From assembly GCA_007693965.1 (NCBI GenBank), contig RECQ01000060.1:62001-126000 (forward strand): a DNA stretch of 64,000 nucleotides, read 5' to 3'. Both the position numbers and the translations under genes were made by a program. The notes beneath the pieces were generated by a model. It was not told the DNA's origin, did not search any database, and worked only from the letters and a program-made list of their open reading frames with translations. Positions 1-64,000 of this stretch are shown piece by piece. How positions within the stretch are numbered: the first letter of the stretch is position 1; the number at the start of each line of letters is the position of its first letter. The stretch is from Phycisphaeraceae bacterium (GTDB lineage: Bacteria > Planctomycetota > Phycisphaerae > Phycisphaerales > UBA1924).

Positions 1-247
1 GAATCGCTGGCTCGGCCAAGGGGTTTCGGAGCAGCGCCTGGAGCAGAACACCGCTTACGGCCAGCGCCGAGCCCACCACCACCCCGATCAGCACGCGCAC
101 GCCGCGGATTTCCCATTCCACGCTGTCGGCGGGCAATGCGAAGATCGGGGCGCCCGACGTCGGCGGCGCCGCCACCATCCGCAGCGCCGCCATCGCCAGC
201 AGGAGCAGTGTGAGTCCGAGAAGGGTGATGAGGGAGCGACGGGGCAT
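1..247 (-). CDS. FecCD-type ABC transporter permease, N-terminal part (cut by window edge)
   Basis: This is the first 82 codons of an inner-membrane permease of the FecCD/BtuC family, which import iron-siderophores, heme or cobalamin. The start ATG is followed by a hydrophobic helix (LITLLGLTLLLLAMAAL). After a short periplasmic segment comes the family signature around residues 53-80: IRGVRVLIGVVVGSAL, AVSGVLLQALLRNPLAEPAI. The arginine-rich start of the second helix and the SGxLLQALLRNPLA block are diagnostic. The substrate cannot be told, because the binding protein and ATPase would lie beyond the left edge. The gene diverges from the sigma-like gene with only 67 bp between starts. Confidence 0.88.
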   Translation of the reverse strand, partial: MPRRSLITLLGLTLLLLAMAALRMVAAPPTSGAPIFALPADSVEWEIRGVRVLIGVVVGSALAVSGVLLQALLRNPLAEPAI

Positions 248-314
248 CGATGTCGAGCGTACCCATCTGCGAGGAATCGCGACCCGGGGCGTTCGGCGCG
301 CCAAAGATCCACAT

Positions 315-1025
315 ATGGACACAAGCGAGGCCTGCGAACGCCGCGCCTGGAGGCTGGCGGCCCTGCTTTCCGGAGACTCCGTGCGGGCCGAGCGTATTGT
401 CGCCCAGGCGCTCGACGCCCAGCCCGACCCCACACTTCTTCCTGACGCCCGGCTTGATCGGCTGGTGATTCTGCGCGCCCGCGAGATCCTGGGTGAGTCG
501 CGCGACCCGCGGAACCGTCGGAGTCCCCGGCGCCTCCCACGCCTTCCCGCGCCCGGGGTGCTGCTGGACCGTCTCCGCGCGTCGCATCGCCAGGCGCGGG
601 GCGAGGTGAGGAGTCGCGGCCCGGTCGCCGTTGAGCAGGAGGACATCCGGCTCTTTCACGGCGAGGCCGCCCGCGCCCACGAGGCCCTGAGTTCGCTGTC
701 TGAGCAGGCCCGGGAGGCGTGGATTCTGCGGGAGCTCGACGGGAAGGACATGATCGAGATCGCCCGCGCCATGGATTGCTCAAAGACCGCCGCCGCACGA
801 CATCTCGAGCAGGCCCGTGACCGCATGACGCTGCTGCTGGGAGAGGACGCCGAAGACGCCCTCGGCGCGCTTCGCCACGGCGCCGATCGGCTCGATCCCG
901 GCGCTTTCATCGCCCGGCGCGCTGTGGTGAAGAAACGCGGCCGACGACTGCGGCTCATCGTCTGGCTCGTGATGGTGGTGATCGCCATCGTCATGTGTAT
1001 TTCTGTGTGGGGACGCCTCGCATGA
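315..1025 (+). CDS. Sigma-70 region 4-like protein with C-terminal membrane anchor
   Basis: A 236-aa protein. Residues 8-55 (AWRLAALLSGD, RAERIVAQAL) resemble a short sigma region 2 of ECF type. A basic linker follows. Residues about 135-185 (ALSSLSEQAREAWILRELDG, MIEIARAMDCSKTAAARHLE) match sigma region 4 with its helix-turn-helix. The C-terminus carries one strong transmembrane helix (LIVWLVMVVIAIVMCISVW) preceded by a basic stretch, so the DNA-binding part should stay cytoplasmic and tethered to the membrane. The ATG at 315 was chosen because the sigma-like similarity begins there and upstream codons overlap the divergent gene; no clear Shine-Dalgarno is visible. The stop overlaps the kinase start by 4 bp (ATGA), implying translational coupling. 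It may not be a working sigma factor, because region 2 is weak. Confidence 0.7.
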   Translation: MDTSEACERRAWRLAALLSGDSVRAERIVAQALDAQPDPTLLPDARLDRLVILRAREILGESRDPRNRRSPRRLPRLPAPGVLLDRLRASHRQARGEVRSRGPVAVEQEDIRLFHGEAARAHEALSSLSEQAREAWILRELDGKDMIEIARAMDCSKTAAARHLEQARDRMTLLLGEDAEDALGALRHGADRLDPGAFIARRAVVKKRGRRLRLIVWLVMVVIAIVMCISVWGRLA

Positions 1026-2674
1026 GTCAGCGATCGCTCGACGTCGTGCGCAGTGATCATGACTTGCCCGAAGCGACCGGGGCTGGGACGATGGCGTCCA
1101 TGCCCGACGCCGCGAGCGCCAAGCCTGGTCAGTCGGTGAAGTCGCGTCCTGATCCTGCGTGGCGACTTCGCGGGATGCGGATCCGCAAAAAGCTCATCAT
1201 CCTTCACACCGCCTTTTCGCTGGTTCTTGCGGTGATTCTGCTGCTGGCGCTTCGTCCGGCGCTTCATGATGTGGTCGTTCGCGCGGAGACGCAGCAGTGT
1301 CTGCTTGCGCTCGACATGCTCGCCGAAGCGCCCGATCCGCCCAAGCGCGGGGCCCGCGGCGATGTGCAGTTCGGCGTCGGCTCTCTTGAAGCCCTTCGTC
1401 TGCCAGAAGACATCGCACAGCAGGCCCGCGCGGCGCCCGGTGAGACGGTGATGTCAAAGACTGTGGCGGGTTGGCCGCTCGCCGTGCGCTGGGATGAGGG
1501 GAGAGGCGTCTACATGTTCGCCGCCGCCCGCGCCTCCGCCGCCCGGGACGGCGTCTGGCGGTTGTATGGCCTGCTGGTGGCGGCGCTGGTCGGCGCGTAC
1601 CTGCTGATTGCGCTGACGCTCGAAGTGTTCATCCTGCCCCGGCAGGTGTACGGGCCCATCAGGCGCATGCTGAGCGCCGATCTCGCCCTTCAGTCGGGCG
1701 AGCGTCAATCGGAGTTGATTGACGAGGTCGACATGCCTTCGGATGAGCTGGGTGAAATCATGCGATCGCGGAACGAGTCGGTTTCGAAGCTGCGCCGGCA
1801 GGAGCAGGCCCTCGCCGACGCCCTTGAACGCATCGAACTCGTCGCCACCGATATCAAGCGTAAGAACCATCTTCTCGAAACCGCGCGGCGCAATCTCGCC
1901 GACCAGGATCGCCTGGTCAGCCTCGGCATGATGTCCGCCGGTCTTGCTCACGAGATGAATACACCGCTCGCGGTGCTGCGAGGTTGTGTTGAAAAGCTGC
2001 GCGAGCGCGCCGGCGATGACGATTCCCGCAACCAGGCTGAGCTGATGCTTCGCGTGGTGCTGCGACTTGAGCGTCTCGGCGAAAGTCTGCTTGATTTCGC
2101 TCGCGTTCGTCCACCTTCCGCCGACGAGGTCGATGTGCGATTCGTGGTTGAAGAGGCGTGGACGCTTGTGCGCCTTGATCGCGACACTCGGGATGTTCGA
2201 CTGAAGAACGTATTGCCGGAAGACCTCACCGTGATCGGAGACGCCGACCGCCTCACCCAGGTCTTCGTCAACCTGCTCCGAAACGCGGCGGACGCAATGA
2301 ACGGCGCCGGCGTCATCACCACCTCCGCCGAGCGGGCCATCCGCGACGGGCGCGAGTGGGTCTCCATCACCTGCGCGGACACCGGCCCCGGCATCGACCC
2401 CGATGTCCTCCCCCGCCTCTTCGAGCCATTCACCAGCACCCGCCTCGACGATCGCGGCACCGGGCTGGGCCTGGCGGTCGCTGAGGGGATCGTCCGCGAG
2501 CACGGCGGAGTGATCCTCGCCCGCAACGCCCACGCCGGAGGAGCTATCTTCGAAGTCATGCTCCCGGTCGCCGGTGGGGGGCTCCCGAACGGGGAAGATG
2601 ACGATGCCGGCGCCGAAACCGCTGAAGGCGAGTCGACACACAGCCCCGGCGACGCGGCCGCCGGACGAGTCTGA
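1022..2674 (+). CDS. Membrane-bound sensor histidine kinase (NtrB/HAMP type)
   Basis: A 550-aa two-component kinase. An N-terminal cytoplasmic stretch of about 55 residues leads to a first transmembrane helix (LIILHTAFSLVLAVILLLAL). A periplasmic domain of about 100 residues follows, then a second helix (LLVAALVGAYLLIAL), a HAMP-like linker and a coiled coil. The H-box is AGLAHEMNTPLAVLRG, with His310 as the expected phosphorylation site. The ATPase core shows the N-box (VNLLRNAADAM), G1 (DTGPGID), F-box (LFEPF) and G2 (GTGLGLAV). The ATG at 1022 overlaps the stop of the sigma-like gene by 4 bp; an in-frame ATG 27 bp upstream lies inside that gene and is less likely. The likely partner is the REC-XRE regulator 21 bp downstream. 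The signal is unknown. Confidence 0.9.
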   Translation: MSQRSLDVVRSDHDLPEATGAGTMASMPDAASAKPGQSVKSRPDPAWRLRGMRIRKKLIILHTAFSLVLAVILLLALRPALHDVVVRAETQQCLLALDMLAEAPDPPKRGARGDVQFGVGSLEALRLPEDIAQQARAAPGETVMSKTVAGWPLAVRWDEGRGVYMFAAARASAARDGVWRLYGLLVAALVGAYLLIALTLEVFILPRQVYGPIRRMLSADLALQSGERQSELIDEVDMPSDELGEIMRSRNESVSKLRRQEQALADALERIELVATDIKRKNHLLETARRNLADQDRLVSLGMMSAGLAHEMNTPLAVLRGCVEKLRERAGDDDSRNQAELMLRVVLRLERLGESLLDFARVRPPSADEVDVRFVVEEAWTLVRLDRDTRDVRLKNVLPEDLTVIGDADRLTQVFVNLLRNAADAMNGAGVITTSAERAIRDGREWVSITCADTGPGIDPDVLPRLFEPFTSTRLDDRGTGLGLAVAEGIVREHGGVILARNAHAGGAIFEVMLPVAGGGLPNGEDDDAGAETAEGESTHSPGDAAAGRV

Positions 2675-2695
2675 ACCGAGGAGCGAGGTCAACCG

Positions 2696-3352
2696 ATGAA
2701 CAACGCCGACGCCGCGACCACACGAGCCACCGACGAGGGCGCTGCCGAGCCGGTGCAGCTTTCTGTCATCGCCCTTGATGACGACGCCGATTTTCGCGAC
2801 TACGTGCGCGTCGTCCTCGAAGGCGAGGGGCACAACGTCCGCGTCGCCGCCACGCCCGATGAGCTCTTCGAGCAGTGCGAGCAGAAGCTTCCGGACATCG
2901 TGCTGCTCGACATCAAGATGGGGCGCCACACCGGGGAAGAGGTGCTGGCGGAGATCCGCACGCGTTGGCCTCGCCTGTGCGTGATTGTCGTCACCGGCTA
3001 TCCATCGCTGGAGACCATGCGCCAGACGTTCAAGCAGGATGTGTACGACTACATCGCCAAGCCCTTCTCACTGGAGGAGCTGCGGGCCACGCTCAACCAG
3101 GCCGCGGCGGAGTTCAACTTGGGTGGGCGACCCCAGGACCGCCTCCGAGCCCTCCTCGGCCGGCAGATCCGCCTGGCCCGCACCGAGCGCACATGGACGC
3201 TGAAGGATCTGAGCGAAGCCAGCGGCGTCAGCGTCAGCCAGCTCAGCTCGATCGAACGGGGCGCTCACATGCCCAGCCTGGAGTCGCTTCTGGCCATCTC
3301 TCAGGCCCTCGGCATGCAGCCATCGACCTGGCTCGAGGCGGCCGGATTCTGA
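2696..3352 (+). CDS. Response regulator with receiver plus XRE/Cro-type HTH output
   Basis: A 218-aa regulator. Residues 20-140 form a receiver domain with the acidic pocket (DDDADF), phospho-acceptor Asp72 (IVLLDIKMG), a conserved Thr/Gly (VVTGYPS) and Lys122 (YIAKPFS). Residues about 150-210 form a lambda-repressor-like XRE helix-turn-helix (WTLKDLSEASGVSVSQLSSI, ERGAHMPSLESLLAISQALG). Receivers usually carry OmpR, NarL, Fis or ANTAR outputs, so an XRE output is uncommon. The start ATG has an upstream purine-rich site (gaggagcgagg). The gene ends the three-gene operon with the sigma-like protein and the kinase, its expected phosphodonor. Confidence 0.88.
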   Translation: MNNADAATTRATDEGAAEPVQLSVIALDDDADFRDYVRVVLEGEGHNVRVAATPDELFEQCEQKLPDIVLLDIKMGRHTGEEVLAEIRTRWPRLCVIVVTGYPSLETMRQTFKQDVYDYIAKPFSLEELRATLNQAAAEFNLGGRPQDRLRALLGRQIRLARTERTWTLKDLSEASGVSVSQLSSIERGAHMPSLESLLAISQALGMQPSTWLEAAGF

Positions 3353-3606
3353 GCGGACCGCTGGCCGGAAGCAGCCGGCCCCGGAAGCCGGCTCGACGAA
3401 CACCGGGGGCGGTGCTCGCATTGCGTCTGGCGTGCTGTTTTTCTGTACTTGCTCACAGCACACGGATGCCTCGGGCAGTCCGATTCTGAATCCCATGGTA
3501 ATTTGATGTAGCTGAGAGCCTTAGAGGGCTTGCAAGAGTCCGAGAATGTGTCAAGATAGAGGAAGTTGGAGGCAGGAGACTCTGGCTCATTTTCTGGGAG
3601 AGACTG
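3353..3606. other. Intergenic region with inverted repeats
   Basis: This 254-bp stretch holds no supported gene. Just after the regulator stop there is a GC hairpin (GGCCGG at 3363-3368 with CCGGCC at 3375-3380), which could end the upstream operon but lacks a T-run. A second inverted repeat pairs GTGCTGT (3432-3438) with ACAGCAC (3455-3461). The region from about 3490 is AT-richer and probably carries the promoter of the PEP-CTERM gene, but no convincing -10/-35 pair was found. Confidence 0.35.
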
Positions 3607-4344
3607 ATGCTACGCCTGACCATTGTGACATCTTGCTGCATTATCGCCACGGGCTCGGCGGTTGCAGGACCCACATTCACCAACGTCCAGGACCCAATTT
3701 TCCCGGGAGAACTGGGACATCATGATATCCTTGACGGCATATACGGCGGTTCGTTCACTCAGGTCGGGAACGACTTCATCGGCGGCGGCGCCAGCGGGAT
3801 GGTCAACGCCATCCGCATGGTGGACTCCGGCCTCGGCGGCGTGATGAATCTCGTCACCGGCGGGCTCGGAACCGCGGACGATCAGATCTGGAGTGATGGC
3901 GTCGCCGCGGCACGCGCCCTGGCCCGCTACGCGGACCTGCCGCAGAGCTTCGGTTACTTCGATGGCGACTCGGGCGGCTCATTCAACACGATGTTCAACG
4001 TCACCGGTTCCGGCTTCAACGTCACCGGCTCCGCGGTGATGGACTTCTCCGGCATGACGTGGCGCTGGGGCCGCGACGGAGGCCCGACGATTCACTCGTC
4101 CCGCGCCGATGAAAACCCATCCGGCGCCGACCACATGGTGACCTACCGCATCGAGGGCCTCGAAAACGGCCTCCTCGCCACGTGGCTTCTGTTCTGGGAA
4201 GATCTGCCGCTGGGCGTGTCTGACCGCGACTTCAACGACCTCGTCGTTGAGATCGGCGTCATCCCGCTGCCCTCGGCCGCGGGATTGGCGGGGCTCGGCC
4301 TGATCGCGCTGGGCTTCGGGCGTCGTCGCCGTTTCGGGCGCTGA
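3607..4344 (+). CDS. Exported DUF4114-like protein with PEP-CTERM-type sorting tail
   Basis: A 245-aa exported protein. The N-terminus is a signal peptide (LTIVTSCCIIATGSAVA, then GP). The middle is Gly/Asp-rich and beta-like. Residues about 175-220 (YRIEGLENGLLATWLLFWED, SDRDFNDLVVEIGV) match the end of DUF4114, where the DRDFND acidic motif is typical. The C-terminus is a PEP-CTERM-like anchor: PLPSAAG, a hydrophobic helix (LAGLGLIALGFG) and a basic cluster (RRRRFGR). Such tails are processed by exosortase/archaeosortase-type systems; no exosortase gene is in this window. It is probably an extracellular matrix or surface protein made alone from its own promoter. Confidence 0.8.
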   Translation: MLRLTIVTSCCIIATGSAVAGPTFTNVQDPIFPGELGHHDILDGIYGGSFTQVGNDFIGGGASGMVNAIRMVDSGLGGVMNLVTGGLGTADDQIWSDGVAAARALARYADLPQSFGYFDGDSGGSFNTMFNVTGSGFNVTGSAVMDFSGMTWRWGRDGGPTIHSSRADENPSGADHMVTYRIEGLENGLLATWLLFWEDLPLGVSDRDFNDLVVEIGVIPLPSAAGLAGLGLIALGFGRRRRFGR

Positions 4345-4362
4345 ATCCCGGCGAAAATCGGA

Positions 4363-4875
4363 TCAGGCCGCGTCGAGGAAGCGGTTCATCAGGGCGTTGA
4401 CAAACGCGAAGCGTGAGCCCGCGTAGCGCGCCTGCGACTGCTCCCTCGTGAGCCGGCGCACTTCGTCCAGCCGGGCCTGCATGGCGGCGATCTGTGCAGG
4501 CGCTTCATCCTGCCAGCGTTCGACGAGGATCTGGATTTTCTCCAGCTCCTCGTTGTCCAGCCACACGCCGCCGCAGTCGACGCACTTGTCGATGAAGACG
4601 CCGGTGTCGCCGCCGTAGTTCACCACATTCATGTTCACTTCGCAGGTCGGGCAGGTGAGCTCGCGCTCCGTCTTTTCGATGGGCACGCCGAAGAGCGGCT
4701 TGCGATCGGCGAGCTTGTGCTGGAGCTGGGCGTCAAACCGAGCCTCGCGCGTGCGCACGATGTGCACAAGCTCGCGCTGGCCGATGAACTCCCCGCCGCA
4801 GCCGTCGCAGGTGTGGATCTCGACGCCTTCGTAGCGCATGCGTCGCAGCGGGTTGGAGCATTCGGGGCATTTCAT
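4363..4875 (-). CDS. Double TFIIB-type zinc-ribbon protein
   Basis: A 170-aa cytoplasmic protein with two zf-TFIIB ribbons. The first, residues about 3-30, has CPEC and CDGCGGEFI; the second, around residues 65-105, has CPTC and CVDCGGVWLDNEELEKI. Each CPxC/CxxCGG pair should bind one zinc. The rest is helical and charged. The chosen start (MKCPEC) has a GGAG 9 nt upstream; an in-frame ATG three codons earlier sits too close to that site. The role is unknown. The family is common but uncharacterised, and DNA, RNA or protein binding are all possible. The gene is convergent with the PEP-CTERM gene. Confidence 0.8.
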   Translation of the reverse strand: MKCPECSNPLRRMRYEGVEIHTCDGCGGEFIGQRELVHIVRTREARFDAQLQHKLADRKPLFGVPIEKTERELTCPTCEVNMNVVNYGGDTGVFIDKCVDCGGVWLDNEELEKIQILVERWQDEAPAQIAAMQARLDEVRRLTREQSQARYAGSRFAFVNALMNRFLDAA

Positions 4876-5062
4876 GATCGTCATCTCCGGGGTGCTGGTG
4901 GTCCGGGAGCCTTCATCGGCCGCTCCGGGGCGGAAGTCCTGTGGACCTGTGCGCCTTCACCGGATTCGAACACCCGAATTCAGCAGGTCGGGGAGTTATC
5001 TGGACGCGAGCGCCGCGGGCGTGAAGATCCGCGATCAAAGCCATCGCCGTACACTCAGCCCG

Positions 5063-6388
5063 ATGAGCAGCAGGGCCGAACCCAGACAGATCGCCGCCCG
5101 CATGGTCAAGGCCCTGCGCGACGCCGGGCATGTGGCCTATTTCGCCGGGGGGTGTGTGCGCGATGAGCTGCTCGGGCAGACGCCGCAGGACTACGACATT
5201 GCGACCGACGCCTGGCCCCAGCATGTCCGCAAGATCTTCCGCCACACGCGCGAGGTCGGCGCCTCCTTCGGCGTGGTGCTGGTGCGGGAGCGGGGGGTGA
5301 GCGTGGAGGTGGCGACCTTCCGCGAGGAGGGGGAGTATTCCGACCGTCGCCGCCCGGACCACGTTCGTTACGCCGACGCCCCCAGCGACGCCCGACGGCG
5401 CGATTTCACCATCAACGCTCTTTTCCTGGACCCGCTGGAGCGCGGCGGCGAGGCATTCGACACCGCGGGCCCGCCCTTTCCCGTGGAAGGGCGCGTGATC
5501 GACTATGTGAACGGCGTGAACGATCTGCGGAAGCGCGTGCTGCGCGCGGTGGGCGACCCCGAAAAGCGCCTGGCCGAAGACCACCTGCGGGCTCTGCGGG
5601 CGGTGCGGTTCACCGCGCGGCTGGGATTCAGCATGGATCCGCCGACCGGCGAGGCCGTGCGGCGTCACGCGACAGAGCTGGCGGGCGTCAGCCGCGAACG
5701 CATCGGCCAGGAGCTGCGTCGGATGCTCTCGCACCCCACGCGCGTCGAGGCCGCCCTGTTGATGGAGCGGCTGGGCCTCGACGCCCCGGCCCTTGGTGAG
5801 CCGGCGTTCGCCGACGCCTCACCGGCCGAGGCCCTGCCCACCCTGGCGGCCCTGCCGATGCAGGCGGGGTATATCTCTTCTCAGGCGGCGTGGGAGCTGG
5901 ATCGCCTCGACGCCAGGGCCGGGGAGCCCGCCGACGCGCTGCGGCTTGATTCTGAACTCGGCGCCATCGTCGCCCGCCTCCGGGCCGCCGTCTGTCTGGC
6001 CAACGACGAGCGTGATCTGCTCCGCTGGATCTTTTCCGGACTGGTGACGCTGCTGCGCGACTGGGATGGCCTGGGCGTCGCGCCTCAGAAACGGATCGCC
6101 GCCTCGCGATGGTTTGCGGACGCGCTGTGCATTCTCGAAGCCCGCGATTCGGAGCGAGCCGGTCGAATTCGGCGGCGGGTTGATGAGCTGCAGGCAATCG
6201 GGGACGGGCTCGCGCCGGCGCCGCTGATCTCCGGTGATGAGTTGCTGGCGATGGGCATTCCCCCCGGTCCGGCGCTGGGGTCGCTGCTCGACTCGCTCTA
6301 CGATGCGCAGCTGGAGGGCCGGATCTGCGATCGGGAGCAGGCGCTGCGGATGGCCACGGAGCTGCAGCAACCGCCTCAGGACGTGTGA
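5063..6388 (+). CDS. CCA tRNA nucleotidyltransferase / poly(A) polymerase family
   Basis: A 441-aa class II nucleotidyltransferase that adds CCA to tRNA 3' ends or A-tails to RNA. Visible motifs are the nucleotide-binding GGCVRDELLG (residues about 26-35), the metal-binding pair DYD (QDYDIATDAW), the RRDFTINALFLDP block and the RNA-binding helix HLRALRAVRFTARLGF. The C-terminal part ends with DELLAMGIPPGPALGSLLD, as in bacterial CCA enzymes. The ATG at 5063 was chosen because homology begins within 15 residues; the frame is open further upstream but reads as unrelated sequence. CCA addition versus poly(A) polymerase cannot be decided by eye. Confidence 0.85.
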   Translation: MSSRAEPRQIAARMVKALRDAGHVAYFAGGCVRDELLGQTPQDYDIATDAWPQHVRKIFRHTREVGASFGVVLVRERGVSVEVATFREEGEYSDRRRPDHVRYADAPSDARRRDFTINALFLDPLERGGEAFDTAGPPFPVEGRVIDYVNGVNDLRKRVLRAVGDPEKRLAEDHLRALRAVRFTARLGFSMDPPTGEAVRRHATELAGVSRERIGQELRRMLSHPTRVEAALLMERLGLDAPALGEPAFADASPAEALPTLAALPMQAGYISSQAAWELDRLDARAGEPADALRLDSELGAIVARLRAAVCLANDERDLLRWIFSGLVTLLRDWDGLGVAPQKRIAASRWFADALCILEARDSERAGRIRRRVDELQAIGDGLAPAPLISGDELLAMGIPPGPALGSLLDSLYDAQLEGRICDREQALRMATELQQPPQDV

Positions 6389-6449
6389 AATCCGGGTTTT
6401 TGGGTGGTTTGTTCGGAAAATGGCCTAGAACCGGACGGGCTCTCAACCG

Positions 6450-6455
6450 TATAGT
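6450..6455 (+). promoter_or_regulatory. Candidate -10 box for the ClpP-like pair
   Basis: TATAGT matches five of six bases of the sigma-70 -10 consensus and lies 109 bp before the first ClpP-like gene. Eighteen bases upstream is TAGAAC, only a weak -35. The 175-bp gap between the nucleotidyltransferase and this gene otherwise holds nothing recognisable. Confidence 0.35.
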
Positions 6456-6563
6456 AAGGCGGTGAGCGTTCGAGCCTGCACGGTCGCTGCGCGCTGCGCA
6501 CACCGGAGTCGGCCGCCGACACTGGCGATTGACACGCGAGTCCTGACGAGGAAGCGAGGAACT

Positions 6564-7997
6564 ATGAAGCTGAAGCGAAACTTCTCGATGCTGGTCGCGA
6601 TCATGCTGGTCGCCGTCTTGGCAGGTCTGCCCGGCGCCACGCATCCAGGGTCTGTGGCCCGCGCCGAGAGTGTCACCGCTGAGAAGTCCGAGACCAAGGA
6701 CATCATCACGCTCCGCACCGGCACGATCATCGAGGGCCGCATCCTGCGAGAAACGGCTGAAGAGGTGGAGATCCTCGTCATCTTCCGCGGCATGGAGGCG
6801 CCGACGACGTATCGCAAGGCTGAGGTTCTGGAGATTCGTCGCGACGTTCCCGTGCGGGCGGTCGCGTCTGAAACGCCGGCGCCTGCCCAGCGCGATCGTG
6901 AGACCTCGGCGCGGGAGATTCCCGACGACGCCCCGCGCATCTATCACATGGAGCTCAAGGGCAACGTCGGCTGGGACATCTCCAAGACGCCCTTTGAATC
7001 CGCGCTCGACGACGCCGTGTCTCAGGATCCCGACCTGATCGTGATCGAGCTGGACGCCGGCACGCACCACGAGGGCTTTGATGGACTCTGGGCCGCTGAG
7101 GATCTCGCTCCGCTCGTCGACCAGGTGATTTATCGTGACGGGGTTCGGGTGGTCTTCTGGATCAAGCGCGCCGAGTTCGGCGCTGCGTTTCTGCCCTTCA
7201 TCAGCCCGGACATGTATTTCCAGGACAGCGGGCGCCTGGGAGGCATCGGCGATCTCAGCTTCTTCGATGTCGGCGACAAGCTGGTCAATGAGAAGCTCAT
7301 TTCCGCCCGCCTCGGCGCCGCCGAGGGCTTCGCGATTCGCGGCGGCTACGACCCGGTGCTGGTGCGCGCGATGGCCATCCGCGATCGCTGGCTGGCGTAC
7401 CGGCTTGAGGGCGGGCGACCGATTTATCTGGAGCGCGAGCCCACTGAGCAAGAGAAGATGACACCCGCCGACGGCGGTCCGGGGTGGACGATCCTCACTC
7501 ACAACCCCTCTGACAGACGCAATCGACGCCGCGACGCCGAGGTGGAAGGCGACCCCGTGCTCGATCTCGATGCAGATCTCGCTTACCGGCTGGGTGTGTC
7601 CAAGGGCACCGCCAACACCCTGGACGATCTGCTCTTCGAGCTGCGGGTCGGTCGGGACTACAAGGTTCTGGAGGGTCGGGCCAACGACATCCTGAGCCGC
7701 TGGCGCACCGAAATCGATCGAGCGCAGCACGACTTTCAGCGTCTGAATCGTGAACTGCAGGAAGCTCAGAGCCGCGGTCGCGGCCAGGACGCGCGTCGTG
7801 CGCTCGGCGTGCAGCGGAGGATTCTGGAGCAGATGCACGGCATTCTGTCGCGCTACGCCGAAGTGCTCGACCCCTCAGGACAGCTCCGGGCTCAGATCAG
7901 CGTTCAGCTTGAAGAGTTGCGTATGACGCTCCGCTCGATGGGGCCGCAGCGCGACAACAGAGGACCCCGCCGCAGTCCGGGGCTCTCCCCGCGTTGA
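6564..7997 (+). CDS. Exported ClpP/NfeD-like pseudoprotease (nucleophile lost)
   Basis: A 477-aa exported protein, paralogous to the next gene. A signal peptide (SMLVAIMLVAVLAGLPGAT) precedes a small beta domain (ITLRTGTIIEGRILRE) and a ClpP/crotonase-fold domain (IYHMELKGNVGWDISKTPFE, LIVIELDAG). Against the paralog, the segment SAISAAAMTSI is replaced by RAEFGAAFLPF, so the position of the expected catalytic Ser carries Phe205. The Gly-rich strand DFDSGGG is also lost (ELDAGTH). A coiled coil at about 385-430 follows. It is therefore probably a non-catalytic partner or binding subunit. The start was chosen for the signal peptide, with gaggaagcgagga as ribosome site. Confidence 0.72.
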   Translation: MKLKRNFSMLVAIMLVAVLAGLPGATHPGSVARAESVTAEKSETKDIITLRTGTIIEGRILRETAEEVEILVIFRGMEAPTTYRKAEVLEIRRDVPVRAVASETPAPAQRDRETSAREIPDDAPRIYHMELKGNVGWDISKTPFESALDDAVSQDPDLIVIELDAGTHHEGFDGLWAAEDLAPLVDQVIYRDGVRVVFWIKRAEFGAAFLPFISPDMYFQDSGRLGGIGDLSFFDVGDKLVNEKLISARLGAAEGFAIRGGYDPVLVRAMAIRDRWLAYRLEGGRPIYLEREPTEQEKMTPADGGPGWTILTHNPSDRRNRRRDAEVEGDPVLDLDADLAYRLGVSKGTANTLDDLLFELRVGRDYKVLEGRANDILSRWRTEIDRAQHDFQRLNRELQEAQSRGRGQDARRALGVQRRILEQMHGILSRYAEVLDPSGQLRAQISVQLEELRMTLRSMGPQRDNRGPRRSPGLSPR

Positions 7998-8083
7998 CCG
8001 AACGGCAGCGCACGCACGAACGATGCACCGTCACCGGACCGTCCGGGATCTGACAATCGAAGCACACGAAGGATTTTCGCCAC

Positions 8084-9304
8084 ATGAGCATCACGAGACT
8101 GTTTCAAACGCTGTCGATTCTTCTTGCGACACTCGTCCTGTTCGCCGGCTCGGCGTTCGCCGACACGATCCAGCTCAAGGACGGGACCAAGCTTGAAGGG
8201 CGGATCATTCGTGAAGGCGATGGTTTCGTCTACATCGCCGTCAAGATCGGCGACATCGAGCACAACCAGTTCGTGCTCACTGAGGACATTGAAAAGATCA
8301 TTCGCTCCGAGCCCGAGGCGGATGAACAGGCGCCTTCCAGGCCGGCCGACCGGCGCACATCGCCCCGCGACATCCCCGACGGCGCCACCCGCGTCGCCTT
8401 CATCACCCTCGAGGGCATGGTCGGTCCGTACATGAACGCCAACTCGCTTCGGCGCTCCGTCGAGATGCTCGAGGGCAAGGATGTCTCCGTGGTCGTGCTC
8501 GACTTCGACTCCGGCGGTGGTTATCTCAGCGAGATCCAGAAGCTCTCCGACGTGATCGAGCGTGAAATCAAGCCCAAGTACCGCACCGTCTCCTGGATCC
8601 GATCGGCCATCTCCGCGGCCGCGATGACATCGATCACCTGCGAGGAAATCTACTTCACCTCACGCGGCAGCTTCGGCGGCGCCACTGGCTTTTTCACCAA
8701 TGAGCAGGGCAAGGCCACGGCCATCTCCGGCGACGCCCTCGACGAAGTCCTCCGGCAGATGGAGATCATCTCCCGTCGGGGCCAGCATGATCCGCTGCTG
8801 ATGCGGGCCATGCAGATCGGTGTCGATCTCTCCTGCGACATCGACTCCAGCACCGGCGCCGTCACCTGGCGGAACGATCTGGATGGCCAGTACATCGTCT
8901 CCACCAAGGATCGCATTCTCACCCTCAATTCACGCGACGCCGAGCGGTTCCGCCTCTCCCGCGGCACGGCCGACAACAAAGACGCGTTGATGCGCCTCAT
9001 GAACATCCCTGAGTGGGTCGAGGTCGGCCACGAGGCGGATGAGCATCAGCAGCGCATGCGCGCGGAGCTCGAACGGACCGAGGTGCAGGCCCGCGAGATC
9101 ATCGCGAAGCTTCAGATTGCGCTGAACCACAACAACGTCTCCCGTGCTCGCGCCTACCTGGGTGAGCTTCGCGGACTGGCCCGGCGCGCCCCCGCATGGA
9201 CCGAGTATCCCGTCGGAGACCTGCCGCCGCTCACGCCCGAATTCTTCCGGGATGCTGAGGAAGCGATAGACCAGTTCCAGCGTTCGCGGCGACCGCGCCG
9301 CTGA
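8084..9304 (+). CDS. Exported ClpP/NfeD-like serine protease
   Basis: A 406-aa exported protein with a signal peptide ending at about residue 26 (LFAGSAFA, then DT). A short beta domain (IQLKDGTKLEGRIIREGDGF) precedes a ClpP-fold domain: VAFITLEGMVGPYMNANSL, VVVLDFDSGGGYLSEIQKL, and SAISAAAMTSITCEEIYFT with Ser177 as candidate nucleophile, as in the membrane-anchored NfeD/SppA families. The Lys of a Ser-Lys dyad cannot be assigned by eye. A charged helical region (residues 310-370) ends the protein. Unlike full NfeD it has no C-terminal membrane domain. It lies 86 bp behind its inactive paralog and is likely co-transcribed, suggesting the two act together in the periplasm. Confidence 0.72.
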   Translation: MSITRLFQTLSILLATLVLFAGSAFADTIQLKDGTKLEGRIIREGDGFVYIAVKIGDIEHNQFVLTEDIEKIIRSEPEADEQAPSRPADRRTSPRDIPDGATRVAFITLEGMVGPYMNANSLRRSVEMLEGKDVSVVVLDFDSGGGYLSEIQKLSDVIEREIKPKYRTVSWIRSAISAAAMTSITCEEIYFTSRGSFGGATGFFTNEQGKATAISGDALDEVLRQMEIISRRGQHDPLLMRAMQIGVDLSCDIDSSTGAVTWRNDLDGQYIVSTKDRILTLNSRDAERFRLSRGTADNKDALMRLMNIPEWVEVGHEADEHQQRMRAELERTEVQAREIIAKLQIALNHNNVSRARAYLGELRGLARRAPAWTEYPVGDLPPLTPEFFRDAEEAIDQFQRSRRPRR

Positions 9305-9447
9305 ATCTCGGGGCGCGAACCGGCTGCGTGAGCCAGATCCCATCGCCGACTCCCGGCTGCGCTGCGCGCTCCGGGCGCGCGGCGGTTCCTGCGGCTACTC
9401 TCTCTCGCTTCCCCACACGCTTCGGAAGCGCGAGAAAGGATCGCCGC

Positions 9448-10911
9448 ATGGCCGAGGCCGGCCCCCCTCACATGTCCCCGGACGAGTTCCGCGAAGCGGC
9501 CGGACGCATCGCCGACTGGGTCGCCTCGTACATGGAGCGTGTCGAGGAGTTTCCCGTCATGTCGCGGGCGAGGCCCGGCGAGGTGTTCTCCTCGCTGCCC
9601 GAGGCGCCGCCGGAGGGTCCCGAGCCGCTCGACGCGGTGATGGCCGACCTTGAGAAGCTCATTCTCCCCGGCCTCACGCACTGGCAGTCGCCATCGTTCT
9701 TCGGGTACTTTCCCGCCAACGCCACCGGACCCGCCATGCTCGCCGACATGGTGGCATCGGGTCTCGGCGTGCAGGGGATGCTCTGGTCCACCAGCCCCGC
9801 CTGCACCGAGGTGGAGACCCGCGTGCTCGACTGGCTGGCGGGGATGCTCGGCCTGCCGGAGCGGTTCGACAGCCGAACGGGCATTGGTGGGGGCGTCATC
9901 CAGGGCACGGCCAGCGAGGCGACGCTCGTCGCGCTCGTCGCTGCCCGGGCCCGGGCTCTTCGCAACGATCCTGACGTCGATCACTCCGCGCCCTTCGGCG
10001 TCTACACCTCGACGCAGGCCCACTCCTCGATTGTGAAGGGCGCATCCATCGCCGGCCTGGGGGCGGACGCGGTGCGATTGATCGAGGTCGATGAGCGACT
10101 CGCCATGCGCCCTGATGCGCTCGCGGAGGCGATTGCGCGGGATCGCGCCGCCGGGCGCCGCCCGCTCTTCGTCTGCGCCACCGTGGGCACGACGTCATCC
10201 GCGGCCATCGACCCGGTGCGCCCCATCGGCGAACTCTGCCGCCGCGAGAACCTGTGGCTGCACGTTGACGCCGCCTACGCCGGCGCCATGTGCGTCTGTC
10301 CGGAATATCGGTGGATCATCGACGGCGTCGAGCACGCCGACTCCTTCGTCTTCAACCCGCACAAGTGGCTGCTGACGAATTTCGACTGCTCCGCATTCTG
10401 GGTCGCCGACCGCGCCGACCTGCTCGGCGCCCTGTCCATCACGCCGGAGTACCTGCGCAACGCCGCGAGCGACGCCGGCGCCGTGATCGACTACCGCGAC
10501 TGGCAGATTCCCCTCGGCCGGCGCTTTCGCTCTCTCAAGCTGTGGTTCGTGATTCGACATTACGGCGTCGAGGGGCTCCGCGAATTCATCCGACACCACT
10601 TGGGTCTTGCGGAGCTCTTTGAATCGCTGGTGCGCTCGGACGAACGCTTTGAGATCTGCGCTCCGCGCACGACATCGCTCGTCTGCTTCCGCCTTCGCGC
10701 CGGGGATGAGCCCAGCCGCGAATTGCTGCGGCGGCTGAATGAATCCGGTGCGATGTTTCTCACTCACACCACGCTGCCCGATCCCGGTGCGCCAGGAGTC
10801 GACCGCTACACGCTTCGCATGGCCATCGGCGCCGTGCGCACCCAGGAACAGCACATCCGAGCCGCGTGGCGGCGCATGCAGGAGACCGCGACCGAGGTGC
10901 TCGCGGGCTGA
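9448..10911 (+). CDS. PLP-dependent group II amino-acid decarboxylase (aromatic/tyrosine decarboxylase family)
   Basis: A 487-aa cytoplasmic decarboxylase. Family features in order: an N-terminal dimer arm (FREAAGRIADWVASYMERVE), HWQSPSFFGYFPAN, GGGVIQGTASEATLVAL, the cofactor-binding FVCATVGTTSSAAIDP, LWLHVDAAYAGAMC, and NPHKWLLTNFDCSAFWV with Lys306 as the PLP Schiff-base lysine. The length matches animal- and plant-type aromatic L-amino-acid decarboxylases. Substrate (Tyr, Trp, Phe, Dopa or other) is not readable from sequence. The start ATG has a clear upstream site (gagaaagga). It is convergent with the DUF4340 gene, with one base between their stops. Confidence 0.9.
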   Translation: MAEAGPPHMSPDEFREAAGRIADWVASYMERVEEFPVMSRARPGEVFSSLPEAPPEGPEPLDAVMADLEKLILPGLTHWQSPSFFGYFPANATGPAMLADMVASGLGVQGMLWSTSPACTEVETRVLDWLAGMLGLPERFDSRTGIGGGVIQGTASEATLVALVAARARALRNDPDVDHSAPFGVYTSTQAHSSIVKGASIAGLGADAVRLIEVDERLAMRPDALAEAIARDRAAGRRPLFVCATVGTTSSAAIDPVRPIGELCRRENLWLHVDAAYAGAMCVCPEYRWIIDGVEHADSFVFNPHKWLLTNFDCSAFWVADRADLLGALSITPEYLRNAASDAGAVIDYRDWQIPLGRRFRSLKLWFVIRHYGVEGLREFIRHHLGLAELFESLVRSDERFEICAPRTTSLVCFRLRAGDEPSRELLRRLNESGAMFLTHTTLPDPGAPGVDRYTLRMAIGAVRTQEQHIRAAWRRMQETATEVLAG

Positions 10912-10912
10912 A

Positions 10913-12340
10913 TCACTTCGCCGGGGCGTATTCGACGGGGGGCGCCTGCGCCTCCTCGCCGAGCAGCGCCGGCGCCGCCACTCCCGCGTGCATGCGGAAG
11001 ATCGCCTGGCGGCTCTGCGGCACATCCACGGTGCGCGTTGTGAGCATGTCGTCGCCGTGGAGGCCGATTTCGACATAGTCGAGCGGATCGCCGTTGAAAT
11101 CCATGAGCGTCACCGCCGCCGCCCGCGACCAGCCGTCGAGTTCGAGAAGGCGGATGTCCGACGCCGCCCGGGTGGTGAGGAATGTGAGAAGCTCCTCGAC
11201 GCGCCGGTGCAGCGTCTCGTCATCGTGCGGGTCTGACTCGGCCCGCCATCCATCAACGCTGCGCAGGAAGAGCAGTTCATCGCGCCCATCGATCGAGAGC
11301 AGCAGCGAGCCGACGTTCGCCGCCTCCACGCTGGTGGCCCGCCGGGAGACGTACATCGCGGGCGCCGGAATCAATTTGCCCAGTGCCTCGGCGCTGATGA
11401 TGACGATGGTGCGCCCTTCGTCCGGGGTGGCGTAGAGAAGCCGTCCGGCGACATCCGCCATGCCGCCGATGCTGAGCCGGCGCCGCTGCGTCGTGACCGA
11501 CACGTCGCCATCGTCGCCGATCTGGCGCTGATCCGACTCGACCTCCACGATGTAGCGCGGCGAGTCCAGCCCTGCATCAGTCAGCGCAGGCCGCGCATCG
11601 GCCTCATCGTCAAGGAATCGCTCGATGCGCAGCTCGCGCAGCGCATCGAGCAGGCGGCTGACCGTGCTCTCCTCCGCGCGGGCGTTGGCCGGGGAACGGA
11701 GCCACCAGCGACCGCCGGTGCGGGCCGCCGTGATGTTCACATCATTGACGACAAGGCGGACGCGCGAGGCGTCCGAGCCGACGCCGGGCATCGCCGTGGG
11801 ATCGCGCCAGCCGCGCGGCCCCGGCGAGGTCAGCGCGTTGTACACGTCTTCGTCGATGTACCCGAGGTCAGCGCCGTCGATTTCGATCAGTCGCCGCCCA
11901 CCCACAGATTGAGAATCGACGCGGATGGAGGTTTCGCGCCCATCGGAGTGTCGGAAAGTCGCACGCGCTGCGCGATCGGAGATCGAGACGTCGTCGCCGG
12001 CGCCCGTCGCCACCGGGCGCATCTGCGCCATCACACCCACCAGGCCGCGGACTCGTGCGGGAATGACCGGCCACGGCGCCGCGGCGTCTTCTCCGGCCTG
12101 CACCACGCGCAACCGCCAGCCGCCCTCACTGGTGCGCTCGACGATCTCCTCGCTCGCGCGGCCCGTCCGCTGCACGGTGATGGACTCCACGCTCGCGGGG
12201 TCGATGGGAATATTGATGGTGCGCGGATCGCCGCCCGGCGTATCGGCCTCACCGGAGCGGGGGCCAACGAAGACGATCAGCGCGACGACGCTGAGGACCA
12301 GCGCGAGCAGGAGGGCGATGATGAGTGCTGGCCTGGACAT
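10913..12340 (-). CDS. DUF4340 membrane-anchored protein of the Gld-like ABC cluster
   Basis: A 475-aa protein with one N-terminal transmembrane helix (ALIIALLLALVLSVVALIVFV) and a long periplasmic region of DUF4340 type. The domain shows its repeated beta pattern: ESITVQRTG, GWRLRVVQ, VRLVVNDVNITAARTGGRWW. It is the last gene of a four-gene minus-strand cluster with an ATPase, a permease and a GldG-like protein. DUF4340 proteins are commonly found behind gldG-like genes, so a shared envelope role is inferred. The ATG at 12340 was chosen, with an AGGAG 12 nt upstream; an ATG ten codons earlier is possible. The function is unknown. Confidence 0.8.
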   Translation of the reverse strand: MSRPALIIALLLALVLSVVALIVFVGPRSGEADTPGGDPRTINIPIDPASVESITVQRTGRASEEIVERTSEGGWRLRVVQAGEDAAAPWPVIPARVRGLVGVMAQMRPVATGAGDDVSISDRAARATFRHSDGRETSIRVDSQSVGGRRLIEIDGADLGYIDEDVYNALTSPGPRGWRDPTAMPGVGSDASRVRLVVNDVNITAARTGGRWWLRSPANARAEESTVSRLLDALRELRIERFLDDEADARPALTDAGLDSPRYIVEVESDQRQIGDDGDVSVTTQRRRLSIGGMADVAGRLLYATPDEGRTIVIISAEALGKLIPAPAMYVSRRATSVEAANVGSLLLSIDGRDELLFLRSVDGWRAESDPHDDETLHRRVEELLTFLTTRAASDIRLLELDGWSRAAAVTLMDFNGDPLDYVEIGLHGDDMLTTRTVDVPQSRQAIFRMHAGVAAPALLGEEAQAPPVEYAPAK

Positions 12341-12436
12341 GTGTAGAGCGTGCTCCTGGTGGGTGGACACAACTGGAGGCCGTGTCCGCGTGCGGCGGAT
12401 GTGTGCGTGCGAAAGCGACGCATTTCACACACCAGC

Positions 12437-14608
12437 CTATCCGCGCACCAGCCTCAGGATGAGCCCGGTAAGCAGCGTCAGGGCCGGAAGCCCCGCAATC
12501 AGCGCCCAGCGGAGGGCGATGAGCTGTCCCGGCTCGATCGGCGCCAGTCTGGCCACATCGCGGACGCGCGGACTCGGGGCGATGAACTCATCAAGCCCCG
12601 CCAGCCAGTAGACCGCCGCCTCGAAGAGTTCGGCGTTGCCGGGGAATCGGGTCACGGGGCGACCATCCACATGCGTTGTGAGCTGGGTGAACTCGTCGAA
12701 GAACCAGCCGTTCGAGCCCACCACGACGAGTCGCTGCGGCGGGATGTCATCGGCGATGCGCCGCTCCGCCGCCGCCGCCAGCGTCCAGGGGCCGTCGATG
12801 TTGTCCCGTCTCGGATCCGGCGTCGGCGGGTTCGAGACCATGCTGCGCTGGGCGCCGCTGAGGGCGCGGAACTCAGCCCATCGGGCCTCTCCCCAGATGT
12901 CGCGACTGTCGTCGAGCGTCAGCAGGGGCCAGGCATGGGCGTGGGCATCGTCCTCGGCGTCGATCACCTCGATGTGCTGCGACCAGGGAAGCAGCGTGTT
13001 GAGTCCGCTCACAGCCCGACCGATGGGGTGCGAATCGTCTGAACGCGACGCCGTCTGGCCGGACTGGATCTCGGGCCCCGACGCCGTGCTTATGCGGCGC
13101 AGCAGGGGGCGTCCGGAATCGATTCTGAGCCCGAAGGGCTCGATCAGCGTCGCAATCGGATCCGGTTCGCCTACGGCGGGGAGCGTCGAGGGTTCGACCG
13201 AGAGCAGCACCGGCTCGCCCGCCTCGAAAAGCGCTTCGAGCGAACTCACCACCCGTCCCAGGCGCTCGGCGCCCTCGGGGGTGGTGACGGAGATCCCGAT
13301 CGTGGCCCACACAAGTGGGCGGGCGCCTTCGGGGTCAAGCTCCAGAAGTGTTGGGGGGGAAGACTGCTGCGCCACCGCCCATTCCGCGACATCGATGCCG
13401 CGGAGGCGCATGCGGTCCAGCAGGTGGCCGAGGTGTCCTTCCATTTCAGGTGTGGCCGGCATGCCCGCATCGTCAAGGATGCGTTCGTTGAGGCCGTGGA
13501 CGAAGATGAGGATGGGATTGGTTGGGTTAGTGAGCGCGGCGATTGCGGTGGCGATGAGCTCTTCGCCGGTGAATCGAAGGTCAGCGCCCGCGCCGCCGCC
13601 CATGTCGATCGTGGCGCCGGATGGGAAGAGCGATTCGAACCGCACCGCGGTCGCGCCGGTGGGGGAGACGATGACCGCGCACGGCCCCGCCTCCACGGTG
13701 CGCACGATCGCGACGAGCTCAAGGGGAGCGAGCCGCTCCAGGGCGTCGGCGCCTCGCGCTGCGGCGTCGCGAAGTGGGCGCATCACGCGGGCGGCATCGC
13801 GCGCCAGTTCGGCGGCTTCCGGAGCGTTGGTGAAAGGCTCGTCTCCGAGTGAACCGGCGAACTGATCCATCACGTTGCGCAGCGTAAGAAGCTCATCGCC
13901 GATGCGGCGCAACGGACTGGCCAGGGCTCGCTGGGCCCGGTCCACCGGTGGGAAGTTCGAGCCCGCAACGCGATCATTCAACGCTTCTTCCGCGACTTCG
14001 GCGACGCGATCGAGGTCCGCGGCCCACGCCCGCGCCACCGCGGCGATGTTGGTGATGTCGCGATGCCGCTGATCCTGGGCGGGCAGCGCATCGCGGAGCG
14101 CCAGCATCGCCTCCGACAGCCGGGGCATCCCGGTCGCGACGGCGCGGGCCGATTCGATGGACTGCTCCGTCGCCTCGATATGCCGCGCCAGCCGATCGGC
14201 GTGCAGATCGACGAGCCTGTTGAGCAGCGAGGCATACGCGGCGCGGTCGCCGGGCGAGATTGAATCGATGCGGTTGTAGCGCAGATGAGGACTGGCACGG
14301 TCGAACTCGGTCAGCACATCGTCAATTCGCCCCGCCGCCCGCGGGTCGAGGGCGTCGAAATCGGCGATGACCATGATCTCGTGCGGCGAGTCCAACCGCG
14401 AAAGCAGACCCTGTGTTCTGGGCGCCAGCGTGTGCTCCCGGGTCGCAGTGACGTCGATGCGCGTGCGGTAGGTCGATCCCAGCATCACCGCGATGGCGCA
14501 AGAGGCCGTCATTGCGATCAGCAGGACCGCGGTCAGCGCCCCGAAGCGCACGCGCCGGCCCGCCGCGGTGCGTGTGGTCTTTGACTTCGCTTCATGCGCA
14601 GCGCTCAT
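12437..14608 (-). CDS. GldG-like ABC-transporter auxiliary protein
   Basis: A 723-aa membrane protein. The N-terminus has a transmembrane helix (FGALTAVLLIAMTASCAIAVM), then TREHTLAPRTQGLLSRLDSP and EIMVIADFDAL, typical of GldG/ABC-type uncharacterised auxiliary domains. A helical insertion of about 200 residues and a Rossmann-like region (TNPILIFVHGLNERILDDAG) follow. A C-terminal helix (ALIAGLPALTLLTGLILRLV) re-enters the membrane. The start ATG overlaps the permease stop by 4 bp. The reading frame stays open 870 bp upstream, but that stretch is antisense-frame sequence inside the permease gene. In Bacteroidetes the GldAFG transporter supports gliding; here only an envelope-related export role can be inferred. 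Confidence 0.8.
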   Translation of the reverse strand: MSAAHEAKSKTTRTAAGRRVRFGALTAVLLIAMTASCAIAVMLGSTYRTRIDVTATREHTLAPRTQGLLSRLDSPHEIMVIADFDALDPRAAGRIDDVLTEFDRASPHLRYNRIDSISPGDRAAYASLLNRLVDLHADRLARHIEATEQSIESARAVATGMPRLSEAMLALRDALPAQDQRHRDITNIAAVARAWAADLDRVAEVAEEALNDRVAGSNFPPVDRAQRALASPLRRIGDELLTLRNVMDQFAGSLGDEPFTNAPEAAELARDAARVMRPLRDAAARGADALERLAPLELVAIVRTVEAGPCAVIVSPTGATAVRFESLFPSGATIDMGGGAGADLRFTGEELIATAIAALTNPTNPILIFVHGLNERILDDAGMPATPEMEGHLGHLLDRMRLRGIDVAEWAVAQQSSPPTLLELDPEGARPLVWATIGISVTTPEGAERLGRVVSSLEALFEAGEPVLLSVEPSTLPAVGEPDPIATLIEPFGLRIDSGRPLLRRISTASGPEIQSGQTASRSDDSHPIGRAVSGLNTLLPWSQHIEVIDAEDDAHAHAWPLLTLDDSRDIWGEARWAEFRALSGAQRSMVSNPPTPDPRRDNIDGPWTLAAAAERRIADDIPPQRLVVVGSNGWFFDEFTQLTTHVDGRPVTRFPGNAELFEAAVYWLAGLDEFIAPSPRVRDVARLAPIEPGQLIALRWALIAGLPALTLLTGLILRLVRG

Positions 14609-15321
14609 CGCCACCTCCTTGATTCGAGCGCCACCACCGCCAGGGCCGTGAACCACACCGACGCGGCGATGAAGAAGACCAGGTGCCCCGTGTCGATGAC
14701 GCCCCGGGCGAAATCCAGCATGCGAAGATCGACTGAGAGCGCGTAGAGCGGGCGGTCCAGCGGCGGGCCGAGGAAGGCGGCGCCCTGCGTCGTCGCGATA
14801 CGCATGAAGAGCAGGAAGAAGAGCGTTCCCAGGAACGCGACCACCTGGTTCGATGTGAGCGCCGACGCCAGCAGCCCGACGGCGAGGTAGAGCATGCCCA
14901 GCGCCAGCAATCCCACGTAGCCGGCCACAATCGGTCCGTAATCCGGGTTGGAGAAGATTTCCAGCGTGACGACGAAGAGCAGCGTCGGCGCCAGCATCGC
15001 GACCAGGAAGCCGACGCCGCCGAGGTATTTGCCGATGATGATCTGCCAGTCCGAGACGGGCGCCGTCATGAGCGGTTCGATCGTGCCGGCGCGGAGCTCT
15101 TCGGAAATCAGCCGCATCGAGATCGCCGGCGCCACGAAGATCATCAGCCAGCCGGAGAGATGGAAGAGCGACTGCATGCTCGCCGGCTCGCCCGGGCGGA
15201 GCGTCCACATCCCGAAGACCAGGCCGGTCAGCACCAGGTAGAGGGCGATCACCACCCAGCCGATGGGCAGGCGGAAGAAGGACGCCAGCTCGCGCTGCGC
15301 GATGGCCAGTGCGGCGCTCAT
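14605..15321 (-). CDS. ABC-2 type permease (GldF-like)
   Basis: A 238-aa inner-membrane permease with six hydrophobic segments, starting SAALAIAQRELASFF followed by a helix (IGWVVIALYLVLTGLVFGMW). The middle segment ISMRLISEELRAGTIEPLMT is the ABC-2 coupling signature that contacts the ATPase. VSDWQIIIGKYLGGVGFLVA and LGMLYLAVGLLASALTSNQV complete the family pattern. Both ends overlap neighbouring genes by 4 bp, so ATPase, permease and GldG-like protein are translationally coupled. It pairs with the ATPase upstream and the GldG-like protein downstream. Confidence 0.88.
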   Translation of the reverse strand: MSAALAIAQRELASFFRLPIGWVVIALYLVLTGLVFGMWTLRPGEPASMQSLFHLSGWLMIFVAPAISMRLISEELRAGTIEPLMTAPVSDWQIIIGKYLGGVGFLVAMLAPTLLFVVTLEIFSNPDYGPIVAGYVGLLALGMLYLAVGLLASALTSNQVVAFLGTLFFLLFMRIATTQGAAFLGPPLDRPLYALSVDLRMLDFARGVIDTGHLVFFIAASVWFTALAVVALESRRWR

Positions 15322-16337
15322 GCGTGTTCCTCTCCCTGCGCGGCCAGTTCCGGGCTCTTCGATTCCGACGCCTCCGCGCCGGGAGCGTCGATGAGCCGGA
15401 TGAAGATCTGCTCCAGCGTGGGCGTATCCCGACGCAGCTCGCGCACAATCGCGCCCGATTCCTGCGTCGCGGAGGCAAGCCGCTCGCGCAGGTCCGGGGC
15501 GTCGGTCTCGGGCATGATTTCGTATCGGCGCCAGCCGTTCTCGAGTGCGCCGTTCTCCGACACCTTCGCCACGCCCGCCAGGCGGCGCAGGGCGACGCCG
15601 ATCACATCTTCAGCGCCAGTGGCGACCGCAGCGCGCGATCGCGCCTCGATGATGTACAGCCCGGCGCCGCGGTCCGGGCGCACCAGGTCGGTGATGGCGC
15701 CATCCGCCCGCACCTGTCCGTGCGCGATGACCACGATCCGGTCGCACGTCAGCTCGACCTCGGGCAGGATGTGCGAGCTGATGAGCATGGTCTTGTCGGT
15801 CCCGAGGTCGCGCACCAGGCGGCGTGTCTCGACGATCTGGGTCGGGTCGAGGCCGCTGGTGGGCTCGTCGAGAATCAGGACGGGCGGGTCGTGCAGCAGG
15901 GCCGAGGCGAGCCCGACGCGCTGCTTGAAGCCCTTGCTCAGTTCACCCGTCCGACGGCGGCGGACCTCGGCCAGCCAGCAGCGCTCGATGACCCGGTCAA
16001 TCGCCAGGCGCAGGGCCCGGCGGCGCATGCCGAAGAGCCGGCCGCGGTGGCGCAGGTAGTCCTCGACGCGCATTTCGGGGTACAGGGGCGTCGATTCGGG
16101 CATGTAGCCGATTCGGGACCGCACGGCCCGGGTGTCCTCGATCGAATCCAGCCCGTCGACGGTGACGAATCCGGAGGTGGGCGGCAGATACCCCGTGATC
16201 ACCCGGATGGTCGTGGTCTTGCCGGCTCCGTTCGGCCCCAGCAGACCGACCACCTGCCCGGCGGAGGCCTGGAAACTCACGCCACGAAGCGCCTGCACCG
16301 CTCCGAAGCTCTTCCGGATGTCTCGGACATCGATCAT
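15318..16337 (-). CDS. ABC transporter ATP-binding protein (GldA-like)
   Basis: A 339-aa ABC ATPase. Walker A is GLLGPNGAGKTTTIRVITGY, the Q-loop follows at about residue 85 (IGYMPES), the signature is LSKGFKQRVGLASALLHDP, Walker B is VLILDEPTSGLDP, and the switch histidine is in MLISSHILPEVE. About 110 extra residues after the core form the helical/beta C-terminal extension common in ABC-2 exporters of the GldA/CcmA type. It is the first gene of the minus-strand Gld-like operon and diverges from the PAS-GAF-receiver gene. The start (MIDVRDIRKSFGAV) is the usual beginning of such ATPases. Confidence 0.93.
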   Translation of the reverse strand: MIDVRDIRKSFGAVQALRGVSFQASAGQVVGLLGPNGAGKTTTIRVITGYLPPTSGFVTVDGLDSIEDTRAVRSRIGYMPESTPLYPEMRVEDYLRHRGRLFGMRRRALRLAIDRVIERCWLAEVRRRRTGELSKGFKQRVGLASALLHDPPVLILDEPTSGLDPTQIVETRRLVRDLGTDKTMLISSHILPEVELTCDRIVVIAHGQVRADGAITDLVRPDRGAGLYIIEARSRAAVATGAEDVIGVALRRLAGVAKVSENGALENGWRRYEIMPETDAPDLRERLASATQESGAIVRELRRDTPTLEQIFIRLIDAPGAEASESKSPELAAQGEEHA

Positions 16338-16552
16338 GTTGGACGAAAGGCTCTGTCGAGGGACGCGGCCCGCTCTCCTTCTCTACGATGAATCGACGCA
16401 CAGGGTCCCTTAAGGCGCAAAAAAGATCCGGGCCGACCCCTTCCGATCCTTCTTTGCGGGTCTGGAGCGTCCCTCGATCCGATCGTACACTTGCCCGGGA
16501 GTATCCGGCGCCCTCGGAAACGCAGGCTGGCGAGGTCTGCGGCCCGCTTTGT

Positions 16553-18349
16553 ATGTCTGAGTCTCGTTCCGCAAAGCTGTTGCTGCTGGGCGGCGCCCAT
16601 GTGCCCGTCGAATCATTGGCGCCTCTGCTGCGCGAGCACTACGAGGTGCTGAGCGTCTCTCCCGAGGACGCCGCCGAGGCGCTGCGCCGATCTGATGTGA
16701 AGGCCGTCTTTGCGGATACGGGGGATTTTCTCCCCATTGAACGGGGCCTGCTCGATCACCGCGCTGCAAGCCTGCTGAACTCGATCGGCGAGGGCGTGGC
16801 CCTCTTTCATCCCTCGGGCGAGTGCGTGTGGACCAACGACCGCTTCCGTCTTTACAGCGAGCGCATGCAGGCGCGTATCGCCGCCATCTGCACACAACGC
16901 GCGGGCCATTTCAAGGAGAGCTTCTCCGCCGACAGCGCTTCGCACCTTCTTTTCACCAGCAAGCATGAGCTGTCTGAGCCGGATGGCGATCGTCATTACG
17001 AACTGGCCCTTTCCCCGGTCCTCAGCCTGGCGGGGGATGGCAAGACGGACGGCGAAGCAGCCGGCGCCGATCCCGCGCTCGAAGCCGTTGCGGCAGTCGT
17101 CTTCGATGTCACAACTTCTCGCCGAATGCAGCAGAAGATCGACGCCATCGACCGCGCCGGGCGTGAGTTGATGCGTTTCGATGTCGAATCAGTCCGCGGC
17201 ATGAACGCCGCCGAGCGCCTCGCGCTGCTCCAGGATCGGATCGTCCAGTTCGCGCATGAGTTGCTGCACTTCGATCACTTCACAATCCGGCTGCTTGATC
17301 GCGAGAGCGGGAGGCTGGATCTCGTGATGTCGCTGGGGCTCCCCTCGGAGTGCGCTGAGCGCGAATTACGGGCCGAGCGGAAGGGGTACGGCATCATCGG
17401 TCATGTCGCGGCGACCGGGCGCAGCTATATCTGCTCTGACACATCGAAGGATCCTCTCTATCTCCCCGGGCTCAGGGCCTCCGGTTCATCCCTGACGGTG
17501 CCTCTGCAGCTCACGGAGCCCGTGATCGGCGTCTTCAACATTGAGAGCTCGCGGCTGGACGCCTTCAGCGACGACGATCGGCGCTTCGCGGAGATCTTCG
17601 GCCGCTACGTCGCCATGGCCCTGCACATCCTGGACCTGCTGGTGGTCGAGCGATCGAGCACGAACGAGGATCTGAGCGGTCGCGTCGTCGGCGAGGTGAG
17701 CGAGCCGCTGGAAGATCTGGCGAATGAAGCCGAGTGGCTTCGTGGCCAGGCCTCCGCCGATCCGGAAGCCGCCATGCACGTAGATCGGATCATCCGCGAT
17801 GTCGAGTCGATCCGGAGGCGCATCCGGGATGTCGCCCGCGGGCCGCGCACGATCCTCGGCGCCGAGCGGGCCCTGCGCGAGGAGGGCGTCGAGCCCGGCT
17901 TCAGCGGCCGGCGCGTGCTCGTCGCCGATGATGAGCCGACGATCCGCGAGACCATCCGCGATGTGCTCGAACGCCGCGGCTGTGAAGTCGTGATCAGTGA
18001 GGATGGCGCCAAAGCGATTACAGAGCTGGAAGCCGCCCGCGAGGCCATCAGCGCCGGGGCCGACCCCGCCCGCCGCGGCTTCGACCTGGTCGTCTCCGAC
18101 ATCAAGATGCCGGATCGCAATGGCTACGAGGTCTTCGCCGCCGCCAAGCTGCTCGACCGCGACATGCCCGTCATCCTCATGACCGGCTTCGGCTACGACC
18201 CGCACCATTCGATCGTCCGCGCCAGCCAGGAGGGTCTGCAATGCGTGCTCTTCAAGCCGTTCCGGATTGAAAGGCTTTTGGAAGAAGTGCGCAAAGCGAT
18301 CACCAGTGCTGATGAGGAAACGCCGGCCGAGGAATCGCCCGACGCCTGA
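16553..18349 (+). CDS. PAS-GAF-receiver signalling protein without a kinase core
   Basis: A 598-aa cytoplasmic signalling protein. Residues 5-60 look like a degenerate receiver fold (LLLLGGAHVPVESLAPLLRE). Residues about 75-190 resemble a PAS domain (LLNSIGEGVALFHPSGECVW). Residues about 220-365 form a GAF domain (GIIGHVAATGRSYICSDTSK, SLTVPLQLTEPVIGVFNIES). A helical segment (HVDRIIRDVESIRRRIRDVA) sits where a DHp helix would be but has no H-box, and no ATPase domain follows. Residues about 450-590 form a complete receiver with DDEPT, Asp516 (VVSDIKMP), MTGFG and FKPF. The start is uncertain: no good ribosome site, and the frame is open upstream to 16388. Confidence 0.75.
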   Translation: MSESRSAKLLLLGGAHVPVESLAPLLREHYEVLSVSPEDAAEALRRSDVKAVFADTGDFLPIERGLLDHRAASLLNSIGEGVALFHPSGECVWTNDRFRLYSERMQARIAAICTQRAGHFKESFSADSASHLLFTSKHELSEPDGDRHYELALSPVLSLAGDGKTDGEAAGADPALEAVAAVVFDVTTSRRMQQKIDAIDRAGRELMRFDVESVRGMNAAERLALLQDRIVQFAHELLHFDHFTIRLLDRESGRLDLVMSLGLPSECAERELRAERKGYGIIGHVAATGRSYICSDTSKDPLYLPGLRASGSSLTVPLQLTEPVIGVFNIESSRLDAFSDDDRRFAEIFGRYVAMALHILDLLVVERSSTNEDLSGRVVGEVSEPLEDLANEAEWLRGQASADPEAAMHVDRIIRDVESIRRRIRDVARGPRTILGAERALREEGVEPGFSGRRVLVADDEPTIRETIRDVLERRGCEVVISEDGAKAITELEAAREAISAGADPARRGFDLVVSDIKMPDRNGYEVFAAAKLLDRDMPVILMTGFGYDPHHSIVRASQEGLQCVLFKPFRIERLLEEVRKAITSADEETPAEESPDA

Positions 18350-18381
18350 CCATTCCGCCGCCCCTTCGCATCACCACATCA

Positions 18382-19275
18382 TCATTTTCGAACCGCGTGC
18401 AGCACGCGCGGCAGCCCCTCGTGGTCGCGCTCGATCCGCAGCGCGGTGAGCAGCGGGTTTGCCCGCGCCAGCTCCAGAACGGCCTCCGCAGTCGACGCCG
18501 CGATCTCGATCAGCATCAGCCCACCGGGCCGCAGTCGCGCCGGGCCCTGCTCGATCAAGGGTCGAACGAATTTCAGCCCATCCTCACCGCCTCGAAGCGC
18601 CACTTCCGGCTCGTAGTCCTTCACATTGGGCGCCACATCCGCCCACTCCGAATCCGGAATGTAGGGCGGGTTCGAGACCAGACAGTGCAGCTCGCGCCCC
18701 GCGGGGTGCTCCAGCAGGGGGGCGAGCAGATCGCCCCGGAGCAGATCGAGCCGCTCGTGGACGTGGTGGCGCCGGGCGTTCTTCTCCGCCACCTCCAGCG
18801 CCTCCGCGGAGATGTCGCACGCCGCCGCCCGCGCCTCGGGCAAGTGCTTGAGCAGCGCGATCGAAATGCAACCCGATCCGGCGCAGACATCGGCGATCAT
18901 GGCGCGCTCGAAGCCCGGCGACAGCCGCGCATGCTGCAGCGCCAGTTCGACGATCGTTTCGGTGGATGGCCGCGGAATCAGCACACGGCGGTCGACGTGC
19001 ATCGGCAGTGAGAAGAACCAGGTTTCTCCGACGAGATACTGCACCGGCTCGTGGCGGAGGGCTCGTGCCGCCAGCTCGCGCAGCGACTCCCGCTCCAGCG
19101 GAGTGGCGGGGCGATCGGCGTCCATGTATAGGCGCAGGCGCTCGCATCCGAGCACGTGGGCCAGCAACATTTCGGCGCTCAGTCGAGGCGAATCGATCTC
19201 GGCCTTCGCGAAGGCGTCGCCCATCCATTTCAGGAGCGAACGCGTGGTCCAGGTTGTGCTCTTGGCGCTGGGCAT
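18382..19275 (-). CDS. prmC: Peptide chain release factor N5-glutamine methyltransferase
   Basis: A 297-aa SAM-dependent methyltransferase that methylates the Gln of the GGQ motif of RF1/RF2. The N-terminal helical domain contains SPRLSAEMLLAHVLGCERLR and EPVQYLVGETWFF, both typical of PrmC/HemK. The catalytic domain has the SAM loop IADVCAGSGCISIALLKHLP, an acidic motif AACDISAEALEVA, and the substrate-binding SNPPYIP. The length matches the family. The start was set at MPSAKSTTW because the preceding in-frame codons encode unrelated Pro/Gly-rich sequence. Gene prfA is not adjacent here, unlike in many bacteria. Confidence 0.93.
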   Translation of the reverse strand: MPSAKSTTWTTRSLLKWMGDAFAKAEIDSPRLSAEMLLAHVLGCERLRLYMDADRPATPLERESLRELAARALRHEPVQYLVGETWFFSLPMHVDRRVLIPRPSTETIVELALQHARLSPGFERAMIADVCAGSGCISIALLKHLPEARAAACDISAEALEVAEKNARRHHVHERLDLLRGDLLAPLLEHPAGRELHCLVSNPPYIPDSEWADVAPNVKDYEPEVALRGGEDGLKFVRPLIEQGPARLRPGGLMLIEIAASTAEAVLELARANPLLTALRIERDHEGLPRVLHAVRK

Positions 19276-19641
19276 GCGGGCGGGTGTCCGCGGCGTCCCG
19301 GTCGGATCGCCGGACGCCGCTGCGCCAAAGGGTACACAGCTTTCGATATCAGGCCCGGGTGCGCAGTTCCTATATGTGAGGCGCATTGAAAAAGCGATGC
19401 GGGGCGCTCATGGCCCTGTCGGGCCCTCGCTCGACCCGCATCGCTTTCGACGGAACCACAGGACGACTCGCCTGCCGCGGTCCCGCGACCACCGTCTCCT
19501 CCAACCAAGAATCCGCTCCGTCGACTGAGGCGGTTCCACCATTTTCACCCCCATTCGCCCCGGGCTCGATTCTGTTGCGGCAAGTCTCGCGGGGTTCGGG
19601 GCTTCGGGCGTGTCCCGCGGACGCTCCTACACTGGAATCCC
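19276..19641. other. Divergent intergenic region prmC-lipB with long hairpin
   Basis: This 366-bp gap has no supported gene. It contains a perfect 13-bp inverted repeat, AAAGCGATGCGGG (19391-19403) against CCCGCATCGCTTT (19435-19447). Inside the 31-nt loop is a smaller hairpin, GGCCC-tgtc-GGGCC. The arms are not followed by a T-run, so a simple intrinsic terminator is unlikely. It could be a leader structure or an operator between prmC and lipB. Confidence 0.5.
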
Positions 19642-20454
19642 ATGATCGAGCCCGCCTCCGATTCGAAAGCCGGCGCCCGGCGCCACGCCCTCGTGGTCGA
19701 GGACCTGGGCCGCATCGACTACGCCCTTGGCTACGAGACCCAGTTGGAGCGTGTGGAGGCGGTTCTCGGCGCGCGGGCCGCGGCGGAGGCGGGCGACGTC
19801 GCCGCGCCGCGTGCTGTCGGCCATCTGCTGCTGCTGGAGCACGATCCGCCCGTCATCACCATCAGCCGCCGTCCGAACGCACGGGCCCACCTCACCGCCA
19901 CGGACGCCCAGCTCAGGGCGGCGGGCGTCGAAGTGGCGGAGACCGACCGCGGCGGGGACATCACCTACCACGGCCCGGGCCAGCTCGTCGTCTACCCGAT
20001 CCTCGATCTGTCGCTGCTCGGGCTCGGTCTTCACGACTACATGCGTCTGCTCGAACGCATCGTCATTGCGGTGTGCGAATCGTTCGGTCTTCGGGCCCAC
20101 CGCGACATCTGCGCCACAGGTGTGTGGGTCGGGGGCGAGCAGGCGTCGTCGACGATGCAGCAGGGGGGCGCTGCGAGGGATGCGGACGCGGCCTGCGCCG
20201 GTCCGGCGGGTGGATCGAAGATCTGCGCCATGGGCGTGCGCGTGCGCAGGTGGGTCAGCATGCACGGCCTCGCGCTCAACGTGCGCACCAATCTTGATCA
20301 CTTCAACCTTATCGTCCCCTGCGGCCTCGCGGGACGAACGGTCACCAGCCTTGAACGCGAGCTCGGCGCGAGCTGCCCGACCATGCAGCAGGTGAAAGCG
20401 ACCCTCACCGACCGCTTCAACTCAGAAATCGCCGCCATTTTCAACGACCGCTGA
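19642..20454 (+). CDS. lipB: Lipoyl(octanoyl) transferase
   Basis: A 270-aa cytoplasmic enzyme that moves octanoyl from acyl-carrier protein to lipoyl domains, the first step of lipoate cofactor assembly. Key blocks are LLLLEHDPPVITISRRPNA, the signature DRGGDITYHGPGQLVVYPIL, GSKICAMGVRVRRWVSMHGL with the conserved Lys, and FNLIVPCGLAGRTVTSLE with the catalytic Cys. A Gly/Ala-rich insertion of about 25 residues (around residues 165-192) precedes the GSKICAMG block and is longer than in typical LipB. No lipA is seen nearby. The start ATG directly precedes IEPASDSKAGARRH. Confidence 0.93.
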   Translation: MIEPASDSKAGARRHALVVEDLGRIDYALGYETQLERVEAVLGARAAAEAGDVAAPRAVGHLLLLEHDPPVITISRRPNARAHLTATDAQLRAAGVEVAETDRGGDITYHGPGQLVVYPILDLSLLGLGLHDYMRLLERIVIAVCESFGLRAHRDICATGVWVGGEQASSTMQQGGAARDADAACAGPAGGSKICAMGVRVRRWVSMHGLALNVRTNLDHFNLIVPCGLAGRTVTSLERELGASCPTMQQVKATLTDRFNSEIAAIFNDR

Positions 20455-20483
20455 ATCACACCCATCGACCACAACAAAAAAAA

Positions 20484-20585
20484 TTGGCGCTTTGGCGCTC
20501 TGGCAATTTAGAATTTGGCGCTTTCCCACCCCTCCCTTGACGCCCGCCCCCTTTGCTGCTTTGCTGCTTTCCCGCTTTGCTGTTT
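20484..20585. repeat. Octamer-like low-complexity repeats upstream of the M29 aminopeptidase
   Basis: Two imperfect short-period tracts lie in the 152-bp gap after lipB. The first (about 20484-20524) repeats TTTGGCGC-like units, and the second (20552-20585) reads TTTGCTGC, TTTGCTGC, TTTCCCGC, TTTGCTGT, with a TTT every 8 bp. They lie just before the ribosome site of the aminopeptidase gene. Confidence 0.6.
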
Positions 20586-20606
20586 TCCACTCCCCCGGAG
20601 CACTCC

Positions 20607-21767
20607 ATGCGCGATCCCCGCCACGACAAGCTCGCCGATGTCCTCGTCCGCTATTCCGCCCATGTGAAAAAGGGCGATGTCGTCGCCATCATGGGCGACC
20701 CCGTGGCGATGCCGCTTATCAAGGCGGTGTATGAGCGCGTGCTGCAGGAGGGGGCGCATCCGTACTGGAGCGTGCGTTCGCAGGAGCTGCTCGACTCGTT
20801 CTATGCGCATGCGAACGATGATCAGCTCGGCTTCGAGTCGCCCATCGTGATGCACGAGGCGGAGACGGTCGATTGCTTCATCCGTTTCATCACCGATCTC
20901 AACACGCGCAGCCTCACTCGCGTCGATCCCGGCAAGTCGATGCTCGTCTCCCGCGCCCGCAAGCCCTCGCTGCTCAAGTCGCTCAATCGTGCCTCGGAGG
21001 GGGATCTGAGCTGGGTGCTGACGCAGTGCCCCACGCTCGCCGCCGCCCAGGACGCCGAGATGAGCCTCGATGAGTACGAGGACTTCGTCTTCCGCGCCGG
21101 CATGCTGCACCTCGAAGACCCCGTGGCGGCGTGGAAGCAGGTCAGGGAGCGCCAGGAGCTGCTGCGCGAATGGCTGCAGGGGAAGAAGGAAATCCATTTC
21201 CGTCGCCCCGGACCCGATGGAAGCAGCGACACGTCACAGGGCGCGACCGATCTGAAAGTCAGCGTTGACGGCGGCACGTGGATCAACTGCTTCGGCGACA
21301 ACAATTTCCCCGATGGAGAGGTCTTCTGCGGGCCGCAGGGCGTCGAGGGCGTGGTGAACTACAACTTCCCCGCCGTGTACAACGGGCGCGAGGTGGACGG
21401 CGTGCGCCTGGTCTTCCGCGGCGGGCGCGTCGTCGAGGCCAGCGCCACGAAGAACGAGGCCTTCCTGCACAGCATGCTCGACCAGGACGAAGGCGCCCGC
21501 GGCCTCGGCGAGATCGCCATCGGCACCAACTACCAGATCCAGGATTTCACACGCAACACGCTCTTCGATGAAAAGATCGGCGGCACGTTCCACGCCGCGG
21601 TCGGCGCGGGGTATCCCGACAGCGGCAGCACCAACGAGAGCGGCCTGCACTGGGACATGGTGTGCGACATGCGCAAGACAGCGAATGGCGGCGGCGGGGA
21701 GATCAGCGCCGATGGGGAGGTTTTCCACAGGGACGGTAGATTTCTAACTGAAGGATGGCCCGGATAG
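20607..21767 (+). CDS. M29 family aminopeptidase (thermophilic metalloprotease family)
   Basis: A 386-aa cytoplasmic metallo-aminopeptidase of the AmpS/PepS type. The N-terminal domain has KLADVLVRYSAHVKKGDVVA and AHPYWSVRS. The metal-binding half shows FPDGEVFCGP, LGEIAIGTNYQI, NTLFDEKIGGTFHAAVG and NESGLHWDMVCDMR, which hold the conserved Glu, His and Asp ligands. The length is typical (about 370-410). The start was placed at MRDPRHDKLA, where a CCCCCGGAG lies just upstream. It stands alone, with unrelated minus-strand genes downstream. Confidence 0.9.
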   Translation: MRDPRHDKLADVLVRYSAHVKKGDVVAIMGDPVAMPLIKAVYERVLQEGAHPYWSVRSQELLDSFYAHANDDQLGFESPIVMHEAETVDCFIRFITDLNTRSLTRVDPGKSMLVSRARKPSLLKSLNRASEGDLSWVLTQCPTLAAAQDAEMSLDEYEDFVFRAGMLHLEDPVAAWKQVRERQELLREWLQGKKEIHFRRPGPDGSSDTSQGATDLKVSVDGGTWINCFGDNNFPDGEVFCGPQGVEGVVNYNFPAVYNGREVDGVRLVFRGGRVVEASATKNEAFLHSMLDQDEGARGLGEIAIGTNYQIQDFTRNTLFDEKIGGTFHAAVGAGYPDSGSTNESGLHWDMVCDMRKTANGGGGEISADGEVFHRDGRFLTEGWPG

Positions 21768-21827
21768 CATCGAGCTTCGTGCAGTCAGATGATGGGGCGG
21801 TCAAGGAAATAGGGGCAAAGCAGGAGG

Positions 21828-22289
21828 TCAAGAATCTGGACAATTGAGGCGCTGGTCAAACTTGCCCGAGCATGCAGGAACAGCCACCGTAGCTATTGCA
21901 GGCTGACTCTCGCAGCAGATGCTGTGACACCATCTTAAGAGCACCTCGCAATCAAATGTCCAGATTTCACCACAGCCGAACCAGCCAAGCTTTGGAAACT
22001 CACACGGAACTTCGCCAAAACACGGCTGCCCTGTGTCCTTGTCTATACATAGACCTGGATCACGATAGAAAATCAATTGTCCCGGTTGTGGCGGATTAAT
22101 TATTGGGAGTCCAGTCGGGTCTGCCGCCGCCCCTTGCGGGGAGCCCAAGACTACATCGCCAATCGTATCACACTGGCGGCAAAGTCCTTGATTCGCTTGC
22201 AACGAGGAAAGCGTAGCGCCGACGGCGAGTAGCGTAGTGATACCCACGGTCGTCGAGCGAAACGAATGACTTTTGAATATGGTTGCCAT
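21828..22289 (-). CDS. Small exported cysteine-rich protein of unknown function
   Basis: A 153-aa protein that I do not recognise. An N-terminal signal peptide (TTVGITTLLAVGATLSSLQA) is followed by a mature part with 12 cysteines, grouped as LCRQC, LCID, PCFGEVPC, FGCG, DCEV, WCHSICC, PACSG and NCPDS, suggesting several disulfides. It has lower GC and more polar residues than its neighbours. The start ATG was chosen for the signal peptide, with aaaggc upstream; an in-frame start 45 bp earlier would put a charged stretch before it. It is the third gene of the MauE/pseudopilin cassette, 34 bp after the pseudopilin stop, so is probably co-transcribed and may be the exported cargo or subunit. Confidence 0.65.
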   Translation of the reverse strand: MATIFKSHSFRSTTVGITTLLAVGATLSSLQANQGLCRQCDTIGDVVLGSPQGAAADPTGLPIINPPQPGQLIFYRDPGLCIDKDTGQPCFGEVPCEFPKLGWFGCGEIWTFDCEVLLRWCHSICCESQPAIATVAVPACSGKFDQRLNCPDS

Positions 22290-22323
22290 TTTGGTGCCTT
22301 TCTTTGCGACATGGGGTCGTGAA

Positions 22324-23097
22324 TCAAAAATCAATCCCTTGATGTCCGTTGAGGGTGGATAGGACAGGTGTGCCGCGGTCTTCTCTGCGAGGATGCAATG
22401 GGGGCGCCGCAGCGGGGATGGCTTCGTCCATATTTTTCAGAGCCGCCGCCCCGTCAGCGAACGCGACATGGCTCAAATTCTTTTCCCAGCGGGGATGATC
22501 CATGTGCAGGAGAACTCCTTTCCGAGAAGGACTGGCAATATCTGAAAAGCGCACTACCTGCACACCTTTTTCTGCGAACTCCTCGATCGATAGCCCGGCG
22601 CCTGGATACGTCCAGATGTGCGGCTGAGTCCGCATGGTTTTTGAGAGCACATAACGGGTCGGAATGAGATGCATACGATCACCCATTGTGCTCGCATGCA
22701 CCGGCCCATCTTCAAGGGGATGCTCAATGAGAAAGTCCTCGTACGCGCTATGCCAGTGAGGCCCGTTCGGGCCGGTCCAGCGAGACAGGATGAGGTTCCA
22801 GCCGCGTCCCTGTCCACGGTATATGTTCACCGCTTGCGGTTGTCCCCAGGCAGAACTGTAATACCACTCTGTGCCCGTCTCGGTCCAATGTCCAATGTTC
22901 ACCACACGGTCCCGGTGTGCTGCTGCGTATCCATGGAAATCGATCATGGTCTGTCGTAGGTTGGAGAGATCAAGCAGATCTTTTCGCACGACGACAAGCT
23001 GACGCAGCGCTGGAATCATGAGTGTGGTCAGCGTCGCTGCGATCGCGATGACGACAAGCAACTCGACAAGTGTCGCGGCGCGGGGTGATCGTATCAT
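22324..23097 (-). CDS. Prepilin-type N-terminal cleavage/methylation protein (pseudopilin)
   Basis: A 257-aa protein with a classical type IV/type II prepilin start: a short basic leader (IRSPRA), then ATLVELLVVIAIAATLTTLM. Glu5 of the mature protein and the hydrophobic helix are present. The -1 residue is Ala instead of the usual Gly, which prepilin peptidases can tolerate. The long helix continues into a soluble domain with NLRQTMIDFHGYAAAHRDRV, and the end (HVAFADGAAALKNM) recalls the H...DG tail of planctomycete DUF1559-like pilins. It overlaps the MauE-like gene upstream by 4 bp and precedes the Cys-rich gene, so forms the middle of a three-gene cassette. Confidence 0.8.
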   Translation of the reverse strand: MIRSPRAATLVELLVVIAIAATLTTLMIPALRQLVVVRKDLLDLSNLRQTMIDFHGYAAAHRDRVVNIGHWTETGTEWYYSSAWGQPQAVNIYRGQGRGWNLILSRWTGPNGPHWHSAYEDFLIEHPLEDGPVHASTMGDRMHLIPTRYVLSKTMRTQPHIWTYPGAGLSIEEFAEKGVQVVRFSDIASPSRKGVLLHMDHPRWEKNLSHVAFADGAAALKNMDEAIPAAAPPLHPRREDRGTPVLSTLNGHQGIDF

Positions 23098-23591
23098 GAG
23101 TCTTCACCCTCTATTTGCTCAACTTCTACGGGACGAGATCCACTACCGGAACAGAGCGCGATGGTCGATGCGCCGATCAATCCCACGACAGCCAAGGCGA
23201 GCCACAAGGCAGCTGGCGCCTCTGCGCCGACTGCGCCAAAGCAGCCGCATCCGGTCACGGAGTCACCTTCAACGCTCAGCGTCATGGCGTGAATGACGAG
23301 AAATATTGTGAACAATCCAACAGTGAATAGAGCGGCCTGGGATCGTTTCACGCCGCTCAACAGCCAGAGCGCCAGCGTAATCTCGAAGGCCGCGACTGCG
23401 TATACCCAACCTCTGGAAGTGAGATGCGCCTGTACTGAGAGAAAACGAACGGCGGGTTCGGGGTGGATCAGCTTCGATACGCCAGCGACGCCCAGCACCA
23501 GGAAAATGCCAACAGTAAAGAGCTGCGGCAGCACGCGACTTGAGAGCACTTGAAGCAACGGGAATCGATGGGTGTTTGTGCTCCCAGACAT
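23094..23591 (-). CDS. MauE/DoxX family redox-associated membrane protein
   Basis: A 165-aa inner-membrane protein with four hydrophobic helices: LPQLFTVGIFLVLGVAGVSK, WVYAVAAFEITLALWLLSGV, AALFTVGLFTIFLVIHAMTL and LWLALAVVGLIGASTIAL. Between helices three and four is VTGCGCFGAVG, a paired-Cys CGCFG motif seen in MauE-type proteins that pass reducing equivalents or support disulfide chemistry outside the cytoplasm. GGGAG lies 7 nt before the start ATG. It leads the cassette with a pseudopilin and a 12-Cys exported protein, making a role in their oxidative folding a reasonable inference. Substrate and partner thioredoxin are not visible. Confidence 0.75.
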   Translation of the reverse strand: MSGSTNTHRFPLLQVLSSRVLPQLFTVGIFLVLGVAGVSKLIHPEPAVRFLSVQAHLTSRGWVYAVAAFEITLALWLLSGVKRSQAALFTVGLFTIFLVIHAMTLSVEGDSVTGCGCFGAVGAEAPAALWLALAVVGLIGASTIALCSGSGSRPVEVEQIEGEDS

Positions 23592-23623
23592 GAAAGTCTC
23601 CCACGGACCTGAGCAACATTCCT

Positions 23624-23658
23624 ATACTAAGCTACCCCCCCCCCTCCCTTGTTGTCAA
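23624..23658 (-). promoter_or_regulatory. Candidate promoter with a G10 tract between -35 and -10
   Basis: On the minus strand a perfect TTGACA (-35) at 23658-23653 is followed by ACAAGGGA, a run of ten G (23644-23635), TAGCT and then TAGTAT (23629-23624). The distance from TTGACA to TAGTAT is 23 bp, longer than the ideal 17. The alternative -10 TAGCTT has an 18-bp spacer but matches poorly. TAGTAT would give a leader of about 25 nt before the MauE-like start codon. Changes in tract length would alter spacing. Confidence 0.5.
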
Positions 23659-23869
23659 TCCTCAAAACGAGATGGCGCCCGCTGAATGGGCTGTCTGCCC
23701 CATCGCCTGGAAGTGATCTCGCGGCGTGTAAGCATGTGCGGAAATTGGGGATCGTTAGGTCGGAGTTTGTGCGATCTGTAGCCGGTCTCAGGTACCGTGT
23801 AACTAGACACCGAGGCCGAGGTGCACAACGGGGCGCCGTATGTCTCCCCCTACGCATCGCCCGTCGCGA

Positions 23870-25342
23870 TCATCCCCCCGACGGAACCCACAGATAATAA
23901 AACCCCATCCCCCCGTGCCACCCGTCAGCCAGCCCGGGAATGTTCACCTGGAGGAGGTTGACGTCCCCGCCGCGGCCTGTTGTTTCGGGCGTGTTTGTCG
24001 AGCCTTCCGACATGGCGGCGTAGGGCGATCTCGGGCGGGCGGCGTCGCTGTGGTAGGTGATGAGGCGCGATGTTTCGATGTTCACCAGTTTCTTCGCGCG
24101 CTCGAAGGCGTCGCGCACGTCTCCGGTTTCATCGACCAGCCCCATCTCCAGGGCCGCGGCGCCGGTCATCACGCGTCCGTCGGTGGCCGCCTCGACGTCG
24201 GCGGGGCTGAGGCCCGAGCGCCGCTCGACCACCAGCCCGCGGAAGCGGTTGTAGAAATCGTCGACCATGCCCTGGAGCACGGCGTACTGCTCGTCGCGCA
24301 TCGGCGCCAGCGGGTTGGCGAGGTCCTTGTTGGGGCCGCTCGTCACAGCGCGCGTGCGCACGCCGATGCGGGCCAGGCCGTCGCTGAAGTTGACGGTCTG
24401 GATGATGACGCCGATCGAGCCGGTGACGCTGGTCGGCTGGGCGACGATGTGGTCGCCTGCGAGCGCGATGTAATAGCCGCCGCTGGCCGCGACTTCGCCC
24501 ATCGTCGCGACGACCGGTTTCTTCGACCGCTCCGCGAAGCCGCGGATCTCGCGGTACATGGTGTCGCTGCCGGTGACGGTGCCGCCGGGCGAGTTGATGC
24601 GCAGGACGATGGCGCGGACAAGCGGATCGTTCTCGGCTTTCTCGAGGCGCGCGACGAGTTCATCGACGGGGTTGGGGCGCGAACCGAGAAGGCCGGGCAT
24701 GGAGGCGTCGGCGATCACGCCGCCGATGTGGATGAGGGCGATTTTGGGCGTGGTGCGCCCCGCGCCGGCGTCGGCGAGGACGACGGTCTCCGCCAGGTCG
24801 CGGCGGGAGGGGGCGACGTCGATCACGAACCGCTGGGGGACGCATCCGGCGGTGGGGAGGATGAGTGCGCCGAGCAGGAGGAGGGCGATGAGTCGGAGTG
24901 CCGGTCCGCAGAGTAAGCGCGGAAGCCGTTGGCGCGGGTTTGATTCGTGAGAGGTGTTTGTGTTGGAACGGGCGAGATCTGGAGCGAGGCGCGCGGTGTT
25001 CCTGATCGAGGATTCCTCCGCCCCGTCCGGGGCGGGGGAGTTGGGCGCCGTTTTCCACGGGTTGCGCGGCTGCGCCGCTGCACCCGTGGCTACAACCCTT
25101 CGCCCCTTCGGGGCGGGGGAGTTGGGTGTTGTCGTTTTCCACGGGTTGCGCGACTGCGCCGCTGCACCCGTGGCTACATTCCTTCGCCCCTTCGGGGCGG
25201 GGGAGTTGGGCGCTGTCGTTTTCCACGGGTCGCGCGGCTGCGCCGCTGCACCCGTGGCTACATCCCTTCGCCCCTTCGGGGCGGGGCTGCTCCGATCGGC
25301 GGGTGTGTATCCATCGGCGTGCTGTTTCTCGTGGTGCTTCAT
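23870..25342 (-). CDS. sppA: Signal peptide peptidase SppA-type serine protease, start uncertain
   Basis: A 490-aa frame encoding a membrane-attached SppA (36K type) that degrades cleaved signal peptides. The protease core shows IALIHIGGVIADASMPG, VLRINSPGGTVTGSDTMYRE, the catalytic-serine block MGEVAASGGYYIALAGDHIV, TGSIGVIIQ and SGPNKDLANPL with the likely catalytic Lys. A lipoprotein-like signal (LIALLLLGALILPTAGC, Cys167) starts only at about residue 150. Between the ATG and this signal are about 85 residues translated from 84-bp DNA repeats (SPAPKGRR, VATGAAAQPRNPWK units). No ATG, GTG or TTG lies in frame between the repeats and the lipobox. Either the repeat is translated, or a rare start is used. 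Confidence 0.8.
   Translation of the reverse strand: MKHHEKQHADGYTPADRSSPAPKGRRDVATGAAAQPRDPWKTTAPNSPAPKGRRNVATGAAAQSRNPWKTTTPNSPAPKGRRVVATGAAAQPRNPWKTAPNSPAPDGAEESSIRNTARLAPDLARSNTNTSHESNPRQRLPRLLCGPALRLIALLLLGALILPTAGCVPQRFVIDVAPSRRDLAETVVLADAGAGRTTPKIALIHIGGVIADASMPGLLGSRPNPVDELVARLEKAENDPLVRAIVLRINSPGGTVTGSDTMYREIRGFAERSKKPVVATMGEVAASGGYYIALAGDHIVAQPTSVTGSIGVIIQTVNFSDGLARIGVRTRAVTSGPNKDLANPLAPMRDEQYAVLQGMVDDFYNRFRGLVVERRSGLSPADVEAATDGRVMTGAAALEMGLVDETGDVRDAFERAKKLVNIETSRLITYHSDAARPRSPYAAMSEGSTNTPETTGRGGDVNLLQVNIPGLADGWHGGMGFYYLWVPSGG
25019..25289. repeat. 84-bp tandem hairpin repeat (three copies plus a partial fourth)
   Basis: Copies lie at 25019-25100 (82 bp), 25101-25184, 25185-25268 (84 bp each) and 25269-25289 (partial). 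Each copy begins with a short palindrome (CGCCCCttCGGGGCG) and holds a long imperfect hairpin with arms CCACGGGT and ACCCGTGG around a GC-rich inner stem. Copies 2 and 3 differ at only a few bases. The 84-bp period keeps the sppA frame open. This looks like a REP/BIME-type extragenic palindromic element expanded in tandem. Confidence 0.9.
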
Positions 25343-25380
25343 CCGCGCAGTCTAGCCGCGGCCTCGGTACCGTCGGCGCT

Positions 25381-26352
25381 GTGACCGAATCCGCAGACTC
25401 CAGCCCGCCTCCCGCACCGCGGCCCGGCCACGTGCCCGTGCTGCTGGAACGCACGATCGAGGTGCTGGACCCCCAGTCCGGCGAGACCGCCCTCGACTGC
25501 ACCGCCGGCCTCGGCGGCCACGCCGAGGCGATCGCCCGGCGCATCGGCCCCTCCGGCACACTGGTCCTCAACGACGCCGACCCCTCGAACCTCGCCGCAG
25601 CGGCGCAAAGACTGCGCGATCTGCCCGAGCCGCCCGCCGTCATCATGCTCCGCGGCAACTTCGCCGACGCCCCGCGCCGCATGCTCGAGCAGGGGCTCGC
25701 GGCGGATGTGGTGCTCGCCGACCTCGGCTTCGCCTCGACACAGATCGAAGACCCCGCCCGCGGCCTCAGCTTCCAGCGCGAGGGCCCGCTCGACATGCGG
25801 TTCGACCCCGAATCTCCCGTCACAGCGGCGGTTCTGGTGAACACGCTTCCCGAGGAGGAGCTGGCCGAGATCATCCGCGATTTCGGCGAAGATCGGGAGG
25901 CGCGGCGCATCGCCCGAAAACTTGTCGAGGCTCGGAAGGACGCGCCGATAGATTCGACGGTTCGACTCGCTCAGATCGTCCGCTCCGCGATGCGCGGGGG
26001 GCGCGAGAAGGGGCGCATCGACCCGGCCACGCGGACCTTTCAGGCCCTGCGCATCGCCGTCAATGACGAGCTGGGCAGCCTCGCGGCGCTGCTCGAAGCC
26101 GTCGGACGAGCGGCGACGAGCCTGAAGGTCGGCGCGGAGTCGCGGCCGACCTGGCTTCGCCGCGGCGCCCGGGTGTGCGTCATCTCGTTCCACTCCCTCG
26201 AGGACCGGCCGGTCAAGCGGTTGTTCGCGGATCTCACACGGCGCGGCATGGCGCCGGCGCTCACGAAGAAGCCCGACGGCGCGACGGACGAGGAGATCGC
26301 GAGCAATCCGCGGGCGCGCTCGGCCAGGCTGCGGGCCATTCGCGTCGGCTGA
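25381..26352 (+). CDS. rsmH: 16S rRNA (cytosine(1402)-N4)-methyltransferase
   Basis: A 323-aa SAM-dependent enzyme that methylates C1402 of 16S rRNA; also known as MraW and usually near the head of the division and cell-wall cluster. Motifs: HVPVLLERTIEVL, the SAM loop DCTAGLGGHAEAIARRIG, VLADLGFASTQIEDPARGLS, GPLDMRFDP, TRTFQALRIAVNDELGSLAA and VCVISFHSLEDRPVKRLF. The length fits the family. A GTG at 25381 was chosen because homology starts about 20 residues later; the frame runs on upstream through the repeat array, which is not part of the protein. It diverges from sppA; 38 bp separate the two proposed starts. No mraZ is seen upstream. Confidence 0.93.
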   Translation: MTESADSSPPPAPRPGHVPVLLERTIEVLDPQSGETALDCTAGLGGHAEAIARRIGPSGTLVLNDADPSNLAAAAQRLRDLPEPPAVIMLRGNFADAPRRMLEQGLAADVVLADLGFASTQIEDPARGLSFQREGPLDMRFDPESPVTAAVLVNTLPEEELAEIIRDFGEDREARRIARKLVEARKDAPIDSTVRLAQIVRSAMRGGREKGRIDPATRTFQALRIAVNDELGSLAALLEAVGRAATSLKVGAESRPTWLRRGARVCVISFHSLEDRPVKRLFADLTRRGMAPALTKKPDGATDEEIASNPRARSARLRAIRVG

Positions 26353-26534
26353 CGCGATGGCGCACGCAGGCTCCGTCAGGAGGCGACAGCTTCCGACGCG
26401 GCGTCGGTATCATGCTTCGGTCGAAGGACCGACCGAGGCGCGTCCGAATCCCTGAGTTCACGGGCGGGCGCAGGACATTTCACTGGCTCAATGACTGGGC
26501 CGCACACCACCGATCTGGCAAGGACGCCGCGAAC

Positions 26535-27425
26535 ATGACCCGTGAACACAAGCTGGCCCTTCTCATCGGTTTTGCACTCGTGCTGATTGTCGGCGTGGTG
26601 GTCTCCGACCACTTCTCCGGCGCCCGCTCCGCCCGGCTGGGCGAGGTTGTGGATGAGCGCGAGGAAGGGCGCCGGCCCATCGGCGGCGGGCTCACCACGC
26701 ATGCTGAGCTGCTCGCCTCGGAGCCGCTGCCGGCGCCGCACGGAGTCAACGAGGTCCCTCTCACCCAGCCGCAGATCGACCAAGAGCGCATCGCCGAGCG
26801 CGATAGGCCCGTCTCCGGCCACGAAGCCCTGGCGGGCGCCGTTAAAGCCACGATTGGCCGGATTCCCATCATTGAGATGGGGGCGGCGCCTGTGACGGCG
26901 CAGACCGATCGGCGTCGCGATCCCGAGGCGGCTTCCGAACTGATGGAAGAAGCGCTGTCGGATGAGCCTCTGGTCACACCGATGAACTGGCGTCCTGCAC
27001 GAACGTGGCCAGATCCTGCGCAGCACCAGGTTCAGGCCGGCGACACGCTGTGGAAAATCGCCGAGCAGCGCTACGGCGACCCCACGCTTCACACCCGCCT
27101 CGCCGAGTACAACAGGCGGCGCCTCAATTCCGACGGTCATCCGCGCGTCGGGGCCACACTTCTGATCCCCGTGCGCGAAGAGCTCGTCGCCGGCGGCGAA
27201 GCCCCGACTGCAACAACACGAGCCACCGCGACTCCCGATCGGTCCAGCACTGAAGCCGCCGCCCGCCGCCATACGGTGCAGCGAGGTGAGACGCTCGGAG
27301 AGATTTCCCAGAAGCTCCTGGGCACTGCGCGGCGCTGGCGCGAGATTCACGAGCTGAACCGTGATGTGATCGACAATCCCGACCATGTTCCCGCAGGCGT
27401 CGTTCTCCGGATTCCCGCCCGGTGA
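26535..27425 (+). CDS. Membrane-anchored double-LysM protein in the division cluster
   Basis: A 296-aa protein with an N-terminal helix (LALLIGFALVLIVGVVVSD) anchoring a periplasmic part. A linker of about 130 residues precedes two LysM domains. The first, at about 156-208, has HQVQAGDTLWKIAEQRYGD and NSDGHPRVGATLLIP; the second, at about 241-295, has RHTVQRGETLGEISQKLLG and HVPAGVVLRIP. LysM binds N-acetylglucosamine polymers such as peptidoglycan. The ATG at 26535 directly precedes the helix, though the frame is open upstream. The stop overlaps the FtsL-like start (GTGA). Its place between rsmH and the FtsL-like gene suggests a role in septal wall binding. Confidence 0.82.
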   Translation: MTREHKLALLIGFALVLIVGVVVSDHFSGARSARLGEVVDEREEGRRPIGGGLTTHAELLASEPLPAPHGVNEVPLTQPQIDQERIAERDRPVSGHEALAGAVKATIGRIPIIEMGAAPVTAQTDRRRDPEAASELMEEALSDEPLVTPMNWRPARTWPDPAQHQVQAGDTLWKIAEQRYGDPTLHTRLAEYNRRRLNSDGHPRVGATLLIPVREELVAGGEAPTATTRATATPDRSSTEAAARRHTVQRGETLGEISQKLLGTARRWREIHELNRDVIDNPDHVPAGVVLRIPAR

Positions 27426-27781
27426 GGGTCGCCGGGGGGAGAGAGATCACCTGGAGCGCATCCGTGCCGGCGAAACTGGTGGCCATGGCGCTCGCAGTCG
27501 CAGCGACCTCGGCGTCGCTTCTCTCGGCGCGCCAGCAGCGCGTCGACATCGCCTACGAAATGGCCCGCCTGCAGCAGCGCATGGTGGAGCACGATGAGAC
27601 GCTCTGGCGTCTTCGCATGGAGATCGCTCATCGCACGCATCCTGACCAGGTGCAGCGCATGGTCGCGACGCTTGATCCCATGTCGCCGGTGCTCATCGAC
27701 TGGTGTCCGCCGATGCTGCCCGGCGACGGGCGTCTGGCGCTGACGCCGCAGGCCGCGGTCGCCGGGAGCGAGACGCAGTGA
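27422..27781 (+). CDS. FtsL-like short bitopic protein
   Basis: A 119-aa protein beginning with GTG that overlaps the LysM gene by 4 bp. It has one N-terminal hydrophobic helix (VPAKLVAMALAVAATSASLL), then a heptad-like helix (VDIAYEMARLQQRMVEHDET, LWRLRMEIAHR) as in FtsL/DivIC. A short Pro-containing tail ends it. Sequence similarity to FtsL is too low to see directly; the call rests on topology, size and position immediately before the ftsI-type gene, the usual place of ftsL. It would form a coiled-coil with FtsB and FtsQ partners, which are not in the window. Confidence 0.6.
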   Translation: MRVAGGREITWSASVPAKLVAMALAVAATSASLLSARQQRVDIAYEMARLQQRMVEHDETLWRLRMEIAHRTHPDQVQRMVATLDPMSPVLIDWCPPMLPGDGRLALTPQAAVAGSETQ

Positions 27782-29661
27782 ACGACGGCGCCGACACGAT
27801 GGAAGCGCCGCTCGAACGCATCTCGCGCCTGGGACGGCTCCTGATGCTGGCCATGACCGCGGTCTTTGTGGTGGTGTTGCTGCGCGTCGCCCAGCTTCAG
27901 GCCTTTCCCGGAGATCGCCTCGCCGCCCATGTCGAGGATCGGATCGCATCGCGCAGCGAGTTCGCGCCCCGTGGCGACCTGCTGGACCGGCGCGGCCGCC
28001 TGCTGGCGGGCACGAGGGTCGGGCGGCGTGTCTTCGTCGATCCCACGCGGTTCCCCGCGCCGTATGACGAGCACATTGTCGCACTCGCGGGCGCGGTGGG
28101 GATCGACCCCGACATCGTCGGGACCCGCATTCTCTCGCGCATCGCCGAGAACGAGCGCCGGCGCGCCGAGCAGCGCCGGTTGATTCAGTATGTGTCGATC
28201 GGTCCGATTCTGAGCGATGCCGGCGCCGAGCATGTGCGATCGCTCGGCATCCCCGGCGTGCATCTCGAACGCCGCAGCGTGCGTGAGACACCCGGCGAGA
28301 AACTGGCGGCGACGATCGTCGGCAAGGTCGGCGTCGATCACGACGGCCTGCTCGGCGCCGAGCGCACGCTCGATTCGCAGATGCAGGCCCGCGACGGGCG
28401 CCTCGATTACGTGCACGACGCCCGCGGCCGGGCCCTGTGGATCGAGGCCGGAGGCTACGCGGCGCCCAAGCGCGGCGAGTCCGTCCGCCTCAGCGTCGAT
28501 CTCGGACTGCAGCAGATCGCGCAGGAGGAGCTGATGCGCGGCGTCGTCGAGGCAGATGCGGCGGGGGGGCGCCTCATCATGCTCGACCCGATGACCGGAG
28601 AAGTGCTCGCGATGGTGGACCTAACGCGCGAGCTGTCGGGCCTGGTGAAACCCGGCACGGAAGAGGCGGCCGAGGCGAGACGCGACAATCGGCGCGTGCG
28701 CTTCGATGTGATGGCGCCGGATCCCGGGCGCCTTGTCCATCCCGCCATGGGGCGCAACCGGTGCGTTGAAGATGTGTACGAGCCGGGCTCCACCTTCAAG
28801 GCCTTCATGTGGGCGACTGTGACCGAGCTCGAACTTGCCCGCCCCGAGGAAGAGATCAACACAGAGGGAGGCCGCTGGCGCACCAGCTACGGCCGGCGCA
28901 TCGAGGATGTTGTGCGGCGCGACAAGCAGACCTGGGCCGATGTGCTGGTGAACTCATCGAACATCGGTATGATCAAGGTGTGCGAGCGCCTGACGCCGCA
29001 ACAGATGCAGCACGCAGTGCGCCGTTTCGGATTCGGCGCCCGCACGGGGATCGACCTTCCGGGAGAGGCTGTCGGACTGGTCACCAGTCCGCGCAACTGG
29101 AACAAGTTCACGCACACCAGCGTTTCCTTCGGCTACGAGATCGCGGTGACCCCCATCCAGATGGTGCGCGCCTTCAGCGCCTTCGCACGCACCGGTGAGA
29201 TGGCCGGCACGCTCCCGAACGTGCGTCTCACCGCCCCCGGACCCGAGGAGCGCACCGAGCTGGTCCACCGCGTCCTGCCCGCATGGACCGCCAATCTGAC
29301 GCGGGAAACCATGCGCGGCGTGGGCGCCAATCTTGACCGGCGCCTGATGGCGGACAACGCGCTCGATGCCGACCCCGCCTACCCGCTCTTCGGCAAGTCC
29401 GGCACCGCCAAGATCCCGAGGTCCGACGGCCGCGGGTATTTCGATCAGTATTTCTCCAGCTTCATCGCCGGAGCGCCGGTGCGTTCACCACGCATTGTGG
29501 TGCTGGTGGTGATCGATGACCCCGGCCCGGCGCTGGTGAGAGCAAGGAGGCACTACGGGTCGGCGACGGCGGGTCCGGTGGTGCGGCGCGTCGTCGATCG
29601 AAGCCTCGCGTACCTGGGCGTAGCGCCGGAGATCGTCGAGCCGTCAGGCGGGACGCCCTAG
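27778..29661 (+). CDS. ftsI: Penicillin-binding transpeptidase (FtsI/PBP3 class)
   Basis: A 627-aa class B penicillin-binding protein that crosslinks septal peptidoglycan. An N-terminal cytoplasmic tail and one membrane helix (LLMLAMTAVFVVVLLRVAQL) lead to the pedestal domain (IASRSEFAPRGDLLDRRGRL). The transpeptidase domain has the catalytic SxxK in YEPGSTFKAFMWA, the SxN in VNSSNIGMIKV and KSGT in LFGKSGTAKIPR. The GTG at 27778 overlaps the FtsL-like stop by 4 bp; an ATG seven codons later is an alternative. The cluster stops here: no murE, murF or mraY follows, so the dcw cluster is broken in this genome. murJ is found 34 kb away. Confidence 0.9.
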   Translation: MNDGADTMEAPLERISRLGRLLMLAMTAVFVVVLLRVAQLQAFPGDRLAAHVEDRIASRSEFAPRGDLLDRRGRLLAGTRVGRRVFVDPTRFPAPYDEHIVALAGAVGIDPDIVGTRILSRIAENERRRAEQRRLIQYVSIGPILSDAGAEHVRSLGIPGVHLERRSVRETPGEKLAATIVGKVGVDHDGLLGAERTLDSQMQARDGRLDYVHDARGRALWIEAGGYAAPKRGESVRLSVDLGLQQIAQEELMRGVVEADAAGGRLIMLDPMTGEVLAMVDLTRELSGLVKPGTEEAAEARRDNRRVRFDVMAPDPGRLVHPAMGRNRCVEDVYEPGSTFKAFMWATVTELELARPEEEINTEGGRWRTSYGRRIEDVVRRDKQTWADVLVNSSNIGMIKVCERLTPQQMQHAVRRFGFGARTGIDLPGEAVGLVTSPRNWNKFTHTSVSFGYEIAVTPIQMVRAFSAFARTGEMAGTLPNVRLTAPGPEERTELVHRVLPAWTANLTRETMRGVGANLDRRLMADNALDADPAYPLFGKSGTAKIPRSDGRGYFDQYFSSFIAGAPVRSPRIVVLVVIDDPGPALVRARRHYGSATAGPVVRRVVDRSLAYLGVAPEIVEPSGGTP

Positions 29662-29764
29662 GGAGGGCTCCTCCGGCGCCCACACATGAGGTGGTGGGGG
29701 CATTGATTTCCGGGTGATGGTCCGTCCGCGGGCCGCGCAGGGTTGAGACATCGGCTCAGACCAC

Positions 29765-31945
29765 TCACGGTCCGACCATCGTCTCGACCGCATCCAGCAT
29801 CCGGTCCAGGTTCCTGAAGACATTCAGATACATCATCTGCGCTTCGGCGAGCGCCTCCTCATCCGTGTGTTCGACAGCGCGGCGCAGCGCGGGGAGCATC
29901 CATGCGGCGTAGCCCGAGGTTTCGTCGGGTGAGGCGTAGAGGCTGCGGAACCACGGTCTCCCTGGCAGGCCCTCGCGGCGCAGCCACATGCGCTCGAGCG
30001 AGATGATGACGCTGTTCAGAGCGCGGAGCGTCTGATCCGGAAGCTCGTCGCGCGTGAGGGCGTCGAGCAGCATGGCGCGGGTCTCGCGGGCCCGGCGTTC
30101 GTGCTCCTGCGCGGCCGTGCGCAGCGCGAGAAAGTCAACCACCATGCCCAGATCGCGGGCCCGCTGCTCGATTGATTCCAGGTGCATGCGGAACTCGATC
30201 GGCGGTTGCACAGGGTCGAGGGGGATCAGGTCGGCGTTGGCGAGGCGCGACATGGTGATGCTGACGACGCGCGTGAGCATGCGGTGCGGCTCGTAGTCGT
30301 CGCCGACGGTCTGCTGGTACCAGTTCAGGTTGTCGTACAGGCTGTGGTAGATTGATCCGCGGGCGCCGCTGGCGCTGAAGCTGGCGGATGGAATCCCGAT
30401 GTGGCAGTAGAAGCCGACGTGGTCCGAGCCGCCGCCGAGGTTGCCGAGGCGCGAGAGGCCGGCCCGCTGCTCGCGCATCGGGCGCGCTGTGTCGGCGCCT
30501 TCCACGTGATTCTCCTCCATTCCATCCAGCTCGATCGAGAGCGAGATCGCATCGCGCGCCGCCTCGATCAGCAGCGGTTTGAGCGACGGCGCCGCCGACC
30601 CGCGCAGGTTCATGCCGAAGGTTGAGGCGTCGAGGTTGAAGTACGCGATCGCGCCCTGCGTGAGACGCCGGCTGTGGGCGGTGACCCACTCGCTGGAGCC
30701 GATGATGCCGAACTCCTCGGCGCCCCATGTCCCGAAGATCAGCGACCGCCGCGGGCGCAGGCCCTCATCCGCCAGCGCCGCGAAGCAGCGTGCGGCTTCG
30801 AGCGTGACGATCGTGCCCGACAGCGGATCGTGGGCGCCGAAGTCCCACGCGTCGTGGTGGGAGCCGACGATCACATATTCATCCGGATAGCGCTCGCCGC
30901 GGAGCGTGGCCACGACGTTGTAGGTTCTGGTCAGCTTGCGTTCCTGCTCGACCATGACGCGGACGCGGAGGCTGTCGCCCCCGGTGATCCGGTAGGTGAA
31001 CGGCAGGCCGCCCTGCCATTCGCGCCCGAAGCGCTCGGTCACGGGCTCGCCGGTCATGCGCGAGAGGATTTCTCTCGCCGAGGCCCAGCCGATGGGCTGG
31101 ACGGGGATCTTCGGAAAGTCGACGTCGTCCGGATCGAGGCGCTCGGCGTCGCGTGTGGCGACGCGATCGGGCGTGAGCGGATCCATGTTGTGAGGCAGCG
31201 TGAGGATCGAGCCGCGCTGGATGGTGTGCTCGTTGGCGTAGCCACCCTCGGGATAGACGGCGCCCTGGGCATAGCCTGAGTCGGCGGGATCGGTGTATAT
31301 GAGAAGCCCCGCGGCGCCGGCCTGTTCGGCGTACTTCGCCTTGTAGCCGCGGAAGTTGCGCCCGTAGCGGGCGATGACGATCTTCCCCTCGACGCTCACG
31401 CCGAGCTCGGCGAGCTTCTCGAAATCCTCCTTCGTGCCGTAGTTGGCGTAGACGACGCTCGCGGTGACATCGCCGGTGGCGCTGTACGCGTTCCAGCCGA
31501 TCGATGTGTCGCTTCGTGCGGAGTAGGGATCGCCGGGGATCGGCTTCTCCTTGATCGGCAGCGCGATGCGCTCGGGGGCGACGATCTCGAGTGCGGCGTC
31601 GACCGGCCGGGGCAGGTAGAGCCACAGTTCCTGCTTCTCGACCTCGAGGCCGAGCGACTCGAAGTACGACGCGATCTCGTCGATGACGAAGAGGTCGCCA
31701 GGCGTGCCCGCGGTGTGCGGCTCCGAGGCGAGCAGTTCGTGCATATCGCGCATGCGGCGCGGCTCGGGCAGTTCGAGCAGGCGGCGCTCCAGCTCACGCT
31801 GGGCCTCCTGCCGGTCGGGTCGCCAATGGCGGTGCGACGGCTCGTCGGCGACCGCGATAATCGGCCACCACAGAGCGATCAGTATCAGGGCGCCGATCGT
31901 GGTTGTGCGCTGTCTGTCTCGGAACATCGGGAACGGATTCTTCAT
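29765..31945 (-). CDS. M28 family peptidase, glutamate-carboxypeptidase-II-like, exported
   Basis: A 726-aa exported zinc peptidase. A signal peptide (IGALILIALWWPIIAVADE) is followed by the N-terminal protease part, a PA domain at about 150-300 (EGKIVIARYGRNFRGYKAKY, GAAGLLIYTDPADSG), then the two-zinc catalytic domain: VIVGSHHDAWDFGAHDPLSG, FGTWGAEEFGIIGSSEW and GGSDHVGFYCHIGIPSASF. A C-terminal transferrin-receptor-like dimerisation region completes the PSMA/GCPII arrangement. The length matches this subfamily (700-750). It probably releases C-terminal Glu or trims peptides outside the cytoplasm. The start could be either Met1 or Met7. It is convergent with ftsI and stands alone. Confidence 0.9.
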   Translation of the reverse strand: MKNPFPMFRDRQRTTTIGALILIALWWPIIAVADEPSHRHWRPDRQEAQRELERRLLELPEPRRMRDMHELLASEPHTAGTPGDLFVIDEIASYFESLGLEVEKQELWLYLPRPVDAALEIVAPERIALPIKEKPIPGDPYSARSDTSIGWNAYSATGDVTASVVYANYGTKEDFEKLAELGVSVEGKIVIARYGRNFRGYKAKYAEQAGAAGLLIYTDPADSGYAQGAVYPEGGYANEHTIQRGSILTLPHNMDPLTPDRVATRDAERLDPDDVDFPKIPVQPIGWASAREILSRMTGEPVTERFGREWQGGLPFTYRITGGDSLRVRVMVEQERKLTRTYNVVATLRGERYPDEYVIVGSHHDAWDFGAHDPLSGTIVTLEAARCFAALADEGLRPRRSLIFGTWGAEEFGIIGSSEWVTAHSRRLTQGAIAYFNLDASTFGMNLRGSAAPSLKPLLIEAARDAISLSIELDGMEENHVEGADTARPMREQRAGLSRLGNLGGGSDHVGFYCHIGIPSASFSASGARGSIYHSLYDNLNWYQQTVGDDYEPHRMLTRVVSITMSRLANADLIPLDPVQPPIEFRMHLESIEQRARDLGMVVDFLALRTAAQEHERRARETRAMLLDALTRDELPDQTLRALNSVIISLERMWLRREGLPGRPWFRSLYASPDETSGYAAWMLPALRRAVEHTDEEALAEAQMMYLNVFRNLDRMLDAVETMVGP

Positions 31946-32094
31946 CGTGTCATCACCTTGGCGTCAGGCCGCGGGGCAGCCGGGAGCGAGCAGGAGCGGC
32001 AGACTCATCGGGAGGAGTGAAAGCGCTCTCGGCGTTGAGTGAGTCTGGTGCATGAACAGTCCTTTCGGGTCGATTCATCCCGGGACGGTTGATA

Positions 32095-32901
32095 TTAGCC
32101 GCGGCCGGCCTCCACGATCCGCGCAGCGCGATCGTGATCGATCGGGTTCGACCACAACCCGTCGCGCTTGATCCACGAGCCGACAATCACCGCGTCGGCG
32201 CGCTGCAGGAGCTCCTGCAGGCTCTCGTCGGTTGCGCCCGATCCGACCAGCGTCGGCAACTCGGCGGCGTTGCGGGCGGCGTCGAGGTCGGCGAGGCTCG
32301 TGGGCTCGCCCGTGGCGCCGCCGGTGATGATGACTCCGTCGGCGCCGAAGAAGGCCGCGGCCCTGGCCGTCTCGGCGACGCCGACATCCGCCGTCAGCGC
32401 ATGGCTGGAGTGTTTCTTCTTGATGTCCGCGAGAATGCGCACGCCGCCCGCGCCGAGGCGCCGGCGCTCGCGCAGAAGCGGCCCCGCGCTCGCCTCGTCG
32501 AGCAGCCCCTCGTCGGCGACAGCGCTGAAGACGAAGTTTTCGACACGGATGAAGATGGCGCCGATCGCATGCGCCACGGCCAGGGCTTCGATGTTGGCGC
32601 CGGCGAGGATCTGCACGCCCAGCGGCGCAGCGGGCGCGGCGGCGCGCACCGCCATCCCCACACGCGTCATGCAGGCGACGATCTCAGGGCCCGCTTTGGC
32701 GCGCAGGTAGGGGGCGTCGTGCATGTTCTCGATCATCAGCCCATCGAAACCGACTCCAGCGAGCAGCTCCGCCTCCGCCGCGGCGATGTCCGCGATCTCA
32801 TCGACCGTGCGCGCCGATCGAGGCGCCCCGGGGAGCGCGTGGACATGAATCATCCCGATCAGCGCCTTGTCGCGCGCGAAGCCGATCTGCCTGGCGCTCA
32901 T
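32095..32901 (-). CDS. BtpA/SgcQ family TIM-barrel protein
   Basis: A 268-aa cytoplasmic protein of the BtpA family. Family blocks include KALIGMIHVHALPGAPRSAR at the start, AAEAELLAGVGFDGLMIENM, PLGVQILAGANIEALAVAHA, IFIRVENFVFSAVADEGLLD, ADIKKKHSSHALTADVGVAE, ADGVIITGGATGEPTSLADL and VGSWIKRDGLW. In cyanobacteria BtpA is needed for photosystem I stability, while in other bacteria related proteins sit in sugar or secondary-metabolite clusters. No photosynthesis genes are here, so the role is open. A possible structured 5' leader lies upstream at 32989-33059. Confidence 0.88.
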   Translation of the reverse strand: MSARQIGFARDKALIGMIHVHALPGAPRSARTVDEIADIAAAEAELLAGVGFDGLMIENMHDAPYLRAKAGPEIVACMTRVGMAVRAAAPAAPLGVQILAGANIEALAVAHAIGAIFIRVENFVFSAVADEGLLDEASAGPLLRERRRLGAGGVRILADIKKKHSSHALTADVGVAETARAAAFFGADGVIITGGATGEPTSLADLDAARNAAELPTLVGSGATDESLQELLQRADAVIVGSWIKRDGLWSNPIDHDRAARIVEAGRG

Positions 32902-33247
32902 GGTGTGCTCATTCTCCGGTGTTCACTGGAAGCGATGAGGAAAGACGGGCGATGCGATGCAGCGCTGCTGTGCGGCGTGCGCAAGAGAACAGGCCGCCCG
33001 CCGACGGCGACCGCCCCTCCTCCGAAGGCCGTCGCCTGGTGTCGAACGGAACGGCCTGTCATGGGGCCGACCGGGATTCGCCGCGTGAATGCCGCAGCGG
33101 AAAGCGTACCAAGCGAAGGCCGTGTCTTCATGGTGCTGGATGGATGATGCGCGCAAAAAATTTCACCTTAGGGGTATTCCAGGCGATCCGGTGTGAAGAT
33201 GGGGTAAGTAGGGGGGCGCGATCGCCGGTGAGGCCGCGCAACACTCG
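32902..33247. other. Intergenic region with nested inverted repeats
   Basis: A 346-bp gap without a supported gene. Two nested inverted repeats are seen: ACAGGCCG (32989-32996) with CGGCCTGT (33052-33059), and within it GGCGAC (33006-33011) with GTCGCC (33031-33036). As RNA this could fold into a stem with an internal hairpin in the 5' leader of the BtpA-family gene on the minus strand. An AT-rich stretch near 33146-33180 (gcgcaaaaaatttcac) may hold promoter elements. I do not recognise a known riboswitch. Confidence 0.35.
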
Positions 33248-33871
33248 TCAATCCTTCAGCAGATAGCCTTCTTCGATCACGCGCTCCGCGACTTCTGAGA
33301 GGGGAGAACGGTTGTTGCGCGCAGCGCTCTGCAGGCGCCGGTGGGCTTCCGCCTCCGTGATGCTGCAGTGCTCGACGATCTTCCACTTGGCCTGTTCGAC
33401 AATGCGCCGCTGGGCGAGGTTCTTCTCGAGCTGCACGATCCGATCCGTCTGGTCGAGCGAGGAGCGGCTGCGGCTCCATGCGATCGAGAGCGTGACGCGG
33501 AGGGCGTCGCGATCTGCCGGCTTGAGCAGGTAGGCGAAGACCCCGATGTTTGTGCACTGGTCGACGTTCTCTGGATCGCTGAACGCCGACAGGATGACGA
33601 CGGGGATTCGCAGCTCGCCCCAGATCGTGCGTGCGGCGGTGAGGCCGTCCATGATCGGCATCCGGATGTCGAGCAGGGCCATGTCGGGCGTGGCGGTCCG
33701 CGCCAAGTCGATGGCGGCCTGGCCATTGGAGGCGGGGCCGATCACTTCGCACCCCAGTTCGCTCAACATGATGGCGAGGCCGGATGCAATCAGGTGCTCA
33801 TCATCGGCAATGAGAACCCGCCGCGGGCCATTGAGCGACTTTGCATCGGTCATTTCCCTTGCGGACGTCAT
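33248..33871 (-). CDS. Response regulator with ANTAR RNA-binding output
   Basis: A 207-aa regulator. The receiver domain (residues about 15-135) shows VLIADDEHLIA, the phospho-Asp in DMALLDIRMPIMDG, VVILSAFSD and YLLKPADR. A coiled coil (IVQLEKNLAQRRIVEQAKWK) leads to the ANTAR domain at the C-terminus (VEHCSITEAEAHRRLQSAAR, SEVAERVIEEGYLL). ANTAR dimers bind twin hairpins in nascent RNA and prevent termination, so it should act as a phosphorylation-controlled antiterminator, like EutV or NasR. No kinase is adjacent. The start MTSAREM was chosen to exclude a 36-residue upstream extension; MTDAKSL six codons later is also possible. Confidence 0.88.
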   Translation of the reverse strand: MTSAREMTDAKSLNGPRRVLIADDEHLIASGLAIMLSELGCEVIGPASNGQAAIDLARTATPDMALLDIRMPIMDGLTAARTIWGELRIPVVILSAFSDPENVDQCTNIGVFAYLLKPADRDALRVTLSIAWSRSRSSLDQTDRIVQLEKNLAQRRIVEQAKWKIVEHCSITEAEAHRRLQSAARNNRSPLSEVAERVIEEGYLLKD

Positions 33872-34153
33872 AAACCCACCCACGTTGCGAGTCGTTGCGG
33901 TCGGAGGCAAGTGCGCCACTCCAGTATCGTGCGCCCTGATTGAACGAATCGAGCCCGGTCTAAAATCAGACTCATTCACTCGTTCGAACGTCGGGTGACG
34001 TGGCCCCGGAATTTTGAAGGGCGCCGCGCTCGAACCGAATAAGGTTATACCCCGGTTGGGGCGGGATGCAAAACGCCCTACGGTGTTCGCCCTGCCCCCT
34101 GATCCAGGTGGCCATGGGGCGTGTACAGCTGAGGGCGGAAGCCCCCGGTCTGA

Positions 34154-35368
34154 TCAGTCCAGGAAATTGCCCTGCTTCATCTTGGTGGGGAGGTAGGTCT
34201 CGGTGATGAAGCTGAAATCCTTGCTGGAAAGGGCTTCGAGCTCGAGTTTGACCCCCAGCTTCAGCATCCGCTCGATCTCCCGGCGCCAGTGTTTTTTCTC
34301 CGAGAACCAGGGATAGGCCAGAATCTCTTTGGCCCGGCGGATGTCCTGGTCGGTGACCCGGATGGTCACCTCGGGGGAGAGGCCGAACTCCTCGGCGTCG
34401 AAGCTGGACATGCCGATGAATCGGGCGTCGGGGATGGCCATGCGCTGGCTCTCGAAGGCGAGGGAGATCGAGCCCTGCTTGACCACCGAGTAGATGTAGT
34501 AGCCCCAGGGGTCGTTGTCGACGAGGACGTAGACGGGAAGTTTGAGGTCGTAGTGCAGCCGCCACAGCAGCCGGCGGACGCCCCGGGGGGGCTGGCCGCC
34601 ACCGTGGATGATGATGCAGTTGTGCTTGTCCCAGAAGCGGTCCTCATTGAAGCGGCGCCAGACGGCGCCCTTCTCAATGAGCAGAACGAACTTGGCGGAA
34701 TGCTTCTTGAACTGGATGACGTGGTCTTCGACGATGGAGGGGATGGCGTAGCCGCCGGAGCCCATGCGGGCGAGATCGATGGTGTCGCCCTTGTCGACGA
34801 TGGTCATGGGCCCGACCATGGCGCCCTTGGGCTCGGCGAAGAGGCCGAGCTCCTCGCGCAATGAGGCCAGCGCCACTTCGAGATCTTCGATGATGACATC
34901 GGACTCGACCTGTTCGTCGAAGGTGTTCTCTTTCGTGCCCTGGATGGTGTGTTTGCAGTGGTAGAAGAGATCTCGAATCGAGGTGGTCTTCTTCTGGTGG
35001 ATCAGCTCGGAGCAGCCTGAGGCGACCAGCACGGTCTGCATGAATTTCTTGGCCTGGCCAAGGTTGAAGAAGTTGCGGCGCTGGCTGGAGTCGCCCATCT
35101 CGATGATGCGGCGTTTCTCGTTGAAGGCGACATTGGAGAGGGCGCGGGTGGGGATGTCGACGAAGGGGTCTTTGCCCTTCGCGGCCTGCGTGGCGATGTC
35201 CTCGGCCATGCGCACGAGGCGCTGGTTGGTGTCGCCGTTCTGGCGCTTGCGGCGGGTCTTCTTGCGGACGCTTTTCGCGGGCGCTTTCTTCTTCGCGCCG
35301 GCCGCGGCCTTTTTCCTCGCCGGGGAAGCGGCGGGGGCCTTCTTTCTTTTTACTTTCTTCTTCGCCAT
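34154..35368 (-). CDS. top6A: DNA topoisomerase VI subunit A (Spo11-like) with basic tail
   Basis: A 404-aa catalytic subunit of type IIB topoisomerase, which cuts both DNA strands and passes a duplex. A Lys/Ala-rich tail of about 43 residues (KKKVKRKKAPAASPARKK) resembles histone H1 tails and is not part of the usual core. The 5Y-CAP domain contains SIRDLFYHCKHT, with Tyr136 as the DNA-attacking residue. The Toprim part has FVLLIEKGAVWRR with the conserved Glu and VYVLVDNDPWGYYIYS with the DxD metal site. The end ETYLPTKMKQGNFLD is typical of the family. It follows subunit B by 26 bp on the same strand, so both form one operon. Top6A is rare in bacteria. Confidence 0.93.
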   Translation of the reverse strand: MAKKKVKRKKAPAASPARKKAAAGAKKKAPAKSVRKKTRRKRQNGDTNQRLVRMAEDIATQAAKGKDPFVDIPTRALSNVAFNEKRRIIEMGDSSQRRNFFNLGQAKKFMQTVLVASGCSELIHQKKTTSIRDLFYHCKHTIQGTKENTFDEQVESDVIIEDLEVALASLREELGLFAEPKGAMVGPMTIVDKGDTIDLARMGSGGYAIPSIVEDHVIQFKKHSAKFVLLIEKGAVWRRFNEDRFWDKHNCIIIHGGGQPPRGVRRLLWRLHYDLKLPVYVLVDNDPWGYYIYSVVKQGSISLAFESQRMAIPDARFIGMSSFDAEEFGLSPEVTIRVTDQDIRRAKEILAYPWFSEKKHWRREIERMLKLGVKLELEALSSKDFSFITETYLPTKMKQGNFLD

Positions 35369-35394
35369 ACGTCTGCGGCCTGCCTTGTGTGCTT

Positions 35395-37425
35395 TCAGCT
35401 CTGGAAGAGCGAGTCGTCATCATCTGACGAAGCAGCGCCCTTCGCCTTGCGCGAGCGCTTCTTCTTGCTTCCGGTCTTCGAACGCGATTTCTTTTTCTTC
35501 TTCTTTCCGTCGCCGCCCTGGCCGGTGTCCGGCTCGATGTCCCCCGCCGGTTCATCATCGCCGACGCCGGGGATTTCGGTTTCGACGATGAGCGTGTCGC
35601 CGCTGTCGTCGAGGGCTTCTGCGGGATCGCGGGTCTGGGTCTGGAGAACGTCTTCCTCGAGCTGCTCGTCGGCGAGTTCGGTGCGGCTGCGGGCGACGTT
35701 TTCGAGATCATCGCGGATGCGGGCGGGGTCGAGCTCGGGGTTGATGGTGTGCAGCGCTTTCGCGACCTCGCCGATGTAGCGTTCGAAGATGTCGCGCCGC
35801 TGGCCTTCGCGGCGGATGCGCTGGCGCTTGCGCACGTAGGTCGCGAGCTTGCGGCCGCACTCCTGGAGGGCCAGCTTCATCTCCTTGCGAATCTCGTCGT
35901 AGTCCGCGATGGCCTCCTTGCTCTCGCTGGTGAAGGGCACCCAGACGCTGGCCATGTGGATCATGACGACAAGGGGCGCCTCGGGGAGGGCGCCGCGGGA
36001 CTGGCTGAGGCCATAATTCCGCCACGTCGTCTCCAGCACGGCCTTGAAGGAGCCGCATGCCGACTGCTGGTAGAGCAGCGGAACGCGGTTGGCGTAGCGG
36101 ATCACGCGAGCGGTCTGATCGGCGGGGAGGTTGCCGCCGAAAGCGATGCCGACTTCGATCTGGAAGGGGTTGCCTCGGTAGACGTCGGGCGGACGGGTGG
36201 AGGCGGTGTAGAACTCGGCGCGGACGCCCTTGAGAAGGCCGGCGAGGATCTGGCGCGTGCCGATGGGGGCGAGGCAGTCGAGCGGGGGCGACATGATGCG
36301 CGTGTTCTGGATGGCCTTGTAAATCGCCTCGGCTTCGGCGTGGCCGATCTGTTTCAGCCATGTGCGCGGCGTGAGACCGGCTTTCTCGCAGATCTGCTTG
36401 GACACGGTCGGGCTGACGCGGCAGAAGGCGCCTTGCAGGAAGGCGCCGAGCTGAGACGCCTCGCTCTGCTTGATCATCTGCATGAGCGCGCCGAGTTCGA
36501 CGCCTCGGGGATGGGGCTTGATCTCGGCCGGCTCAGGAGGCAGCTCCTCGATGGTGCGCGGGAAGATGATCCAGTCGCCGGCGCGCGTGGTGGTGAGGGC
36601 GTTCTCCGCGTCCGGGGGGGCGGAGTCGGCGACATCCGGCGCGGAGAGCAATTCTCCCTCGGCGCCGTTCTCGCCTTCGGCGCTCTTGCCCGGCGGGCGG
36701 TAGGCGATGCGCGCGTGGGGGTTGGCGATGGCGGTCTGCTCGAGATACTCGTCGATGCTGGTGCGGCCGCGCATGTAGCGGCCTTCGAGCTCGACGGTGA
36801 CGCGCGTGCCGGTGTGCTTGGGGAAGTCGTCCGTCTCAACATCGATGGTGACTTCGGGGCGGTTGCGCGTTGTGTCCATCGCCAGCTCGACGTGGTGCGC
36901 GGGCTTGCCCTTTTTCGGTCGGGTGACGATCACCATGGGGCGCCCGGTGGTCATCAGCCCGTACATCCCCGCGGCGGAGATGCCGATGCCCTGCTGGCCA
37001 CGCGACATCTTGAGGCGGTGGAACTTCGAACCGTAGAGGAGCTTGCCGAAGATGTTGTCGATCTGCTTGCGGACGATGCCGGGTCCGTTGTCCTCGACGG
37101 TGATGCGGTATCGCCCCTCGCTGATCTTCGGCAGGTGCTCGATGGAGACGGAGATGTCGGGAAGGATCTCCGCCTCCTCACAGGCGTCGAGGGCGTTGTC
37201 CACGGCTTCCTTGACGGTGGTGAGGAGTGCTTTGCGCGGGTTGTCGAAGCCGAGCAGGTGGCGGTTCTTGGCGAAGAACTCGGAGACGGAGATGTCGCGC
37301 TGCTTCGCCGCCATGGCTTCGGCGGTCTGCGGCGTGCGCGTGTTCTTCGGGCGCCGGGGCGACGGCCCCGTGCGCGGCGTGGTCTTCCCTGACCGGCGCG
37401 TTCCCTTCCGTGATTCGGTCTGCAT
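35395..37425 (-). CDS. top6B: DNA topoisomerase VI subunit B with acidic/basic tail
   Basis: A 676-aa ATPase subunit. The GHKL fold shows TTVKEAVDNALDACEEAEIL, TVEDNGPGIV, the ATP lid SRGQQGIGISAAGMYGLMTT and a downstream transducer region (PFQIEVGIAFGGNLPADQTA, NRVPLLYQQSACGSFKAVLE). ATP binding closes the dimer gate to control cleavage by subunit A. An insertion around residues 225-270 is acidic and low-complexity. The C-terminus ends in a Lys-rich stretch (KKKKKKSRSKTGSKKKRSRK) and an acidic tip (DDDD). The start was placed at MQTESRKGTRR, where an initial basic tail also lies; an ATG 20 codons upstream is less likely. It precedes top6A. Confidence 0.93.
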   Translation of the reverse strand: MQTESRKGTRRSGKTTPRTGPSPRRPKNTRTPQTAEAMAAKQRDISVSEFFAKNRHLLGFDNPRKALLTTVKEAVDNALDACEEAEILPDISVSIEHLPKISEGRYRITVEDNGPGIVRKQIDNIFGKLLYGSKFHRLKMSRGQQGIGISAAGMYGLMTTGRPMVIVTRPKKGKPAHHVELAMDTTRNRPEVTIDVETDDFPKHTGTRVTVELEGRYMRGRTSIDEYLEQTAIANPHARIAYRPPGKSAEGENGAEGELLSAPDVADSAPPDAENALTTTRAGDWIIFPRTIEELPPEPAEIKPHPRGVELGALMQMIKQSEASQLGAFLQGAFCRVSPTVSKQICEKAGLTPRTWLKQIGHAEAEAIYKAIQNTRIMSPPLDCLAPIGTRQILAGLLKGVRAEFYTASTRPPDVYRGNPFQIEVGIAFGGNLPADQTARVIRYANRVPLLYQQSACGSFKAVLETTWRNYGLSQSRGALPEAPLVVMIHMASVWVPFTSESKEAIADYDEIRKEMKLALQECGRKLATYVRKRQRIRREGQRRDIFERYIGEVAKALHTINPELDPARIRDDLENVARSRTELADEQLEEDVLQTQTRDPAEALDDSGDTLIVETEIPGVGDDEPAGDIEPDTGQGGDGKKKKKKSRSKTGSKKKRSRKAKGAASSDDDDSLFQS

Positions 37426-37449
37426 GGTGCGAGCGTAGCAATCGGCGCG

Positions 37450-37476
37450 AAAAAAGGCCCGCCGATGGGCGGGCCT
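37450..37476 (-). terminator. Rho-independent terminator
   Basis: On the minus strand a perfect 8-bp stem GGCCCGCC/GGCGGGCC with a CATC loop (stem 37475-37456) is followed by TTTTTT. It sits 38 bp after the stop of the EF-hand protein gene and separates it from the top6BA operon. Confidence 0.88.
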
Positions 37477-37513
37477 CTGGGTCACTGGGTGTCAGGTCGG
37501 GGGTGGAACTCCG

Positions 37514-38617
37514 TCAGCGGATGCGCCCGATGGCCCCGGCCAGATCCTTCACGCTGAGCAGGCCGTCGGCGTCAAGATCGAGGCGCGGGTTGTAGCCCGC
37601 CATGCCGAGTCGCTTGCCGAGGAGCGAACGAAGATCCCCGAGCTCCGCGAGTGAGAATGGCGTCTTCACAGGATCTGTCCCGTCCTGCTCCTCGGCGTCC
37701 TGCCGCTGGCCACCAAGCAGCGCCGCCAGATCCGCGGAGCTGATGACGCCGTCGCCGTTCAGATCGAGGCGTGCGTCAAAGCCGGGCTCACCGGCACGGC
37801 GGCCAAAGGCATCAAGCAGGCTCTTCAGGTCGAACGAAGCATCCGCAATGACGGTCTCGGGGTTCTCAGGGTTGTTGCCATCGCCGGGTGACTCGCTCAG
37901 AGGGTCGGAGAGCGTGGGGGGACTGGCGCCGCCGAGAAGGGCGGCGAGGTCGCCGGAACCGATGACGCCGTCGCCATCAAGGTCGTACCTGGGGTCGTAT
38001 CGCTCCGAGCCGGTGCGGGCGCCCCACATGGAGCGAAGCTCGCTGATCATCTGCTCCAATGTGAGCTCAGCGTCGGAGCCGGGGGCTGCATCATCGATCG
38101 GTGCAGGGCCCGCCGGGGCTTCCGTGCTGAAACGCGAGAGGAGGGCGGCCAGGTCGGCAGCGCCGATCATGCCGTCGCCGGTGAGGTCGTACTCGGGGTT
38201 GTAGCGCTCGTCGCCGACACGGGCGCCCCACGCGGCCAGGAGGGCGTCGCGATCTGATTCAGTGAAAGTGCGGCCGTCCTGAGCGGGCTCGTTCGAGCCC
38301 GGTCCCGGGCGGGGCGTGATGGGCTGATCCTGCGCATTGACGCGCGTTCCCTGCGCATCATTCGGCGTAAGCGACGCTGCGCTTGGTGACCTGGTGATCG
38401 CGTGCTCGTCGATCTTCACTGGATCGCGCCCTTCGCTGCGGGTGACTGGATTGGCCTCGGCGCGCTCGAATGTATCGGACCGATTGCTCGATTCGCTCAG
38501 TTGGTGGGGCGGATTCGCCGCCGCGAGCTGCTTCTGCTTGATCGCGGTCATGTCCACCTGCGCGCCTGCGGCGAGGATTCGGAGTGTGTCCTGGCTTGTT
38601 GTGGAGGAAATTTGCAT
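37514..38617 (-). CDS. Protein with four dockerin-like EF-hand repeats, no signal peptide
   Basis: A 367-aa protein that I recognise only by repeats. Four single EF-hand-like units (residues about 122-163, 188-229, 264-303 and 326-365) share a helix, an R(Y/F)(N/D)P-like lead and a calcium loop: DLTGDGMIGAADLAALL, DLDGDGVIGSGDLAALL, DLNGDGVISSADLAALL and DLDADGLLSVKDLAGAI. Each loop has Asp at positions 1, 3, 5 and 12-like spacing, as in dockerin type I. The first 110 residues are Ser/Pro/Asn-rich. No signal peptide or membrane helix is present, odd for dockerin-type repeats. A GGGAG site lies 8 nt upstream of the chosen ATG. A terminator follows the gene. Confidence 0.75.
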   Translation of the reverse strand: MQISSTTSQDTLRILAAGAQVDMTAIKQKQLAAANPPHQLSESSNRSDTFERAEANPVTRSEGRDPVKIDEHAITRSPSAASLTPNDAQGTRVNAQDQPITPRPGPGSNEPAQDGRTFTESDRDALLAAWGARVGDERYNPEYDLTGDGMIGAADLAALLSRFSTEAPAGPAPIDDAAPGSDAELTLEQMISELRSMWGARTGSERYDPRYDLDGDGVIGSGDLAALLGGASPPTLSDPLSESPGDGNNPENPETVIADASFDLKSLLDAFGRRAGEPGFDARLDLNGDGVISSADLAALLGGQRQDAEEQDGTDPVKTPFSLAELGDLRSLLGKRLGMAGYNPRLDLDADGLLSVKDLAGAIGRIR

Positions 38618-38837
38618 GGGTGGTCTCCCTTCGTGTCTGGATGGCGCTGTTCTACAAAGCACTCAGAGCAAACCGCCTGCCAGCGCTCCAGAAACCCGAA
38701 AGGGGTCGTTTCAAGCGGACGACGCAGCGGACCGATTTCTGTCTTGAGCCTGATCGCCCATCGGTTATCCGGACCTGATAGTCCTTGGTTTGCAATGCTT
38801 CCGGACGCCGCGACAAGTCTGGACGAGGAGAAGCGTG

Positions 38838-39308
38838 ATGAAGCGGACAGCGGGCGCCCCGAGTGCGACGCGCATGATCGAAATGGGCGCTGTTGTGATG
38901 GTGGCGATCCTTCTGCTGATCATCGGCGGGCCGCGTCTGATTCAGGCCCGGCAGCAGACGGTGGCGGACCTGTTGGAGCAGCGGCTGGGCGATGTGCGGA
39001 TCGCCATTGCGCACATGTACTCTGAGCGCTCCGCCGAGGGCCGGCCGGGCTATCCCTCCGTGGGCGAACTGGCGGGCCCCGGCGCGCCGGCCATCGAGAT
39101 TCCGGTCAATCCGCTGACGGGCGTGGCGACGGTGCAACCCGCGACGCGGCTGGAGGCGTGGCGGCGCGAGGTCACTGGCGCGGGGGGGTGGCGCTACTAC
39201 GTCGACAACGACGCCAACCCTCCCGAGGCGGTCTTCTACGCCGATGTCGACGCCCCGACGCACTTCACCGATCCGCAGGGGCTCCCCATTCGGGCCAACG
39301 AACTGTGA
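38838..39308 (+). CDS. Pseudopilin-like bitopic protein
   Basis: A 156-aa protein with a short basic leader (KRTAGAPSATR), a single N-terminal helix (VVMVAILLLIIGGPRLIQA) and a soluble domain. Around the leader, A|TRMIEMGAVV places a Glu at the +5 position as in prepilins, but the flanking residues are degenerate. The soluble part fits GspG-type pseudopilins: a long helix (TVADLLEQRLGDVRIAIAHM), then IEIPVNPLTG and GGWRYYVDND. It may be a minor pseudopilin of a type II secretion or pilus system whose other genes are elsewhere. The start ATG has gaggagaag upstream. It diverges from the EF-hand protein gene. Confidence 0.55.
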   Translation: MKRTAGAPSATRMIEMGAVVMVAILLLIIGGPRLIQARQQTVADLLEQRLGDVRIAIAHMYSERSAEGRPGYPSVGELAGPGAPAIEIPVNPLTGVATVQPATRLEAWRREVTGAGGWRYYVDNDANPPEAVFYADVDAPTHFTDPQGLPIRANEL

Positions 39309-39486
39309 GATTCGCGCAGGCCGCCGGTTGACGGGTGTCCGCATCGACCGCGTCGGATATGCTGTCGCCCCCCCAGTAGGCGACCGGCGCCGCCATCGCC
39401 GCTGGGGCGCCTGTGTGACATCGCCGCGACCGCCACATCGGGCGGCGGAAATTTCATCCAACTGTGAAGAGACGAGGAGCGACACT

Positions 39487-39957
39487 GTGCAGACGACACT
39501 GATCATCCTGAAGCCGGACGCCGTGCAACGCGGTGTGATGGGCGAGATCATCACCCGTTTCGAGCGGAAGGGCCTCCAGATTGTCGGCTGCAAGATGATG
39601 CGGATCTCTCAGGATCTCGCCGCAACCCACTACGAGGCACACAAAAGCAAGCCCTTCTACGACGGGCTCGTTCGATTCATGACAAGCTCGCCCGTGCTGG
39701 TCATGGCGATCCGCGGCGTCGGAGTCATTGAAATTTCGCGGAAGATGATGGGCGCCACGTTCGGATCCAAGGCAGAGCCGGGAACGATCCGCGGCGATTT
39801 CGGCGTGTCGAATTCGTACAACCTGATCCACGGCTCGGACAGCCCCGAGGCCGCGGCCCGCGAGCTGGAGCTTTTCTTCGGCAAGGACGAGGTGACGGAG
39901 TTCAGCCGCTCGATCGACGGCTGGGTCTACGACCTGAGCAGCGGGGCGCCGGAATAA
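39487..39957 (+). CDS. ndk: Nucleoside diphosphate kinase
   Basis: A 156-aa enzyme that transfers phosphate from ATP to nucleoside diphosphates. Typical features are TLIILKPDAVQRGVMGEIIT at the start, GLQIVGCKMMRIS, KPFYDGLVRFMTSSPVLVMA, GATFGSKAEPGTIRGDFGV and the active-site histidine in NLIHGSDSPEAAARE. The length and motifs are standard. The start is a GTG with GAGGAG 7 nt upstream; the frame is open further up but that part is not ndk-like. It sits alone between the pseudopilin-like gene and the dockerin protein. Confidence 0.96.
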   Translation: MQTTLIILKPDAVQRGVMGEIITRFERKGLQIVGCKMMRISQDLAATHYEAHKSKPFYDGLVRFMTSSPVLVMAIRGVGVIEISRKMMGATFGSKAEPGTIRGDFGVSNSYNLIHGSDSPEAAARELELFFGKDEVTEFSRSIDGWVYDLSSGAPE

Positions 39958-40043
39958 AGGCGCCGGAGTCGGCAATAGCCATCGCAAGCTGGCGTTCTGC
40001 TTCCCGTGGGCTCACATTGCTGCGCTCTGGAGGAGGCCTTGTC

Positions 40044-41633
40044 ATGCTGCGATTCCCGCGTCTCGAATCAGCCTTGATGTTGCTCGTGCTTTGCGCTGCG
40101 GCGTCGGCGCAGAGCGGGCTGACGCCCCTCAATGATCTCGGCGCGGGGCAATACCTCGGCTTCGAGGGCGGGCTGTACGCCGGCGGTGTGAATGAGCCTC
40201 CCGCCGGCCATCTCGCCGAGGCGATGGCGCGATCGACGCAGATCATCCCGCGCGATGCAACCGGGGCGCCCGATCCCGACGGGCTGATCGGCCTGATCGC
40301 GATCGGCATGTCGAATACGGCGCAGGAATTTGCGGTTTTTGAGCGCCAAGAGGACTTGAACACCGGCCGCAACGCGCGAATCGTGATCGTCGGCGCGGCA
40401 CAGGGCGGGCAGCCGGCGGATGTGATTAACGATCCCGGCGCCATGTACTGGGGCCTGGTGCAGAATCGTATTCACGCGGCGGGGCTGACGCCGGAGCAGG
40501 TGCAGGTGATCTGGCTGAAGCAGGCGCAGACACAGCCGCTGCCAACGTTCCCCGAGCACGCCGAGTCGTTGCGCGATGATCTGCGCGACATCGTGCACAT
40601 TCTGCATGACACATTTCCCAATCTGCAGATCTGCTACCTCTCCAGCCGCATTTATGCAGGGTACACCGACAACCCGTTTCGCAATGAGCCACTTTCCTAC
40701 CAGACAGGATTCGCAGTGAAATGGCTGATCAACGATCAGATCGACGGCGATCCGGAGTTGAATTTCGATGCGGACAAAGGCGTTGTGCGCGCTCCGCTTC
40801 TGCTGTGGGGGCCCTACCTCTGGGCGGACGGCCCTGAGCCGCGCTCTGACGGGCTGACATGGCTGCCTGAGGATTACGAAAGCGACAACATCCATCCTTC
40901 GCCCTCGGGCGAGCAGAAGGTCGCCGATCTGCTGTCGGACTCTTTCGCCTCCGATCCGACGGCTCACGTGTGGTGGCGTCCCCGCGCTGATGTGCGCCTC
41001 GTCGCCATCGACGCCGAGGCGGACGCCCACGTGCGCAGCGATATGCCGAATACGAATTCCGGATCCGGGCCCGAGGTCGTGACCTTCACCATGGAGAACG
41101 GAGTGCAGGCGCGCGGGTTCGTGCGTTTCGTCTTGGACGATCTGGTCGCTCCGGTGCGTTACGCGAAGCTGAATTTTCGCAGCGCCGGCGGTTCAATTCC
41201 TGCCAGTGTGCAGTTCGTGCCGGACTCAACGTGGGACGAGCTGGGAATCACGTATTCGAATGCGCCCGGCGTCGCTGGTCTGCTCGGTGCGCTGCCGCCG
41301 GCATCTCGCGATATACCGGTCTCGCTCGATCTCACGTCGACCATCAACGCCCAGGCGCCGGCGCCGGTTTCAATCGAACTTGGCGTGGCGATGGTGGGCC
41401 ATCGCCGGTTTTTCAGTCGTGAGTCGGGCCAGCCGCCGCGGCTGGTGATCACTGTGAGAAGCCCCTGTCCCGCCGATCTGGACGGTGATGGCGTCGTCGG
41501 GTCGTCGGACCTTGCGATTCTGCTGGGCGCGTGGGGCGACTGGGGCGGCCCATTCGATGTCGATGGGAGCGGGCTGGTGGGCAGCGGCGACCTGGCGGCG
41601 CTGCTGGGCGCCTGGGGCCCGTGCCCGCAATGA
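40044..41633 (+). CDS. Exported SGNH-hydrolase-like protein with CBM96-like and dockerin modules
   Basis: A 529-aa exported protein. A signal peptide (ESALMLLVLCAAASAQS) precedes a region of about 280 residues with SGNH features: a Ser in LIAIGMSNTAQEF, and DNIHPSPSGEQKVADLL as a candidate Asp/His block near residue 285. A beta-sandwich region (about 320-465; ADAHVRSDMPNTNSGSG, RGFVRFVLDDL) resembles CBM96/DNRLRE modules. The C-terminus is a dockerin with two loops: CPADLDGDGVVGSSDLAILL and DVDGSGLVGSGDLAALLGAW. It may be an esterase acting on polysaccharides; the substrate is unknown. A strong ribosome site (ggaggagg) precedes the ATG. It is convergent with ctaA. Confidence 0.75.
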   Translation: MLRFPRLESALMLLVLCAAASAQSGLTPLNDLGAGQYLGFEGGLYAGGVNEPPAGHLAEAMARSTQIIPRDATGAPDPDGLIGLIAIGMSNTAQEFAVFERQEDLNTGRNARIVIVGAAQGGQPADVINDPGAMYWGLVQNRIHAAGLTPEQVQVIWLKQAQTQPLPTFPEHAESLRDDLRDIVHILHDTFPNLQICYLSSRIYAGYTDNPFRNEPLSYQTGFAVKWLINDQIDGDPELNFDADKGVVRAPLLLWGPYLWADGPEPRSDGLTWLPEDYESDNIHPSPSGEQKVADLLSDSFASDPTAHVWWRPRADVRLVAIDAEADAHVRSDMPNTNSGSGPEVVTFTMENGVQARGFVRFVLDDLVAPVRYAKLNFRSAGGSIPASVQFVPDSTWDELGITYSNAPGVAGLLGALPPASRDIPVSLDLTSTINAQAPAPVSIELGVAMVGHRRFFSRESGQPPRLVITVRSPCPADLDGDGVVGSSDLAILLGAWGDWGGPFDVDGSGLVGSGDLAALLGAWGPCPQ

Positions 41634-41639
41634 CCGTGC

Positions 41640-42977
41640 TCAGGCGCCCTCGGCCCGAGCCTCACGCGTCAGCAGTCGGTGCGTCCATGCGACGGCGAGG
41701 GCGCTCAGGCCGAAGAGGATGGCGCCGAGGACCTGGTGGCTGGTCGCCATGGCGACGCGGATGAGCGGGTATTCGCCTCGGTGCGTCAGCACGATCCACA
41801 GCGCTAGTCCGCCGAGGACCATCTGAAGCCCAACGCCGTGCATGAGCCCGGCGCCGACGATGCGGAGGTGGGGAATGTCGCGGTAGGCGGTCTTCAGACG
41901 CACGCCCACACCAATTGCGAGCACGAGCGGCACGATCGAGAAGACGGCGTGCGAGAGCAGGGCGTGCAGGTGCTGGCCCATGTGGCGGCCGGTGGCGCCG
42001 ATGAGGATCTGCAGCGCCATCGCCGCGACCAGCGCCCATGCGAAGCCGCGGATGGCGCCGGCAGCGCGAGTTGAAGCGGCGGGTTTGTCGCTTCTCCACG
42101 TCAGAGAGAGAAACGCGGCGATCGCGCACATGAAGGCGAAGAAGATTTGCGCCGTGAAACCGTGAACGATGCGCAACGCGGTGTTGTCCCACTCGACGCG
42201 GTAGCCGCCCATGATTCCCTGGATTACGACGAGCACAAAGGCGCCGACCACCGCGCCCTTGAGCCAGCGGCGCCGATCCACGGCAAGCGCGTAGATCATC
42301 AGCGTCATCGTGGTAAGTCCGACGAGCGCGCCGAAGAGGCGATGGGCGTGCTCATAGAGCAGGCCGCCGGTCATGCGGCTGAGCGGGTAGAGGAACATGT
42401 TGAAGCCTTCGCTGGTCGGCCAGTCGGGCACGGCCATGCCGGTCTCGGTGCTGGTGACGATGCCGCCGACGGGAAGGATGAGCAGCACGCTCACGGCGGC
42501 GACAATGCCGAAGCGGGCGAGCCAGCGATCGGCGTCAGCGCGCCGCGATTCGGGAAGGCCTCCGGTGATGCGCGATGTCGCCACAGCGCTGATGCACATG
42601 AGCGCCGTGCCGAAGACGATCCATCCTGCGACCCACATGGCCGCGTTGCTGCGCAGTCCTGCTTCCGGATCGTCCTCCGCGGAGAGGATGGAGCCGAGAA
42701 TCATCAGGTTGATGAGGCTGGTCACCAGGCCGGCGCCGAGGCCGATGGTGAGGGCGTCGGCGCGGGGAACCCAGCGGCCGATGCAGACGCCGCCGACGAG
42801 CAGGAGGGCGACCAGGGCTGCGGCGATGACAGGGCCGGGGATCGCGGGATCCTCGGGGATGTGCAGGGCGTAGCCGACCGTCCACATCGCCAGTGCGGTG
42901 GCGAACCCGAAGGTGATCGCGGGGCCGACCAGGGGGCGCCGGACGGCGGGTGAGAGGGAGTCTGGGGCGTTCGGCAT
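41640..42977 (-). CDS. ctaA: Heme A synthase (CtaA/COX15) with N-terminal membrane extension
   Basis: A 445-aa polytopic membrane protein that hydroxylates and oxidises heme O to heme A for aa3-type oxidases. The COX15/CtaA core starts around residue 155: VGGIVTSTETGMAVPDWPTS, YEHAHRLFGALVGLTTM, RIVHGFTAQIFFAFMCAI, HMGQHLHALLSHAVFSIV and ATSHQVLGAILF carry the conserved heme His residues. About 150 residues with four extra helices precede this core, longer than a standard CtaA of about 310 residues. No ctaB is in the window. It diverges from the act-cox supercluster, consistent with serving the caa3 oxidase encoded there. Confidence 0.88.
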   Translation of the reverse strand: MPNAPDSLSPAVRRPLVGPAITFGFATALAMWTVGYALHIPEDPAIPGPVIAAALVALLLVGGVCIGRWVPRADALTIGLGAGLVTSLINLMILGSILSAEDDPEAGLRSNAAMWVAGWIVFGTALMCISAVATSRITGGLPESRRADADRWLARFGIVAAVSVLLILPVGGIVTSTETGMAVPDWPTSEGFNMFLYPLSRMTGGLLYEHAHRLFGALVGLTTMTLMIYALAVDRRRWLKGAVVGAFVLVVIQGIMGGYRVEWDNTALRIVHGFTAQIFFAFMCAIAAFLSLTWRSDKPAASTRAAGAIRGFAWALVAAMALQILIGATGRHMGQHLHALLSHAVFSIVPLVLAIGVGVRLKTAYRDIPHLRIVGAGLMHGVGLQMVLGGLALWIVLTHRGEYPLIRVAMATSHQVLGAILFGLSALAVAWTHRLLTREARAEGA

Positions 42978-43347
42978 GGGCAGGACTCTACCGCGGGTGA
43001 TGTGGCTTCGACGCGCGAGAGCGGCGGAGCAGGTCGTTTGTCTTGCAAGAATTATTACTGCGAGTATGGAAAAGTCCAGCGTCCGCCGATAGTGTGTGTC
43101 TCGCTGACCTGTCCAGAAATTGTTGAGACAGAGTCTCGATTACCGGGCAGGTCCCGAACGGCCTTGACAGATGTTCTCAATCCCGCAACTACTACTGTCT
43201 CGCAGAAACGGCCCGAGAGGCCGGACGGCCTTCGCCTCATGGGCGGGGCGGCATGTTTCAGAGGAGGCCGAGCGATCGGCCTGTCATCCATCGTGACGCG
43301 GCAGGCCGGGGCGCAGACCCGGGCCGAGGAAGAGGCGGAAGGATCCC
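42978..43347. other. Divergent promoter region between ctaA and the act-cox supercluster
   Basis: A 370-bp region without a supported gene between two respiratory transcription units. It is AT-richer than its surroundings near 43040-43080. A perfect TTGACA lies at 43164-43169 on the plus strand, with a weak -10 candidate AACTAC 17 bp downstream (43187-43192). That would start the act operon with a leader of about 150 nt. No riboswitch or RNA gene was recognised. Confidence 0.4.
43164..43192 (+). promoter_or_regulatory. Candidate sigma-70-type promoter of the act operon
   Basis: A perfect -35 box TTGACA (43164-43169) is followed after 17 bp by AACTAC, a poor -10; TACTAC is another option with a 20-bp spacer. 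The assignment rests on the -35 match and its position before actA. Confidence 0.3.
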
Positions 43348-44070
43348 GTGGCCAACATCTTCCCGAAGTGGACCAAAATGATTCCGACCGTGCTCGCGGG
43401 AGGATCATTCGCGTTTCTCGTGCTGATCGTGGCGACGGTGTGGTACTACATGACGCCGAGCTACACGCGCGTCGGGTACCAGCCGACGCAGCCGGTCGCG
43501 TTCAGCCATCAGGTGCACGTCGGCAAACTCGGCATGGATTGCCGCTACTGCCACACGCACGTTGAGCAGTCACGCCACGCCAATATTCCATCCACCGCCA
43601 CATGCATGAGCTGTCACACCGTCGTTGATGAGCTTGGCGGCTACCTGCAGCAGGCGGTGAGCCGCGACGGCTCGTCGCCCTCGGCGCATTGGCGCAGCGA
43701 GGATCTGCAGATCGTTCGCAACGCCTACGCCGATGACAAGCCGATACCGTGGCGACGGGTGCACAAGGTTCCGGACTATGCGCACTTCAACCACGCCGTG
43801 CATGTGAACGCGGGCGTGAGCTGCTATTCGTGCCACAAGCGCATCGATCAGATGCCCGTCGTTTTTCACGCCGAGAGCATGGGCATGGGCTGGTGCCTCG
43901 ACTGCCACCGGGCGCCGGAGAAGCACCTGGTCGAGCAGGAATACATCACAGACCTCGCAGCCGTTGAAGAGATGCTTGCCGACCGCGACCACGCCAGAAC
44001 TGTCGGAGCGCGGATCGCCGAGCGGCTTCGCATGGCTCCTTCACAGAACTGCGCAGCTTGCCACTACTGA
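43348..44070 (+). CDS. actA: Alternative complex III subunit A, pentaheme cytochrome c
   Basis: A 240-aa periplasmic cytochrome anchored by an N-terminal helix (AGGSFAFLVLIVATVWYY). Five CxxCH heme sites are visible: CRYCH, CMSCH, CYSCH, CLDCH and CAACH, the last two residues from the C-terminus. This is the classical ActA pattern. In alternative complex III ActA takes electrons from the iron-sulfur subunit ActB and passes them to ActE or downstream carriers. The start is a GTG with GGAAGG upstream. It leads the operon actABCDEF, and 58 bp separate it from actB. Confidence 0.94.
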   Translation: MANIFPKWTKMIPTVLAGGSFAFLVLIVATVWYYMTPSYTRVGYQPTQPVAFSHQVHVGKLGMDCRYCHTHVEQSRHANIPSTATCMSCHTVVDELGGYLQQAVSRDGSSPSAHWRSEDLQIVRNAYADDKPIPWRRVHKVPDYAHFNHAVHVNAGVSCYSCHKRIDQMPVVFHAESMGMGWCLDCHRAPEKHLVEQEYITDLAAVEEMLADRDHARTVGARIAERLRMAPSQNCAACHY

Positions 44071-44128
44071 TGAACGCTGTCGGCGCCGAGCCGACGATCG
44101 ACCACCGAGCAGGGATGATCGAGAGCCC

Positions 44129-47643
<3,515 letters not shown>

Positions 47644-47647
<4 letters not shown>

Positions 47648-49215
47648 GCTCGTTCAACCCCGACGAACGAACGGCGCAGCGCATGGCCGGCGGGCAGGAT
47701 CGCCCCGACGCCGAGCGACCGCGCGATCCGGAGACGATCGACGGCACGATCATCGACGATCCGTCGGTGCGTCCGCCGCTGGTGCTGGGCGATCGCGACT
47801 TCCACTCGGTCACCGAAACGATCTGCGGCTGGGCGGAGAACCCGGCGCCGAAGTGGTGGATGCCCGCCTTCCTGATCTCCTCGGCGGTCTCCGGCATCGG
47901 CACGCTGATGATCCTCTACCTGATCATCACCGGCGTGGGCGTGTGGGGACTGAACAGCCCGGTGATGTGGGGCTGGGCCATCGTGAACTTCGTGTGGTGG
48001 GTGGGCATCGGCCACGCCGGAACGCTCATCTCCGCGATCCTGTGCATTTTCAAGCAGAAGTGGCGCACCAGCATCAACCGCTTCGCCGAGGCGATGACGA
48101 TCTTCGCGGTCATCTGCGCGGGCACGTTCCCCGGCATCCATGTCGGACGCGTCTGGTTCGCGTGGATGCTCTTCCCGATCCCGAACTACAACTACATCTG
48201 GCCGCAGTTCCGCAGTCCGCTGCTGTGGGACGTCTTCGCGGTGGGCACGTATTTCACGGTCTCGCTGCTGTTCTGGTACATGGGCATGATCCCGGACCTG
48301 GCGACGCTGCGCGACCGGGCCCTGAAGCGGCTGCACATGAAGGCGGCGGTCGGGCCCATCGAGATCGCGCTCGGGAAGATCCGCGCCTTCGGCTACGGCT
48401 TCTTCGCCCTCGGGTGGCGCTTCAGCTCCCGCGGCTGGCTGAACTACGAGAAGGCGTACATCCTGCTCGCCGGCCTCGCCACGCCACTGGTGCTCAGTGT
48501 GCACTCGGTGGTGTCCTTCGACTTCGCCGTCTCGATCCTGCCCGGCTGGCACACGACGATCTTCCCGCCCTACTTCGTCGCCGGCGCCATCTTCTCCGGC
48601 TTCGCGATGGTGCTGACACTGCTGATCCCGGCCCGCGAGCTGTACCCGGGCATGAAGGACTTCGTCACCGCCCGCACGCTCGAGAACATGTGCAAGATCA
48701 TCACGCTGACGGGCCTGATCGTCGGCTTCGCCTACGCGATGGAGTTCTTCATCGCCTGGTACGGCGGCAACGTGTTCGAGAGCGAGGCCTTCATCATCCG
48801 CGCCATCGGCCCCTATTGGTGGGCCTACGCGATCATGTTCTCCTGCAACGTGCTGAGCCCGCAGGTCTTCTGGTTCAAGTGGGCCAGGACGACGCCTTGG
48901 TTCATCTTCATCGTCACGATTTTCGTCAATATCGGGATGTGGTTCGAGCGATTCGTGATCGTCACGACGCTGTCGTCGGACTTCCTGCCGGGCAGCTGGC
49001 GCTACTACGCTCCGACGTATGTGGATGTGCTCACCTTCGTGGGCAGCCTGGGCATCTTCATGACGCTGTTCCTGCTGTTCATGCGGTTCCTGCCGATGCT
49101 GGCGATCAGCGAGGTGAAGAACGTGCTGCCGCAGGCTGATCCGCACGGCCACCATGGCTCCGAGAGCGGTGATGGAGCCGGAGAGAAGAACGGGAAGGAG
49201 GGCGCCCATGGCTGA
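47644..49215 (+). CDS. actC: Alternative complex III subunit C, NrfD-like quinol-binding membrane subunit
   Basis: A 523-aa polytopic membrane protein of the NrfD/PsrC family with about ten helices. After a soluble N-terminus of about 60 residues come [60 protein letters not shown] and [20 protein letters not shown], which are family hallmarks. A His-rich tail ([10 protein letters not shown]) ends it. ActC and ActF bind quinol and couple its oxidation to charge movement. It overlaps actB by 4 bp and actD by 8 bp, indicating tight coupling. Confidence 0.94.
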
Positions 49216-49759
49216 GCCTCGCACTGACGCCCCGATCTGGGGCATGACGGCTGAATACGAGAGCCCGGCGGCGATTTACCATGCTGCGGAGCGCTTCCGC
49301 GACGCGGGGTATGCGAAGTGGGATGTGTACGCCCCGATCCCGATTCACGGCATCGACCAGGCGATGGGCCTGAAGCCGAGCAAGGTCGGCTGGTTCGTGG
49401 CGGTCGGCGCCATCGTCGGTGTGAGCGGCGGCTTGCTGATGCAGTGGTTCATGAACGCGTTCGCTTACCAGATCAATGTAGCCGGCAAGCCGCTGTTCGC
49501 GTGGGAGCAGTTCATGCCGGTCACGTTCGAGCTGGGCATTCTTTTCTCGGCCACCATGGCGCTGCTGGCGATGCTGACGCTGAACGGCCTGCCTCGGTGG
49601 AACCATCCGCTCTTCGGCCATGACCGTTTTCTGCGCGTGAGCGATGACCGGTTCATGATCGTGGTCGAGTCGAAAGATCCGAAGTTCGACGCCGAAGCAA
49701 CGCGACGTCTGCTGGAGGAGTGCGGCGGGACGCACATAGAAACAGTGGTGGAGGAGTGA
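49208..49759 (+). CDS. actD: Alternative complex III subunit D (DUF3341)
   Basis: A 183-aa protein with two helices ([20 protein letters not shown] and [18 protein letters not shown]). The family hallmark is at the N-terminus: [42 protein letters not shown]-terminal soluble segment ([20 protein letters not shown]) follows. ActD packs against ActC/ActF in the complex and has no cofactor. The ATG at 49208 lies within the end of actC, overlapping by 8 bp. It is five bases upstream of actE. Confidence 0.92.
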
Positions 49760-49764
49760 GGGGC

Positions 49765-50640
49765 ATGCGAGCCGTGATGGACAGAGTGAAAGTGGCGGCG
49801 TCGATCGCGCTGGCGGCGAGCGTGCTGGCCGCGTCGGCCGGATGCCGCGGCGACCGGACGGACAATCCGCCCCGGCAGTATTTCCCCGGACTGATGGATC
49901 AGCCCAAGTACAAGGCGCAGGCCGAGTCGCGATTTTTCAGTGATCGCCGAGCGATGCGCGAGCCGCCCTCGGGCGTGGTTGCATTCGGGCGCGCGCCTCA
50001 TCTCGAATACGGCTCCGGTGAAGCGGAGCGAGAAGAGGGGCGGGCCCGCGTTTCGCTCCAGCGGACGCACTTCCTGCGCAACGATGACCGGGTCTTCCGC
50101 GGAATCGAGAATGACGACACGTGGGTCGAACGGATTCCGATCCGAGGTCTTTACAACCTCGGTCCGGATGACTCGATTGACGAAGCGTTGGTGATGCGCC
50201 TCATCGAAACAGGGCGGAAGCAGTACAACATTTTCTGCCTGGTGTGCCACGGCGGCGCCGGCGCCGGCGATGGGCCTGTCGGCAAGGAGTGGTCGGCGCC
50301 GTTGCCGAACTTCCATGACGATCGGTTCCAGCCTGGCGCTGACGACGGGAGTGACGGTTACCTTTTCCATGTGATCCGCAACGGGGTGGCCAACGCCCCC
50401 GGCGCCGAGCCGGCCCTGCGGATGCCTGCCTATGGCGATCGGGTGAACGAGCACGACGCGTGGGCGATCGTCGCGTATATCCGGTCGCTGCAGCGGGCCC
50501 GAGGCGCCCCGATCGATCTTGTTCCTGATGCGGAGCGTGAGCGGCTGGAGCGTCGACGCCCGGCGACGCAGACGGGCGCGGACGCCGGTCATCCGCATGG
50601 CGACGACGATTCGCACACTTCCATGGAGGACGCATCGTGA
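49765..50640 (+). CDS. actE: Alternative complex III subunit E, monoheme cytochrome c lipoprotein
   Basis: A 291-aa cytochrome with a lipoprotein signal (ASIALAASVLAASAGCRG, lipobox ASAGC). The start MRAVMDRVK has gaggagtgagg upstream. The single heme site is CLVCHGGAGAGDG, and a distal Met is likely in ALRMPAYGDRVNE. N-terminal motif MDQPKYKAQAESRFF and REPPSGVVAFGRA are ActE-type features. It is expected to carry electrons from ActA to the caa3 oxidase subunit II whose gene lies 2.7 kb downstream. The stop overlaps actF by 4 bp. Confidence 0.93.
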   Translation: MRAVMDRVKVAASIALAASVLAASAGCRGDRTDNPPRQYFPGLMDQPKYKAQAESRFFSDRRAMREPPSGVVAFGRAPHLEYGSGEAEREEGRARVSLQRTHFLRNDDRVFRGIENDDTWVERIPIRGLYNLGPDDSIDEALVMRLIETGRKQYNIFCLVCHGGAGAGDGPVGKEWSAPLPNFHDDRFQPGADDGSDGYLFHVIRNGVANAPGAEPALRMPAYGDRVNEHDAWAIVAYIRSLQRARGAPIDLVPDAERERLERRRPATQTGADAGHPHGDDDSHTSMEDAS

Positions 50641-51893
50641 GCGGCTCCGGCGCGCACAACACATCCCTGGCCGATCGCGGCGACATTCGCATGTCGCCGA
50701 GCGCCGCCCGGGTTCTGTCGGCGGTTCTCCTCGCCATCGGCGCGGTCTGTGTCGGCCTCACGCTCGTGCTTGGACTGACGACAGGCGACAAAACGGTGGC
50801 GCGGCAGGCGCTGGCCTCGTACCACGTGGGGTTCCTGATCGCGATCGGCTTCAGCCTGGGGGCGATGGCCATCGTCATGATTCTGCACCAGGTCAACGCA
50901 GGTTGGGCCGGGTTGATAAGACGCCAGTTCGAGAATGTGATGAGCCTGGTGTGGCCTTGCGCCATCCTGTTCATCCCGGTGATCTTGCTGTCATTGCTCG
51001 GCGATCCGCTGTGGAAGTGGATGGATCCTGAGTATGTCGCCGGGGACGCGCTCTATGACCACAAGAAGCCCTACCTGAACACGACGTTCTTCCTGATCCG
51101 CAACATCGTCTACTTCGTGATCTGGATCTGGCTGGCGCATTCGCTGTTCCGCTACTCGACGCAGCAGGATCTGACCGGAGACAAGTGGCTGACGGCGAAG
51201 GCGCGTCGGATGTCGAGCTACGGGCTGCTGCTGTTCGCTCTCACCACCGCCTTCGCGGCCTTCGACTGGGAGATGACGCTCGACTTCCACTGGTTCTCGA
51301 CGATGTACGGCGTGTACTTCTTCGCCGCCAACGTCGGCGCCGCCATCTGCCTGGTCACCTTCATCCTCCTGATGCTCCGCCGCTCGGGGCGCCTGGCGGA
51401 CCTGGTGACGGTCGAGCATTACCACGACCTGGGCAAGCTGATGTTCGGCTTCGTGGTCTTCTGGGCGTACATCAGCTTCAGCCAGTATTTCCTGATCTGG
51501 TACGCCAACATTCCTGAAGAGACGATGTGGTACCAGCGTCGGCAGGCGGACGGCTGGGGCACGATCGCGATCGCCCTGTCGCTGGGCCGATTCATCCTCC
51601 CCTTCATTCTGCTGATGCCGAGGCCGTTCCGGCGCTCGCCGGCCGTACTGGCGTTCGCGAGCGTGTGGTTGATCGGCTTCCACGCGCTGGAGGTGTTCTG
51701 GATCGTGCGGCCGCAGGTCTACGATCCGGCGACGTACGAGCCCATCATGCTGAACCTTCTCGATGTGGCGGCGGCGTTGGGTCCGGTGAGCCTCTTCCTC
51801 GGGCTGCTGGTGCGAAAGATCGCGTCCGGTCCGCTCGTCCCCCTTCATGATCCGAGAATGGATGAGTCTCTTCACCACAAGAATTACATCTGA
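50637..51893 (+). CDS. actF: Alternative complex III subunit F, second NrfD-like membrane subunit
   Basis: A 418-aa polytopic protein with about ten helices, beginning with GTG that overlaps the actE stop. Family blocks are SYHVGFLIAIGFSLGAMAIV, WPCAILFIPVILLSLLGDPL, NTTFFLIRNIVYFVIWIWLA, AAFDWEMTLDFHWFSTMYGV and FWAYISFSQYFLIWYANIPE. These match quinol:cytochrome c oxidoreductase quinone-binding subunit 2. Compared with ActC it lacks the long soluble N-terminus. It ends the core actABCDEF operon; 92 bp later a small membrane protein gene follows. Confidence 0.93.
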   Translation: MSGSGAHNTSLADRGDIRMSPSAARVLSAVLLAIGAVCVGLTLVLGLTTGDKTVARQALASYHVGFLIAIGFSLGAMAIVMILHQVNAGWAGLIRRQFENVMSLVWPCAILFIPVILLSLLGDPLWKWMDPEYVAGDALYDHKKPYLNTTFFLIRNIVYFVIWIWLAHSLFRYSTQQDLTGDKWLTAKARRMSSYGLLLFALTTAFAAFDWEMTLDFHWFSTMYGVYFFAANVGAAICLVTFILLMLRRSGRLADLVTVEHYHDLGKLMFGFVVFWAYISFSQYFLIWYANIPEETMWYQRRQADGWGTIAIALSLGRFILPFILLMPRPFRRSPAVLAFASVWLIGFHALEVFWIVRPQVYDPATYEPIMLNLLDVAAALGPVSLFLGLLVRKIASGPLVPLHDPRMDESLHHKNYI

Positions 51894-51985
51894 CCCCAGT
51901 CGGGCGGCCCGGCGGCGGGGAATCCAGCCGCCGCGGCGCACGAATCCACCGGCGACAGTGTGTAGCGGATTCCAGAGGTTGAACC

Positions 51986-52399
51986 ATGTCTGACGAACGC
52001 CAAGACGATCTGCAGGAACATCAGGAAACGCCCTGGGTCGACGCCGATCATTCCGGTGAGACCGACGACCCTTGGCACGCGCACACCCCTGATGAGGGCG
52101 TGCCGCAGCCTTCGCATGGCGAGACTTCGCCGGCGACGATCGCCGCGGTCGGGATCATCAGTTTCGCGTTGCTGGGTGTGACGATGGCATTTGTGGCGTT
52201 TTACTTCATCCAGATCAACCAGATCGAATATACCCGCAAGGTTGAGATCGATATCGGGCAGGATGTTCGATCGTTGCAGCGCGTGTGGGAGGCGGACCTG
52301 CGGAATTACGGCTGGGTGGACGCGCCCAACAATGTTGTACACATCCCCATCGACCGCGCGATCCGTTCGGTCGCGAGGGAGTACGCCCAGGAGCGTTGA
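51986..52399 (+). CDS. Small bitopic protein in the act-cox cluster
   Basis: A 137-aa protein with an acidic cytoplasmic N-terminus of about 45 residues, one helix (AAVGIISFALLGVTMAFVAF) and a short periplasmic part: LQRVWEADLRNYGWVDAPNN and VVHIPIDRAIRSVAREYAQE. The IPIDRA motif is shared with small proteins seen in other act/cox clusters of related bacteria as far as I recall, but no function is known. Position between actF and sco makes an assembly or structural role in the ACIII-caa3 supercomplex a fair guess. It starts with ATG at 51986 and stops 5 bp before sco. Confidence 0.65.
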   Translation: MSDERQDDLQEHQETPWVDADHSGETDDPWHAHTPDEGVPQPSHGETSPATIAAVGIISFALLGVTMAFVAFYFIQINQIEYTRKVEIDIGQDVRSLQRVWEADLRNYGWVDAPNNVVHIPIDRAIRSVAREYAQER

Positions 52400-52404
52400 C
52401 TCGG

Positions 52405-53331
52405 ATGCGAACCGAACTTCGGACCATCCTGACCGCCCGCATCGTCCGGCTCGCCGTGTGCGCTGTCGCAGCGTTCGTGTTCGGCGCAGGCCAGTTGGCG
52501 TGGGCCCAGCTTCTGCTCGATGAGCATCCTGCGGAAACGCTCGGCGCCGGCATCGATGAGCGCCGGGGCGAGCAGGTTCCGCTCGACCTCACCTTCAAGG
52601 ATGCGCGCGGCCGCAGCGTCACCCTCGGCGATTATTTCGATGGTGAGCGCCCGGTCGTGCTGGTGATCGGCTATTACGACTGCCCGCTGCTGTGCACGCT
52701 GATTTTCAACGGCGCCCAGGCCGGATTCAATGACATCGCCTTCACGCTGGGGCAGGAGTATCGCGCGGTCTCGATCAGCTTCGATCACACGAATACGACC
52801 GCGATGGCGAGGGAGCGGCAGGCGGCGGCCCATGTCGGGTACGCTCGCTACATCGAAGAGGACGCCTGGCCCTTCCTGACGGCGGACGCCTCGAATGCTC
52901 GGAAGCTGTGCGAATCGGTCGGGTATCGCTACGTGTACATGCCGGATGTGGACGAGTTTTCGCACGCGGCCGTGATCATGATTCTCACACCGGACGGGGT
53001 GATTTCGAATTACCTGTACGGCATCAAGTATCCGCCGCGGCAGCTTCGGCTGGCGCTGATGGAGGCCGCGGACGGCCAGATCGGATCGTTGTTCGACCGC
53101 ATTCTGTTCTACTGCCACATCTGGGATCCGCGCAAGGGAAGCTATGTTCTGCACGCATTCCGTGTGATGCAGATATCGGCGGCGTTGACGGCGCTGGTGC
53201 TGGGGGCGGGCATCGGGTGGCTTTTCTTCACCGGGTCGCGGCGAAGCGGCGCCCGCGGCGGATCGTTGGAGTCGATCGAAAGTCACGAGCGGAGCCCGGG
53301 GTCGGGCGCCGCCACGGCGATGGAAGGTTGA
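52405..53331 (+). CDS. sco: SCO1/SenC-type copper chaperone, membrane-anchored
   Basis: A 308-aa protein with a signal anchor (RLAVCAVAAFVFGAGQLAWA), a thioredoxin-like domain and a C-terminal helix (ISAALTALVLGAGIGWLFFT). The copper site is DCPLLCT (CxxxC) plus the later His in DEFSHAAVIMILT. Surrounding blocks GERPVVLVIGYYDCPLLC and RKLCESVGYRYVYMPDVDEF fit the SCO family. It loads copper into the CuA centre of subunit II, whose gene starts 4 bp after its stop. The C-terminal tail is Ser/Gly-rich. A single membrane helix at each end is slightly unusual for SCO, which normally has one. Confidence 0.9.
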   Translation: MRTELRTILTARIVRLAVCAVAAFVFGAGQLAWAQLLLDEHPAETLGAGIDERRGEQVPLDLTFKDARGRSVTLGDYFDGERPVVLVIGYYDCPLLCTLIFNGAQAGFNDIAFTLGQEYRAVSISFDHTNTTAMARERQAAAHVGYARYIEEDAWPFLTADASNARKLCESVGYRYVYMPDVDEFSHAAVIMILTPDGVISNYLYGIKYPPRQLRLALMEAADGQIGSLFDRILFYCHIWDPRKGSYVLHAFRVMQISAALTALVLGAGIGWLFFTGSRRSGARGGSLESIESHERSPGSGAATAMEG

Positions 53332-53335
53332 TCGG

Positions 53336-54442
53336 ATGATTTCTTTGCTCAACAACCTGTGCGGACTTCTGGCCTCGGCGCCGCACGTCCCGGTCGAAGG
53401 AGGCGTGGGCCTGCATCGGAAGGGCTCCACCTTCGTGACGCAGCACGACATGCTGTTCTGGTTCATTTTCTGGCTGTCGGTCTTCTTCTTCGTGCTGCTG
53501 ATGGGATTGTCTGCGTACTTCATATTCAAGTATCGACGGCGTCCGGGTGTGCCGGCCCAGCGCAGCGCCTCGCACAACACGCCGCTGGAGCTGACGTGGT
53601 CCGTGGTCCCGTTGGTGATTCTGCTCGGTCTGTTCTTCTGGGCCTTCCACGTGTACATGGACATGCACATGGCGCCGGGCGATGCGGAAGAGATCAATGT
53701 CACAGCGCAGAAGTGGGCGTGGTCCTGGGTCTATGACAACGGCGCAGAGGCGCAGGAAACACGTCGGATCGCGGATCAGGATGTTCCAGTCTTCGCAGTC
53801 CCCGCGGACAAGCCGGTGCGGCTGATCATGCACAGCACGGACGTGATTCACAGCCTCTACGTGCCGGATTTTCGCGTCAAGCTCGATGTCTTCCCCATGC
53901 GCTACACCACCATGTGGTTCGAGGCGAGCAAGGCCGGTGAGGAGCATTACCTGTTCTGCGCCGAGTATTGCGGCTCGGGCCATTCCCAGATGGGCGCGGT
54001 CATCAAGGTGTTGGAGATGAATGACTACCTGCAATGGAAGCAGGACAACACCCTGGACGACGCGCTGTCGCCGGTCGAGCTCGGCGGCATCCTCTACCGG
54101 ACCCGGGGCTGCAACGCCTGCCATGCGACGGACGATCGCTCCGGCGAGGGGCCGGGCTGGGCGGGCATTTACGGCTCGGAGCGCCGCTTCACCGACGGCT
54201 CCACCACCACCGCGGATGAGAACTACCTGCGCAGCCAGATCCTCGACCCCAGCGGGCGCACACTCGAGGGCTATCGCAACGTGATGCCCAGTTACCAGGG
54301 CATGCCGGAGCGGGAGCTGAACGCGCTGATCGCGTTCATCAAGAGTCTGAGCGCAAAGGGCCGCGAGGAGCTGGATGCGGTGGAGGAGGAAATCGAAGCC
54401 GCGTTGGAAGAGGCGGAAGAGGATGAAAATTCGCAGGATTGA
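53336..54442 (+). CDS. ctaC: Cytochrome c oxidase subunit II with fused cytochrome c domain (caa3 type)
   Basis: A 368-aa membrane protein. Two helices (FWLSVFFFVLLMGLSAYFIF and WSVVPLVILLGLFFWAFHVY) lead to the cupredoxin domain. The CuA site is CAEYCGSGHSQM, with its upstream His in TDVIHSLYVPDF. A cytochrome c domain is fused at the C-terminus: CNACH around residue 258, with a distal Met likely in VMPSYQGM. This architecture lets ActE or a soluble cytochrome c donate electrons directly. It lies between sco and ctaD in the operon. The C-terminus is acidic (EAALEEAEEDE). Confidence 0.94.
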   Translation: MISLLNNLCGLLASAPHVPVEGGVGLHRKGSTFVTQHDMLFWFIFWLSVFFFVLLMGLSAYFIFKYRRRPGVPAQRSASHNTPLELTWSVVPLVILLGLFFWAFHVYMDMHMAPGDAEEINVTAQKWAWSWVYDNGAEAQETRRIADQDVPVFAVPADKPVRLIMHSTDVIHSLYVPDFRVKLDVFPMRYTTMWFEASKAGEEHYLFCAEYCGSGHSQMGAVIKVLEMNDYLQWKQDNTLDDALSPVELGGILYRTRGCNACHATDDRSGEGPGWAGIYGSERRFTDGSTTTADENYLRSQILDPSGRTLEGYRNVMPSYQGMPERELNALIAFIKSLSAKGREELDAVEEEIEAALEEAEEDENSQD

Positions 54443-54479
54443 CAGAGAGGGCATTCCCCCGTCCAGGAATCAGTGAACC

Positions 54480-56228
54480 ATGAGCGCCAGCACACATGAC
54501 GACCACCACGACGTGAGCTACCTGCACCCCAAGGGCGGGTTCTTCGCAACCGTGTGGGACTGGATGACGACGATCGATCACAAAAAGATCGGCGTCATGT
54601 ATCTCTTCGCGACCCTCTTCGCCTTCTTCCTGGGAGGCGTCTTCGCGCTGCTGGTGCGCATGGAGCTGTTCAGCCCCACGAAAACCATCATCGACGCGGT
54701 CACGGAAGAGACGGTCGTCACCGGGCAGATCTTCAGCCCCGACACCTACAACCGGTTGTTCACGCTCCACGGGGCGATCATGGTCTTCCTCTTCATCATC
54801 CCCGCGATTCCCGCGGCGATGGGGAACTTCTTCCTGCCCCTCATGCTCGGCGCCAAGGACGTGGCGTTCCCGAGACTGAACCTGATGAGCTGGTACATCT
54901 ACGTCACCGGCGCCGCGTTCTCGCTGATTTCGATCCTGCTGGGCGGCGTTGACACCGGCTGGACGTTCTACACGCCATACAGCATTCAGGGGGATGAGGA
55001 GCACTGGCGCGTCGTCTTCATGACGACGGGCGTCTTTATTCTCGGCTTCAGCTCGATACTCACGGGCATGAACTTCATTGTGACCGTGCACAAGCTCCGC
55101 GCCCCGGGCATGGGCTGGTTCGATATGCCGCTCTTCATCTGGGCCATCTACGCCACCAGCATCATCCAGGTGCTGGCGACGCCGGTGCTCGGCGTCACCG
55201 TGCTGCTGCTCACGGTCGAACGGCTCTTCAAGGTGGGCATCTTTGACCCCGCGCTCGGCGGCGACCCCGTCCTCTACCAGCACTTCTTCTGGTTCTATTC
55301 ACACCCGGCGGTGTACATCATGATCCTGCCCGGCATGGGCATCATGAGCGAGCTGATCGGTGTGCACGCCCGGAAGAAGATCTTCGGCTACCGGGCGGTG
55401 GCGTTCTCGAGCCTCGGCATCGCGGCGATCAGCTTCATCGTCTGGGGCCACCACATGTTCACCGCCCAGGGTGAGCTGGCCAGCGCCATCTTCTCGTTCC
55501 TGACGTTCCTGGTCGCCATTCCCTCGGCGATCAAGGTCTTCAACTGGGTGGCGACGCTCTACAAGGGATCAATCGCGCTGAACACGCCCATGTGCTACGC
55601 GCTCGGATTCCTCTTCACCTTCTCGATCGGCGGCCTCACCGGAATCTTCCTCGGCTCGCTCCCGACCGATCTCCACCTGCACGACACCTACTTCATCGTC
55701 GCCCACTTCCACTACGTCATGATGGGCGGCACCGCCATCGCCTTCATGGGCGGCCTGCACCACTGGTGGCCCAAGATGTTCGGCAAGATGTACAGCGAGC
55801 GCTGGGCCCTGGTGGGTTTCGCGCTGGTCTTCATCGGATTCAACGTCACCTTCTTCTCGCAGTTCCTGATGGGCGCCGACGGCATGCCGCGCCGTTATGC
55901 GACCTATGTCGACGAGTTCATGCCCTTCCACCGCGCCAGCACCATCGGATCGTGGATTCTCGCGCTGGGCTTCTTCGTCCACCTCTTCGTCTTCGTGCAC
56001 TCGCTGATTGCGGGCAGGAAGGCGCCGCCGAACCCCTGGGGCGGCCTGACGCTGGAATGGACGACGGACAGCCCGCCCATCGAGCACAACTTCCACCACG
56101 AGCCGCTGGTTCAGCATGGTCCATACGACTTCGATGATGTCGTCCCGCCGCACTGCGACCCGGCCGACTACCCGCTTCCGGAGCCGATCGAGTCCGACTC
56201 GCTGAAGCCCGGGCGCACCATGCATTGA
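54480..56228 (+). CDS. ctaD: Cytochrome c oxidase subunit I
   Basis: A 582-aa heme-copper oxidase catalytic subunit with twelve-plus helices. The N-terminal heme a ligand is in [13 protein letters not shown], the CuB His/Tyr pair is in [20 protein letters not shown], further CuB ligands are in [11 protein letters not shown], and the heme ligands are in [17 protein letters not shown]. The Tyr of HPAVY fits an A-type oxidase, as does GIMSELIG of the K-channel region. It reduces oxygen to water while pumping protons. It follows ctaC by 37 bp; a strong hairpin follows its stop. Confidence 0.95.
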
Positions 56229-56234
56229 TCGTCG

Positions 56235-56254
56235 CCTCCCGGGCGTCCGGGAGG
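56235..56254 (+). other. Hairpin between ctaD and ctaE
   Basis: A perfect 8-bp stem, CCTCCCGG (56235-56242) with CCGGGAGG (56247-56254), encloses a GCGT loop in the 79-bp gap between subunit I and subunit III. No T-run follows, so it may act as an mRNA stabiliser or a processing site that tunes subunit stoichiometry and not as a full terminator. Confidence 0.55.
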
Positions 56255-56307
56255 TGTGACGGAACAAAGGACAATTCTCGCCAGCGGACGAGGCATACGA
56301 CGCAACG

Positions 56308-57012
56308 ATGAGCAGCAATACACCACAATCCGGAGAAGGGTTCGCACCCGCGGTCGACCCCTCGCTGCCGCCCTGGCAACGGCACAAGCACCAGCCCCAC
56401 TGGCGGAACAACGACGATGAGTACCAGGGCGCCAAGCTGGGCATGTGGCTCTTCCTCACCACCGAGCTCCTGCTCTTCAGCGGCATGTTCTGCGCCTACA
56501 CCATCTTCCGCATGCTCCACTCGGAGGATTTCGAGCGGGCGTCGCACAAGTATCTCGACTGGGAAATCGGCGCCATCAACACCGTCGTCCTGCTCATCAG
56601 CAGCTTCACGGTCGCCCTCGCCATCCGTAATGCGCAGATGAATCAGCAGCGGGCCCTGAAAATCAACCTCTTCATCACCATACTCTGCGGCCTGTTCTTC
56701 CTCTTCGCCAAGATCTTCTACGAGTACATTCCCAAGATTCAGGAAGGCAAAGTCCCCGGCGCCAACTTCAGCTACGCCGGCGCAGAGAGCGCATATGACC
56801 CGCTCTTCATGTCGATCTACTGGGTCTCCACAGCGATCCACGGCTCGCACGTCGTGATCGGCGTCGGTCTGCTCGCCTGGTGCCTCTGGGTCGCCTCCAA
56901 GCGGCGCTACGGCCCGACGCACTACACGAGCCTTGAGAACGTCGGCCTCTTCTGGCACCTTGTGGATCTGATCTGGATTTTCCTCTTCCCGCTGCTGTAT
57001 CTCGTTGGATGA
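56308..57012 (+). CDS. ctaE: Cytochrome c oxidase subunit III
   Basis: A 234-aa membrane protein with five helices. Family features are KLGMWLFLTTELLLFSGMFC near the start, NTVVLLISSFTVALAIRNAQ, FMSIYWVSTAIHGSHVVIGV and GLFWHLVDLIWIFLFPLLYL. The conserved Glu in TTELLLF and the His in HVVIG and FWHLVD are present. The length and helix number fit the short subunit III of caa3 oxidases. The N-terminus of about 35 residues is hydrophilic. Its stop is 7 bp before the subunit IV start. Confidence 0.94.
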   Translation: MSSNTPQSGEGFAPAVDPSLPPWQRHKHQPHWRNNDDEYQGAKLGMWLFLTTELLLFSGMFCAYTIFRMLHSEDFERASHKYLDWEIGAINTVVLLISSFTVALAIRNAQMNQQRALKINLFITILCGLFFLFAKIFYEYIPKIQEGKVPGANFSYAGAESAYDPLFMSIYWVSTAIHGSHVVIGVGLLAWCLWVASKRRYGPTHYTSLENVGLFWHLVDLIWIFLFPLLYLVG

Positions 57013-57019
57013 GCAAGAC

Positions 57020-57484
57020 ATGAGCGCACACGACACACAACACGGCGGCGCCGACGATCACGGGTCTCACGGCCACCACGTCGTCTCATGGCAGTTTCTC
57101 TTCGGCATCCTGGTGCTGCTGCTGATCCTCACCGGACTCACCGTCTACACCGCCCTTGAGGTGTATCTGGGCGACACCGGCAACCTCCTGCTGGCGCTCT
57201 TCATCGCCTCCTTCAAGGCGGCGCTCGTCGTCGGTTTCTTCATGCACCTGCACTGGGACAACAAGTTCAACGCAGTGGCTCTGCTCTTCTGCCTGCTCGC
57301 CGGCGTCACTTTCATCGGCTTTACCGCGATCGACATCGGCTCACGCCACATGGTCGATCCCAAGCGGGCGGAAATGATGACGCCAGAAGTTGTCAAACAG
57401 GCCCGTGAGCGGGCGATTGCGGAAGGCCGCCTCGAACCCGACAACGACGACAGCGCCAACCAGAACGAATCGCCCCCTGAGTAA
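57020..57484 (+). CDS. Cytochrome c oxidase subunit IV family protein
   Basis: A 154-aa membrane protein with three helices: WQFLFGILVLLLILTGLTVY, LLALFIASFKAALVVGFFMH and ALLFCLLAGVTFIGFTAI. The central FKAALVVGFFMHLHWD block is the hallmark of prokaryotic subunit IV (COX4_pro), where the Lys and the MHL motif are conserved. The N-terminus is His/Asp-rich and the C-terminus acidic. The ATG at 57020 was preferred to a TTG five codons upstream inside ctaE. It completes the caa3 gene set II-I-III-IV. Confidence 0.9.
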   Translation: MSAHDTQHGGADDHGSHGHHVVSWQFLFGILVLLLILTGLTVYTALEVYLGDTGNLLLALFIASFKAALVVGFFMHLHWDNKFNAVALLFCLLAGVTFIGFTAIDIGSRHMVDPKRAEMMTPEVVKQARERAIAEGRLEPDNDDSANQNESPPE

Positions 57485-57526
57485 ACCGACACGAGGAACG
57501 CCGATCCCGGCGCCATGTGACACGCA

Positions 57527-58306
57527 ATGACACGCACCAAGCGAACGCGGCTGATCGGTCTCGCCCTGCTGCTGACCGGCGCTGCGCTGCTCGCTGTGTC
57601 GCTCCTCGCCATGTCGCAACGTCTTGAAGGCCACTACGCCGAGGCGGATGCGCCCCGGTGGAGCGTCCAGCCCATCTTTGATCAGACGTTCGTCCACGCC
57701 GGGCGCAAGGGCGCCGTCCACGCCGCGCCCGAGGCGGCGGCCCCCTCCATCACCATCGAATGGGGGGAGTCGAGCGTGCGTCTGCCCGTCACCGGGCGGG
57801 ACGATGCACGCCTGCCGCAGCTTCTGCAACACCAGGAATGGCTGCGCGTCCTCCGCCTCGCCGAGGTGAAAGGTGATCAGAAGCAGTTGGAGGAGGGTCT
57901 GCAATCGGGCGCAATCGTGCCCAGGCTCGTCGTCGTCGCCCGCGCCCCGGCGCCGGGACACGACCCCGAGACCTGGGGCCAGGCCCGCTACAAGGACTGG
58001 AAATACACATTCCTCGAACTGAAGGCCGACGGCTCGATCGAGCGCTCCGAGCAGAACTACCGCGCGCTCGCCAATCAGCCTCACACGTGGGAGTTCGTCG
58101 CCGCCATGAACGTGACGCCCAGCCTGCACACCCCTGCGATGCGCGCCAGCTCGCCCATGTCCTATCCGAACTACGGCCCGATCCGCAGCGCCATCGGGGC
58201 CATGGGTTGGACGTGGCCGGTGGCGGGCCTCAGCGTCCTCTTGACGTCGACGGGGCTGCTCATCGTCGGATCGACCTTCGTGGCGAAGGTGAGCCGGTGG
58301 GAGTGA
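57527..58306 (+). CDS. Membrane protein of unknown function at the end of the cox cluster
   Basis: A 259-aa protein that I do not recognise. One helix lies at each end: LIGLALLLTGAALLAVSLLA (about 9-28) and TWPVAGLSVLLTSTGLLIVG (about 228-248). Between them is a soluble region of about 200 residues, probably periplasmic, with IEWGESSVRLPVTGRDDARL, a charged helix (AEVKGDQKQLEEGLQS) and YKDWKYTFLELKADG. No Cys or CxxCH motifs are present, so it is not a cytochrome or copper chaperone. The ATG lies 42 bp after subunit IV, so is probably in the same transcript. An accessory or assembly role is only a guess from position. Confidence 0.6.
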   Translation: MTRTKRTRLIGLALLLTGAALLAVSLLAMSQRLEGHYAEADAPRWSVQPIFDQTFVHAGRKGAVHAAPEAAAPSITIEWGESSVRLPVTGRDDARLPQLLQHQEWLRVLRLAEVKGDQKQLEEGLQSGAIVPRLVVVARAPAPGHDPETWGQARYKDWKYTFLELKADGSIERSEQNYRALANQPHTWEFVAAMNVTPSLHTPAMRASSPMSYPNYGPIRSAIGAMGWTWPVAGLSVLLTSTGLLIVGSTFVAKVSRWE

Positions 58307-58421
58307 GGGCGGGTGTCTGGAACACTGTGGAAAACTTGTCGCTTCCTGTCGGTCTGTGAGCAAGTTGTCATCGCCTGGCGGCGCCTGCTGGTCCGGATCG
58401 CTTCCAGACTAGAAGGAAGAC

Positions 58422-59336
58422 ATGAGCGCACACGTGGCTGAGAGCGATATTTCCATCCAGATCGAGCACAAACAGGCCGAGGCGCCGCTGGTGGACCTCA
58501 TGGGCGGCGCCGCTCGCTGGGACGTCCGCATCCACGACCACGGCCTCATCGGTCTGGTGGATGTCATGCCTCGTCTCGTGCCGCAGGGGCAGACCGCGGA
58601 CCAGGCCATCGTCCAGGCCGCCCGCGTCTCCTACGGCGCCGGCACCAAGCGCGTCAACGAAGACCGCGGCCTGATCCGCTACCTCATGCGCCACCGCCAC
58701 ACCACGCCCTTCGAGATGGTGGAGCTGAAGTTCCACTGCGCCATGCCCATCTTCGTGGCCCGCCAGTGGATCCGTCACCGCACCGCGAACGTGAACGAGT
58801 ATTCCGCCCGCTACTCGGTGATGCCCGACCGCTTCTACAGGCCCGGCATCGAGAATGTCCGCCAGCAGTCCAGCGTCAACCGGCAGGGGGGCGAGGAACC
58901 GATCGACGTCGGGACCGCCGAGGACTACCTCGCCTATCTGGAAGAAGCCGAACAGAATTACGCCAGATACCTCGACCTCACCGAACGCGGCGTCGCCCGT
59001 GAACTGGCCCGCATCGCGCTGCCCCAGAGCGTCTACACCGAGTGGTATTGGAAGTGCGACCTGCACAACACGCTGCGCTTCCTCAGCCTGCGCATGGACG
59101 CCCACGCCCAGCGCGAGATCCGCGACTTCGCCAACGCGATGTACGCGCTGATTGAGCCGATCGTGCCTGTCACACTCGAGGCCTTCCGCGACTACGAACT
59201 GGATTCGATGCGCCTGACGAAGCTCGAGATCGAGGCGATCCGCACCGGAGCGGCCGAGATCAGCGCCGAGAACAAACGCGAGCAGGCAGAGTGGCAGGCC
59301 AAACGCATGAAGCTCGGCCTCGCGGATTCCGAATGA
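58422..59336 (+). CDS. thyX: FAD-dependent thymidylate synthase
   Basis: A 304-aa enzyme that makes dTMP from dUMP with methylene-tetrahydrofolate and FAD/NADPH. The ThyX signature is visible as RQWIRHRTANVNEYSARYSV (RHRxxxxNEYSxRYS). Other blocks are HHTTPFEMVE-like RHTTPFEMVELKFHCAMPIF and the C-terminal IALPQSVYTEWYWKCDLHNT with LRMDAHAQREIRDFANAMYA. An extra N-terminal segment of about 40 residues precedes the usual start. The ATG lies after an AGAAGGAAG site. A classical thyA is not in the window. It is likely on its own promoter. Confidence 0.95.
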   Translation: MSAHVAESDISIQIEHKQAEAPLVDLMGGAARWDVRIHDHGLIGLVDVMPRLVPQGQTADQAIVQAARVSYGAGTKRVNEDRGLIRYLMRHRHTTPFEMVELKFHCAMPIFVARQWIRHRTANVNEYSARYSVMPDRFYRPGIENVRQQSSVNRQGGEEPIDVGTAEDYLAYLEEAEQNYARYLDLTERGVARELARIALPQSVYTEWYWKCDLHNTLRFLSLRMDAHAQREIRDFANAMYALIEPIVPVTLEAFRDYELDSMRLTKLEIEAIRTGAAEISAENKREQAEWQAKRMKLGLADSE

Positions 59337-59348
59337 GGACGCCGCCGC

Positions 59349-59678
59349 TCAGCGGTTCCGATCGATCTTTTCGACCGGCTTTGGCGCCAGCGCCCGGGCC
59401 TGTGCCTCCAGCCGCGCCAGCTCTTCTTCGGTCATGTCGGGATTGCCCAGGAGCAGCGTGCTCGACACCGGGTTCCGCGGGTCGTTCCTGTTGAAGATCA
59501 CGGCGCCGGGGAAATCGGTGGGCAGATCGATGTCCACGGCGCCGTCGCCCATCAGCGTCTGCGGGTCGTAGGCCGCGGAGACGCCGCTGATCCGATCGAG
59601 CATGTCGGGGAGCCTCCACACGGCGAGGCAGAGCCCCGCGAGGAGGAAGGCGGTCCGGAAGAGGGTGCGTCGCTTCAT
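59349..59678 (-). CDS. Small membrane-anchored protein of unknown function
   Basis: A 109-aa protein with a basic start and a single helix (LFRTAFLLAGLCLAVWRLP), then a hydrophilic part with YDPQTLMGDGAVDIDLPTDF, VIFNRNDPRNPVSSTLLLGN and a charged helix (MTEEELARLEAQARAL). I do not recognise a family. The ATG at 59678 was chosen because it precedes the helix, although the frame runs upstream to 59840. It is convergent with thyX (12 bp between stops) and lies downstream of rnhA on the same strand. A conserved hypothetical status cannot be checked here. Confidence 0.5.
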   Translation of the reverse strand: MKRRTLFRTAFLLAGLCLAVWRLPDMLDRISGVSAAYDPQTLMGDGAVDIDLPTDFPGAVIFNRNDPRNPVSSTLLLGNPDMTEEELARLEAQARALAPKPVEKIDRNR

Positions 59679-59860
59679 GACTCGGGTTGATCGGCCGTCC
59701 GCCCCGGCCACGCCAGCGCCTGGGACAACCCCCCGGTCAAGGGGCGCGGCCTGCGCCGTTCGGGCAGAGCTCCTCCGACCGATCACGTTCGACGCCCGGG
59801 AATACACCACTGTTCGCGGGCGAGGGCACGCAAGGCCCACAGGTCCGATCTGCGACCTTT

Positions 59861-60337
59861 TCAGGTCGATTTTGAAGCCCGATGCGCCTTCGCGGCCTCA
59901 TCGCGGGCCCGGACAGCCATGAGGTCGCAGCGATCGTTTTCCGGATGGTTGGCGTGGCCCCGGATCCAGTGGAAGCTGAGGCTGTGAACGCCCTTCAGTT
60001 CATCCAGCGTCCGCCAGAGGTCCTCATTCTTCACCGGCTTCTTGGCGGCTGTGCGCCAGCCGTTGCGTTTCCACTGCTCCAGCCAGCTCTCCAGCCCGTT
60101 CAGGACGTACTTGCTGTCCGAATAGATCTCGACGCGGCTGGGGCGCTTCACTGCACGCAGGCCCTCGACCACCGCGATCAGCTCCATGCGGTTGTTGGTG
60201 GTCGCGGGATCGCCTCCGGAGTTTTCAACTTCCTTCCCGCTGGCGGGGTGGCGCAGGATGTACGCCCAGCCGCCCGGGCCGGGGTTGCCCGAGCAGGCGC
60301 CGTCGGTGAAGAGCAGCACATGGGACGACTCCGCCAT
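59861..60337 (-). CDS. rnhA: Ribonuclease HI
   Basis: A 158-aa endonuclease that cuts RNA in RNA-DNA hybrids. The catalytic carboxylates are visible in order: Asp in LLFTDGACSGNPGPGGWAYI, Glu in TTNNRMELIAVVEGLRAV, Asp in VEIYSDSKYVLNGLESWL and Asp near HANHPENDRCDLMAVRAR. WKRNGWRTAAKKPVKNEDLW is the basic substrate-handle region typical of the E. coli-like form. The length is standard. It lies 51 bp from the phosphorylase stop on the same strand and may be co-transcribed with it. Confidence 0.95.
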   Translation of the reverse strand: MAESSHVLLFTDGACSGNPGPGGWAYILRHPASGKEVENSGGDPATTNNRMELIAVVEGLRAVKRPSRVEIYSDSKYVLNGLESWLEQWKRNGWRTAAKKPVKNEDLWRTLDELKGVHSLSFHWIRGHANHPENDRCDLMAVRARDEAAKAHRASKST

Positions 60338-60388
60338 GGGCGGAGTGTAGAACGATTCAGCGAATGACGCCGGAGTGGCCGGCGCCGA

Positions 60389-63064
60389 TCATGGCTTGCC
60401 GGCGCCCACCCGTTCGCGATGGCGCTTGTGGTCGCCGTGTCCGGATGGCGCGCCGGGCTGGGTCGCGTCGTGGTGCCAGGTGATGAGCCCCGGGATGTAG
60501 GAGTGCACCGCCCTTGGATCACGCGGCATCACACGCACTGAGAAGCCCGCGCGCCCGGAGCGGTCGACGGGGAACTCGCCGACGTAGAGGTGGCGCCCGG
60601 CGCCCATGTCCCGATCGTGGCGCATATCGACGGCGTCCGCCTCCACCATGTCGCCGAGTCCGGTGACTGCCCCGTAGTAGATCTGCACCGCGACTTCGTC
60701 GGGGCGCAGTTCGCCGAGGTTCACCGTCGCCGTGACGGGCACCGCGGTGTGGATCGGCGTCGACGGCCCCACCGGCGTCTCCATGTGCTCGATGTGCACG
60801 CCATGCCAGTGCTTGTGATACCTGGTGAGCTGGGCCGCGACCTCGCGTGCGTGCGACAGATCCGCTTCGGAAAGCCGCCCTCCGGCCTCATGGCAGGGGA
60901 AGTAATACTTCTCAGCGTACTCCGCCACCATCCGGTTGGTGTTGAAGAACGGCGTGATCGCCCAGATGCAGCGCTTCATCCGCGCGACCCACTTGTGCGG
61001 CGTGCCCGAGGCGTCGCGATCATAGAACTCGGGGAGAATCTTCCGCTCCAGCAGGTCGTATAGAGCGCGGCACTCGACATCGTCCTGGGTGTCGGCGTCG
61101 TTGTACGCCTCGCCCCGCCCGATCGCGAAGCCGATTTCGTTCTCGTGTGCCTCGTCCCACCATCCGTCCAGGATGGAGACGTTGATCACGCCATTCATGG
61201 CGGCCTTCATGCCCGAAGTGCCGGAGGCCTCGAGACCGCGCCGCGGCGTGTTCAGCCACACGTCGCAGCCGCGCACCAGCCGACGCCCGATGGAGATGTC
61301 GTAATCCTCTAGGAACACAACACGGTGGCAGCGCCCGTGCTGCTGCGAGAAGTTCACCAGCTCGCGGATCAGCTCCTTGCCCGCCGAATCGGCCGGGTGG
61401 GCCTTGCCGGCGATGAGGAACTGGACGGGCCGCTCATCGTTCTCGAGCAGCGCCTTCAGTCGCTTCTTGTCACGCAGCAGCAGGTTGGCCCGCTTGTACG
61501 TCGCGAAGCGCCGCGCGAAGCCGATGGTGAAGATGTCAGGGTCCAGCGCCGAGGCGGCCTCCTCGATCTCCTCCGACCCGGCGCCGCGCATCGTGAGCTG
61601 GTGGCGGATCTTGCGCCGGCACCAGGTGACGGTCTTCTCGCGCTGCTTCTCGTGGACGCGCCACAGCTCGTCGTCCGGGATCTCGAAGACGCCCGACCAC
61701 ACCGAATGATCCGTCGGATCCATCAGCCACGCCGAGCCGATGTAGCGGTCGAAGAGCGTCATCAGCTCCGGCGACAGCCAGGAGCGCGCGTGCACGCCGT
61801 TGGTGACGTGGCCGATCGGCGCCTCTTCCTCCGGAAGTCCCGGCCACAGGCTCCGCCACATGTTGCGGCTCACCTTGCCGTGCAGCTTGCTCACACCATT
61901 GCAGAATTTCGATGTGCGGATGGCCAGCACCGCCATTGAGAAAAATTCGTCATGACTCTGCTCATGCTCGCGCCCCAGCGTAAGCAGGCCGTCCATCGAC
62001 AGGCCCAGCGGCTCGGGCATCCAGCCGAGGTATCGGCGGATCAGTTCGGGTGAGAACCGGTCGATGCCCGCGGGCACCGGCGTGTGCGTGGTGAAGATGT
62101 GCTGCGCCGCCGCCGCCTCCAGCGTCTCTTCGAAGGTCGCATTGTGCTTCTGGCGCAGCATCCGGATGTGCTCCAGAGCCAGGAAGGCGGAATGACCCTC
62201 ATTCATGTGATAAACACTGGGGGTGATGCCCATTTTGGCGAGCGCCCGCATGCCGCCGATGCCCAGCACGATCTCCTGCTTGATGCGCGTCTCGACGTCG
62301 CCTCCATACAGGTTGCGCGTGATGTCGCGATCTTCCGTCGAGTTCTCCGGGAAGTTCGTATCCAGCAGATAGAGGGGCGCCCGTCCCACGTTGCAGCGCC
62401 ACACGCCGATGGTCACGATCCGATCCGGCAGCTCGACCTGCACCCGGTACTGCTCGCCCGTCTCCGGATCGATCACGCGGTGCACCGGCTGGTTGGGGAA
62501 GTCGATCTCGGGGAACGTCTCCTGCTGCCAGCCGTCGGCGTTGAGGTACTGGTGGAAATAGCCGCAGCGATAGAGCAGGCCCACGCCGACCAGCGGCAGC
62601 CCCAGTTCGCTCGCCGACTTCAGGTGATCGCCGGCGAGGCAGCCCAGTCCGCCGGAGTAGATCTGCAGGCATTCCGTCAGCCCGAACTCCGCAGAGAAGT
62701 AGGCAATGCTCAGCGGCCGACCGCTCTGATCTTCACTCGCGATCGCGGCGTGCTCCTGGTGGTACCACGCAGCCCGTGTGTTGTGGTTGCGCAGCTTGGC
62801 GATCGCGTGGCCGAGGGCGTGCAGGTAGCTCTGGTCCTGCGCCGCCTTCTCCAGCAGGTCCTGGCGGATCGTGCCCAGCATCTTCACCGGGTTGTGATCC
62901 GTGGAGCGCCACAGCTCCCGATCCAGACGCCGGAAGAGCGAGGCCGCCTCCGGGTGCCACGTCCACCACAGGTTGTGGGCGATCTCGAGCAGCGGGGCCA
63001 GCGGCTCCGGCAGGGAGGGCACCACTCGGAAGGAACGGATTCGAGCCTGGTTGGCGTGCAGCAT
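60389..63064 (-). CDS. glgP: Alpha-glucan (glycogen) phosphorylase
   Basis: An 891-aa PLP enzyme that releases glucose-1-phosphate from glycogen or maltodextrin. This is the bacterial type with a DUF3417 N-terminus (FRVVPSLPEPLAPLLEIAHN, LWWTWHPEAASLFRRLDREL). Later blocks are YFSAEFGLTECLQIYSGGLG, HMNEGHSAFLALEHIRML, TTHTPVPAGIDRFSPELIRR, IGFARRFATYKRANLLLRD, and the PLP lysine in EASGTSGMKAAMNGVINVSI. The C-terminus carries a beta-rich extension. The start MLHANQARIRSF was preferred to an ATG 28 codons earlier, which adds Pro/Arg-rich unrelated sequence. No other glycogen gene is adjacent. Confidence 0.94.
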   Translation of the reverse strand: MLHANQARIRSFRVVPSLPEPLAPLLEIAHNLWWTWHPEAASLFRRLDRELWRSTDHNPVKMLGTIRQDLLEKAAQDQSYLHALGHAIAKLRNHNTRAAWYHQEHAAIASEDQSGRPLSIAYFSAEFGLTECLQIYSGGLGCLAGDHLKSASELGLPLVGVGLLYRCGYFHQYLNADGWQQETFPEIDFPNQPVHRVIDPETGEQYRVQVELPDRIVTIGVWRCNVGRAPLYLLDTNFPENSTEDRDITRNLYGGDVETRIKQEIVLGIGGMRALAKMGITPSVYHMNEGHSAFLALEHIRMLRQKHNATFEETLEAAAAQHIFTTHTPVPAGIDRFSPELIRRYLGWMPEPLGLSMDGLLTLGREHEQSHDEFFSMAVLAIRTSKFCNGVSKLHGKVSRNMWRSLWPGLPEEEAPIGHVTNGVHARSWLSPELMTLFDRYIGSAWLMDPTDHSVWSGVFEIPDDELWRVHEKQREKTVTWCRRKIRHQLTMRGAGSEEIEEAASALDPDIFTIGFARRFATYKRANLLLRDKKRLKALLENDERPVQFLIAGKAHPADSAGKELIRELVNFSQQHGRCHRVVFLEDYDISIGRRLVRGCDVWLNTPRRGLEASGTSGMKAAMNGVINVSILDGWWDEAHENEIGFAIGRGEAYNDADTQDDVECRALYDLLERKILPEFYDRDASGTPHKWVARMKRCIWAITPFFNTNRMVAEYAEKYYFPCHEAGGRLSEADLSHAREVAAQLTRYHKHWHGVHIEHMETPVGPSTPIHTAVPVTATVNLGELRPDEVAVQIYYGAVTGLGDMVEADAVDMRHDRDMGAGRHLYVGEFPVDRSGRAGFSVRVMPRDPRAVHSYIPGLITWHHDATQPGAPSGHGDHKRHRERVGAGKP

Positions 63065-63253
63065 CTGGTACTCGCGTTTCGTTGCTCTGGCCGGCGTCCG
63101 GGCCGGCCCTCTCGGAGATTGCCCCGCCGCGTGACGGGGATACGCCATCCGCTATCGGACGGGTGGGTGGATCAGTTTATGACAGGTTGCTCCCCTCGCC
63201 CCAATCCGGACGCTTCCGCGTGTCTTGCGGCGTCTGGAGGAGAGGGGTTCGCA

Positions 63254-64000
63254 CTATCGGGAGTCCGGCCGACGCCGCTCCAGCAGCCAGCCCGGTTCGG
63301 ACATGCCAAGCGCCCGAGCTCCTGCCAGGTAGACGACGGCGCCCACGGCGACCATCGCCGCCAGCGTCAGGGCCCGGGCGGTCCACTCCGGCCTCTCAGC
63401 GGCGCCGGGGAGCAGCAGCAGCAACGCCCCCAGCGCGATCGCCATGGCCAGTGTCAGCCCGATCGCCCGTCCGACGGCGCCGCGGCCCACTGGATCGATC
63501 ACAGCCCGTCCTGACCTGCGAGCGAGGAGCCAGCCCAACGCCAGGCACTGGCCGACCGCGCAGATCGAGGTCGCCCACGCCAGCCCCGCCTCCGCCAGCG
63601 GCCAGATCAGAACCAGGTTCAGCGCCAGGTTGACTCCCACCGTCAACAGCGAGATGCGCATCGGTGTGGCGGTGTCGCCGAGCGCGTAAAAAGCTCGGGA
63701 GAAGAGGTGCGAGAGCATGTACGCCCAGATCGCCGGGGAGTAGCCCAGCAGGACGAAGGCGACGCGGTCGATGTCCTCGGCCACAAAGGCGCCGCCGCCG
63801 AGGATCACCGCCGCCAGGTCATGGCGCACGAAGGCGAGCCCCATCGACGCCGGCAGCCCGATGAAGAGGCTCAGGCGCACGCCGCGACGGAGCGTGTCGC
63901 TGAATCGCTCCGGCTCGTCCGATTCCCGCGCCAGCGCCGGAAAGATCGCTGTCGCCAGCGCGATGCCGAAGACGCCGAGTGGAAACTGGTACAGCCGCTG
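63254..64000 (-). CDS. murJ: Lipid II flippase MurJ (MviN), C-terminal part (cut by window edge)
   Basis: The visible 248 codons are the C-terminal half of a polytopic flippase of the MOP superfamily, which moves lipid II across the inner membrane. Typical MurJ sequence is seen at the right edge (RLYQFPLGVFGIALATAIFP, ALARE) and onward: LRRGVRLSLFIGLPASMGLA, VFVLLGY-like VAFVLLGYSPAIWAYMLSHL, SRAFYALGDTATPMRISLLT and VGVNLALNLVLIWPLAEAGL. The 5' part lies beyond 64000. Remaining helices follow to a basic end (LLERRRPDSR). It lies 189 bp downstream of the glgP start region, on the same strand. Confidence 0.94.
   Translation of the reverse strand, partial: QRLYQFPLGVFGIALATAIFPALARESDEPERFSDTLRRGVRLSLFIGLPASMGLAFVRHDLAAVILGGGAFVAEDIDRVAFVLLGYSPAIWAYMLSHLFSRAFYALGDTATPMRISLLTVGVNLALNLVLIWPLAEAGLAWATSICAVGQCLALGWLLARRSGRAVIDPVGRGAVGRAIGLTLAMAIALGALLLLLPGAAERPEWTARALTLAAMVAVGAVVYLAGARALGMSEPGWLLERRRPDSR

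Follow-up and report, generated by a model that had tools for sequence, protein, structure and literature searches.

A recurring cassette of MauE-like, pseudopilin and exported cysteine-rich protein genes in a Phycisphaeraceae bacterium and its relatives

Three neighbouring genes in a 64,000-nucleotide stretch of a Phycisphaeraceae genome (hereafter the window) encode a MauE-like membrane protein, a pseudopilin and an exported cysteine-rich (Cys-rich) protein, and we found that genes of these three kinds are associated in related genomes above chance. The trio is one copy of a multi-copy, co-inherited cassette, and we lean towards the view that its MauE oxidises the Cys-rich partner and that the pseudopilin acts as a coupled, anchored partner. 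The cassette probably serves the making of disulfide-rich secreted proteins. This function, and any display or export of the products, is predicted from sequence. The features are as follows.

23094..23591, minus strand: MauE-like membrane protein, 165 aa, with a CGCFG motif; PF07291, 47.6 bits
22324..23097, minus strand: pseudopilin, 257 aa, prepilin site SPRA^ATLVE, C-terminus STLNGHQGIDF
21828..22289, minus strand: exported Cys-rich protein, 153 aa, 12 Cys; the ATG at 22289 is the start used
21828..23591, minus strand: whole cassette, in the order MauE, pseudopilin, Cys-rich protein

The gene layout and motifs described by the sequence-only reading were reproduced. The first and second genes overlap by 4 bp (23094-23097), and the second and third are separated by a 34-bp gap (22290-22323) when the ATG at 22289 is taken as the start of the third; an alternative TTG start of the Cys-rich gene gives a longer frame reaching 22334. 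The first product contains the CGCFG motif and belongs to the MauE family, as its PF07291 score lies well above the curated cut-off of 27. The second has the prepilin start with Ala at -1 that had been noticed (SPRA^ATLVELLVV, that is, G/A^xxxxE with Glu at +5, before a hydrophobic helix). Its scores lie under the curated cut-offs of the pilin models PF07963 (17 versus 21.2) and TIGR02532 (8.7 versus 16.3), and the H-X9-DG pilin model TIGR04294 gave no match up to E 10. The third product has an N-terminal hydrophobic stretch, judged by eye to be a signal peptide, and cysteines at residues 37, 40, 81, 90, 96, 106, 114, 121, 125, 126, 140 and 150. No family in Pfam (up to E 10) or NCBIfam matched it, and a single-sequence fold reached a mean pLDDT of 43.8 and was not used. 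Between 21500 and 24000 we counted one promoter-like site (1.0 expected) and seven terminator-like sites (2.0 expected), neither of which was used.

The source genome contains five MauE matches, four of them above the Pfam cut-off, and all four of these belong to MauE-pseudopilin-Cys-rich cassettes with the pseudopilin at most 1.4 kb away. The four pseudopilins align almost end to end at 24-29% identity (BLASTP) and share G..G.D near the C-terminus. Counted over whole ORFs, the exported cassette protein has 12 cysteines in the window, 12 on contig C70, 13 on C36 and 15 on C40, and the C40 cassette carries MauE and pilin as a single ORF. Up to E 10, the window Cys-rich protein had no second match in the source genome. 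On C39 a fifth subfamily pilin has a Cys-rich neighbour and no MauE before the nearby contig end.

To measure recurrence we examined 64 loci, 60 of them picked by MauE or pilin matches and not by Cys-rich genes, which yielded 44 same-strand MauE-pilin pairs. An exported Cys-rich ORF was called within 1.5 kb on the same strand in 40 of the 44 pairs and on the opposite strand in 4, using a looser caller devised after inspecting loci that a stricter first caller had missed. At 57 generic pilin loci, with the cassette-like locus L144 left out, the looser caller found such an ORF at 3 loci on the same strand and at 3 on the opposite strand (Fisher p = 6e-20 for 40/44 versus 3/57). The stricter caller gave 27/44 on the same strand and 1/44 on the opposite strand, with 3 of 60 generic pilin loci positive on the same strand (one being L144) and none on the opposite strand. 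The control loci came from the source genome and from named genomes of several groups, with base composition unmatched; the contig scan of the named genomes kept 80 loci, nearly all matched via pilin N-termini. Four pairs lacked a Cys-rich ORF by the looser caller (L071, L074, L091 and L092), yet on reading one is present at L091, and L074 shows part of one by eye.

A second sample consisted of the first 20 MauE matches listed in a narrow-profile search, taken from previously unused genomes only. Nineteen of these 20 MauEs had a same-strand pilin, and a Cys-rich ORF was called in 17 of the 19 pairs, against 1/19 on the opposite strand; in two pairs none was called. The twentieth MauE, near a contig end, had neither pilin nor Cys-rich ORF. 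MauE and pseudopilin formed one ORF in 9/44 pairs of the first sample and 13/19 of the second. The sequence-only reading had staked itself on the three genes meeting again elsewhere, and the trio does recur across related genomes.

In a count over 81 genomes of the order, which comprised 112 MauEs and 69 pilins judged to be full-length among the matches listed (the omitted MauE rows were mostly weak), 40/69 pilins lay within 5 kb of a MauE, 35 on the same strand and 5 on the other, and 29/69 had none of the 112 MauEs within 5 kb. Among pilin loci without MauE that were read closely, a Cys-rich neighbour was present in 2/5. The pseudopilin subfamily was detected in 133/163 genomes of the family at E 1e-28 and, across the phylum, in 8/294 sampled genomes at E 1e-25, five of the eight from the same family and some with partial matches only. 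A narrow MauE profile built from the genome's four own copies matched 62/163 family genomes at E 1e-10.

The closest counterpart of the window trio is locus L073 (genome G022), from a different genus of the same family, where the MauE, pilin and Cys-rich genes follow the window's order. The MauEs share 32% identity (E 5e-12) and the pilins 28% over 254 columns (E 7e-28), and the window and L073 proteins are sisters in both trees (SH-aLRT 99 and 98, respectively). The Cys-rich proteins (L073:4626-5090) show 29% identity over 98 columns with E 8e-4 in a single comparison, and 11 of the 12 window cysteines, all except Cys114, align with L073 cysteines. By eye, the flanking genes are unlike. A two-row profile of both Cys-rich proteins matched only these 2/163 family genomes, which implies that the window-type cargo either is rare or has diverged more quickly than the cassette around it. 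The expectation that the Cys-rich gene is conserved is thus borne out by a homologue in another genus, in the same order and with most cysteines aligned, and not by breadth, as similar proteins occur in only those two genomes.

Five gene orders were found in 40 labelled cassettes: Cys-MauE-pilin in 21, pilin-Cys-MauE in 9, MauE-Cys-pilin in 6, pilin-MauE-Cys in 2 and MauE-pilin-Cys in 2, the last being the window and L073. The trees required 5 changes of gene order for MauE and 4 for the pilin, compared with a mean of 17.5 in 300 shuffles, while genome of origin changed 31 and 28 times, respectively. Because gene order tracks the phylogeny of both MauE and pilin, we conclude that the cassettes are inherited as units. 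This result, together with the recurrence counts in both samples, makes it hardly credible that the three genes are unrelated neighbours, even with a window-type Cys-rich protein that is itself rare; chance neighbours were rejected on the recurrence in both related-genome samples.

In the loci read closely we often saw a fourth, membrane-anchored protein of one of two kinds: X1 (about 250-300 aa) has its membrane stretch at the N-terminus, and X2 (about 310-390 aa) has an Arg-containing one at the C-terminus. No Pfam family matched the X1 and X2 members scanned, and no X1 or X2 gene was in sight at the window cassette. A search of solved structures with the window Cys-rich protein and with profiles of X1, X2 and two Cys groups gave a best E of 0.12 and nothing usable. 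The locus of the fifth pilin of the source genome (L102 on C39, 3640-6555) contains a DUF1573-like frame, an X1-like gene, an exported Cys-rich gene and the cassette-type pilin.

The C-x-C pair typical of MauE is present in 43/44 cassette MauEs and missing only from the short frame at L071. A regular expression for the prepilin site matched in 37/44 cassette pilins, with one match (L077) misplaced inside MauE. Where MauE and pilin form a single ORF, the site lies behind MauE in 6/9 cases, and the seventh, L077, matches a prepilin model there (TIGR02532, 22.2, above the cut-off). This position implies that prepilin peptidase could split the fused product. The only prepilin peptidase match in the source genome is a partial one of 26.5 bits, right at the cut-off.

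From these features we propose the following mechanism. The Cys-rich protein would be exported in reduced form, and the MauE C-x-C pair, which we place in an outward-facing loop, would pull electrons from the cargo thiols and pass them to the quinone pool, so that disulfides would form in the Cys-rich protein. The pseudopilin would be cut by prepilin peptidase, remain by MauE as its anchored partner, and hold or pass on the oxidised cargo. Since the cysteine framework differs between cargo types, each cassette type would retain a MauE of its own. That MauE acts here as an oxidant and not as a reductant is a proposal, drawn from the sequences of the genes and their neighbours.

The cysteine content of the cargo is consistent with this mechanism. 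The Cys-rich proteins are strongly diverged and fall into groups with their own cysteine frameworks, alignable within gene-order types. An even number of cysteines in the mature part was found in 55 of 64 Cys-rich proteins (p = 1.8e-9) and, with four near-duplicates removed, in 51 of 60 (p = 1.5e-8), statistics that treat related, non-independent sequences as a sample. The 64 comprised 40 proteins from the first sample, 17 from the second and 7 others outside the counted pairs; at least 6 cysteines were required, which excludes the odd count 5, and a simple rule supplied the presumed signal cleavage site. Among the 44 cassette pilins, by comparison, the cysteine number was even in 13 and odd in 21, and 10 had none. 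Even counts are what disulfide pairing would be expected to give, and in exported proteins they have been taken as a hint of disulfides (PMC12421883). No match to DsbB or VKOR was found in the source genome, given as 97.7% complete, and the window MauE matched neither family up to E 10. The earlier suggestion that MauE drives disulfide formation in its Cys-rich partner is therefore supported indirectly, by the even cysteine counts, by the near-universal C-x-C pair and by the genome's lack of a DsbB or VKOR match. Cytochromes were rejected as cargo, with CxxCH in just 1/64 proteins, as was the methylamine dehydrogenase light chain for the window cargo, which had no Pfam match.

An alternative, which we consider quite unlikely, is a role of the Cys-rich protein in metal or sulfur handling, in which MauE would hold the thiols of this partner in the reduced state or load them and make no disulfides. 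The even cysteine counts in 55/64 proteins would be unexpected for metal clusters, and the rarity of CxxCH also argues against it, while its occurrence in one Cys-rich protein is a point for this alternative. Further points come from the frames seen around MauE. In 5 of 10 high-scoring non-cassette MauE loci whose neighbours were read by eye (L028, L029, L030, L034 and L037), MauE follows DUF1573-like and rhodanese-like frames. The cassette-like locus L102 has its DUF1573-like frame (E 6.6e-4, below the cut-off), and a part that looks DUF1573-related by eye is fused to the MauE of L144. The DUF1573-rhodanese-MauE arrangement, from the same bacterial order, has a MauE with CGCFG in common with the cassettes and is possibly a sulfur- or thiol-handling operon. 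All 27 non-cassette MauEs that were tested group in a single clade apart from the cassette MauEs (SH-aLRT 97); the set also included two rows that were copies of cassette MauEs.

The oxidation of cargo by MauE, which we prefer, is compatible with a second alternative that concerns the destination of the cargo. Here the Cys-rich proteins would be effectors, antimicrobials or surface antigens that the cell secretes, with the pseudopilin belonging to a delivery or display device, as the sequence-only reading had suggested for display. Cys-rich proteins that have diverged strongly while each group retains its own cysteine framework would fit such a role, as would the restriction of window-type cargo to 2/163 family genomes by the two-row profile and the copy number, which reaches 18 MauE matches (among the matches listed) and 15 pilin matches in a single genome. 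The base composition points the same way: G+C is 55.7% in the cassette versus 65.7% in the whole window, it is as low or lower in only 2 of 623 overlapping windows of cassette length (the lowest starts at about 21700, on the cassette itself), and GC3 is 0.51-0.61 in the cassette stretch versus 0.81-0.85 in six other window genes. On the other hand, no toxin, immunity or secretion gene stood out when the loci were read. Those Cys-rich proteins that were scanned against known families gave weak matches only: a threonine dehydrogenase model for a member of group A10 (E 4.5e-4), glycocin F for one protein (E 0.09) and others at E 0.018 or worse. We regard this alternative as unlikely.

A more far-reaching version of the preferred mechanism is, in our view, less likely than not. 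Disulfide-rich secreted proteins that diverge quickly would be made on a private production line, present in many copies across the family. Its thiol oxidase would be joined to a pseudopilin in a polyprotein open to cleavage by prepilin peptidase, physically coupling oxidation to hand-over to a pilus-like carrier. The fusions observed join MauE to the pilin, not the pilin to the Cys-rich cargo.

The nearest working parallel is the mau cluster, although the window did not qualify as one in the tests made. The beta-subunit of methylamine dehydrogenase is Cys-rich. According to PMC7794033, MauE is speculated to aid disulfide formation in that subunit, so that the two systems would share a MauE and an exported Cys-rich protein whose disulfides MauE may help form. 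Unlike the mau cluster, the cassette has a pseudopilin beside or fused to MauE and occurs in several copies per genome, and the window cargo has no Pfam match; nor did any MauD-like gene stand out in the cassettes on reading. PMC7794033 also describes MauE homologues in 3 families of candidate RiPP clusters found by decRiPPter; here, in contrast, MauE is partnered by a pseudopilin gene, and the N-terminus of the small protein is, by eye, of signal type.

Two other systems resemble parts of the cassette. Verru_Chthon cassettes (TIGR02596, TIGR02599) are likewise repeated and hold pilin-like proteins, but the window pseudopilin scored 14.7 on TIGR02596 (cassette protein D), against a cut-off of 70. 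DsbB and VKOR carry out membrane thiol oxidation serving exported proteins, whereas neither family matches the window MauE and neither was found in the genome.

We found no published description of the cassette in titles and abstract beginnings, with most subscription journals outside the search. To our knowledge, few partners of MauE-type proteins are known beyond methylamine metabolism. The cassette repeatedly pairs MauE with a likely substrate and an often-fused pseudopilin, which makes the question of the MauE substrate directly testable. For bacteria in which no DsbB or VKOR can be recognised, it could be a way of forming disulfides. It also indicates that secreted Cys-rich proteins make up a large and so far undescribed set.

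Three further observations concern variant layouts and the surroundings of the window cassette. In genome G033, MauE forms the N-terminal part of proteins of 587 and 554 aa (L108 3384-5147 and L109 1782-3446), and the long remainder after MauE had no Pfam match above the cut-off. Locus L144 (2224-5391), in a Fimbriiglobus MAG, appears to be a related layout, in which a MauE bearing an extra C-terminal part is followed by an exported Cys-rich ORF, then a frame of 400 aa and finally an H-X9-DG pilin that matches TIGR04294; the added part of its MauE matches the OS_HP2 and choice-of-anchor D models. In the window, a tandem repeat at 25015-25286 (3.3 copies of an 84-base unit, within long frames that overlap) sits just upstream of the gene neighbouring the cassette, and similar words can be seen by eye in the L024 and L025 translations.
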